Positions 1-35,772 of a DNA stretch of 35,772 bases are shown here, one piece after another (position 1 is the stretch's first letter; each line of letters opens with the position of its first letter). The notes under the pieces were generated by a model. It worked only from the letters and a program-made list of their open reading frames with translations, made no database searches and had not been told where the DNA came from. Position numbers and translations under genes: made by a program. The DNA comes from an uncultured Treponema sp. (GTDB lineage Bacteria > Spirochaetota > Spirochaetia > Treponematales > Treponemataceae): NCBI GenBank assembly GCA_946410085.1, contig CAMJZA010000036.1, positions 1 to 35,772 of the forward strand, written 5' to 3'.

Positions 1-608
1 GTAACTGGCAGTTGATTGGTTATCCAGAAAGGTTTTCTCCACGCACGTGGAGGTGTTTCTTGATAAGCCTATCCGAGGGGCTGTCCGGTAACGTTTTCTC
101 CACGCACGTGGAGGTGTTTCCGGCTATGCTTCCGGCAAGATTGGCAGCATGAAGTTTTCTCCACGCACGTGGAGGTGTTTCTAGACCCGTTCCCGCAGAA
201 ATAAGCCACAAGAAGTTTTCTCCACGCACGTGGAGGTGTTTCTTTCTATTTTCGGCGCTGTTGCTCGTCCTGTGTGTTTTCTCCACGCACGTGGAGGTGT
301 TTCTTACATGCGTAAGATGGACATTCCGGCGGTTGAGTTTTCTCCACGCACGTGGAGGTGTTTCTACAAAGTGATAGCTTTTCTTGTCCTCGAAAAGGTT
401 TTCTCCACGCACGTGGAGGTGTTTCCGAACGCCGAGGCGGAGGAGGCCCGCAAGAACCGTTTTCTCCACGCACGTGGAGGTGTTTCCGGCAGGTGGCCGT
501 TCATCAACGGACACGCCACGTTTTCTCCACGCACGTGGAGGTGTTTCCGCCTTCTTTGGTTTCAATACCAAACGGGTCAGGTTTTCTCCACGCACGTGGA
601 GGTTGAAC
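1..608 (+). CRISPR. CRISPR array, type I-E-like, 10 repeats
   Basis: Ten repeats of 28 bp start at 32, 93, 154, 215, 276, 337, 398, 459, 520 and 581, an exact 61-bp period, giving nine complete 33-bp spacers. Positions 1-31 are most of a further spacer. Nine repeats are identical. Each has the inner palindrome CTCCACG-CA-CGTGGAG, begins GTTTT and ends GTGTTTC, the layout of subtype I-E repeats. The tenth repeat keeps its first 22 bases, then diverges (ending GGTTGAAC), as expected at the leader-distal end. Leader and any cas genes should therefore lie to the left, outside the window. Spacer sequences are all different. Subtype is inferred from repeat form alone. Spacer 9 (548-580) contains its own short dyad TTTGGT/ACCAAA. 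Confidence 0.96.
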
Positions 609-1007
609 ACCCGTTACATTCTGTATCTGGTCATCCTTGAACTCTCCGAGAGTGTAAACATCATGAGTGGCGATTGAGTCACGGGTGTTCTGCCCCGCTC
701 CGACAAGCGTACACTCCCGATAATCAGGAACGTTGAACGTCGTTGAACCGTCACCAGCACCATAACCCGTGCCGATGACGTTATACAGGTCCTCATATTC
801 TGTCCTGCTTACGGCACTCCCGTCACACCACAGATAGCTGGGCGGAAGCCACGAACCCGAATACGGGAATACAATTCCTGCTGGCAGGTTGAACCCCTGT
901 CCTGCGAACTCTAGAATCCGCTTCAGCATCCTGTCTGCGTTTGACTCTGACTTCGCCGCATTTTCTTCCGAAGTCGCCGCCGACGTAGCCGACCCGAACG
1001 CCCGCGT
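504..1007 (-). pseudogene. phage tail-collar protein remnant, 3' end replaced by the CRISPR array
   Basis: The reading frame from 1007 down to about 603 encodes a phage tail-fibre/collar segment. An Ala/Ser-rich stretch (SATSAATSEENAAKSESNA) leads into a tail-collar domain with the family's hallmarks: LPAGIVFPYSG, YLWCDGSAVSRTEYEDLY, IGTGYGAGDGSTTFNVPDY and VGAGQNT. The frame opens just after a stop at 1008-1010, so the 5' part is lost. At about 602 it enters the terminal CRISPR repeat in frame, continues through spacer 9 and repeat 9, and stops at 504-506 in spacer 8. The first available ATG is at 929. The protein is broken at both ends and unlikely to work as a tail fibre. The family assignment is firm; how the join arose is inference. 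Confidence 0.8.
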
Positions 1008-1052
1008 CTACCGCATGGGCTTCACTGACGGGGAGATTGGGGAGCTTCTGGG

Positions 1053-1241
1053 GTAAGCCCTGCCCTGCAAGCTGGCGGGGCGAGGCCGGGCGCAGGCCGT
1101 CCCGCCACCGGGCGGAAAGTCATTTTCTCCACCACGGCAATAAGCGGGAGCGCGGAGGAAATTGCCCTGCTCAAGCAGAAAGCGAAGGAAGCTAGCAAGA
1201 GCGTTTCCCGCTACGTGCTGGACTGGGGTGCGGGATACTAG
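1053..1241 (+). pseudogene. ribbon-helix-helix DNA-binding protein fragment
   Basis: A frame ending at the TAG at 1239-1241 reads GRPATGRKVIFSTTAISG and continues SAEEIALLKQKAKEASKSV, then SRYVLD. The basic GRPATGR stretch, a beta-strand-like KVIFS, and a helix 'EE-x-L-L-K-x-K-A-K' followed by 'SVSRYVL' resemble CopG/Arc or MobC-type ribbon-helix-helix proteins of plasmids and phages. No ATG, GTG or TTG start lies in this frame, and a stop occurs upstream at 1026-1028, so the gene appears to have lost its 5' end or to carry a frameshift in the G-run at 1050-1053. A 7-bp inverted repeat (TGGCGGG/CCCGCCA) lies within its upstream part, near 1074-1108. Family assignment is tentative. Confidence 0.4.
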
Positions 1242-1294
1242 CATACGGCGCGGGGCAACTTCCCATTTCTAGGGGGGCAACTTTTTTTTGTGCT

Positions 1295-1609
1295 TTACAA
1301 TGCCGTAACGGGGCAACCGTTCATTCTTGCCCATCGCAAAACATTGTTAAGCCTTGCCTGATAGCCCTTTCCTGCCTGCTTGAGCCATTCAAGGGTATCG
1401 TTATCTATCTTTGTGTGAATGTCGGTCTTTGGCATTTTCAAGGACTGAATGTAATAAAAACCTCCGTTTGCGTTTGGCTTGCTGTCAGGAATGTCAGACA
1501 GGTTTATTTCACTTGCGGGGCGGCTGGCCATTTCATTCAGCTCGGCCTTTTCTTCCTCGGTAAGAGGAGGGAAGTCAATAACCCTGTATTCTTTTGGCAT
1601 TTTCTTCAT
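1295..1609 (-). CDS. brnA: BrnA-type antitoxin
   Basis: This 104-residue protein is the probable antitoxin of a type II BrnT/BrnA module. Its C-terminal third carries the BrnA signature: a short strand (KTDIHTKID) followed by LEWLKQAGKGYQARLNNVLR, the DNA-binding part through which BrnA antitoxins dimerise and repress their own promoter. The N-terminal part (PLTEEEKAELNEM and following) should wrap the toxin. The ATG at 1609 is preceded by a GGAGG at a suitable distance and lies inside the end of the toxin gene (35-bp overlap), so the two are translationally coupled, toxin first. A second ATG lies at 1600. The family assignment rests on the paired arrangement and the KGYQxRxNxVLR motif. Confidence 0.88.
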   Translation of the reverse strand: MKKMPKEYRVIDFPPLTEEEKAELNEMASRPASEINLSDIPDSKPNANGGFYYIQSLKMPKTDIHTKIDNDTLEWLKQAGKGYQARLNNVLRWARMNGCPVTAL

Positions 1610-1901
1610 AAAGCTTTACCTCCGTTGGTGTCGCGCGTCTTGCGGATATTAGCCTTATCAATCCGTCCCTGTCAGTCGCTATGACAGTCGCAATGTAAAG
1701 CCCTTCTATCCGTCCGATGTATTTATCCCTGTCTTCCTCTACGGAATGGGAATAATCATAATCTTGAAAAAGAAACGGGTCATTGAATACACGGGAAGCC
1801 TTCTCAAAAGAAAGCTTCTCATGGTTCGCTATGTTGTATTCGTTCTTTGCCGTGTCCCATACAAACGTATTGAGGTAGACAAAATCCTTTTTCCGTTCCA
1901 T
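1575..1901 (-). CDS. brnT: BrnT-type toxin (ribonuclease)
   Basis: This 108-residue protein is a BrnT-family toxin (formerly DUF497). BrnT proteins are RelE-fold ribonucleases that cut RNA and arrest translation when not held by BrnA. Family landmarks are FVWDTAKNEYNIANH near the N-terminus, LSFEKASRVFNDP, the central YIGRIEGLYIATVIAT strand pair and the C-terminal RLISARRATPTEVKLYEE. Length is normal for the family and no residue is obviously missing, so it should be active. The gene precedes brnA and overlaps it. Its ATG at 1901 has no Shine-Dalgarno sequence but sits 6 bp after a perfect -10 box, suggesting a leaderless mRNA. It lies among phage debris, CRISPR array and tRNA fragment, a usual setting for such modules. 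Confidence 0.9.
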   Translation of the reverse strand: MERKKDFVYLNTFVWDTAKNEYNIANHEKLSFEKASRVFNDPFLFQDYDYSHSVEEDRDKYIGRIEGLYIATVIATDRDGLIRLISARRATPTEVKLYEENAKRIQGY

Positions 1902-1907
1902 GATTCT

Positions 1908-1941
1908 ATTATACTCTAACTATGTACATAAAACAAGTACA
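1908..1941 (-). promoter_or_regulatory. brnTA promoter with operator-like dyad
   Basis: Reading leftward, -35 TTGTTT (1931-1936) and -10 TATAAT (1908-1913) are separated by 17 bp, an excellent sigma-70 promoter. Transcription should begin about at 1901, the first base of the brnT start codon. A dyad TGTAC-N9-GTACA (1923-1941) overlaps the -35 box. BrnA-type antitoxins repress their own promoters, so this dyad is a candidate BrnA operator; that binding is inferred. Confidence 0.65.
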
Positions 1942-2019
1942 AAATTGCAGAACAACCTAAAGTTTTTCGGTTTTCTTGTCTGCTCCTGTGCCCGCTCTGG
2001 GAGCCCCGGAACTTACTCG

Positions 2020-2066
2020 GTGTCAAACTTAAGTGTCAAGTTTTGAGTGTCAACAGGTGGTGACAA
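2020..2066 (+). repeat. GTGTCAA direct repeats, left group
   Basis: The heptamer GTGTCAA occurs at 2020, 2033 and 2047, and a one-mismatch copy GTGACAA at 2060, a regular 13-14 bp spacing. The same motif recurs in the same orientation at 2273 and 2286, on the other side of the tRNA-like segment. The 12-mer AAGTGTCAAGTT is shared by both groups (2031-2042 and 2284-2295). Such iterated short sites suggest binding sites for a recombinase, transposase or replication protein. Confidence 0.6.
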
Positions 2067-2072
2067 AAGGCT

Positions 2073-2100
2073 TTGCAAGGAAATATTTCTACTATATAAT
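2073..2100 (+). promoter_or_regulatory. promoter-like sequence upstream of the tRNA-like segment
   Basis: TTGCAA (2073-2078) and TATAAT (2095-2100) with a 16-bp spacer point rightward, predicting a start near 2107, about 17 bp before the tRNA-like acceptor-type sequence at 2124. Confidence 0.45.
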
Positions 2101-2148
2101 TGGCATGTAAACAGCGGAAAAGTGACGTATGAAAACGCTTCGGGGGAG

Positions 2149-2191
2149 CCTTCTAAGCAGTGGGTGGGCGGTTCGAATCCGCCATGCGTCA
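2149..2191 (+). other. 3' half of a tRNA-Arg(UCU)-like gene, probable attachment site
   Basis: The segment runs as the 3' half of a tRNA. It has a seven-base anticodon loop CTTCTAA (2150-2156, anticodon TCT), a 3' anticodon strand GCAGT, variable region GGGTG, and a perfect T-arm of GGCGG + TTCGAAT + CCGCC (2167-2183). A seven-base acceptor strand ATGCGTC and discriminator A (2191) follow, with no encoded CCA. The 5' half is wrong: only two anticodon-stem pairs form and no normal D-arm exists. GACGTAT at 2124-2130 could pair with the acceptor strand, with one G-U pair, but the intervening length is too short for a standard tRNA. Phages commonly integrate into the anticodon-to-3'-end part of tRNA genes and leave such a half at the far junction. 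This fits the phage remnants on its left and core genes on its right. Confidence 0.6.
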
Positions 2192-2272
2192 ATCGGGCAA
2201 GTCTTTGCGGTGCAACAGTTTGCCCTTCCCTTCCCTAAAAACGGGCAGGCTATTTTCCGTTGAAAAAAACAG

Positions 2273-2292
2273 GTGTCAAGAGGAAGTGTCAA
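2273..2292 (+). repeat. GTGTCAA direct repeats, right group
   Basis: Two GTGTCAA heptamers at 2273-2279 and 2286-2292, again 13 bp apart and in the same orientation as the left group at 2020-2066. Because the two groups are direct rather than inverted copies, they do not form the terminal inverted repeats of a simple insertion sequence. Confidence 0.55.
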
Positions 2293-2323
2293 GTTCCAGA
2301 TGATGCCATATGGGAGGTCCGCC

Positions 2324-2422
2324 ATGCACGAGCCGTTACCATTCATACTCTACATTTCCCCTTATGCCGGTCTTCTGGTGCCCGTTTTCTGCTGTTTTTC
2401 TGTGTTCTGTTGTTTCTGTTAA
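2324..2422 (+). CDS. possible small hydrophobic protein
   Basis: A 32-codon ORF starting ATG at 2324 has a GGGAGG six bases upstream. It encodes a short hydrophobic peptide with a Cys/Phe-rich C-terminal half (PVFCCFSVFCCFC). The size and membrane-like composition recall small membrane peptides or type I toxins, but there is no homology evidence and the composition could simply reflect a T-rich strand. It is recorded because the ribosome-binding site is good. Confidence 0.22.
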   Translation: MHEPLPFILYISPYAGLLVPVFCCFSVFCCFC

Positions 2423-2446
2423 TCAGGGACATTTTGCCTGTAATAC

Positions 2447-2475
2447 TTGACAAAAAACCGTATAATTTGCAAAAT
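2447..2475 (+). promoter_or_regulatory. possible promoter of the HTH-PTS IIA gene
   Basis: TTGACA (2447-2452) has a weak -10 CAAAAT at 2470-2475 (17-bp spacer). A perfect TATAAT at 2461-2466 lies only 8 bp after TTGACA and has at best a TTGCCT 21 bp upstream. The stretch is clearly promoter-like but which pair is used is unclear. Confidence 0.4.
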
Positions 2476-2519
2476 GTTCTAAAATAAAGTTGTGGGAACG
2501 CAGTGAAGGGAGTATTATC

Positions 2520-3167
2520 GTGAACGATGATGATATTTTAACAATAGATGAAGTTGCAAAGTACCTGCGCGTGAGCGAGCGTACCGTGTATGAATGGGCA
2601 CAGAAGGGTGAAATCCCGAGCGGCAAGATAGGAACCGTCTGGCGCTTCAAGAAGGCCGAGATAGAGAAGTGGGTCAATGACCGCCTGTCTTCTCAGACCA
2701 GCCGGAGCGTTGATGTGTCCGTCCAGCTCAAGAATATCATTTCTCCGGAGCGGATTATCTTCATGAGCCATCCGACCAAGAACGATGCCCTCATTGAGCT
2801 GTCGGAAAATCTTGCGACGGCACCGCAGGTAAAGGACGCAAAGGAACTCCAGAAGGAGATCCTCAAGCGGGAAGACCTCATGTCGACGGCGATCGGCCGC
2901 GGTATTGCAATTCCCCATGTCCGCCTTGCGTCCGTTACCGACCTGGTCATGTCCGTGGGCATTTCCAAGGTTGACGTCATAGACTTCAATCCGATCGACG
3001 ATGTGCCGGTGCGCCTCATGTTCATGATTGCCGCCGCCTACAACCAGCACAGCTATTACCTGCAGACGCTCTCCTATTTCAGTTCAAAAATCCGCAATTC
3101 ACAGCTCCGCGACTCCCTCCTGGCTTCCGAAAGCCCGGATGAAGCCTACCGGCTCCTGATTCAGTAG
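2520..3167 (+). CDS. HTH - PTS EIIA (fructose/mannitol type) fusion regulator
   Basis: A 215-residue fusion. Residues 6-53 form an excisionase/MerR-like helix-turn-helix (LTIDEVAKYLRVSERTVYEW, then a wing IGTVWRFKKAEIEKWV). Residues 72-215 form a PTS EIIA type-2 domain with the phosphorylation motif GIAIPHVR, phospho-accepting His at about 133. EIIA-2 domains take phosphate from HPr; joined to a DNA-binding head and without IIB/IIC parts, this is best read as a sensor-regulator coupling phosphotransferase state to transcription, like PtsN-type proteins in spirochaetes. I chose the GTG at 2520 because GGGAG lies eight bases upstream and the HTH begins at once; a TTG at 2490 would add ten residues. 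Its end overlaps the convergent next gene by 7 bp. The regulated genes are unknown. Confidence 0.85.
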   Translation: MNDDDILTIDEVAKYLRVSERTVYEWAQKGEIPSGKIGTVWRFKKAEIEKWVNDRLSSQTSRSVDVSVQLKNIISPERIIFMSHPTKNDALIELSENLATAPQVKDAKELQKEILKREDLMSTAIGRGIAIPHVRLASVTDLVMSVGISKVDVIDFNPIDDVPVRLMFMIAAAYNQHSYYLQTLSYFSSKIRNSQLRDSLLASESPDEAYRLLIQ

Positions 3168-4339
3168 GGGAAGATGACCGGCAGCCACTGGCTCTGGTCA
3201 TCCATCTCTGCTGCAATTTTTCCCCAGGTGAGGTCTTTTGCCGTCGTCTCTCCCATGAGGTAGTTCTTTCCTTCTGCCGTAAAGCTGTGCCCGGGGTGGC
3301 TTGAAACAAAGCCTGCGACCGCATGGCTGAACGTTGCGCTGACAAAGATGCAGCTGTCCATATTCATTGCGCGCAGTAGGACGGCGAGCATCATGCTCCT
3401 TGAGTCACAGTCGCTTCCTCCTCCCAGCAGCATGGACGGCAGGGATGCAAAGTCGCTGTTGTTTTTTTCCCGCTCGTAGCTGCAGTCCTGCATCCACTGC
3501 AGGAGCTTCTGGGCGAGGTCGGTCTCATCGGCACAGTCAGGGGCGAGTGCATTGTAGATGTCAAAAGCCGGCCGCTTCATCCGCCCGCAGGAATCCCTGA
3601 AAATCATCCGGTAATATCGTTTCCAGGCTTCCTGCCAGAGCGTGCTGTTTGCATACAGGGTCAGCAGCTCGTATTCCCGCTCAATGACATACTCGGATGC
3701 TTCCCGGTCCGTTGCTGAAAGCTCACTCCTGATGGTGTGTCCGTCTATGGTAAACTCGACGGGAATGTTTTCCGTTCCCGCCGGGTAGGCGTAGCTGGTG
3801 ACGAGACCCGGGGAGAAATAGCTCCCGTAGTCAATGCACAGGCTGTCTATCGTGCTGAGCATGAGGTTTGCGCACTGCTCATAGTCTTCCGTCTTGCTCC
3901 AGCAGAGGAGAATAATTGTTCCCGCATCTTCCGGTAATACGGTTGCAGCGGCGTAACCGCTCACGGGGGCATTCCCGAGCTTGAAGCTGATTTCCGCAAG
4001 TGCGGTATCCTGCTGCCGCCACTTGAAGCTTTCAAGGTCGCTCGTTGCCGTGAGCCGCGTCAGATTGTCCTCCAGTGCCGCTTTCGCACCGGCATACTCG
4101 TCCTTGGCATAGAACCTGATGATCAGGCTGACGGGCATGATGGTACTCTGCAGCTGATAGGATGTATTGTCTGCTCCTGCGTTCAGGAGAATGTAGCCTT
4201 CCGGCAGGTCGAGCGCAACGAGGGACGATTCTTTGCTGAGTGAGACGATGTCTGCGAATGCCCCCTGTACGGCAGCCGTCAGCAGGAATGTCTGCATGAA
4301 TATGGAAAAGAGCAGCTTCGCTTTTGAAAATATTGTCAT
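3161..4339 (-). CDS. exported transglutaminase-like protein
   Basis: A 392-residue protein with a signal peptide (hydrophobic stretch to about residue 29, likely cut at AFA-D). The C-terminal 100 residues look like a transglutaminase-like fold: a Cys in GGGSDCDSRSMMLAVLLRAM (about residue 311), a His in FSHAVAGF (about 339) and an acidic residue in GETTA (about 364), the order of the Cys-His-Asp/Glu triad. Such domains act as transpeptidases or cysteine proteases. The middle part resembles no family I know. The start at 4339 is supported by GAGGG eight bases upstream and by the signal peptide; longer frames to 4564 would run through the divergent pseudouridine synthase gene. The substrate is unknown; a periplasmic role is likely. 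Confidence 0.75.
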   Translation of the reverse strand: MTIFSKAKLLFSIFMQTFLLTAAVQGAFADIVSLSKESSLVALDLPEGYILLNAGADNTSYQLQSTIMPVSLIIRFYAKDEYAGAKAALEDNLTRLTATSDLESFKWRQQDTALAEISFKLGNAPVSGYAAATVLPEDAGTIILLCWSKTEDYEQCANLMLSTIDSLCIDYGSYFSPGLVTSYAYPAGTENIPVEFTIDGHTIRSELSATDREASEYVIEREYELLTLYANSTLWQEAWKRYYRMIFRDSCGRMKRPAFDIYNALAPDCADETDLAQKLLQWMQDCSYEREKNNSDFASLPSMLLGGGSDCDSRSMMLAVLLRAMNMDSCIFVSATFSHAVAGFVSSHPGHSFTAEGKNYLMGETTAKDLTWGKIAAEMDDQSQWLPVIFPY

Positions 4340-4359
4340 TTTCAGTTCCCTCTTGTACA

Positions 4360-5196
4360 ATGAAAAATCGGAGTATGAAAGGCATTTCACTATTGTTTGA
4401 AAACAGCGAAATCCTTCTGGTAAACAAAGAAGCGGGCGTTTCGGTACAGGGTGGGGCTGGTGTTTCCCATCCCCTGGACGAAGAGCTTTCCCGGCAGGTC
4501 GGCTACAGGGTTCATCTGGTCCACCGCCTGGACAAGGATACGGCGGGCATGCTGATCGTTGCAAAGAATTCCGCCGCCGCCGCCAGATGGATGCAGATTA
4601 TTGCCGGCAGGGAAGCCATCAAGGAATACAGCGCCGTCTGCATCGGCCTGCCCCGCCGTGGCGGACGTGAAGGATATGACGGCCGGAACGGAAGGATACA
4701 GGACGGGACTGTACAGGCGGAAGGGACGCTCGAAAGTACGGTGGAAGCGCACGGCAGGCTTCAGAAGGCCGTCAGCCGCTACCGGCTCGAACGCCGGGGG
4801 CTTGTACCCCCGCCGGACACCGGTGCGGCTCCTTCAGGCGCATCCGGCGGCGGCGCTGGTGCGGAGCCGGACCGTGCGGACCGGGGAGGGCAGGTTTCCG
4901 GCGGGACCAGGGAGGGCATACCGCTGAGCCTGCTTTCCATACGGATTGAGACGGGGCGGATGCACCAGATCCGCATCCAGACGGCGCAGGCGGGTTTTCC
5001 CGTTGCCGGTGACGACCAGCACGGTGACTTCCGTATGAACAAGATGCTGCGAAAGGCGGGGATAAAGAAGCTCATGCTCGCCGCAACCAGGCTGACCGTT
5101 CCGCTTGACGGCGGACTGCGGACCTTTGCGGTTCCCCTGCCGCCTCACATGCAGGCGGCGGTAGACGCATATTTCCCGCCGCTTCAGCCGGAATAG
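4360..5196 (+). CDS. RluA-family 23S rRNA pseudouridine synthase
   Basis: A 278-residue enzyme that isomerises uridine to pseudouridine in RNA, probably 23S rRNA. The catalytic motif VHRLDKDTAGMLIVAKN places the nucleophilic Asp at about residue 58. The C-terminal RIETGRMHQIRIQTAQAGFPVAGDDQHGD region is the second conserved block. No S4 domain is present. Between them, residues 147-186 form a Gly/Ala/Pro-rich, probably disordered insertion unusual for the family. It is transcribed away from the transglutaminase-like gene with only 20 bp between starts. Neither ATG 4360 nor ATG 4375 has a well-spaced ribosome-binding site; the protein may begin at either. Which uridine is modified cannot be told from sequence. 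Confidence 0.88.
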   Translation: MKNRSMKGISLLFENSEILLVNKEAGVSVQGGAGVSHPLDEELSRQVGYRVHLVHRLDKDTAGMLIVAKNSAAAARWMQIIAGREAIKEYSAVCIGLPRRGGREGYDGRNGRIQDGTVQAEGTLESTVEAHGRLQKAVSRYRLERRGLVPPPDTGAAPSGASGGGAGAEPDRADRGGQVSGGTREGIPLSLLSIRIETGRMHQIRIQTAQAGFPVAGDDQHGDFRMNKMLRKAGIKKLMLAATRLTVPLDGGLRTFAVPLPPHMQAAVDAYFPPLQPE

Positions 5197-5241
5197 CCGC
5201 GGGGCAGCGGCGCTTGCGGCGCTCTGTGATTCCCGGGCCGG

Positions 5242-6405
5242 TCAGCGGCTTCCGAGCCGGTCCTGCAGGAATGATTCGATGAGGTCTAGCCGGTCAATGA
5301 GGATGTCCTCGTCAACGGGGGCGCAGCCGTCTGCTCCGGGACTTTTGCAGATGACATACTGATAGTCGAGATGCATGGTTGCGGCGAGCAGGCGGAAGCT
5401 CGGATCATGGTAGAATTCCGGGTACAGTTCCAGCACGCCTGTTCCTTCCCGGCTCCAGACGAGGTTGACGAGCCCTGCGCCGTGAGGGGCGACGACCATG
5501 CGGGCGCCCGCAAAGAGTTCTGCCTGTTCCCGCAGGTTCATCGCTTCCAGGTAGCAGGTCTCGAAGCCGAATCTCGTGAGGATGGGCAGAAGTGCTTCCT
5601 CGTTCAGGATCCGCCGGCGGGCAGAATGGTTTCTTGAAATGTAGATGAGCCTGCCGGTCTCTTTTTTGCCGATGCCGTTGCTTTCGCGCAGGAAGGCATA
5701 GGCACTGCCGGACCAGCGGGGCATGTAGCGCTTGTTGTACAGCTCGTAGCCGCGCAGGTGGGACAGCTCAAAGTTATTGACGAGGGAAGGGCAGATAAGG
5801 CAGTCCGCCTGTATGACCGTGCCTTCTTCCGCTGCAAGCAGCTGGTCCCTGCGGATTCCCAGGAGGGAGAGGGCCTGCTGCTGGAAGGGCATTTTCGTGC
5901 TGAAGACGTAATAGTCCGCTTCAAGGCCGCTCTGCCTGAAAATCCACCAGCGGAGCAGCAGTTCGATGATGAAATGGTAGTAGCCGTTTTCAAGGCCGGA
6001 CAGGCCCAGGAGGAGGACCCTGCCCTTAATCCGCCTGTCGGGACTAAGATGCAGCTGCTTGCCTGTCAGCGGGTTTATCTTCTGCGCGGTAATCTCTTCC
6101 AGTATCCTGCCCCGCCGGGTGAAGGTCTCTTCCCTGCCGGAGATGAATATACCGCCCCGCAGGGTGAACAGTTTGTATGCGGGGATTTCGGCCGTGTATG
6201 GCGGGAAGTCAACGTCCCCGCTCAGGCTTGCGTAGCTGCCGAACGTAAATGTATCCGGCGGGAATACCCTGCGGCAGCTCACCCCCTCCCGCGTCTTTCC
6301 TTCTCCGGGAAGGCGCAGGGGGCGGACACCCCGGCGGGGGGAGTAGGGAAGCAGTTTTTTTGCGGCTTTCCGCAGGACTGCAGCTGTGCGTGCAATGGCG
6401 TTCAT
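5242..6405 (-). CDS. GT61-type (DUF563) glycosyltransferase
   Basis: A 387-residue protein of the DUF563/GT61 family, found in capsule and other surface-polysaccharide loci. Recognisable parts are NGYYHFIIELLLRWW (the 'YFHWLxExLPRL'-type region), RLIYISRNHSARRRILNEE, and MVVAPHGAGLVNLVWSREGTGVLELYPE, the most conserved signature of the family. It probably adds a sugar to an envelope glycan; donor and acceptor are unknown. Its ATG overlaps the stop of the AEC permease gene as ATGA, so the two are co-transcribed, though I see no functional link. There is no signal peptide; it is expected in the cytoplasm. Confidence 0.82.
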   Translation of the reverse strand: MNAIARTAAVLRKAAKKLLPYSPRRGVRPLRLPGEGKTREGVSCRRVFPPDTFTFGSYASLSGDVDFPPYTAEIPAYKLFTLRGGIFISGREETFTRRGRILEEITAQKINPLTGKQLHLSPDRRIKGRVLLLGLSGLENGYYHFIIELLLRWWIFRQSGLEADYYVFSTKMPFQQQALSLLGIRRDQLLAAEEGTVIQADCLICPSLVNNFELSHLRGYELYNKRYMPRWSGSAYAFLRESNGIGKKETGRLIYISRNHSARRRILNEEALLPILTRFGFETCYLEAMNLREQAELFAGARMVVAPHGAGLVNLVWSREGTGVLELYPEFYHDPSFRLLAATMHLDYQYVICKSPGADGCAPVDEDILIDRLDLIESFLQDRLGSR

Positions 6406-7349
6406 GGCACTATCAGCAGTTCTGCAATGCGGACAAAGGTCGGCACGGAAAGAATGCAGAGTGCCGAGCTTACGAGGACCATCAGGCTTGCATAGGATGC
6501 ATCCTTGTCAAAGACGCAGGCAAAGCTTGAGACGCTCATTCCGACCGGACAGAGGCTTGCGATGAATGCAACGAACAGTTCCATGCGGAGGGAGTGCCCC
6601 TGGGCAAAGAGCTTCCAGACGGCGATGACGAGCAGGAGGCAGATGAGGGGACAGACGACGAGGCGGAGCAGGCTGACCTTGACGATCCGCCGGGTATAGG
6701 GACTGTCTCCCGTTTTTTTGAAGGATGCAAAGAGGAGGCCGAGCAGGAACATTGAAAGTGCCGTGTTCATCTCGCTAATGTAGGAGAGCGGTTTTGCGAT
6801 GATTTCGGGCAGGGTGACGGGCAGGCAGAAGAGGAGGAGGCCAAAGAGGACACCCAGGACGTTGGGGTTTGTCAGGACTTTCTTTAGGCTGAATTTCCGC
6901 GACATCTGGTATTCCCCGTAGGTCCACAGGCAGGCATTGAAGACGGCGAGGTAGCCGGTCAGGTAAAAGACGCCCTCCTGCCCGAATACCCCGTTGATGA
7001 GTGGAATGCCGATGAAGCCTGAATTCGTAAAGACGATGCCCACTTTTTCAAGGCTGTCAAGGTTCTGTTCCGCTTCCCCTTTTGAGCGGATGCAGATGCT
7101 GACGACTGCCATCATGACAAGGTGGAGGAGGAGGCTGAGCAGGATGACGAAGGCGAGTTCCTGCAGCTTCTGCATGTCAAATGCCCGGTTGAAGGAACTG
7201 AAGATGAGGCAGGGATTGACGAAGTAGAGGAGGATCCGGCTTAAAAAGGCGCTTTCGGAACTGCCGAAGCGGTTTTTTCTGGAAAACAGAAAGGCAAGCA
7301 GCGAAATGACCAGCATGATCAGCAGCTGCTTCAGGACAGTAAGGTACAT
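6402..7349 (-). CDS. AEC-family (auxin efflux carrier-like) permease
   Basis: A 315-residue, strongly hydrophobic membrane protein with about ten predicted transmembrane segments. The segments FLSRILLYFVNPCLIFSSF near the N-terminus and VGIVFTNSGFIGIPLINGVFG in the middle are typical of the Mem_trans/AEC family, secondary transporters of organic anions such as malate or related metabolites. Substrate cannot be predicted. It is the first gene of a two-gene leftward unit with the GT61-type gene. A divergent gap of about 125 bp separates it from the zinc-ribbon gene, so a leftward promoter should lie there, but I could not pick one out with confidence. Confidence 0.87.
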   Translation of the reverse strand: MYLTVLKQLLIMLVISLLAFLFSRKNRFGSSESAFLSRILLYFVNPCLIFSSFNRAFDMQKLQELAFVILLSLLLHLVMMAVVSICIRSKGEAEQNLDSLEKVGIVFTNSGFIGIPLINGVFGQEGVFYLTGYLAVFNACLWTYGEYQMSRKFSLKKVLTNPNVLGVLFGLLLFCLPVTLPEIIAKPLSYISEMNTALSMFLLGLLFASFKKTGDSPYTRRIVKVSLLRLVVCPLICLLLVIAVWKLFAQGHSLRMELFVAFIASLCPVGMSVSSFACVFDKDASYASLMVLVSSALCILSVPTFVRIAELLIVP

Positions 7350-7410
7350 GAAAACAGAGTATAGCGATTCGCAGCGGTAAAAACAATCGGGGGCTTCCCT
7401 TGATTTCTAC

Positions 7411-7440
7411 TTGACAGAAATTGGTAAAATTCTGTATAGT
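7411..7440 (+). promoter_or_regulatory. promoter of the small zinc-ribbon gene
   Basis: TTGACA (7411-7416) and TATAGT (7435-7440) separated by 18 bp. The predicted start near 7447 leaves a leader of about 29 bases with a TTGGAGG Shine-Dalgarno sequence at 7461-7467. Confidence 0.75.
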
Positions 7441-7475
7441 ATAGAACACGATATTTTTAGTTGGAGGAAAAAGCG

Positions 7476-7649
7476 ATGGCAGGAGCCAGTAAGAACTCTC
7501 GTACGACTGTAGCGACACAGAAGTTCATCCATGAAGAATGCGGTGGCGAAATTGTTATGAAGACCATAATGGAAAACGGAAGGGTCCGTAACTTTGCTGA
7601 GTGCCAGAAGTGCAAGAAGCAGGAGCGTCGTCCGAAGGATTTTAAGTAA
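7476..7649 (+). CDS. small zinc-ribbon-like protein, function unknown
   Basis: A 57-residue basic protein with a strong promoter and a textbook ribosome-binding site (TTGGAGG, nine bases before ATG). It contains HEEC (His19, Cys22) followed by GGEIVMKT and, 21 residues later, CQKC (Cys43, Cys46). That makes an HxxC...CxxC pattern that could bind one zinc ion, between two basic tails (SKNSRTT and KKQERRPKDFK). Size, charge and the nearby S20 gene suggest a ribosome- or RNA-associated protein. I considered ribosomal protein L33, but the sequence lacks L33's conserved core. I do not recognise the family and assign no function. Confidence 0.7.
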   Translation: MAGASKNSRTTVATQKFIHEECGGEIVMKTIMENGRVRNFAECQKCKKQERRPKDFK

Positions 7650-7670
7650 TCGCATTCGGGCATACTTATA

Positions 7671-7676
7671 TATAAT
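7671..7676 (+). promoter_or_regulatory. possible -10 box for rpsT
   Basis: TATAAT at 7671-7676 within CTTATATATAATCC, between the zinc-ribbon gene and rpsT. No good -35 box lies at the right distance, so use as a promoter is uncertain. If used, the hairpin at 7693-7717 would lie in the rpsT leader. Confidence 0.3.
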
Positions 7677-7692
7677 CCAATAATGTGAAGAA

Positions 7693-7729
7693 CCCCGGCG
7701 CTTTTACTTGTTCGGGGAGCTTTTTAGTT
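7693..7729 (+). terminator. terminator or rpsT leader attenuator
   Basis: A short stem CCCCG (7693-7697) / CGGGG (7713-7717) with a 15-base loop is followed by AGC and the T-rich run TTTTTAGTTTTTG. It could end the zinc-ribbon transcript or attenuate read-through into rpsT, whose start lies about 30 bp downstream. The stem is short, so efficiency is doubtful. Confidence 0.4.
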
Positions 7730-7748
7730 TTTGTTTGGGGGTATTCCT

Positions 7749-8039
7749 TTGTCAGTTAAGAAAACATCTGCAGAGAAGAGACATGCGCAGAGTGAGGTTC
7801 GCAGGGTTCGCAATAAGGCTGTCCGGTCACGCTGCCATACGGCGGAACGGGCTTTTGTCGAGGCCGTCCAGAAGAAGGATAAGGCTCTTGCCGAGGAGAA
7901 GTATAAGGTTCTCCAGGCTGAACTGGATATTGCGTATCGTAAAGGTGTAAAAAAGCAGAACGCCGTTGCCCGCAAGAAGAGCAGGATGATGAAATTCTTC
8001 CATAAGAATTTCGCTGCTGAGGCTGCTGCGGCAAACTAA
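7749..8039 (+). CDS. rpsT: 30S ribosomal protein S20
   Basis: A 96-residue, lysine/arginine/alanine-rich, all-helical protein matching S20: SVKKTSAEKRHAQSEVRRVRNKAVRSR at the start, then the helical middle, then KKGVxxxNAVARKKSRMMKF (here RKGVKKQNAVARKKSRMM). S20 binds 16S rRNA at the base of the 30S body. I take the TTG at 7749 as the start because MSVKKTSAEKR is where S20 begins and a GGGGG lies seven bases upstream; E. coli rpsT also starts with UUG, which there contributes to autoregulation. The Ala-rich tail AAEAAAAN is slightly longer than usual. It is followed by a hairpin and the HU-family gene. Confidence 0.93.
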   Translation: MSVKKTSAEKRHAQSEVRRVRNKAVRSRCHTAERAFVEAVQKKDKALAEEKYKVLQAELDIAYRKGVKKQNAVARKKSRMMKFFHKNFAAEAAAAN

Positions 8040-8050
8040 TCGGAATCTTT

Positions 8051-8082
8051 CCGCCCCGGTATACCCCGCAGGGCAGGGGCGG
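8051..8082 (+). terminator. hairpin after rpsT
   Basis: CCGCCCC (8051-8057) and GGGGCGG (8076-8082) form a 7-bp GC stem with an 18-base loop. A T-run (TGTTGTTTTT) follows only after about 12 bases, so this is a weak terminator or a transcript-stabilising hairpin between rpsT and the HU-family gene. Confidence 0.45.
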
Positions 8083-8131
8083 TAAAGGTGACTGTTGTTT
8101 TTCTCAAATTTCTTCTTGACGAGGTGGATAT

Positions 8132-8452
8132 ATGGCTGGAAATAAAATAACAAAATATGATTTGGTAGAGGCTATATATCAGAATACAATGTGTGAAAAG
8201 AGGCTCGTACAGGATGTTGTTGAGAATCTTTTGTTGGAACTGAAAGAGGCGATGAAGAAGGGCGACACCATTGAACTTCGTGGTTTCGGAACCTTCGAGC
8301 TGCGGTTGCGGAAAGGACGGGAGAAAGCCCGTAATCCGAAGACCGGCGAGCAGCTTTCCGTTGCGCCTCACTATGTTGCCGCCTTCCGTTCCGGGCAGGA
8401 CTTGAAGAAGGCGCTCTGGAACCTGCCGATACCGTCTGATTCAAACGAGTGA
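8132..8452 (+). CDS. HU/IHF-family DNA-binding protein
   Basis: A 106-residue HU-family nucleoid protein. The helical dimerisation part (ITKYDLVEAIYQNT to LLLELKEAMKKGD) is followed by the hallmark strand IELRGFGTFELRLRKGR and the DNA-contact arm tip ARNPKTGEQLSV, including the conserved RNPKTG. The C-terminus has about ten extra residues (WNLPIPSDSNE) compared with E. coli HU. GAGGTGG upstream gives a good ribosome-binding site. The stop overlaps the start of lnt in a GTGA, so translation is coupled. HU and IHF-type proteins cannot be separated reliably from sequence here. Confidence 0.94.
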   Translation: MAGNKITKYDLVEAIYQNTMCEKRLVQDVVENLLLELKEAMKKGDTIELRGFGTFELRLRKGREKARNPKTGEQLSVAPHYVAAFRSGQDLKKALWNLPIPSDSNE

Positions 8453-10083
8453 GTGTGTTGAAGGGGCTTTGCCTCGTATTCCTGTCAGCACTGCTTTTTG
8501 TCCTCGGGCAGCCGAATGCGCTGTTTGGGGACGGTCTTTTTTTTCTGTCTTTTATTGCACTGATTCCTGTCTTTTACATCCTGCATGCACTTACCCTTCG
8601 TGATGCGCTGTGGTCATCGCTGTGCTGGTCCTGCCTGCTCGGCTTCTGCTTCGGCCTCCTGGTGTACACGGGCCTGTGCTTCTGGCTGATCCGCTATGAG
8701 CGCGGTCTTTTTTTTGTGGCCGTCACTGCCTATGCCGTGCTGTACGGCCTTTTGTTCGGGGGTATGCAGCTGCTTTCCCGCAGCTATCCCGCCTTTGCGT
8801 TTCCCGTTATGGCCCTTTCCTTCTGTGTGCTTGAATACCTCAAGTCCCTGGGGCCCCTCGGCTTCAGCTACGGTATCATCGGGTACAGCCAGTGGACCTT
8901 CCGCCCCCTGCTCATGACGGCTGCAATCGGGGGAGTCTGGATTCCTTCCTGTTTCTGCGTCTTTTTTTCTGCCCTCTGTACGGAAATACTGGTGAAGTAT
9001 CATGCAGGACTGGACCGGCGGACATTCAGTTCCCTTGCAATCCTCTTTTCCTGTACCGTTGTTTTCTCCCTCCTCGGCTTTCAGGTATCGCTCTTCGGTG
9101 CCGAGTATCGGGATATTACGGCGGTACTGATCCAGAACAATGCGGATGTCTCAAAATACGCGGAAGACGGCTATAAGAAGGACATCTCCAATCTGGTGTC
9201 GCTGAGCGAAGAAGCACTCGGCCTGTATCCCGATGCGGACTTCGTTGTCTGGCCCGAGACGGCAGTCGTTCCTCCGATCCTCCAGTATTATCACAGCCGA
9301 AAGGACGTCTCCCGCTTCAATGCGGTTTCTTCGGTCCTCGGCCTGATGCTGCGGAACAGGGCATGCTTCATCATCGGCAACCAGCATGTTGACGCCGACG
9401 GGGAGGACTGCAATGCCGCCCTCGTCTTTGACCGGGAGAAGGGAACTATTGTGCCCCCGGCTCCTGAACTCTACGTCAAGCAGCATCTTGTGCCTTTCTC
9501 CGAAAGCCTGCCGTTCTACACCGTATTCAGGGGCCTGTATGACCGGGTCTTTCCCGACCGGAGTTTCATCTGGAAGGCGGGAGACTGCCCGCAGGTATTT
9601 TCCGGCAGGGGCATTTCCTATGCGGTTCCCATCTGTTTTGAGGACACCTTCGGCAGCCTCTGTTCGCAGTTCGTCAGGGAGGGGGCCTTCTGCCTCTTTT
9701 CCATCTGCAACGATTCGTGGGCGGCTTCTCCGGTCTGCCAGCGCCAGCATCTGGCGATGACGGTTTTCAGGGCCGTCGAGAACGGTGTTCCCGTCCTCCG
9801 CAGCAGTGCGAGCGGAGTAACCTGCATCATCAATGCTGACGGGCAGATTACCGGAGAACTTGACGGCTTCTGTGCCGGCTTTCTGGGCAGGAAGATTTCG
9901 GTTCCGACAAAACGGCGGCCCTATCCCTACAGCCTGTACGGGGACTGGTTTGCCCAGACGGAACTGTTTCTCCTCTGCATCCTTGTGGCCTGGGCATGCG
10001 TCAAGCACTATTCGAATGCCGGCATGAAATTACAGAAGCAGAAAGCGCAGAAGCAGTTGAAAAAGAACGGACAAATGGAGTAG
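8449..10083 (+). CDS. lnt: apolipoprotein N-acyltransferase
   Basis: A 544-residue inner-membrane enzyme that adds the third acyl chain to the N-terminal cysteine of lipoproteins. The N-terminal 200 residues hold a cluster of hydrophobic transmembrane segments. The periplasmic nitrilase-like domain has the catalytic triad: Glu270 in WPETAVVPP, Lys344 in KQHLVPFSES and Cys396 in ICFEDTF, close to E. coli Glu267-Lys335-Cys387. A final transmembrane segment (FLLCILVAWACV) precedes a basic tail. The GTG start at 8449 overlaps the HU-family stop; another GTG lies at 8455. Its presence fits the lipoprotein encoded just downstream (10625-11074). Confidence 0.95.
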   Translation: MSVLKGLCLVFLSALLFVLGQPNALFGDGLFFLSFIALIPVFYILHALTLRDALWSSLCWSCLLGFCFGLLVYTGLCFWLIRYERGLFFVAVTAYAVLYGLLFGGMQLLSRSYPAFAFPVMALSFCVLEYLKSLGPLGFSYGIIGYSQWTFRPLLMTAAIGGVWIPSCFCVFFSALCTEILVKYHAGLDRRTFSSLAILFSCTVVFSLLGFQVSLFGAEYRDITAVLIQNNADVSKYAEDGYKKDISNLVSLSEEALGLYPDADFVVWPETAVVPPILQYYHSRKDVSRFNAVSSVLGLMLRNRACFIIGNQHVDADGEDCNAALVFDREKGTIVPPAPELYVKQHLVPFSESLPFYTVFRGLYDRVFPDRSFIWKAGDCPQVFSGRGISYAVPICFEDTFGSLCSQFVREGAFCLFSICNDSWAASPVCQRQHLAMTVFRAVENGVPVLRSSASGVTCIINADGQITGELDGFCAGFLGRKISVPTKRRPYPYSLYGDWFAQTELFLLCILVAWACVKHYSNAGMKLQKQKAQKQLKKNGQME

Positions 10084-10094
10084 AATAGGCAGGT

Positions 10095-10508
10095 ATGGCA
10101 AAAGACAGCAGCGTAAATGTGACTGAGTTTGGAGAAGGTACCGTATTCGACGGCGAGCTTTCCTTTACCGACAGCCTGATAATCAGCGGTAAGTTTTCCG
10201 GTACGATTGATGCGGCCGGTGACCTCCAGATAAGCAAGGGGGCGGAATGTGACGTGGACAGCATTCGGGCTAAGTCCGTCGTCGTCTACGGCAAGGTCGA
10301 AGGCGACATTGACGGCAGGGACCGGGTTGAACTGTGCAAGGGCAGTTCCGTCAGGGGAAATATCAAGACCTCCGTCCTGCGGATTGCCGACAACGTAGAG
10401 TTTGACGGCAGTGTTTCGATGGTGGACAACCCCGAAGAAAGCTATGACAGGCTTTTCCTGTCCGCATCCGACGAATTCAAGAAATCCCTCATAACGAAAA
10501 GCAATTAG
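10095..10508 (+). CDS. bactofilin
   Basis: A 137-residue bactofilin (DUF583/PF04519), a polymer-forming cytoskeletal protein. The core is a right-handed beta-helix made of short repeats rich in G, V, I and D: LIISGKFSGTIDAAGDLQIS, VVVYGKVEGDIDGRDRVEL and VRGNIKTSVLRIADNVEFDG. Short unstructured tails flank it, with an acidic C-terminal stretch NPEESYDRLFLSASDEF. Bactofilins shape cells and, in helical bacteria, influence cell curvature and murein hydrolase placement. The gene starts 11 bp after lnt with AGG before the ATG and probably shares its transcript. Confidence 0.92.
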   Translation: MAKDSSVNVTEFGEGTVFDGELSFTDSLIISGKFSGTIDAAGDLQISKGAECDVDSIRAKSVVVYGKVEGDIDGRDRVELCKGSSVRGNIKTSVLRIADNVEFDGSVSMVDNPEESYDRLFLSASDEFKKSLITKSN

Positions 10509-10540
10509 CAGCCGGCGGACGAGGGGCTTTGAGCGCCCTT

Positions 10541-10595
10541 ATCCGTCAGCCCTCTGTATCCGCCCTCATCCGTTCGCTCCGTGCGGCTGACGGAT
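10541..10595. terminator. 11-bp inverted repeat between convergent genes
   Basis: ATCCGTCAGCC (10541-10551) and GGCTGACGGAT (10585-10595) are a perfect 11-bp inverted repeat with a 33-base loop, between the convergent bactofilin and chagasin-like genes. There is no T-tract on either side. It could be a bidirectional, non-canonical terminator or a processing element. Confidence 0.45.
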
Positions 10596-10624
10596 GGGGA
10601 GACCGGTCAAGGTCCCGGGCGGCT

Positions 10625-11074
10625 CTAGTATATCGCGGTTATATGAATGTTTCCGGCAGCGTCTGCCGTCATGTCAACCGAGACCCGGTACACTTCGCTG
10701 TCAGGGTCCCAGGGACGCCGGTACTTGAAGCGGGCCGTCGTGCTTCCGGCTCTGACTGCCTTAAAGGCGTAGTGCTGCCTGCCTCCGTAGCCGACAATGC
10801 CTTCGCTGTGGGCGTCCGTATCGTACGAACTTGATTTTTCTTCGATAATTCCTTCGTCATCGAATGTGTAGTCCCACGAATAGCCCGTGGTTGCGTTTGC
10901 GTCGAACGATATGGCGGCCGTCGTTCCGTTTTCAACGGCTTCCATGCCGGTTTCTTCCAGTGATGCAGGTATTGCCACTTTTTTTCCCGTAACGTTTGCC
11001 GCCTTGCTGCTTGCACACGAAGCAATCAGCAAAGCCATAATCAGTGATGCTGTTCCAACAGCAGCTTTTTTCAT
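10625..11074 (-). CDS. lipoprotein with chagasin-like (I42) protease-inhibitor domain
   Basis: A 149-residue lipoprotein. The signal peptide ends in LIASC, so Cys20 is the likely lipidated residue. The rest matches the chagasin/I42 fold, small inhibitors of papain-like cysteine proteases, through the three loop motifs in the right order: NATTGYSW (60-67, family NPTTGY), GYGG (95-98, family GxGG) and RRPW (119-122, family RPW/F). A GGAGG precedes the ATG at 11074. In bacteria such proteins may guard against host proteases or the cell's own cysteine proteases. The transglutaminase-like Cys protein at 3161-4339 is a conceivable but unproven partner. Confidence 0.85.
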   Translation of the reverse strand: MKKAAVGTASLIMALLIASCASSKAANVTGKKVAIPASLEETGMEAVENGTTAAISFDANATTGYSWDYTFDDEGIIEEKSSSYDTDAHSEGIVGYGGRQHYAFKAVRAGSTTARFKYRRPWDPDSEVYRVSVDMTADAAGNIHITAIY

Positions 11075-11202
11075 GATAAGCCTCCGTAATAAAACAGGCT
11101 TTGGTGGTTATACCCGGGCCGGTGCTGTACCGGACCGGATTTCCGCTGATACTGTAGGGAAAACCTGCTGACCGGGAGACTGGTAACGCATTCCGGGCAG
11201 AT

Positions 11203-12666
11203 TTAGGGCAATTGAAACAGTTTTTTATAAATCGCACCGGCGAGGGGCAGGAGTTTTTCCTTCGTGTTCATCTCGGGGGAGTCGGTCACGGTCTCGAACA
11301 GTTCCCTGAGTATGGCCCCCATTGCCTTTCCGGCGGGAATGCCTGCCGCAATGAGGTCATTCCCTGTCACCGCGAGATCCTTGAGCGACAGGGCTGCTGC
11401 CGCTTCCTGAACCTGCTGTATCCGGTCCTGCAGTTCAATCAGCAGCTTAAAGGCGGGCGAGCCGATGAGCAGGGGCCGGTTGTGCTGCCCGTAGGTGTCG
11501 GAAAGGCGGAGGGCAATGAGGTCGTCAAGGTTTTCCCTGCCGATCCGTATGATGAAGCGGCGTACGGCGGCATCCGACCAGTTTTCCTCGTAGTGGAACA
11601 TGTGTTCCTTGACCAGGTGGCAGACCTTCGTAATCGTGTCCTTGGGGAACTTGAGCCGCATCATGGAAGTTCGGGCCTTCTGTTCTGAAATGCCCTCATG
11701 CCCGTGAAAATGGATTATCTCGTTTCCCTGCACATGCTCGCATGTCCGCGCCTCGGGCTTTCCGATGTCGTGATAGAAGGCGGCAAGCGTCACCGCAAGC
11801 TCGTCATGGGGAAAGTCCGGCGTGCGCGAGCCGTCAACCGCGTAAAAGATGTGGTCTGCCACGTCAAATTCATGAAAGCCCCGTGCGTCTGCCTGCGTGC
11901 AGTTCCGGCAGGGGGTGAATTCGGGGATGAAAATCTGCAGGATGCCGCTTGCTTCCAGCAGCCGCAGGGCTCGGGACGGCTGATCCGTCAGGAGGGCCTT
12001 GCACCATTCGTCCCGAAAGCGTTCGACCGAAATACCCGCCGTTTTTTTGAGCACTGCGGGATCGGAGAGGGCCCTGAGCGTGTTTTCTTCTATCGTAAAG
12101 CCCAGCTGGGCAGCAAAGCGGATTGCCCTCACGGGACGCAGGCCGTCTTCGCTGAAGCGTTCGAGGGGGCTGCCGACCGTCCTGATGATGCGGGCGCGGA
12201 TGTCCTCCCTGCCCCCGTAGGGGTCGACGATGCTGCCGTCCGCAAGGTCTGCGGCTATCGCGTTCATCGTGAAGTCCCGGCGGGACAGGTCTTCTTCGAT
12301 GGTCTTTGCGTAGCTGACGCTGTCGGGATGCCTGCCGTCCGAGTAGCCTGCTTCGGCACGGAAGGTGGTCGTCTCCAGTTCGCGGCCGAATATGCGGATC
12401 GTGACCGTCCCGTGGGCAATGCCCGTGGGAATGACCGAGTGGAACAGCTGCATGACCTGTTCGGGCCGAGCGTCCGTCGCAAGGTCCCAGTCGTGCCCCT
12501 CCCGCCCCAGGCAGATATCGCGGACCGCCCCGCCGACCAGATATGCCTTGAAGCCGTTTTTGCTGAATATCCTGTTCACCCGGACCAGTTCGTCCGGGAT
12601 GCGTATCTTGCTGAGCGCAGCTACTGTTCCGATAGTGTGTCCGATAGTATTTCCAATCGCAGGCAT
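11203..12666 (-). CDS. CCA-adding enzyme / poly(A) polymerase family nucleotidyltransferase
   Basis: A 487-residue class II nucleotidyltransferase. The catalytic head holds AYLVGGAVRDICLGREGHDWDLATDA, with the GG motif and the metal-binding DxD, then RRDFTMNAIA, DPYGGREDI and RPVRAIRFAAQLGF. A C-terminal HD domain follows (FYHDIGKPE, His-Asp pair). Enzymes of this kind complete or repair the CCA end of tRNAs, or add poly(A). Head and HD layout fit bacterial tRNA nucleotidyltransferases, but CCA and poly(A) enzymes cannot be separated by eye. The start at 12666 is preferred over a TTG at 12705 because it follows a strong promoter. There is no Shine-Dalgarno sequence. Confidence 0.9.
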   Translation of the reverse strand: MPAIGNTIGHTIGTVAALSKIRIPDELVRVNRIFSKNGFKAYLVGGAVRDICLGREGHDWDLATDARPEQVMQLFHSVIPTGIAHGTVTIRIFGRELETTTFRAEAGYSDGRHPDSVSYAKTIEEDLSRRDFTMNAIAADLADGSIVDPYGGREDIRARIIRTVGSPLERFSEDGLRPVRAIRFAAQLGFTIEENTLRALSDPAVLKKTAGISVERFRDEWCKALLTDQPSRALRLLEASGILQIFIPEFTPCRNCTQADARGFHEFDVADHIFYAVDGSRTPDFPHDELAVTLAAFYHDIGKPEARTCEHVQGNEIIHFHGHEGISEQKARTSMMRLKFPKDTITKVCHLVKEHMFHYEENWSDAAVRRFIIRIGRENLDDLIALRLSDTYGQHNRPLLIGSPAFKLLIELQDRIQQVQEAAAALSLKDLAVTGNDLIAAGIPAGKAMGAILRELFETVTDSPEMNTKEKLLPLAGAIYKKLFQLP

Positions 12667-12676
12667 TGCAGCTGAA

Positions 12677-12705
12677 AGTATACCCTCTAGCGGGAGGAAT
12701 TGCAA
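12677..12705 (-). promoter_or_regulatory. promoter of the CCA/poly(A) polymerase gene
   Basis: Reading leftward, -35 TTGCAA (12700-12705) and -10 TATACT (12677-12682) are 17 bp apart. The predicted start near 12670 is only about four bases before the ATG at 12666. The element also overlaps the ribosome-binding site of the divergent permease gene. Confidence 0.65.
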
Positions 12706-13994
12706 TGTGCTATTATCCTTTCATCATGCAACGCATCTTTGCTTTCATCCGCCGGGAGGCGGTGTTCTGCATCGCGGCCCTCTGCGCACTGGTGAGTGCC
12801 TTTTTTGTACCGCCGACGGCCGCCTACCTTTCGTACATTGACTGGGATACCCTCTTCATTCTGTTTTCCCTCATGGCCGTCATTGCAGCCCTGCGGGACT
12901 GCGGCGTATTTGACCGGATGGCATACGTCCTCTGCGGACACATCCACCAGCTGCGGCTCCTGTGCGCCGTGCTCGTGCTCCTGTGCTTCGGCACGAGCAT
13001 GCTGATTACGAACGACGTCGCCCTGCTGACCTTCGTGCCCTTTACGCTCGCCCTCCTGGGAGCGGCGGCAAGCGGGCGGGTAGTCCTGCGGACCGTCGTG
13101 CTGGAAACGGTCGCGGCGAACATGGGCAGCATGCTCACTCCCCTGGGTAATCCCCAGAACCTCTTCCTGTTTTCCAAGATGGGTATCGGCATCGGCCGCT
13201 TCATGCTGATCATCCTCCCGTATTCGGCGGTCAGCCTTTGGCTTTTGTGCCTGTCGCTGCGCCTGATTCCCCGGATCCACCTGTCGGTGTCCGGCGTTCC
13301 CGCAGCTCCTGCGGAACCCGCCCCGCGCACTGCTGCCACGGCTGGCAGTGCGGCAGCGGACCCGCGCGTGACATCCGCTGCGGGCGTGATTCCCGGCGGG
13401 GCAGGGCAGAGGCCGCCGCACGGGATGCAACCCCGGATGGCAGGATTGCCACAGTCCGTGCAGCTGACCCTGTATGCCGTCCTCTTTGTCCTCTGTCTCC
13501 TGTGCGTGCTGCGTCTGGTACCCAAATGGATTGCGGCAGTGGCAGTGTCCGGCAGCCTCCTGTGCTTAAACCGGAAGGTCCTGAAAAGCGTGGACTACAT
13601 GCTCCTCCTGACCTTTGCGGCATTCTTTGTCTTTACCGGAAACATGGCGGCCCTGCCTTCCGTGCGTGCTTTTCTTGAAAATGCGGTTTCGGGCCATGAG
13701 TTTGCCGTCTCGCTTCTGTGCAGTCAGGTTATCAGCAACGTTCCCGCGACGCTCCTTCTGTATCCCTTTGCGCAGGATGTCTCCCCGCTCCTCGTGGGCG
13801 TGAACGTCGGCGGCCTGGGAAGCCTCGTCGCCTCCCTCGCAAGCCTGATTTCCTTTAAGCTCTATGCCGGTGCCCGGAAGCGGCTTTCCCTGCCTTCCGC
13901 CGGGCGCTACCTGGCGGCCTTTACCCTGGCAAACGTCCTCTTTCTTGTCGTGCTGTGCGGGCTCTTTTTCTGCCTGCGGTTTTTTGCCCGCTGA
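12705..13994 (+). CDS. SLC13/ArsB-like (IT superfamily) permease
   Basis: A 429-residue polytopic membrane protein of the ion-transporter superfamily (CitMHS/ArsB/NhaD-like). The two pseudo-symmetric halves carry the expected loops: MLITNDVALLTFVPF and NMGSMLTPLGNPQNLFLF in the first, VISNVPATLLLYPF and NVGGLGSLVASLASLISF in the second. Substrate could be an anion such as a dicarboxylate or arsenite, or sodium; it cannot be predicted. Between the halves, about residues 200-260 form a Pro/Ala/Gly-rich cytoplasmic linker. The ATG at 12705 has a GGGAGG seven bases upstream; a second ATG lies at 12726. It is divergent from the nucleotidyltransferase gene. Confidence 0.85.
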   Translation: MCYYPFIMQRIFAFIRREAVFCIAALCALVSAFFVPPTAAYLSYIDWDTLFILFSLMAVIAALRDCGVFDRMAYVLCGHIHQLRLLCAVLVLLCFGTSMLITNDVALLTFVPFTLALLGAAASGRVVLRTVVLETVAANMGSMLTPLGNPQNLFLFSKMGIGIGRFMLIILPYSAVSLWLLCLSLRLIPRIHLSVSGVPAAPAEPAPRTAATAGSAAADPRVTSAAGVIPGGAGQRPPHGMQPRMAGLPQSVQLTLYAVLFVLCLLCVLRLVPKWIAAVAVSGSLLCLNRKVLKSVDYMLLLTFAAFFVFTGNMAALPSVRAFLENAVSGHEFAVSLLCSQVISNVPATLLLYPFAQDVSPLLVGVNVGGLGSLVASLASLISFKLYAGARKRLSLPSAGRYLAAFTLANVLFLVVLCGLFFCLRFFAR

Positions 13995-14045
13995 GGTCTT
14001 TACGCAGCTGCCGCCCTGCTTCTGTGCTGCTCCCGCTCCAGGCCC

Positions 14046-14062
14046 CCTGCTCCGGGAGCAGG
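14046..14062. terminator. GC-rich hairpin between convergent genes
   Basis: CCTGCTC-CGG-GAGCAGG forms a tight 7-bp stem with a three-base loop between the permease and mutS2 stops. No T-tract follows on either strand, so it is at best a weak or factor-assisted bidirectional terminator. Confidence 0.4.
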
Positions 14063-14069
14063 TCAGGCG

Positions 14070-16667
14070 TTACAGGAGCGAGACGTAGGTCTTGCCGGTG
14101 CCGCCGTCTTCCGGCGGGGCAAAATGGAATTCCTTGACGCCCGGATAGTGGGACAGGTAATCGTGCACGGCCTGCTGGAGGATTCCCGAGCCTTTCCCGT
14201 GGATGACCGAAAAATGCTTGAAGTCGTGGATGATGCAAAGGTCTATCTGGTGTTCCAGTTCCTTCATCGCCTCCTCGCTCCGCATGCCCAGCAGGCGCAG
14301 CTCAAACTTGGGCCGCTCGTCGTCAATCCCGGTTACGGAAGGGGCTTCTATTTCCACCCGGGGGCCGCCGGTACCCGGCTTCGGGGGCAGGAGGTAAATC
14401 TGTCCCCTGGGGACATTCATTTTCAGTGAACCGAACTGGACGCTCCAGCTTCCGTCCTTGTTGTCGGCAAGGAGGGTTCCCTGCAGCTTCTTTGCACCGG
14501 CAAGGACTTCCCTGCCGGGCTCAAAGGTCAGCTCCTGCTTCCGCTGCCGTATCTGTGCCCGGCGGCTTTCCTGTGCGTCCGTCCTGCCGCTTTCCTGCCG
14601 GTCCGGTACGCTTGCCAGCGCAAATGCCTCCGCTGCCGAAAGCCGTTTCCTGCTTTTCTTTTTTGACCCCTGTGCGTGCGAGCCTTCCCGTGCCTTTGAA
14701 AGCCGGATGCCGTTTTCGGCAATCTGCTCCTCCTCCTGCTGCTGCCGCTCCTTTTCTTCCTCGAGCTTGAGCCGGTCTGCTTCCAGCTGCCGGTCCCGCT
14801 CCGCTATGTCCTTTTCCAGTTCGCCGATGAACGAGCGGACCTTGAGGGTCTTTTCGCGGGTAATCTCGCCTTCCCGCAGTTCCCGCACGAGGTTTTCGAG
14901 CAGGCTCCGCGTTTCAACGAGGAAGCGGCTTTCCTGGACACTGTGCTGCTCCCGCAGCTCCAGCTCCCGCGCGTGGATTGCAAGTTCCCGTCCGTGCAGC
15001 CTGGCGGTTTTTGCGGCAAGCTCTGCGTTCCTGATCCGCTCTTCCCGCAGCAGTGCGTCTATTTCCGCGTGCTTTTCGGTCAGCCCCTTGATGAGGGCGG
15101 AAACGTCAGCCTTCTCGCCCGCGATGTATGCGCCGGCCTGTGCGACGATTGCTTCCGGCAGGCCGGACCTGCGGGCTATGTCGAGCGCGTGGCTCTCGCC
15201 GGGAACTCCCATCAGCAGGCGGTAGGTGGGGCTGAGCGTGCCGGGATCAAATTCGACCGAAGCGTTGATGCAGCCGGGTTTCGTGTAGCCGTAGTTCTTG
15301 AGGATGCCGTGGTGGGTCGTCACGAGGACAAAGGCGCTGCGTTCTATGAGCGTGTCCAGCACCGCCATCGCGATGGCGCCTCCTTCCTGCGGGTCGGTAC
15401 CGCTGCCCAGTTCGTCAAGCAGGACCAGGCTGTCCCCGTCCGCACACTGCACGATTTCTGCCATCTTCTTCATGTGGCTCGAGAAAGTGCTCAGCGATTC
15501 GTCAATCGACTGCTCGTCGCCGATGTCGGCATAGACGGAACTGAAAAAGGGCAGCTTTGTTCCGTCGTCCGCCGGGACGGGAAAGCCCGCCTGGTTCATC
15601 AGGGCAAAGAGGGCGACCGTCTTGAGCGTAACGGTCTTGCCGCCGGTGTTGGGGCCGGTGATGATCAGGATGTTCTTGCCGTCCATGAAGCTGATGTCCA
15701 CCGGAACCGCCTTTTCGCCGAGCAGGGGATGGCGGGCAGCCTTGATGAGCGGCGGCTCCTGCCTCCGGTCGCAGTCTTCCGCAAAACAGCCCTTGACGGA
15801 AACAAGGTAGCGGGCGGCGGCGAGCGTCGTGTCCATGAGGAGCAGCTGGCCGTGGGCCTGCTCCAGTTCTTCCTTGTACAGGGAAAGCCTTTCCGTCAGT
15901 TCGCGGAGGATTTTCTTTATCTCGTTTGCAAGGCGGGCTTCTTCCTGTACCAGCTCGTTGTTAGCCCTGACCGCCTCTTCCGGTTCAATGTACAGGGTTT
16001 GTCCCGAAGCGCTGACTTCATGGATGATGCCCGAAACCGTCCCCCGCCGGTCAGCCCGGACGGCGAGCAGCTGCCGGTCGCCCCGCATGACGGGCACGTT
16101 TGACTGCAGGAAGGCTTTCTGCGTGTTGTCTGCCGTGTACTTCCGTATTGCGCCTTCCGCTTCCTTCTGCAGCTCCCGGATCCTGTTCCGTATGGCCCTG
16201 AGTGCGGGCAGGTCCTTTACCTCTCCGTCCTTGTCCAGCACGGAAAACACCTCGGCTTCTGCCTGTGACAGGTCCGGCATGGACAGGGCATGTGCTTCAA
16301 GCTTTTTGAGGGGCAGGGAGGCTGCCGCTCCGCTGACGGCCTCCCGCAGCCGGTCCGCAGACTGGCACAGAAGGCCGAGCGCAAATGCCTGTTCCCGGCT
16401 CAGCTGTGCCCCTTCAATGCCCAAAAGCTTAAAGGAGTCCGTTACCGGCGGCCAGGGGGCAAGGGGGGCAGGGCGGGCAGACTTCAGGTAGACGGCCCAC
16501 TCCTTTCCGAGGGCCTTGAGCCCGGCAATCTCATCCCGGTCCGTGACGGGTTCCCGCCTGAGGAGCAGGGCCTTTCCCTCCTCGCTTGCCGCAAAGCGGG
16601 CGACCTGGTTCCGTATGCGGTAAAAATCCAGTTCCTCTGCCGTCTGACCTGAAAGATGTTCGCTCAT
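14070..16667 (-). CDS. mutS2: MutS2 (Smr-domain DNA/ribosome endonuclease)
   Basis: An 865-residue MutS2. After the N-terminal core and clamp comes the ATPase: Walker A GPNTGGKT at 338-345, then FSSVYADIGDEQSIDESLSTFSSH, Walker B LVLLDELGSGTDPQEGG and TTHHGILKNYGY. A long charged coiled-coil follows. The C-terminal Smr domain has LLGMRSEEAMKEL and VIHGKGSGIL. MutS2 lacks the mismatch-recognition domain of MutS; it has been linked to suppression of homologous recombination and, in Bacillus, to rescue of collided ribosomes. The Smr LDLRG-type motif reads LRLLG here, so nuclease activity may be altered. The ATG at 16667 has no Shine-Dalgarno sequence. Confidence 0.95.
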   Translation of the reverse strand: MSEHLSGQTAEELDFYRIRNQVARFAASEEGKALLLRREPVTDRDEIAGLKALGKEWAVYLKSARPAPLAPWPPVTDSFKLLGIEGAQLSREQAFALGLLCQSADRLREAVSGAAASLPLKKLEAHALSMPDLSQAEAEVFSVLDKDGEVKDLPALRAIRNRIRELQKEAEGAIRKYTADNTQKAFLQSNVPVMRGDRQLLAVRADRRGTVSGIIHEVSASGQTLYIEPEEAVRANNELVQEEARLANEIKKILRELTERLSLYKEELEQAHGQLLLMDTTLAAARYLVSVKGCFAEDCDRRQEPPLIKAARHPLLGEKAVPVDISFMDGKNILIITGPNTGGKTVTLKTVALFALMNQAGFPVPADDGTKLPFFSSVYADIGDEQSIDESLSTFSSHMKKMAEIVQCADGDSLVLLDELGSGTDPQEGGAIAMAVLDTLIERSAFVLVTTHHGILKNYGYTKPGCINASVEFDPGTLSPTYRLLMGVPGESHALDIARRSGLPEAIVAQAGAYIAGEKADVSALIKGLTEKHAEIDALLREERIRNAELAAKTARLHGRELAIHARELELREQHSVQESRFLVETRSLLENLVRELREGEITREKTLKVRSFIGELEKDIAERDRQLEADRLKLEEEKERQQQEEEQIAENGIRLSKAREGSHAQGSKKKSRKRLSAAEAFALASVPDRQESGRTDAQESRRAQIRQRKQELTFEPGREVLAGAKKLQGTLLADNKDGSWSVQFGSLKMNVPRGQIYLLPPKPGTGGPRVEIEAPSVTGIDDERPKFELRLLGMRSEEAMKELEHQIDLCIIHDFKHFSVIHGKGSGILQQAVHDYLSHYPGVKEFHFAPPEDGGTGKTYVSLL

Positions 16668-16676
16668 AGTGACGCT

Positions 16677-16704
16677 ATCATAGCGGAAAAAGCGCCTTTG
16701 TAAA
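16677..16704 (-). promoter_or_regulatory. mutS2 promoter
   Basis: Leftward -35 TTTACA (16699-16704) and -10 TATGAT (16677-16682), 16-bp spacer. The predicted start near 16670 leaves only about three bases before the ATG at 16667. Confidence 0.6.
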
Positions 16705-16733
16705 AGAGGAATGCCAGACTGTCAGGGACGCCG

Positions 16734-18401
16734 TCAGGTCGAGTGCCGGGCGGCCTGCTCCATGGCCGAAGAGATGCGGTAGGCGTGGTCGCCGAATTTC
16801 TCTATCTGGCGCACGAGGTCTATGTACATGAGTTCGGTCTTGACCTCCGCACCGCTTTCCAGCCGCTTGCGGGCAAGCTTCTTGAGTGCCTTGTGCTGCG
16901 CGTCAATCTGCGTTTCAATCTCTTCTGCCGTTGCAATCTCCTCTGCCGTCCAGCTCTCGTCAAGGTTCGCATGCACGATGTCGAATGCCTTTCCGGCGAG
17001 CGAGAGGTAGGGCTGCAGTTTTTCCAGGTCCTCCTTGGAAAACTGCATGTTCTTGTCCACGCTCTTTTTTATCATGACCCCGATGCTGTAGCATTCGTCG
17101 CTCATGCTCTCGATGTCTTCGACAATCTGCATCATGCGGGTCACATCTGCGGTCTGCTTTTCCGTCAGCGGCAGCTTGGAGCAGGAAACGAGGTAGCTGG
17201 TCAGCCCTTCTTCCATCTGGTCAACGTAGTCCTCTTTCTGGGTCAAAAGGTCAAAGTACTCCTTGACGAAGGTGTCCGAATTCCCGCTGAAACCGACCTG
17301 CACGCAGCGGAACATCTGGGCGACGTTTTCCGCCATGTCAAAGATTTCCTTTTCAGCCCGGACCAGGTAGGCAACGGCATTTTCCCGTCCTCCCGTTTCG
17401 CTGAACTCGAGGGTGTAGACGTTCTGCTGCTCCGTCGCCTTCGTCTTGATGATTTTTTCCGAGATGGCCGCAAACTGCTTCGTGAAGGGCAGGAACACGA
17501 TCGCCGTTATCGTCTTGAGCAGGGTATGCAGGGCTGCAATGTGGAAGCTGATGTTCTGTGCCACCGGGCCCGGTACGACAAAATCGACGAGCTGGAGGAG
17601 CGGAACAAAGAAGATGATGGCGAAGAACGCCATGACCGCATTGAAGGTAACGTGGATAAAGGCTGCCCGTTTCGCGTTTTCCTTACTGCCCCATGCGGCA
17701 AGCACTGCATCAATGGTAGAACCGACCTCGCTTCCGATGACGAGCGAGGCAGAAAATTCCCAGCTGATGAGCTTGTTGTAGGCGAGCGTGATGACGATTG
17801 CCGTCGCCGCCGAGGAGGAGTGCAGGAGGGCCGTGATGAGCAGGCCGATGACAACCCCGATGATGATGGAAACGAAGCCCCAGTCGTCCAGTGCGGAGAT
17901 GAAGTTTAAATTGCCGCTGTCCGGTGCGATGGCCCCCGAAAGCATGTCCAGGCCGAGGAAGAGCATGGAAAATCCCATCAGGGCTTCGCCGAGGTTCTCC
18001 TGCCGCAGTTTTTTCATCGTGTAGAGCAGGAAGCCGATGCCGAAGATGGGGATGGCGAACGAGGAGATGCTGAAGTTAAAGCCGAAGAAGGAAACGATCC
18101 ATGCCGTAATCGTCGTTCCGATGTTGGCACCGAAGATGACGCCGACCGACTGCTGCAGGGTCAGGAGCCCCGCATTGACGAAGGTGACGACCATGACCGT
18201 CGTTGCTCCCGACGACTGGATGATCATCGTAATCATCATGCCCGTGATGAGGGCGAGGAAGCGGTTGCTCGTCATGAGTCCGAGGGCCTTCTTGAGGCTG
18301 TTGCCCGCGCTTTTCTGGATGCCTTCGCTCATCAGCTTCATGCCGAAGAGGAGGAAGCCGAGGCTGCCGCCCAGCTGAAAGACCAGTTTTACGAAACTCA
18401 T
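16734..18401 (-). CDS. Na/Pi cotransporter with C-terminal PhoU-like domain
   Basis: A 555-residue membrane protein of the Na/Pi-cotransporter II family (NptA/YjbB type). Two inverted QSSGATT/SSSAAT-type repeats carry the transport path: IIQSSGATTVMVVTFVNAG and GANIGTTITAW in the first, LLHSSSAATAIVITLAY and GSEVGSTIDAVLAAWG in the second. From about residue 340 the protein is soluble and helical, resembling PhoU bundles that regulate phosphate flux. In bacteria such fusions often export or balance phosphate. The ATG at 18401 has GGGAGG upstream and lies one base after the previous gene's stop, so it ends a three-gene unit with the heparinase-like gene. Confidence 0.9.
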   Translation of the reverse strand: MSFVKLVFQLGGSLGFLLFGMKLMSEGIQKSAGNSLKKALGLMTSNRFLALITGMMITMIIQSSGATTVMVVTFVNAGLLTLQQSVGVIFGANIGTTITAWIVSFFGFNFSISSFAIPIFGIGFLLYTMKKLRQENLGEALMGFSMLFLGLDMLSGAIAPDSGNLNFISALDDWGFVSIIIGVVIGLLITALLHSSSAATAIVITLAYNKLISWEFSASLVIGSEVGSTIDAVLAAWGSKENAKRAAFIHVTFNAVMAFFAIIFFVPLLQLVDFVVPGPVAQNISFHIAALHTLLKTITAIVFLPFTKQFAAISEKIIKTKATEQQNVYTLEFSETGGRENAVAYLVRAEKEIFDMAENVAQMFRCVQVGFSGNSDTFVKEYFDLLTQKEDYVDQMEEGLTSYLVSCSKLPLTEKQTADVTRMMQIVEDIESMSDECYSIGVMIKKSVDKNMQFSKEDLEKLQPYLSLAGKAFDIVHANLDESWTAEEIATAEEIETQIDAQHKALKKLARKRLESGAEVKTELMYIDLVRQIEKFGDHAYRISSAMEQAARHST

Positions 18402-18402
18402 A

Positions 18403-19200
18403 TTACGCCTCCCGTCCGTAGGCTGCAATCTGCGTCAGGGCGGGAAAGGGGGACGGATCGTCCGCCTTTATGAGCTTGTGGAATGTCAGCGACGTGACTT
18501 TCTTTGCAGGGAAGGAGAAGCGCTGCTCTGCCCCGGTCTTTTCAAAGTGCAGCGTGAGGGAACTGCCGTCGGAAAACGAAATCGTTCCCTGGGTCCACCA
18601 GGCGTCGTGGGGAAAGTCCGCCCGCAGCCAGATGCCGATTGCCGTCAGTGCAACTTCCCTGCCGAATTCCAGATGGAACTCGGCCTCGGGGTCCCGGTTG
18701 ATTCCCCAGCTTGAATAGGGCCACTCGCCGTGAAAGCTGTTTGCGACAAGGCCGTCCACCGCATTGCGCGAGGCGAATACCGACTCTCCCCGCGTCTCGA
18801 CGTTTGCCCAGGTGTGGGGGAACAGGCCCGTATTGCCGTGGAAGTCCCAGGGGTTACAGGCGAGGTTCCGCTCCTGCGCCACTTCCGCTTCCGTTGCCTC
18901 GCGGACGTAGAGGTAGTGCCGCTTGCCGCTGAAAGACGACGGGCTGTATGACAGCTTTGCCTCTCCGAAGGGAATGGGGAAGCTGTAGGGACCCGTGTAG
19001 AACAGGACTGCCCCGTCCATTGCATCGTCGAGCTTGACGTAGATGAATGCATTTTCCCGGTCGCAGCGAAGCTCTATCCGGTCGCCCTCCCGGTATTCGC
19101 CGTCATAGACGGCCCACAGTTCTGCCGGCGAGCTGCCGGAAGATTCTTTTTCAAGCTTCCTGGTTCCATCAGAGCCACAAATACTGATGTTGCACTTCAT
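18403..19200 (-). CDS. discoidin-like (galactose-binding fold) protein
   Basis: A 265-residue protein without signal peptide or membrane segment. The C-terminal half (from about residue 130) has the look of an F5/8 type C fold: NVETRGESVFASRNAVDGLV, SSWGINRDPEAEFHLEFG, IGIWLRADFPHDAWW, GTISFSDGSSLTLHFEKTG and a final LTQIAAYG strand. The N-terminal half is beta-rich and unfamiliar. It starts 10 bp after the heparinase-like gene with AAGGGGAAG before the ATG, and ends one base before the phosphate transporter start. A sugar-binding or glycan-processing role beside the lyase-like protein is plausible; no catalytic motif is visible. Confidence 0.65.
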   Translation of the reverse strand: MKCNISICGSDGTRKLEKESSGSSPAELWAVYDGEYREGDRIELRCDRENAFIYVKLDDAMDGAVLFYTGPYSFPIPFGEAKLSYSPSSFSGKRHYLYVREATEAEVAQERNLACNPWDFHGNTGLFPHTWANVETRGESVFASRNAVDGLVANSFHGEWPYSSWGINRDPEAEFHLEFGREVALTAIGIWLRADFPHDAWWTQGTISFSDGSSLTLHFEKTGAEQRFSFPAKKVTSLTFHKLIKADDPSPFPALTQIAAYGREA

Positions 19201-19210
19201 TGTCTTCCCC

Positions 19211-21187
19211 TTACGTAATCTCTATATGTATTTCGTGTATTCCGCGTATTTCACTGCTGAACGCAATCCTGACCCGGTACAGGCTCCCTTTCCATGCCCG
19301 CCTGAGCCGCTCGTCGTCAACGGCGATTTCTTCCACCCCGATTGCAGCTTCCGCTGTACCCGGGGCAGCTGCTGCCTGCCCGCCGATGGCCTTGAAAGTG
19401 ATGCGGCCGCTGCCTGCGCTGATGACGTTTCCTGCAATGACGGGCTTTTCGCACAGCATCAGGTTCAGGACAATCCGGTGGGGCCTTTCATCCGTGAAGG
19501 CAGCCCGGTCCCGGACACTGACGCCCGCATCCGAACAGGAGACCGTCCGCACATAGGAGGCAAGGCCGCAGCCTGCCGCGTAGCAGGGGGCAATGTCCTG
19601 CGTTATGCTGTCGCCGCTGACGTGCACGTCCCGGGCGCGGAATTCCGCTCCCGCTTCCTGCATGAGCCCGTCGATTTCCGGCAGGTTGTGGTAGGAGGAC
19701 TGCATGGTCCAGATCGCATAGCGGTCGGCCGAGAAGGTCTGCTTCGTGTAGCTGCCGACCCCGGCGTCTATGAGCAGGGGCTTCCCGTCCTTGTACAGGA
19801 TAAGGCTGCCTGTGTCGTTGTGATTGTGGCTGTCGCCGTTGCCGCCTGACTTGACGGCAAGGCTGTAGGCTCCCCGGTTCATGATGCTAACGCCGACGCT
19901 TGGATAGAATATGCTGTCACTGCAGCCGCTTCCGCCGGCCCTGCCAGCCGCAGCGGCTGCTTTTTCCGCCTCTGCCACGGACGTTGTCCCGGACGTTGGC
20001 CCATAGGAATCCAGTTCCGCAGCGCTTTCCAGCACCTGCAGCAGGTAAAAGAGGTTGCAGCCGCTTTCACAGCCCGCGGAAAGCCCCAGCAGCTTTTCCT
20101 GTACGGACGACTCCTTCCAGCTGCGGGCGGCAAAGCCGCAGAGGCGCCTGCTGCCGGTCCTTTTGCCGAAGCGGTATTCCCGGCAGCCGCTCATGCCTGC
20201 CGCGGGGGAACAGTCCGCAAAGTTGAAGAACCAGGGGCTGAAGGGTCTGCCGTCACTGCTGTCCCCGCCGACGTGCATGTTCACGACGTATTCGGCGATG
20301 TTTCTGATTTTCGGCAGGCTGAACACGGCAGCGGTCAGCCCTCCCGTGACGGCAGAAAGTATCTCGGCGGCATTGAAGAGGCACAGGCCTGCATGCCGGT
20401 AGTATTCCACCCCCTCGGAACAGCAGCCGTCTTCCCCGTAGTCCTTGAGAAAGCAGTCCAGTCCATAGAAGGCTTTTTTTATGATTTCCCTGCGGTCTGC
20501 GTCCGCCTGGGGCGTCAGGAAGGCCGTCAGCAGGACATTCTGGATAATCCAGGGGGTCCAGTTGCACATCGGCTCGTCCCCGTTTCCCATCCACCAGAAG
20601 TGGCAGGTCAGGAAGGGGCGGATGATGCGTTTTTCAAGTTCGGCGCGGATCCGCATGCACAGGAGCGGGGAAACGGCGTCCAGCCGGTCCCTGAGCAGGC
20701 GGTCGATGACGGCAAGCTGGGCCGCCGTCTCTGCCGCAAAGAGGTCTATCACGGGGAGCGCTGCGTCGGGCAGGGGGAGCTGGGGGGCGTCCCGCCGGTA
20801 GCTGTTGTGGGCGGGCAGCTGCCAGCCGCTTTCCTCGCAGAGCAGGAGTACGCCGTCGGCAATGTGGCCGATGAAGCGGCCTTTTCCTTCCATATATTCT
20901 GCCAGGGTCAGGAGGGTCAGTATGGCCCGGCGCTTGAAATACCGCCGTTCAAAGTGCACCCGGTTTCCGTCCCGGGAAAAGCGCAGGTAGTCGGAAGCAA
21001 GCAGGACCGACCAGCCAGTTCCCGCTTCCAGTGCTTCTGCTGCCTTTTCCGCTTCATGCGTCAGGTAGTCGGTCAGGTATGCCGGAATGCTTTCACGGAA
21101 CGTCCCCGCTGCAGGAAAGGCAGGGAGACAGGAAACGTCAAAGGAAGGAGGGAGTTTGTCAGCATAGCGATAGAAAATGGCTTCCAT
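19211..21187 (-). CDS. heparinase II/III-like polysaccharide lyase
   Basis: A 658-residue heparinase II/III-family protein. The N-terminal part should be the alpha/alpha barrel (WWMGNGDEPMCNWTPWIIQN, then YGEDGCCSEGVEYYRHAG). The C-terminal part is the beta domain opened by DSHNHNDTGSLILYKDGKPLLIDAGVG, the most conserved stretch of the family, followed by SSYHNLPEIDG. These enzymes cleave uronic-acid-containing polysaccharides by beta-elimination. No signal peptide is present, so it would act on imported oligosaccharides or has another role. The start at 21187 follows a good promoter; longer upstream frames run through the 22-bp tandem repeats and are not credible. Residues 425-455 include an Ala/Gly-rich low-complexity stretch. 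Confidence 0.85.
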   Translation of the reverse strand: MEAIFYRYADKLPPSFDVSCLPAFPAAGTFRESIPAYLTDYLTHEAEKAAEALEAGTGWSVLLASDYLRFSRDGNRVHFERRYFKRRAILTLLTLAEYMEGKGRFIGHIADGVLLLCEESGWQLPAHNSYRRDAPQLPLPDAALPVIDLFAAETAAQLAVIDRLLRDRLDAVSPLLCMRIRAELEKRIIRPFLTCHFWWMGNGDEPMCNWTPWIIQNVLLTAFLTPQADADRREIIKKAFYGLDCFLKDYGEDGCCSEGVEYYRHAGLCLFNAAEILSAVTGGLTAAVFSLPKIRNIAEYVVNMHVGGDSSDGRPFSPWFFNFADCSPAAGMSGCREYRFGKRTGSRRLCGFAARSWKESSVQEKLLGLSAGCESGCNLFYLLQVLESAAELDSYGPTSGTTSVAEAEKAAAAAGRAGGSGCSDSIFYPSVGVSIMNRGAYSLAVKSGGNGDSHNHNDTGSLILYKDGKPLLIDAGVGSYTKQTFSADRYAIWTMQSSYHNLPEIDGLMQEAGAEFRARDVHVSGDSITQDIAPCYAAGCGLASYVRTVSCSDAGVSVRDRAAFTDERPHRIVLNLMLCEKPVIAGNVISAGSGRITFKAIGGQAAAAPGTAEAAIGVEEIAVDDERLRRAWKGSLYRVRIAFSSEIRGIHEIHIEIT

Positions 21188-21201
21188 AACGGTCAGGTTC
21201 A

Positions 21202-21231
21202 AGTATAGTTTGCAAAAGGCCCTTGTGTCAA
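21202..21231 (-). promoter_or_regulatory. promoter of the heparinase-like operon
   Basis: Leftward -35 TTGACA (21226-21231) and -10 TATACT (21202-21207) with an 18-bp spacer. The predicted start near 21195 leaves a leader of roughly eight bases before the ATG at 21187. Confidence 0.7.
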
Positions 21232-21304
21232 CAAATACACGTACCGGTCGAACCGGGATGCGGCTCCGGCCGGGGATACATTTGGTGACAGCCGGTGCTT
21301 TCCC

Positions 21305-21414
21305 GGCTGTACGCTCGTACGCATCCGGCTGTACGCTCGTACGCGCCCGGCTGTACGCTCGTACACGTCCGGCTGTACGCTCGTACACGTCCGGCTGTAC
21401 GCTCGTACACGTCC
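21305..21414. repeat. five tandem 22-bp units with internal dyads
   Basis: Five consecutive 22-bp units start at 21305, 21327, 21349, 21371 and 21393, each opening GGCTGTACGCTCGTAC. The last three are identical; the first two differ only in the last six or so bases. A partial sixth unit begins at 21415. Units 3-5 hold the perfect dyad TGTACG-CT-CGTACA; units 1-2 hold a 5-bp-arm version. The 22-bp period is about two helical turns, so all dyads face the same side of the DNA. The array lies between divergent promoters, ending about 15 bp before the -35 box of the glycosyltransferase gene. Confidence 0.95.
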
Positions 21415-21429
21415 GGCTGCCCGCTGCCG

Positions 21430-21458
21430 TTGAGTAAAACGGAGAAATAGACTATCAT
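21430..21458 (+). promoter_or_regulatory. promoter of the glycosyltransferase cluster
   Basis: TTGAGT (21430-21435) and TATCAT (21453-21458) with a 17-bp spacer. The predicted start near 21465 is about four bases before the ATG at 21469, which has no Shine-Dalgarno sequence. Confidence 0.6.
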
Positions 21459-21468
21459 ATCTTTCCGT

Positions 21469-22500
21469 ATGTCTGAGCCTTTCAAAACACCTGTCCTCTA
21501 CATCGTATTCAACCGCCTCCAGACCGTCGTCCAAAGTTTTCCCCGCATAGCCGCCCGGAGGCCTGCGCAGCTGTATCTGGCCGCTGACGGACCGCGGGCC
21601 GGACGGGAAGGGGAGGCTGCCGCCTGTGCCGCCGTCCGTGACTACGTGCTTTCCCATATAGACTGGCCCTGCGAGGTCCACACTCTCTTCCGCAACGAAA
21701 ACCTGGGCTGCAAGTACGGTGTTGCCGGGGCAATCCAATGGTTCTTTTCGAACGTTGATGCCGGTATAGTCCTTGAAGACGACATTTTGCCCGAACCCTC
21801 CTTTTTTTCCTACTGTGAGACGATGCTTGCCGCCTTTCGGGATAATCTGAAGGTCGGCGCCGTCTGTTCCTTTAACCGGGAATGGGTGTCCTCCTTCTGC
21901 GACGACGTGTTCCTGAGTACGGCCCTTGCGGTCTGGGGCTGGGCCAGCTGGGCTGACCGGATCAGGGGCTATTCGCCGGATTATTCCGACTGGGAGGCCG
22001 GCCGCCTTGACGTAAAGACCTGTTTTCTGAGCAGGCAGGCGGAGCGGGAACTTTTGAGCAATGCCCGGCGGGCCGTGCAGGGGGAGCTGAACACCTGGGA
22101 CTACCAGCTGTCAGCGCTGATGGCAACGCGGGGTCAGTATGCGCTTTTTCCCCGGAAGAACCTCGTGCAGAACATCGGCTTTGCGGGGAATTCCACCCAC
22201 ACGAGCGGCCGGCCGGACTGGTACCGGGAAGAAAGCTATGACTGGGGAAGCGAAATCCGCCTTCCCGGCACACTACGGTTGAACCGGCACTTTGCGCGGC
22301 TCTGCGAGGCGGAATATATCCCCAGAATGACTTTCCGCAGGCGGATGAACATGATGCACGATTTCCTTGTCGCCGGGGCCGGGAAGCTCGGCATTCTCGG
22401 GGGCATCCGCTGGATCCTGCATCATACGGTAAAGCGCGGCCATGCGGTCAGCCGTGACCGTACGGTCATATCGGGAGCTGCCGGGGAGCAGCAGGCATGA
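21469..22500 (+). CDS. GT-A fold glycosyltransferase
   Basis: A 343-residue nucleotide-diphospho-sugar transferase of the type annotated as 'glycosyltransferase family 2-like' or GnT-I-like. Landmarks are TPVLYIVFNRLQTV at the start, LYLAADGPR, LFRNENLGCKYGVAGAIQWFF and GIVLEDDILPEPSFFSYC, whose EDD is the likely metal- and nucleotide-binding motif, then VWGWASWADR and the acceptor-side TWDYQL. It is the first gene of the rightward cluster and overlaps the next by four bases. Sugar specificity is unknown. The C-terminus is basic and may touch the membrane. Confidence 0.8.
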   Translation: MSEPFKTPVLYIVFNRLQTVVQSFPRIAARRPAQLYLAADGPRAGREGEAAACAAVRDYVLSHIDWPCEVHTLFRNENLGCKYGVAGAIQWFFSNVDAGIVLEDDILPEPSFFSYCETMLAAFRDNLKVGAVCSFNREWVSSFCDDVFLSTALAVWGWASWADRIRGYSPDYSDWEAGRLDVKTCFLSRQAERELLSNARRAVQGELNTWDYQLSALMATRGQYALFPRKNLVQNIGFAGNSTHTSGRPDWYREESYDWGSEIRLPGTLRLNRHFARLCEAEYIPRMTFRRRMNMMHDFLVAGAGKLGILGGIRWILHHTVKRGHAVSRDRTVISGAAGEQQA

Positions 22501-23837
22501 AAGTCCTCCTCATCAACTTCAAGGATTCCGGTGGCGGGGCGGCGATTGCGTCCATGCGGCTCGTGCAGGCCCTGAACGAGGCCGGCGTCGAGGCCGTACT
22601 TGCGGTGCCCAGGAAGACCTGTGACAGTCCCTATGTCATTGAGCTTCCCAAAAAGCGGCGGGGCTTTCTGAACAAGCTTGTCCGCTGGCTGGGCAATTAC
22701 CTCTCTCATATCTGCTCGCAGATATTCGACCCGCTCGTGGGCCGCATTCCCTTTCATCCCTTCCGCTTTACGACGACGAACGGCATATTCCACACGACGA
22801 ACTTTGTTTCGGAGACGGACAGCGACGTGGACTGGATAAACCGCTCGGATTTTGACGTCGTGAACCTGCACTGGATAAACGACGTCATCTGCACGAAGGA
22901 CATCGCCCGCATCAAAAAGCCCCTCGTCTGGACCATGCACGACAGCTGGCCCTGCTGCGGGGCGGAACACCACCCGAACGTGATGGAAGGTGATAAGCGC
23001 TGGCAGGAAGGCTACTGGCGGAACAATAAGCCTGCGACGACGCACGGCATTGACCTGTGCCGGAAGGTCTGGAAGCAGAAGCGCAGGTATCTGGCGAAAA
23101 AGGATATCGTCTTTACCGCCCCGAGCCGCTGGGAACGGGAGGTACTCATGACGAGTGCGCTCTTTAAGGGGAAGTCCTGCTTCCTTGCCCCCAACATCAT
23201 GGACCATGCCTCCTTTTATCCCCGCGACCGCCGGCTCGTGCGGAATCTCTTCGGCATTCCCGAGGACAAAAAGGTCATTGCATTCGGTGCGGCGGGGGAT
23301 ATGGACGGGCCGAAGGCGATGAAGGGGAGCAGCCTCCTCTTTGATGCCCTGCGCTCCCTGCGTAGCCCCGAGCAGTATTTTCTGCTCGTCTTCGGACCGG
23401 TCGGTCCGGCATTCAGGGAAGCGATAGCGATTCCCTATTTTGCGGCCGGCTATATTGCCAGCCCTCAGATGCTCGCCTGCCTGTACTCGGCAAGCGACGT
23501 GTTCGTAAACTGTTCGATAATCGAAAGTTTTTCATACACCTGCCTGGAGGCGGCAAGCTGTGCCGTTCCGTCGGTTGCCTTTGATGTCGGCGGGACGGGC
23601 TGTCTCATTGAACATGAGCGGACAGGCTACCTTGCCCGCCCCTATGACCCGGAGGACATTGCCCGCGGCATTGTATACTGCCTGGAACACCGGGACGAAC
23701 TGGGGGCGCAGGCGCTCAGAAAATCCCGGCAGGAATTCAGTACGCCCGCTGCCGTTCAGACCTATCTTGCGGCGTATACTGCCGCAATGAAGCGGGCGGG
23801 AACCAATACAGAGGGAGGCAGCCATGACGGACAGTAA
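22497..23837 (+). CDS. GT4-type glycosyltransferase
   Basis: A 446-residue GT-B fold transferase. The N-terminal domain opens MKVLLINFKDSGGGAAIASMRL and contains VVNLHWINDV and VWTMHDSWPCCGAEH, typical of WcaC-like colanic or O-antigen transferases. The C-terminal donor domain has FGAAGDMDGPKAMKG and the GT4 EX7E motif in IESFSYTCLEAASC. The ATG overlaps the preceding stop in ATGA, and the end overlaps the next start by 14 bp, so translation is coupled along the cluster. Donor sugar cannot be read from sequence. Confidence 0.88.
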   Translation: MKVLLINFKDSGGGAAIASMRLVQALNEAGVEAVLAVPRKTCDSPYVIELPKKRRGFLNKLVRWLGNYLSHICSQIFDPLVGRIPFHPFRFTTTNGIFHTTNFVSETDSDVDWINRSDFDVVNLHWINDVICTKDIARIKKPLVWTMHDSWPCCGAEHHPNVMEGDKRWQEGYWRNNKPATTHGIDLCRKVWKQKRRYLAKKDIVFTAPSRWEREVLMTSALFKGKSCFLAPNIMDHASFYPRDRRLVRNLFGIPEDKKVIAFGAAGDMDGPKAMKGSSLLFDALRSLRSPEQYFLLVFGPVGPAFREAIAIPYFAAGYIASPQMLACLYSASDVFVNCSIIESFSYTCLEAASCAVPSVAFDVGGTGCLIEHERTGYLARPYDPEDIARGIVYCLEHRDELGAQALRKSRQEFSTPAAVQTYLAAYTAAMKRAGTNTEGGSHDGQ

Positions 23838-24618
23838 TCCGCTCGTGACGGTAATCACGATAAACCGGAACGACTGGGAGGGACTGAAGCGGACGCTTGA
23901 GAGCGTCCTGAACGAGCAGGCCCTTGCGCCGGACGAACTTGAGTACATCGTCATAGACGGGGCTTCCACGGACGGCAGCGCGGAACTGCTGGCGGACTAT
24001 GCCGCCCGTACGGACTTCCGGCACAGGATCTCTGTGTGGGTCAGCGAGGCTGACGGCGGCATCTACGATGCGATGAACAAGGGCATTGCCCGTGCGACCG
24101 GGAAGCTTGTCGGCATCATCAACTCCGGTGACAGCCTCCTGCCCTCTGCCCTTGCGGGACTGTCCGATCTTCATGCGGAGCACCCCGGGGCGGTGCTGTA
24201 CGGGGCCTTTTCGGTCATGAAGGACGGCGTCTTTGACTGGGTGCAGGGCTTTACCGCCTCGGAATTACCGAACAAGATGATTCCCCATAATGCAAGCTTC
24301 GTTCCCCTGAGCCTGTACGGGAAGTACGGTTTCTACGACACCGCCTATAAAGTCTGTGCCGACTATGACCTCTTCCTGAAGCTGTATACGGACGGTGTGC
24401 CGTTCGTCTGGATAAACCGGATTGTCTGCGACTATGCCCTTGGCGGCCTGAGCGACCGGGCGGAGCAGCTGCGCCTGAGCGAAAGCGAGGCGATACAGCG
24501 GAAGTACGGCTGCTACGTGGAGCCGGGCCGGAAGCAGAAAGTAAAGCGCGCGGTGAAGCGGCTGCTGAAAAGGCTTTTTTTCTTTCTTGCAGGGGAGGGG
24601 TATGGTGAAAGGCAGTAA
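23824..24618 (+). CDS. GT2 glycosyltransferase
   Basis: A 264-residue GT-A family 2 transferase. VTVITINRNDWEGLKRTLESVL begins the nucleotide-binding fold, YIVIDGASTDGS carries the first Asp cluster, and EADGGIYDAMNKGIARATG and GIINSGD hold the DXD-like metal site (NSGD). DYDLFLKLYTDG is the likely acceptor-side motif with the catalytic base. The protein ends with a basic, hydrophobic tail (VKRLLKRLFFFLAG) suited to membrane association. GGGAGG lies six bases before the ATG. It overlaps both neighbours. Confidence 0.88.
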   Translation: MTDSNPLVTVITINRNDWEGLKRTLESVLNEQALAPDELEYIVIDGASTDGSAELLADYAARTDFRHRISVWVSEADGGIYDAMNKGIARATGKLVGIINSGDSLLPSALAGLSDLHAEHPGAVLYGAFSVMKDGVFDWVQGFTASELPNKMIPHNASFVPLSLYGKYGFYDTAYKVCADYDLFLKLYTDGVPFVWINRIVCDYALGGLSDRAEQLRLSESEAIQRKYGCYVEPGRKQKVKRAVKRLLKRLFFFLAGEGYGERQ

Positions 24619-25759
24619 AGGCGTGCACGGCACATCGGGGCGGCCGTGCCTGGTATTCATACTCCCCGCCCGGGACGAGGCTCCCGTGGGCGGCTACAAG
24701 GTTATCTACCGCTATGCGGACCTCTTTGCCCGTGACGGCTGTGAGGTGCACCTCGTGTATCCCCATGTAAAGCCTGAGCTGCTTGCCGGCGTGCACAATC
24801 CATTCCTGCGGCTCAAGATGCGGCTGGGCTTCCTGTACCGTGCCCGTATCCGCCGTCAGTTCCGTCTTGGCAGCTGGTATACGTTCAAGGGACCGGTACA
24901 CCGCGACTACCTTTTTACGGTCGGTCAGTATCTTCCGTTCCGCTATGCCAGGTCTGCACGGTTCATTGCGACTGCCGTTGAGACTGCCTACTGGGTTTCT
25001 GCCATGCATGGCGTTGCGGGGAGCAGGGGCTATTACTTCATACAGGATTTTGAGAACTGGAAGCATACGGACGGCTATGTGCTTGACTCCTACCGGATGC
25101 CGCTGAAAAAAGCCGTCATCGCCTCCTGGCTTAAGGACAAGGTTGCGGAAGCCGGAGAAGATGCAGAGCTGGTGCCGGATGCCGTTGATCCTGCTGAGTT
25201 TTCGCTGACGCAGGATATTGCATCCCGCAATCCCTTTGAAGTTGCCCTGCTCTACCATACCGACGAGCGCAAGCGGACGGATGACATCCTTGCCGCCCTG
25301 GCGAAGGTAAAGGAAGCCTGCCCGCAGCTCCATGCGACGGCATTCGGCGTTGAGCCGCGGCCTGAGGGGCTCCCTGACTGGTACAGCTACGTTCAGCGGC
25401 CTGACGGCGAAACGCACCGGCGGATATATAATCAGGCAGCCGTCTTTGTCGCCGCATCGCGGGCGGAAGGCTGGGGGCTGACGGTCTGCGAAGCCATGCT
25501 CTGCGGCTGTGCCGTTGCCTGTACGGATGCGGGCGGCTTCCGGGAGTTCTGCACGGACGGAAAGACGGCCCTGCTGTCTCCCGTACTGGACGTGGACGCT
25601 CTGGCTGCCAACGTGCTGCGGCTTGTGGAGGACGGTGAACTCCGCATCCGCCTTGCCGAAGCGGGAAACCGGGCAATCCAAAACTTTACATGGGAGCGTT
25701 CTTTCGCTACAATGAAAGCATTTCTGGGAATACCAGACTGCGCGGGGGAAATATGCTGA
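24602..25759 (+). CDS. WsaF-like GT4 glycosyltransferase
   Basis: A 385-residue GT-B fold transferase resembling the rhamnosyltransferase WsaF group. The N-terminus carries VFILPARDEAPVGGYKVIYRYADLF, the middle YYFIQDFENWKHTDGYV, and the donor site holds the EX7E motif in AEGWGLTVCEAMLCGCAVACTDAGG. The rhamnose specificity of relatives cannot be transferred safely. The ATG at 24602 lies close after GGGGAGG; a GTG at 24605 has better spacing. The 5' end overlaps the GT2 gene and the 3' end overlaps the fucosyltransferase-like gene by 7 bp. Confidence 0.85.
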   Translation: MVKGSKGVHGTSGRPCLVFILPARDEAPVGGYKVIYRYADLFARDGCEVHLVYPHVKPELLAGVHNPFLRLKMRLGFLYRARIRRQFRLGSWYTFKGPVHRDYLFTVGQYLPFRYARSARFIATAVETAYWVSAMHGVAGSRGYYFIQDFENWKHTDGYVLDSYRMPLKKAVIASWLKDKVAEAGEDAELVPDAVDPAEFSLTQDIASRNPFEVALLYHTDERKRTDDILAALAKVKEACPQLHATAFGVEPRPEGLPDWYSYVQRPDGETHRRIYNQAAVFVAASRAEGWGLTVCEAMLCGCAVACTDAGGFREFCTDGKTALLSPVLDVDALAANVLRLVEDGELRIRLAEAGNRAIQNFTWERSFATMKAFLGIPDCAGEIC

Positions 25760-26544
25760 TAGTGACGGACGGAGTTGCCAACCACAGCAACAGGCTGTTT
25801 CAGAACATTCATTTCGAAGCCTTCTGCAGGGAGCACGGGCTGGGGTTCCGGAATCCGAGCATGTACGACATGGCGCCCCTCTACGGGCTCAAGACGGGCA
25901 GCCTTGATAAGCTTGAATGCCGCATCTATGCAGGCCTTGAGCGGAGGAATCTCTTCCATGCGATGAATTTTGAAGAAGGGAAGGGGGATCTTGCAGCGAT
26001 GGCACGGCAGCTGGAAAAGCCCGGCATTCACTTCGTTACCGGCTGGCTGTTCAAGGTAAAGGATCTGACGGAAAAGTATCAGGATTTCTTTGTCAAAAAA
26101 TACACCCTGCTTCCCGAATACTACGAGGACAATCCCCTCTATGAGCAGTTCTCTTCAATAGACACGGACCGGTATGCCCGCATTGCCGTTCACATACGGC
26201 GGGGAGACTATAAGACCTGGGAAGGCGGGCGCTACTATTATGAGGACAAGGACTACCTGCGCTTCATAAACCGCATGAAGCAGCTGGTCAGGGAAGAGCT
26301 GGGAAAGGACTGCCTTTTCTATATTTTTACGAATGACCGGGTATATCTTGAGGGCTTCGGAATAACGGTCTCGGACAACAGCTGGTACGTTGACCAGTAC
26401 ATCATGAGCCGCTGTGACTACATCATCGGGCCGCCGAGTACCTTCTCCCTCTGGGCAAGTTATACGGGGCTCACGCCCTTCTATCACGTGAAGGATAAGG
26501 AGCGTGAGTTTACCCTGCAGGATTTCGAGTACTGCCACGGCTAG
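25753..26544 (+). CDS. alpha-1,2-fucosyltransferase-like (GT11)
   Basis: A 263-residue GT11-type transferase. The diagnostic motif VHIRRGDYKTW (HxRRGD, GDP-fucose binding) lies near residue 145, followed by FYIFTNDRVY, SDNSWYVDQYIMSRCDYIIGPPSTFSLWASY, the usual end of the donor site. The N-terminus lacks a longer GGLGNQLFQ-type motif and reads NHSNRLFQNIHFEAF, a known variation. GGGGGAAAT precedes the ATG. Its donor, GDP-L-fucose, would be made by gmd and fcl 1.7 kb downstream, which supports the assignment. Confidence 0.82.
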   Translation: MLIVTDGVANHSNRLFQNIHFEAFCREHGLGFRNPSMYDMAPLYGLKTGSLDKLECRIYAGLERRNLFHAMNFEEGKGDLAAMARQLEKPGIHFVTGWLFKVKDLTEKYQDFFVKKYTLLPEYYEDNPLYEQFSSIDTDRYARIAVHIRRGDYKTWEGGRYYYEDKDYLRFINRMKQLVREELGKDCLFYIFTNDRVYLEGFGITVSDNSWYVDQYIMSRCDYIIGPPSTFSLWASYTGLTPFYHVKDKEREFTLQDFEYCHG

Positions 26545-26573
26545 ACAAGCGGCCGTAAAGGAGGTGTCTTTTT

Positions 26574-27293
26574 ATGGCGTTGCTGAGCGTTCAGAATCTT
26601 TCACTCGGCTATGATTCCCGCATCATCGTAGAGGGCCTGCATTTTTCGGTTGAAGCGGGCAACTACCTGTGCATTGTCGGCGAGAATGGTTCCGGCAAGA
26701 GTACGCTGATGCGGACCCTGCTCGGCCTGCAGGAGCCGCTTGCCGGTCAGATTCTCATGTCCGACGGCCTTACGAGGAATGAAATAGGCTATCTGCCCCA
26801 GCAGACCCTTGTCCAGCGGGATTTTCCTGCGTCCGTCCGGGAAATCGTCCTTTCCGGCTGTCAGGGACGCTGCGGCCTGCGGCCCTTTTACAATGCGGAA
26901 GAAAAACGCCTTGCTGCGGAAAATATGGAAAAGATGGGAATAACAGCCCTTGCACGCCGCAGTTACCGGGAACTGTCCGGCGGGCAGCAGCAGCGTGTCC
27001 TCCTCGCACGGGCCCTGTGTGCCACGCGGAAGCTCCTGCTCCTTGACGAGCCGGTTTCCGGCCTTGACCCGAAAGTGACGGCGGAACTGTACGGGGTGAT
27101 TGCGGAATTGAACCGGGAGGGCATTACGATCATCATGATTTCCCACGACATCGCTGCTGCCGTTCAGTATGCCAGCCATGTCCTCCATATCGGCTCCTCC
27201 GTCTTTTTCGGAAGCAGGGAGGAATATCTGAAAAGTGAAGCCGGAAGGCTGTTCCTGATGGAGCAGAAAGGCAGGGAGGTCCCGCATGCTTGA
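26574..27293 (+). CDS. metal ABC transporter ATP-binding protein (Zn/Mn type)
   Basis: A 239-residue ABC ATPase of the zinc/manganese (ZnuC/MntA-like) subfamily: Walker A GENGSGKST, Q-loop region LPQQTL, signature LSGGQQQR, Walker B LLLLDEP and the H-loop SHD. AAAGGAGGTG upstream is the strongest ribosome-binding site in the cluster. The stop overlaps the permease start by 8 bp. No substrate-binding protein gene adjoins, so the binding lipoprotein must be encoded elsewhere. The metal cannot be told from the ATPase; zinc or manganese is most likely. Confidence 0.88.
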   Translation: MALLSVQNLSLGYDSRIIVEGLHFSVEAGNYLCIVGENGSGKSTLMRTLLGLQEPLAGQILMSDGLTRNEIGYLPQQTLVQRDFPASVREIVLSGCQGRCGLRPFYNAEEKRLAAENMEKMGITALARRSYRELSGGQQQRVLLARALCATRKLLLLDEPVSGLDPKVTAELYGVIAELNREGITIIMISHDIAAAVQYASHVLHIGSSVFFGSREEYLKSEAGRLFLMEQKGREVPHA

Positions 27294-28131
27294 AACGCTT
27301 GCCATGTACATGCAGTTTCCGTTCGTACGCTATGCACTGATCGTCGGCGTACTGATAGCCCTCTGTTCGTCCCTGCTCGGCGTCACGCTCGTGCTCAAGC
27401 GCTTCTCGTACGTCGGGGACGGGCTTTCCCATGTTGCCTTCGGTGCCATGGCGGTTGCCGCCGTTCTGAACCTGTCGAACAACATGCTGCTCATCCTGCC
27501 GGTTACCGTCATCTGTGCGGTCCTGCTCCTGCGGACGGGGCAGAATGCGAAGATAAAGGGCGATGCGGCCATTGCGATGATTTCCGTTGCGGCCCTGGCC
27601 TTCGGCTATCTTATCATGAATATCTTTTCGACCTCGTCCAATCTGTCCGGCGACGTGTGTACCACCCTGTTCGGTTCCACGTCCATCCTGACGCTGACCG
27701 GGCGGGAAGTCTGGCTCTGCGTTATCCTGTCGGTTGCAGTCGTCATCATCTTCGTGCTCTTCTACAACAAGATTTTTGCGGTAACCTTTGACGAAGACTT
27801 TGCAAAGGCGGCGGGGACAAAGGCCGACGGCTACAATCTGCTCATTGCGGTTGTCATTGCGGTCATCATCGTCCTTGCGATGAATCTGGTCGGATCGCTG
27901 CTCATTTCGGCCCTGGTCATCTTTCCTGCCCTGTCGGCGATGCGGCTTTTCAACAGCTTTAAGCGGGTAACGGTCTGTTCCGCCGTGCTGTCGGTGTCCT
28001 GCGCATTTTCCGGCATCATCATCTCCATTCTGGCGGGAACGCCGGTCGGTTCGACTATCGTTGCCATTGACGTGCTTGCCTTTGCGCTCTGCTGCCTCAT
28101 CGGGACGCTGCGGGGCAGGAGCCGCAGGTGA
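27286..28131 (+). CDS. metal ABC transporter permease (ZnuB/MntB-like)
   Basis: A 281-residue permease of the ABC-3 family with eight or so hydrophobic segments. LVLKRFSYVGDGLSHVAFGAMAV is the conserved first block, GDAAIAMISVAALAFGYL the second, and LVGSLLISALVIFPALSAMRL the family hallmark near the C-terminus. It forms the membrane pore for the preceding ATPase. The stop lies in the first of three 17-bp tandem repeats, so copy-number changes there would not alter the protein. Confidence 0.88.
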   Translation: MLETLAMYMQFPFVRYALIVGVLIALCSSLLGVTLVLKRFSYVGDGLSHVAFGAMAVAAVLNLSNNMLLILPVTVICAVLLLRTGQNAKIKGDAAIAMISVAALAFGYLIMNIFSTSSNLSGDVCTTLFGSTSILTLTGREVWLCVILSVAVVIIFVLFYNKIFAVTFDEDFAKAAGTKADGYNLLIAVVIAVIIVLAMNLVGSLLISALVIFPALSAMRLFNSFKRVTVCSAVLSVSCAFSGIIISILAGTPVGSTIVAIDVLAFALCCLIGTLRGRSRR

Positions 28132-28178
28132 GCAGGAGCCGCAGGTGAGCAGGAGCCGCAGGTGAGCAGGAGCCGCGG
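28115..28178. repeat. 17-bp tandem repeat across the permease stop codon
   Basis: Three identical units GCAGGAGCCGCAGGTGA at 28115-28131, 28132-28148 and 28149-28165, plus 13 bp of a fourth (28166-28178, last bases diverging). The first unit includes the last codons and stop of the permease gene. Confidence 0.93.
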
Positions 28179-28189
28179 CCGGGCGATAC

Positions 28190-28218
28190 TTGCGTAAACA
28201 GGCATTTTATAGCATAAT
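28190..28218 (+). promoter_or_regulatory. gmd promoter
   Basis: TTGCGT (28190-28195) and CATAAT (28213-28218) with a 17-bp spacer, giving a predicted start near 28225 and a leader of about 48 bases. It suggests gmd and fcl can be transcribed separately from the upstream transporter genes. Confidence 0.55.
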
Positions 28219-28272
28219 AGGGCATCATTTTCGTATTACTTTGTGATTGTTGAGGATGGAAGGAATCTTTTC

Positions 28273-29346
28273 ATGAAAAAAGCACTGATTACGGGCATAA
28301 CGGGACAGGACGGCAGCTATCTGGCCGAGTTCCTGCAGGAGAAGGGCTACGAGGTCCACGGCATTATCCGCCGTTCATCATCATTTAATACGGGCCGCAT
28401 AGAGCACCTGTACCTTGAAGACGCAATCGAGGACATGCACAAGAACCGGAACGTCTACCTGCACTACGGTGACATGACGGATTCCGAGAGCCTGATCCGC
28501 CTGATCCGCAAGATTAAGCCCGACGAGATATACAACCTGGCAGCCCAGAGCCACGTGCAGGTTTCCTTTGAGGTGCCTGAGTATACGGCGGACGCCGATG
28601 CGACCGGTGTGCTGCGGATCCTTGAAGCCGTGCACTTCCTCGGCATGGAAAAGACCTGCCGCATCTATCAGGCGTCTACATCGGAACTCTTCGGTCTGGT
28701 GCAGGAAGTCCCCCAGAAGGAGACGACGCCCTTCTACCCGCGCAGCCCCTATGCGGTTGCCAAGCTCTACGGCTTCTGGATCATGAAGAACTACCGCGAG
28801 AGCTACGGCATGTTCTGCTCGAACGGCATTCTCTTTAATCACGAAAGCGAGCGGCGGGGCGAAACCTTCGTAACTCGCAAGATAACCCTCGCCGCAAGCC
28901 GCATTGCCCAAGGCCTGCAGAAGCGCCTCTACCTGGGGAACCTGTCTGCCCTGCGCGACTGGGGCTATGCGAAGGACTACGTTGAGTGCATGTGGCTCAT
29001 CCTGCAGCAGGACAAGCCCGATGACTTCGTCGTTGCGACCGGTGAACAGCATTCCGTCCGCGAATTCTGTACCCTTGCCTTCAAGGAAGCGGGAATTGAC
29101 CTTGCGTTCAGGGGAGAGGGCGTTGACGAGAAGGGCTACGATAAAAAGACCGGGGAGGTCCTCGTTGAGGTTGATCCCAAGTACTTCCGCCCGGCAGAAG
29201 TGCAGACCCTGCTCGGTGACCCGACCAAGGCAAGGCAGGTCCTGGGCTGGAACCCGACCAAGACCCCCTTTAAGGAACTGGTGCGCCTGATGGTTGCACA
29301 CGATATGGAATACGTGAAGAACGAAAAGACGATCCACGCCCGCTAG
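28273..29346 (+). CDS. gmd: GDP-mannose 4,6-dehydratase
   Basis: A 357-residue short-chain dehydrogenase-type enzyme that converts GDP-D-mannose to GDP-4-keto-6-deoxy-D-mannose, the first step to GDP-L-fucose. The NADP(H)-binding [14 protein letters not shown] begins the protein. [17 protein letters not shown] holds the catalytic Ser/Thr and Glu, and YAVAK is the catalytic Yxxx[20 protein letters not shown] is the GMD-specific substrate block. Length is normal. A GGAAGG precedes the ATG at 28273. It is followed 48 bp later by fcl, the next enzyme. Confidence 0.96.
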
Positions 29347-29394
29347 GCGGACAGGAAATGCGCGTACGCATATACGTATAGAGGAAGCTTTTTT

Positions 29395-30372
29395 ATGGAA
29401 AAGACTGCTAAGATTTTTGTCGCCGGTCACCGGGGCCTTGTCGGCGGGGCAATTTACCGGAACCTGCAGGCCAAAGGCTATACGAATCTCATTACACGGA
29501 CTCATGCGGAGCTTGACCTGTGCTGCCAGGCTGCGGTCAATGACTTCTTTGCGCGGGAAAAGCCCGGGTATGTGTTCCTTGCCGCCGCCCATGTCGGGGG
29601 AATCGGGATAAACTCGGAGCATCCGGCTCCATTCATCTATGAAAACATGATGATCGGCTTTAACGTCGTCGAGGCTGCCCGCCGTAACGGCGTCAAGAAG
29701 CTTTTGAACCTCGGGTCTACCTGCATCTATCCGAAGATGGCCCCCCAGCCCCTTGAAGAGAAATCCCTGCTGTCCGGGCCCCTTGAACCGACGAACGATG
29801 CCTATGCAATGGCGAAAATCTCGGTCATCAAGCTCTGCCAGAAGTATAACTTTGAGTACGGGACGAACTTCCTTTCCGTCATGCCGACCAATCTCTACGG
29901 GCCGGGTGACAACTACGACCTTGCCGGAAGCCATGTGCTGCCTGCGATGATACGCAAGTTCGACGATGCAAAGAAGAGCGGGAAGGACGAAGTCGTGCTC
30001 TGGGGTGACGGCAGTCCCCTCCGGGAGTTCCTGTACAGCGAGGACCTTGCCGATGCGGTGGTCTACCTGATGGAGCACTGCGACGCAAAAGACCTGCTGC
30101 CGGAAAGCTTCGTCAATATCGGAACGGGCAGGGAGCTGACGATAAAGGAGATAGCCCTGCTGGTGCGCGATGTCGTCTATGCGGACGCCCCGGGCAGGGA
30201 GTGCAGGATTGTCTGGGATGCTTCCAGGCCGAACGGGACTCCCCGCAAGCTGTGCGATATATCCAAGCTCAAGGCCCTTGGCTGGGAGGCGAAGATGCCG
30301 CTGGAGCAGGGAATCGCATTGAGCTATAAGGACTATCTTGCCGGCGGCGGCAACATGACCAAGCGGCAGTAA
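29395..30372 (+). CDS. fcl: GDP-L-fucose synthase
   Basis: A 325-residue epimerase-reductase that turns GDP-4-keto-6-deoxymannose into GDP-L-fucose using NADPH. It has the Rossmann motif VAGHRGLVGGAIYRNL, the family block FLAAAHVGGIGINSEHP, LLNLGSTCIYPKMAPQP with the catalytic Ser, YAMAK as YxxxK, and PTNLYGPGDNYDL. AGAGGAAG precedes the ATG. Together with gmd and the GT11-like gene it completes a route from GDP-mannose to a fucosylated product; mannose-side enzymes are not in the window. Confidence 0.96.
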   Translation: MEKTAKIFVAGHRGLVGGAIYRNLQAKGYTNLITRTHAELDLCCQAAVNDFFAREKPGYVFLAAAHVGGIGINSEHPAPFIYENMMIGFNVVEAARRNGVKKLLNLGSTCIYPKMAPQPLEEKSLLSGPLEPTNDAYAMAKISVIKLCQKYNFEYGTNFLSVMPTNLYGPGDNYDLAGSHVLPAMIRKFDDAKKSGKDEVVLWGDGSPLREFLYSEDLADAVVYLMEHCDAKDLLPESFVNIGTGRELTIKEIALLVRDVVYADAPGRECRIVWDASRPNGTPRKLCDISKLKALGWEAKMPLEQGIALSYKDYLAGGGNMTKRQ

Positions 30373-30392
30373 TTTTTTCAGAGGAGTGGACT

Positions 30393-30839
30393 ATGCCTGT
30401 AAAGTTAATCGGTTCTTTGATAGTTGCCGCCATTGCGGCCCTTTTCACCGGCTACAATCTGGACAATAAATGCGATGTCTGGATTTTCCACAATTTTGAG
30501 CAGGTTCCCGTCGCGTTCACGATAATCGTGTCCCTGATGGTCGGGGTCATCATAACCCTGCCGTTTACGCTCGGAAAGAATGCCCCCCGCAAGCCGACCG
30601 AGAAGGATATGGCGTTGCTCAAGAAGGCCCAGAAAAAAGAGGCCAGGCAGAAGCTCCGCGAAGAAAAGCGGGCCGCAAAGGAAGCGAAGCAGACGGAAAA
30701 GGAAAAAGCGGCAAAAGAGAAAGCGGAGCTTGCAAAGGCAGAAAAAGCAAAGGCTGAAGCCGGAAAAACTGCTGACGCCGCAGAGAGCGTTCCCGCTGCC
30801 CAGCCGACGACGGTGGAATATCACGATTCCAGCCTCTAG
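30393..30839 (+). CDS. LapA-domain-like membrane protein with charged tail
   Basis: A 148-residue protein. Two hydrophobic segments (about 4-20 and 40-60) flank the short loop NLDNKCDVWIFHNFEQVPVAF, an arrangement like the LapA (DUF1049) domain linked with lipopolysaccharide assembly. From residue 62 the protein is a highly charged Lys/Glu/Ala-rich helix (KEARQKLREEKRAAKEAK and similar), probably a coiled coil, ending in an unstructured tail. AGAGGAG precedes the ATG, 20 bp after fcl. The match to LapA is modest; the function is open. Confidence 0.6.
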   Translation: MPVKLIGSLIVAAIAALFTGYNLDNKCDVWIFHNFEQVPVAFTIIVSLMVGVIITLPFTLGKNAPRKPTEKDMALLKKAQKKEARQKLREEKRAAKEAKQTEKEKAAKEKAELAKAEKAKAEAGKTADAAESVPAAQPTTVEYHDSSL

Positions 30840-30867
30840 GTAAGCGTAAAAAACAACAAAGTCCGGG

Positions 30868-30880
30868 CGGCAAATTGCCG
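30868..30880. promoter_or_regulatory. 13-bp palindrome upstream of a SPOR gene
   Basis: CGGCAA-A-TTGCCG is a perfect 6-bp-arm palindrome about 30 bp before the SPOR-protein start at 30910. It could be an operator or part of a small hairpin; no clear promoter accompanies it. Confidence 0.35.
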
Positions 30881-30909
30881 ACAATGGAGCAGGCGCCTTT
30901 TTATACGGA

Positions 30910-32079
30910 ATGAAAACGATTCTACGCTTGCTGCTGTGTTGTCTGTGTACGGTCTCTCTTGTGCTTCCCCTTGCTGCGGCTTCTGCCGACGAGGGGGAGA
31001 AGTCTGCCCTGACCCTGCGCGCCAATGCCCTGCAGAAAGAGAGCGTGCGCGAAAGCCTGAAATACCTGACCAGTCATATTCAGCTCGCAAAAAACGATGC
31101 CGAAAAGCGTTCGATCCTCTTTTATACGGCTACCCTGCAGGAGACCCTGGGGCAGTTCGTGGCGGCGGCTGCGACCTATGCACAGGCAGCTGCCATTAAC
31201 GCGGACAATGCCCAGGGAATGCCGGCTGCGAGCAATGCAGAGCTGTACCTGTATGCGGCACGTTCAAGTCTGGAAGCCTGCGACTTCCAGAGTGCAGATT
31301 CCTATCTGGATGCTTCCCCCGTCAATTCATCGACCGATAAGACGCTTATTGCCCGCAAGCGGCTGCTTTCGGCATGGAGTGCCCTCTGCAAGGCCGGTGA
31401 TTACAGGGAGGCGAAGGGTGTCGTTGCAAACCTGGAAGAATTTGCCGGGGACGGACAGCTTGCCGACATCCGCTGTGAGGTCCTCTTTACCCTCTGGTAC
31501 GTAACGGAAGATGAGCAGTGGCGGTCCCTGCTGAAAAAAGACTACCCCCACCGTCCTGAGACGTCAATTGCGGAAGGAAGCGGGAGCGTGATGGCGATGC
31601 CTTTCTGGTATTTCATGCCCCGTGCCTCCCTTGCGGCGGACGGCACTGCTTCCGGCAGTGCCGCTGCTTCTGCGGCCGTTCCTTCGGCGTCCGTACAGAA
31701 TCCGCAGGGGACTGCACCGAAAGCGGAGGCTGCTTCGGGAAGCCCTTCGGCCGGAACTGCGGTGGGCGGCAGGTCTGCAGGGGGGGCGGCGGTAACGGGA
31801 CCTTCGGCTGACGGACCGGCAGCAGCAGAAGCGGCGGCTGCGGGGGCGGGAAAAAAGCCTGCCCGGGTGCGGGAGCAGATAGGCTTCTTCCGGAAGCTTG
31901 AAAATGCTGAAAAACTGGTTGAGCGCGCTGCGAAAAGTGGTTTTACTGCCTACTATTATACGGAACTGCGTTCATCGGGGACGGAATACTACATTGTCGT
32001 CGTGGATGAGGACGAGGGCGGCAGCATGGGAAACAAGTTACGGAATGCAGGGTTTGATTGTTATCCCATAAAGAACTGA
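30910..32079 (+). CDS. exported TPR-like protein with C-terminal SPOR domain
   Basis: A 389-residue exported protein: signal peptide to about residue 26 (LPLAAASA-DE), a helical repeat region of TPR type (about 40-200, e.g. ILFYTATLQETLGQFVAAAA), a 75-residue Ala/Gly/Ser-rich linker, and a C-terminal SPOR-like domain (about 310-389: REQIGFFRKLENAEKLVERA, TAYYYTEL, YYIVVVDEDEGGSMGNKLRNAGFDCYPI). SPOR domains bind denuded septal peptidoglycan, so a cell-division or wall-remodelling role is likely. The ribosome-binding site is weak (GGA just before ATG). It probably belongs to one operon with the next two genes. Confidence 0.75.
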   Translation: MKTILRLLLCCLCTVSLVLPLAAASADEGEKSALTLRANALQKESVRESLKYLTSHIQLAKNDAEKRSILFYTATLQETLGQFVAAAATYAQAAAINADNAQGMPAASNAELYLYAARSSLEACDFQSADSYLDASPVNSSTDKTLIARKRLLSAWSALCKAGDYREAKGVVANLEEFAGDGQLADIRCEVLFTLWYVTEDEQWRSLLKKDYPHRPETSIAEGSGSVMAMPFWYFMPRASLAADGTASGSAAASAAVPSASVQNPQGTAPKAEAASGSPSAGTAVGGRSAGGAAVTGPSADGPAAAEAAAAGAGKKPARVREQIGFFRKLENAEKLVERAAKSGFTAYYYTELRSSGTEYYIVVVDEDEGGSMGNKLRNAGFDCYPIKN

Positions 32080-32202
32080 AGGACTGAAAGGACCGAAAGG
32101 AATCGGGCTGTCAGGGACTGTTTTTGCCGGACCCTTAAGGATTGCTTTTCTGCTGCCGATGATACAAGATGAAGGACTTTTTTCTTCGAGGGGGATACAG
32201 AT

Positions 32203-32730
32203 ATGGTACGACGCTGCAGGCATAAGTTTCTCGGGGTACTGCTCCTTTTGGGCCTGATTGCCATGGCCTCTGCCTCGGCTGCTGCCGTATCGTTTCAGGT
32301 CGTACAGCACGATGCCGGGCTCGAGAAGATTCATCCGGCATCATTCGTGATGGAGAGTGTCTTCTTCGATTATTTCTTTGATTCCGGGCATATTGCAACC
32401 AATATGCCGACCGTACAGTCCCGCTCGAAGGACGTGGACGAGGATATCTTTTTCAGGGCGCTTGAGGATACCAAAACGGGTCTGTGCAAGTATCTGATCA
32501 TGGTCATTATTGAGTATGACATGGGGGATTCAAAGAATTCCGAAGCAGTCCTGTTGAGCAACATAAAGAAAGTGAACTGGCTTATCTATGATGCTGCAAG
32601 CGAAAGTCTCCTTGACCAGGGGGAACGGGTTGTCGGGAACGTTCCCGATAAATCAAACAATGCGGGCGGCGTAAAGGATCTTGCCAGGAAGCTTGCGAAG
32701 GATATCAATTCCGCCGTGATGAAGCAATAG
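32203..32730 (+). CDS. secreted protein of unknown function
   Basis: A 175-residue protein with a clear signal peptide (FLGVLLLLGLIAMASASAAA) and a mature part of about 150 residues mixing strands and helices (SFVMESVFFDYFFDSGHIAT, LCKYLIMVIIEYDMG, KKVNWLIYDAASESLL). I recognise no family. It lies between two SPOR-domain proteins in an apparent operon, with GAGGGGG before the ATG, suggesting a periplasmic partner in septal wall or envelope work. The 120-bp gap before it holds repeated GAAAGGA/ACTGAAAGG-type short motifs but no clear terminator. Confidence 0.7.
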   Translation: MVRRCRHKFLGVLLLLGLIAMASASAAAVSFQVVQHDAGLEKIHPASFVMESVFFDYFFDSGHIATNMPTVQSRSKDVDEDIFFRALEDTKTGLCKYLIMVIIEYDMGDSKNSEAVLLSNIKKVNWLIYDAASESLLDQGERVVGNVPDKSNNAGGVKDLARKLAKDINSAVMKQ

Positions 32731-32753
32731 ATGAGGGAATAGGATTTATAAAT

Positions 32754-35498
32754 ATGAAAAAAATCTGTGGTTTTTTCGTTTTTCTGTGCGTTGCAGTCTC
32801 TGTATTCGTGTATGCCGTCGAGGAAAAGGACGGCTATCTGTATGGTGACCTTTCCATCGCCTATAACAACGAGCTTCCCTCGGGCCTTTTTGCAAAGTCC
32901 CGGAATTACCTGCCGGGAGATACGCTCCATATTTCGAACCCCTTTACCGGCGAAGAGATAAATGTCTTGAACCTGAGCAGTCTGGACGAGGACAGCCCCT
33001 GTGTCCTGATGCTGACGACCGAGGCTGCAAATAAGCTGGGGCTTGATTTCAAGGATACCCTCTACGTCAGGGTCAGTCCCCGGACCAATGACTTTGACGA
33101 AATCGCAGCCGGTTCTGCCATGCTGACGCATAATAAAGACGCCGTGCTGGCAGAGGCAGCACCGCTTGCCGAACAGCCGAAGCCTGCGGAAGACGAACCG
33201 AAGGCTCCCCCGGCACAGGAGCCGGTCAAGACGACGGAAGTTGCTGCCGCTCCTGAACCCGAAAAGAAAGAAGAGCCGGAGCCTGTTCCTGAGCAGAAGG
33301 CTGAAGTTGCCGCTGCTCCTGCAGTTCCGAAGGTTGAACCCCTTGCAGATTTAAGCACGCTTGCAGATCCGCTGCCTGTCGTACAGCCGGAGCCGGTCGA
33401 GGCCGTTCAGCAGCCGGTTGAAGTCGTCCAGCAGCCGGTCAAAAAAGAAGAGCCGCTTGCCGAAAAGCCGGTCAATGAGCCTGAGCCGGAGAAAAAGAGT
33501 GAGCCTGCGGAATTTGCGGAGGAAACCCTTGCCCGCACGGGGCAGGGCAGAAAGTCCTATACGACGGTTACGACTGTGTCCGAGACGGTGACGGACGGGA
33601 CTGCCCTTGCCGCCGCTGATTCTGCTGATGATGAAGATGAAATAGAAGAGATCGCCGTCAGGCAGAAGAAGCAGAAGGTGCAGAAGGCAAGGAAAGAGAA
33701 GGCTCCCGAAGCTCCGTCCGTGTACGAAGAGCCGGTTCCTCAGATGGCTGCCGCAGATACTGCCGGAAATTCCGGTGCCGGAGACTCCGGTGCCGGGGAG
33801 CAGAATGTTACTGAGGAGACTGCACGGCTTCCTGCCGGAGATACTGACGGGGAACTTGCACGTGCGGAAACGGGCTTTGAAATTCCTGTCGTGCATCGGA
33901 ATGCCGTGAGTGAGGTAATCCCGGAAATAACGGAAGAAAGCGTCAAGCTTGCTTCGAACGGCCTCAAGGAAGTTCCGTCTGCACACCGTGCGGTTGAAGA
34001 ATTCCCTGCCAGCCGTTCCAGCTTCATTCCTGCGCCGGATGCTGACGTCTATGAATATCCGCAGATGCTCTCTGAGGATGCCGGCAGCGTGGAGCTGCCT
34101 GTTTCCTTTGTCGGGCAGCCGGCATCCGCTGTCCAGGCTACTGCATCTGATGTTGACGAGCAGGAAATTGCGGTGAGCGAGCCTGAGGCACAGGAAGCGG
34201 ATCTGCCGGTCCGTGAAATTCCGGTCCGTGCCGCATACACCCGGCCTGCTGTTCCCGCAGGCGCTTCTGTTTCTGCTGAACCGGTTGTGGAGACCGCATA
34301 CCGCTTCGTGCCTGAAAAAGCCGCACCCGAAAAGCCTGCTGCTCCTGCAAAAGCGACGGCTCCTGCAAAAACTGCAGCCCCTGCTGAGCCGGTCAAGTTT
34401 ACTCCTGCGCCTGCAGCTGAACAGCCGAAAACTGTTCCTGCCGATACGCCTGCAGAAGTTGAGACGGAGATTCCTGCGCCGCCGGTTCCGCCGCTTGCCC
34501 AGAAGACGAGCCTTACAAAGGCTGAACCTCAGCAGCTGGCTCCCGAAGAGAAGAAAGCCGGGCAGCCGAAGGTTACTGAGATTCCGGTAAAGGCCGAGAC
34601 TCCGAAGCGTGCGGAAGCGAAAGCTGCCGCCGTAGAAAAGGAGCCTGCCGTGAAACCGGCGAAGCCTGCCCAGACGGCAAAGACCGAGAAGCCTGCAAAA
34701 CCTGCAGCTGCTGCTCAGACGGCAAAGACCGAAAAGCCTGCTGTTGCTCAGCCTGCAAAGACTGAGAAGCCGGAAAAGAAGGACGTGAAGGTTGCTGCAA
34801 AGAAGGAAAGCAAGCCTGTCGCCAAAAAAGAAACGAAGAAAACAGCACCGGTAACGGAAGATTCTTCGGACGAAGAGGAGCTGGTATACACGCAGACCGA
34901 AGAGCTCATGCTGATTCCCAGCGGAGGCGGAGAGCAGCGGGCATACAGCGGGGAAGGTTCTGCTGCTGCAAGGGACCCGCAGCCGAAGCAGACGGAAAAG
35001 AAGCCGTCAAAGACTGCTGCCGCGGCCCCTGAAGACGATGACTCTGACAATATCATTGTCAGCAAGCAGGATGTATTTACCCTGAGTCCGACGGATTCCA
35101 TCGGTCCCGACGGACGGCAGGGAGACGGGCAGAAAGTCTATACGCCCCAGAAGCAGGAGCCGAAGGCTTCTTCTTCTGCCAGTGCCGGGACAGGCAAATC
35201 TGCAGGAAGCGACAGGTCTGCATCTGCCGCTAAGTCCGCTGCAGCTTCTCAGGCTGCTGTCCGGGAAAAGGACTTGAAGACCGGAAACTATGTCCAGTTT
35301 GCAACCTGTACGACTGATGCGGAAGCTGAGAAAATCATCAGCACGTATAAGAAGTATCCCGTCATCAAGGTGCTGTTTGAGAACCGGGCAGGATACAAGC
35401 TGCTGGTCGGCCCCTTGAGCGAAGACGAAAAGGGTGCTGTTCTGGTCCGCTTTAAGTCCTTCGGCTATAACGATGCCTATCTTCGGAAGGTAAAGTAA
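32754..35498 (+). CDS. 914-residue DPBB-like/SPOR protein with long disordered linker
   Basis: A signal peptide (to about residue 21, VFVYA-VEE) is followed by residues 25-115, which resemble a degenerate double-psi beta-barrel of the RlpA type: NYLPGDTLHISNPFTGEEIN, LMLTTEAANKLGL, LYVRVSP. Residues about 130-840 are a Pro/Ala/Glu/Lys-rich linker with many AKPAQTAKTEKPA-like repeats. The last 75 residues are a SPOR domain (GNYVQFATCTTDAEAEKIIS, YKLLVGPLSEDEKGAVLVRF). RlpA-type proteins cleave or bind peptidoglycan at the septum. RlpA catalytic residues are not evident here, so it may only bind. The gene ends just before a strong terminator. Confidence 0.8.
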   Translation: MKKICGFFVFLCVAVSVFVYAVEEKDGYLYGDLSIAYNNELPSGLFAKSRNYLPGDTLHISNPFTGEEINVLNLSSLDEDSPCVLMLTTEAANKLGLDFKDTLYVRVSPRTNDFDEIAAGSAMLTHNKDAVLAEAAPLAEQPKPAEDEPKAPPAQEPVKTTEVAAAPEPEKKEEPEPVPEQKAEVAAAPAVPKVEPLADLSTLADPLPVVQPEPVEAVQQPVEVVQQPVKKEEPLAEKPVNEPEPEKKSEPAEFAEETLARTGQGRKSYTTVTTVSETVTDGTALAAADSADDEDEIEEIAVRQKKQKVQKARKEKAPEAPSVYEEPVPQMAAADTAGNSGAGDSGAGEQNVTEETARLPAGDTDGELARAETGFEIPVVHRNAVSEVIPEITEESVKLASNGLKEVPSAHRAVEEFPASRSSFIPAPDADVYEYPQMLSEDAGSVELPVSFVGQPASAVQATASDVDEQEIAVSEPEAQEADLPVREIPVRAAYTRPAVPAGASVSAEPVVETAYRFVPEKAAPEKPAAPAKATAPAKTAAPAEPVKFTPAPAAEQPKTVPADTPAEVETEIPAPPVPPLAQKTSLTKAEPQQLAPEEKKAGQPKVTEIPVKAETPKRAEAKAAAVEKEPAVKPAKPAQTAKTEKPAKPAAAAQTAKTEKPAVAQPAKTEKPEKKDVKVAAKKESKPVAKKETKKTAPVTEDSSDEEELVYTQTEELMLIPSGGGEQRAYSGEGSAAARDPQPKQTEKKPSKTAAAAPEDDDSDNIIVSKQDVFTLSPTDSIGPDGRQGDGQKVYTPQKQEPKASSSASAGTGKSAGSDRSASAAKSAAASQAAVREKDLKTGNYVQFATCTTDAEAEKIISTYKKYPVIKVLFENRAGYKLLVGPLSEDEKGAVLVRFKSFGYNDAYLRKVK

Positions 35499-35525
35499 GG
35501 AAAGAGAAAGAAAAGCAAGCTCCCG

Positions 35526-35556
35526 GCCCGGAATTTTTTGATTCCGGGCTTTTTTT
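35526..35556 (+). terminator. strong intrinsic terminator
   Basis: GCCCGGAAT (35526-35534) and ATTCCGGGC (35541-35549) form a perfect 9-bp stem with a TTTTTG loop, directly followed by seven T's (35550-35556). It closes the envelope operon. Confidence 0.95.
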
Positions 35557-35700
35557 CTGATATGGCGGGCACATGTTTCAGGGCCGGGATTGTCATACTA
35601 TTCGCCCCCCTCGACTTTATTCTTTCAGCATCGGGAGCCTGCCGCGGGAAAAAAAACGGGAAAAAAAGAGAAAAAAACGTGAAAAAGGGGGATCGGAGGC
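35557..35700. other. intergenic region with phased A-tracts
   Basis: No gene is visible. Four A-tracts of 8, 7, 7 and 5 bases at 35649-35656, 35661-35667, 35671-35677 and 35682-35686 have centres 10-11.5 bp apart, in phase with the helix, so the DNA should be intrinsically curved just upstream of the next promoter. Confidence 0.8.
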
Positions 35701-35729
35701 TTGACAAAAAGAGCGAGGGGTGCTAATAT
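35701..35729 (+). promoter_or_regulatory. consensus promoter at the right edge
   Basis: TTGACA (35701-35706) and TAATAT (35724-35729) with a 17-bp spacer, downstream of phased A-tracts. The start is predicted near 35736; the gene lies beyond the window. Confidence 0.75.
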
Positions 35730-35740
35730 CATTCTCACGT

Positions 35741-35772
35741 TGCGGCAAGCAGCCGCAGGCAATCAGCTTTTT
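35741..35772 (+). promoter_or_regulatory. leader hairpin of the next transcript
   Basis: TGCGGC (35741-35746) and GCCGCA (35752-35757) form a 6-bp stem with loop AAGCA right after the predicted transcription start; a T-run begins at 35768 at the edge. It may be a 5' stabilising hairpin, attenuator or the start of a small RNA. Confidence 0.45.

Follow-up and report, generated by a model that had tools for sequence, protein, structure and literature searches.

The Vibrio phage ICP1 carries a type I-F CRISPR-Cas system in its own genome. Vibrio is known to have CRISPR-Cas on islands and prophages flanked by attachment (att) sites, one of them being the excisable type I-E island GI-24 (PMC6360697). 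GI-24, from classical strains of Vibrio cholerae, is inserted between VC0289 and VC0290 and has its own integrase, and its excision has been shown by PCR (PMC6360697). In V. cholerae HE-45, a hybrid III-B/I-F system is linked to a region recognised as a prophage by phage homology (PMC6360697).

The window analysed here is a stretch of 35,772 nucleotides from an uncultured Treponema sp., and corresponds to contig C36 of a draft genome in 134 contigs (G000). It begins in a CRISPR array that runs into a phage tail-collar gene (Table 1). The most probable explanation is that the array belongs to a prophage-derived, integrase-less island at tRNA-Arg(TCT) with a complete type I-E locus, in which a deletion joined the old end of the array to a tail gene. 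The locus resembles GI-24 in that a type I-E system lies on an att-flanked island, with the same variant gene order cas3-cas8e-cse2-cas6-cas7-cas5-cas1-cas2 (PMC6360697); it differs from GI-24 in its insertion site, tRNA-Arg, in the loss of the integrase and in an array that runs out into a phage tail gene. As in HE-45, direct repeats enclose a prophage region that has CRISPR-Cas at one of its ends, but the CRISPR type is another one and the Treponema island keeps only a collar fragment and an attachment end. The physical linkage of CRISPR-Cas to phage DNA is shared with ICP1, whereas the present system sits on a bacterial chromosome, in an island that retains phage remnants, and its Cas1 is only 23% identical to that of ICP1. 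CRISPR-Cas islands of this kind are already known; the present one is from another phylum, and combines an integrase-less tRNA-Arg island with an array ending in a tail gene.

Table 1. Features at the left end of the window, in order of position.
Feature	Position	Strand	Details
Leader-distal end of type I-E CRISPR array	1..608	+	10 repeats, 9 full spacers, one cut spacer at the contig edge
Last repeat, junction	581..608	+	phage-gene sequence after 603
Truncated phage tail-fibre/tail-collar gene	609..1007	-	~133 codons; Pfam Collar PF07484 at ~714-878
Ribbon-helix-helix-like small-gene remnant	1074..1241	+	family assigned by eye
BrnA antitoxin	1295..1609	-	PF14384, E=5.7e-12
BrnT toxin	1575..1901	-	PF04365, E=2.6e-18
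Likely integrase arm sites left of core	2021..2053	+	three TGTCAA (2021, 2034, 2048)
Attachment core	2148..2197	+	exact copy of G000:C2:8921-8970(-), orientation consistent
Right arm and integrase stub	2198..2354	+	TGTCAA at 2274 and 2287, then MHEPLPFILY..., cut short
HTH/PTS EIIA-like gene	2438..3167	+	chromosomal flank resumes, outside island

The array contains ten copies of the 28-nt repeat GTTTTCTCCACGCACGTGGAGGTGTTTC, separated by 33-nt spacers. Nine of the ten are perfect copies; in the tenth, the match holds to position 603 and then gives way to TGAAC in place of GTTTC, so that the array and the truncated collar gene on the opposite strand meet inside the last repeat. The original prediction had placed the junction in exactly this repeat, and it stands: 23 repeat bases are intact, and the conserved part of the collar protein ends at QNVTG. 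The join is real in the present assembly; a second, independent assembly of it was sought and none was found.

The collar fragment matches Pfam Collar with E=1.8e-19, and PHROG tail and collar families also match. A stop codon lies immediately upstream of position 1007, and the 3’ end of the gene is replaced by the array. Specifically, collar relatives in Treponema genomes and viral contigs have the motif HDVY..GEFKDDQ(I/F)Q in common and their proteins continue past it, while the window protein passes from QNVTG into repeat sequence; the collar gene is therefore truncated at the array. An intact ancestor of the gene was looked for and not found. On contig C78 of the same genome, a prophage (L059) has convergent collar genes at 14955-15815(+) and 15812-16210(-) with long inverted repeats between them (104 nt, 80%; 69 nt, 77%), which may be an invertible tail-fibre cassette interrupted by the end of the contig. 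Because this prophage has collar genes that face each other, the minus-strand placement of the window collar piece is not strange. Between the collar fragment and the small-gene remnant, positions 1008-1073 encode on the plus strand a peptide ending in DPNARVYRMGFTDGEIGELLG at a stop codon; no relative of it was found, and it is probably another gene fragment. The small-gene remnant has no match in PHROG, and is 84% identical over 1074-1227 to a prophage gene of Treponema sp. RUI307 (G160) with the tail genes on one side and the attachment site on the other.

The collar reading frame had been described as running uninterrupted into the array. Such a frame does exist: on the minus strand, the frame from 1007 runs through the Collar domain, repeat 10, spacer 9 and repeat 9 to a stop at 504. 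As an indication of fusion, it is worth no more than chance. The reverse complement of GTTTTCTCCACGCACGTGGAGGTGTTTC has no stop codon in any of its three frames, and the three minus-strand frames that enter the array from 608 stay open for 195, 34 (the collar frame) and 9 codons; a 196-aa open frame even spans the entire array (20-610). With no stop in any frame of the repeat on the minus strand, and with two out of three frames passing beyond repeat 10, spacer 9 and repeat 9, the in-frame join is attributed to chance. A functional collar-array fusion protein was accordingly considered and rejected on the same stop-free repeat, and no protein function is to be read into the fused frame. As a general caution, frames that run into CRISPR arrays are uninformative where the repeat has no stop codon.

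The cas genes, which the original prediction proposed to search for to the left, are all present together with a leader on a separate contig. Elsewhere in the genome, the repeat occurs only at the very start of contig C2. Read in reverse from the inside outwards, C2 contains four further repeats, the leader, cas2e, cas1e, cas5e, cas7e, cas6e, cas11e, cas8e and cas3. All type I-E signature genes are present by PADLOC (Cas8e, Cas11e, Cas7e, Cas5e, Cas6e and Cas3e), in agreement with Pfam, and cas1 and cas2 adjoin a leader and an array with 28-nt repeats and ~33-nt spacers. In this complete type I-E locus, which is split over two contigs, the window array forms the leader-distal end; the shared repeats suggest that C2 and C36 join via the array, with the contig gap inside it. 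The spacers match none of the loci compared in the analysis. The best spacer matches in the genus are too weak to call, namely spacer 4 with a gapped 91% over 32 nt in G030 (ungapped 26/33) and spacer 7 with 27/33 in G069.

The attachment sites define the boundaries of the island. An intact tRNA-Arg(TCT) is located at G000:C2:8926-9001(-), and cas3 starts ~35 bp beyond it. Fifty base pairs, comprising the last 45 bp of this tRNA and 5 bp of flank, recur exactly as the attachment core of the window. Arm repeats of the same kind are found at the same place in the prophage ends of RUI307, and the stretch of tRNA, arm and integrase start in that prophage shares 86.5% identity with the window sequence from the core to the end of the integrase stub (2148-2354). 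The HTH/PTS EIIA-like gene outside the island is present in 196/196 genomes searched. Since an exact tRNA repeat is found at both ends, CRISPR-Cas, the collar fragment, the small-gene remnant and BrnT/BrnA lie between two attachment cores. One end of the island thus carries the intact tRNA and the other a direct repeat of the tRNA 3’ end, as seen on two contigs joined through the array. Of an integrase of its own there are only the first codons, to the right of the second core, and we therefore regard the element as a remnant without an integrase rather than an autonomous one. Because the att sites place the locus in a prophage-derived element, the link to phage is more than that of a chance neighbour.

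An Rfam search of window positions 1-3000 returned nothing. ARAGORN reported no tRNA in the window, because the 3’ tRNA copy is partial. An empty site in relatives was sought via the PTS gene and tRNA-Arg, and none was found; the neighbours differ between species. In RUI307, tRNA-Pro/Val is located upstream of the PTS gene instead of tRNA-Arg, so the region near this gene is also rearranged. The attachment core of RUI307 directly abuts the start codon of a bactofilin gene (C35:14969-15374); the window bactofilin gene (10094-10499) is 8 kb further right, a rearrangement near the island.

Among 200 Treponema genomes, the exact repeat core is found elsewhere only in RUI307, which is also the only relative with a full array. 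Its contig C92 has the order hisS, an MCP-like gene, tRNA-Arg, arms, integrase (Pfam E=3.4e-22) and a repressor-like gene. Contig C1 contains tail tape measure, tail fibres, a small gene, arm, core and a toxin-antitoxin-like region, followed by the arm sequence again, cas3, the same cas operon and the array. The end of contig C35 contains a small gene, arm and core, adjoining the bactofilin gene. The RUI307 prophage (C92/C1) and the window island have in common the tRNA-Arg core, the arm repeats, the integrase start and the small gene before the core; unlike the island, the prophage has an integrase, a repressor-like gene and tail genes. The RUI307 CRISPR locus is positioned beyond the right attachment core of this prophage, putatively in a second tandem element, a placement that depends on joining C1 to C35.

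The arm sequence itself is informative. The 22-mer GTGTCAAGTTCCAGATGATGCC occurs at only four sites in 196 genomes, each downstream of the tRNA-Arg core: at window position 2286, before the integrase on C92 of RUI307, ~20 nt before the cas3 start on C1 of RUI307, and on contig C174 of G069. As it precedes both integrase and cas3 in RUI307, the CRISPR-Cas cassette sits where the integrase would be.

The cas DNA is far more conserved than the chromosome. Between the window genome and RUI307, identity is 98.6% for cas1 and 99.2% for the leader, compared with 84.3% for hisS and 83.3% for the PTS gene. A third genome (G151) has a partial cas operon that is 94% identical to the one in the window genome and 98% identical to that in RUI307, and the operon is present in 3/196 genus genomes altogether. 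The next Cas1 in the genus is 37% identical; plasmid-borne Cas1e of Klebsiella and Enterobacter reaches up to 68%. Because the cas DNA is 94-99% identical between species with hisS at 84%, the locus moved recently, and the CRISPR-Cas system has spread horizontally.

The repeat, or a variant of it, also occurs elsewhere. Testudinibacter, a gammaproteobacterium, has an array of the close variant repeat ATTTTCTCCACGCCCGTGGAGGTGTTTC with one exact copy (L009, 2296-3177), and thus has the same repeat family. In 8 kb of Spirochaetaceae UBA6243 (L010), a single exact copy was found at 2222-2249 between an ABC-F-like gene and small genes, and no cas genes were recognised. The viral contig IMGVR_UViG_3300033076_000685 (L124) has a solitary copy (27/28) at 159-186(-), beside holin- and lysozyme-like genes. 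Solitary repeat units have been described as RNA anti-CRISPRs (PMC10651486), and the copy on the viral contig looks like a unit of this kind. A solitary repeat-like sequence, GTTTTCTCCACGTGCGTGGAGGTGTTTC (26/28, with its centre inverted), is located near 1503(-) in L132 (contig C42 of G066) and near 1502(-) in L133 (contig C39 of G017), with no second copy in ~3 kb around each. The copy in G066 interrupts an integrase-like reading frame.

These observations can be arranged into a plausible history. Phages of one family would use tRNA-Arg(TCT) as attachment site, and a CRISPR-Cas cassette would have come to lie beside the left attachment end, the position of the integrase in the autonomous prophage. 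A deletion would then have removed the oldest end of the array and most of the adjoining prophage, with one breakpoint inside a repeat and the other inside the collar gene, leaving a 0.4-kb collar piece and the right end of the prophage (the small gene and attachment site). Degenerate last repeats are usual for the ends of CRISPR arrays. The last three repeats of the RUI307 array are degenerate and its trailer is a different sequence from that of the window, while the window repeats show no decay up to the junction; given this difference, deletion of the oldest array end is the simplest account. We infer the following order for the island: tRNA-Arg, cas3-cas8e-cas11-cas6e-cas7-cas5-cas1-cas2, leader, array (with the contig gap inside), collar fragment, small-gene remnant, BrnTA, arm repeats, second core, other arm and integrase stub. 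The array and cas genes would be expected to act as ordinary type I-E immunity. As acquisition takes place at the leader, at least 0.6 kb away, the old array end would be inert, and the collar fragment would be a pseudogene whose fused frame has no function. In principle, the island could be excised or mobilised in trans by related prophages that share its core and arms.

Of the two origins that the original prediction had offered for the junction, a recombination that joined array and prophage is supported by these results, the collar piece being what is left of a tail gene, 0.4 kb long, where the att-bounded island has its phage-type right end. Carriage of the array by the phage itself gains no such support, given a full host-type I-E operon on C2 and no viral contig with a close Cas1. 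In its broader form, the latter idea holds that the type I-E system was cargo of a temperate phage of the same family and that the window is a decayed prophage which has lost most of its structural genes. Such cargo would fit the position of CRISPR-Cas between phage-type att sites, the RUI307 cas3 directly after the arm sequence found ahead of the integrase in the autonomous prophage, the similarity of cas genes across species relative to the chromosome, and the precedent of prophage-borne CRISPR-Cas in Vibrio (PMC6360697). We nevertheless consider it unlikely, because Cas1 matches in deposited phages are all below 60% identity, and because an attachment core separates the integrase-bearing prophage of RUI307 from the CRISPR locus. 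The sole recognised phage gene in 609-2197 is the truncated collar gene, with no capsid, terminase or complete tail gene seen, and hence phage structural or replication genes do not surround the array. A search of deposited phages gave no match to the array, nor did viral contigs yield the attachment core; the repeat occurs in only one viral contig, as the single solitary copy described above, in an unrelated phage.

It is very unlikely that the locus is an ordinary resident CRISPR-Cas system downstream of tRNA-Arg, near which phages integrated and decayed while CRISPR never moved with them. Although cas3 of the window genome follows the tRNA by ~35 bp with no phage arm between, and arrays commonly end beside decayed DNA, both the recent move indicated by the rare, highly similar operon and the arm sequence immediately before cas3 in RUI307 argue against a resident locus. 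An assembly chimera, in which the end of the array contig was wrongly joined to a prophage fragment, seems scarcely probable at all. The draft is fragmented, repeats cause misjoins, the collar fragment is short and its junction is seen in one assembly; yet the join follows 23 perfect repeat bases and leads into unique sequence, and the collar DNA is found nowhere else in the genome (best other match, 48 bp at 81%). Moreover, the second tRNA core exactly matches the tRNA on the cas contig, as predicted for an att-bounded island.

The preferred reading, a prophage-derived island truncated by deletion, may be one instance of something wider. We suggest only tentatively, as a possibility that we regard as doubtful, that satellite-like elements form a family in Treponema, each with a type I-E CRISPR-Cas cassette between phage attachment arms where the integrase would otherwise stand. 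If so, such elements would spread between species on the borrowed integrase, and perhaps in the virions, of related prophages, and would give their host immunity while spreading. The island itself, att-bounded, derived from a prophage and placed at a single tRNA gene, would provide a concrete route for the movement of CRISPR-Cas among Treponema species.
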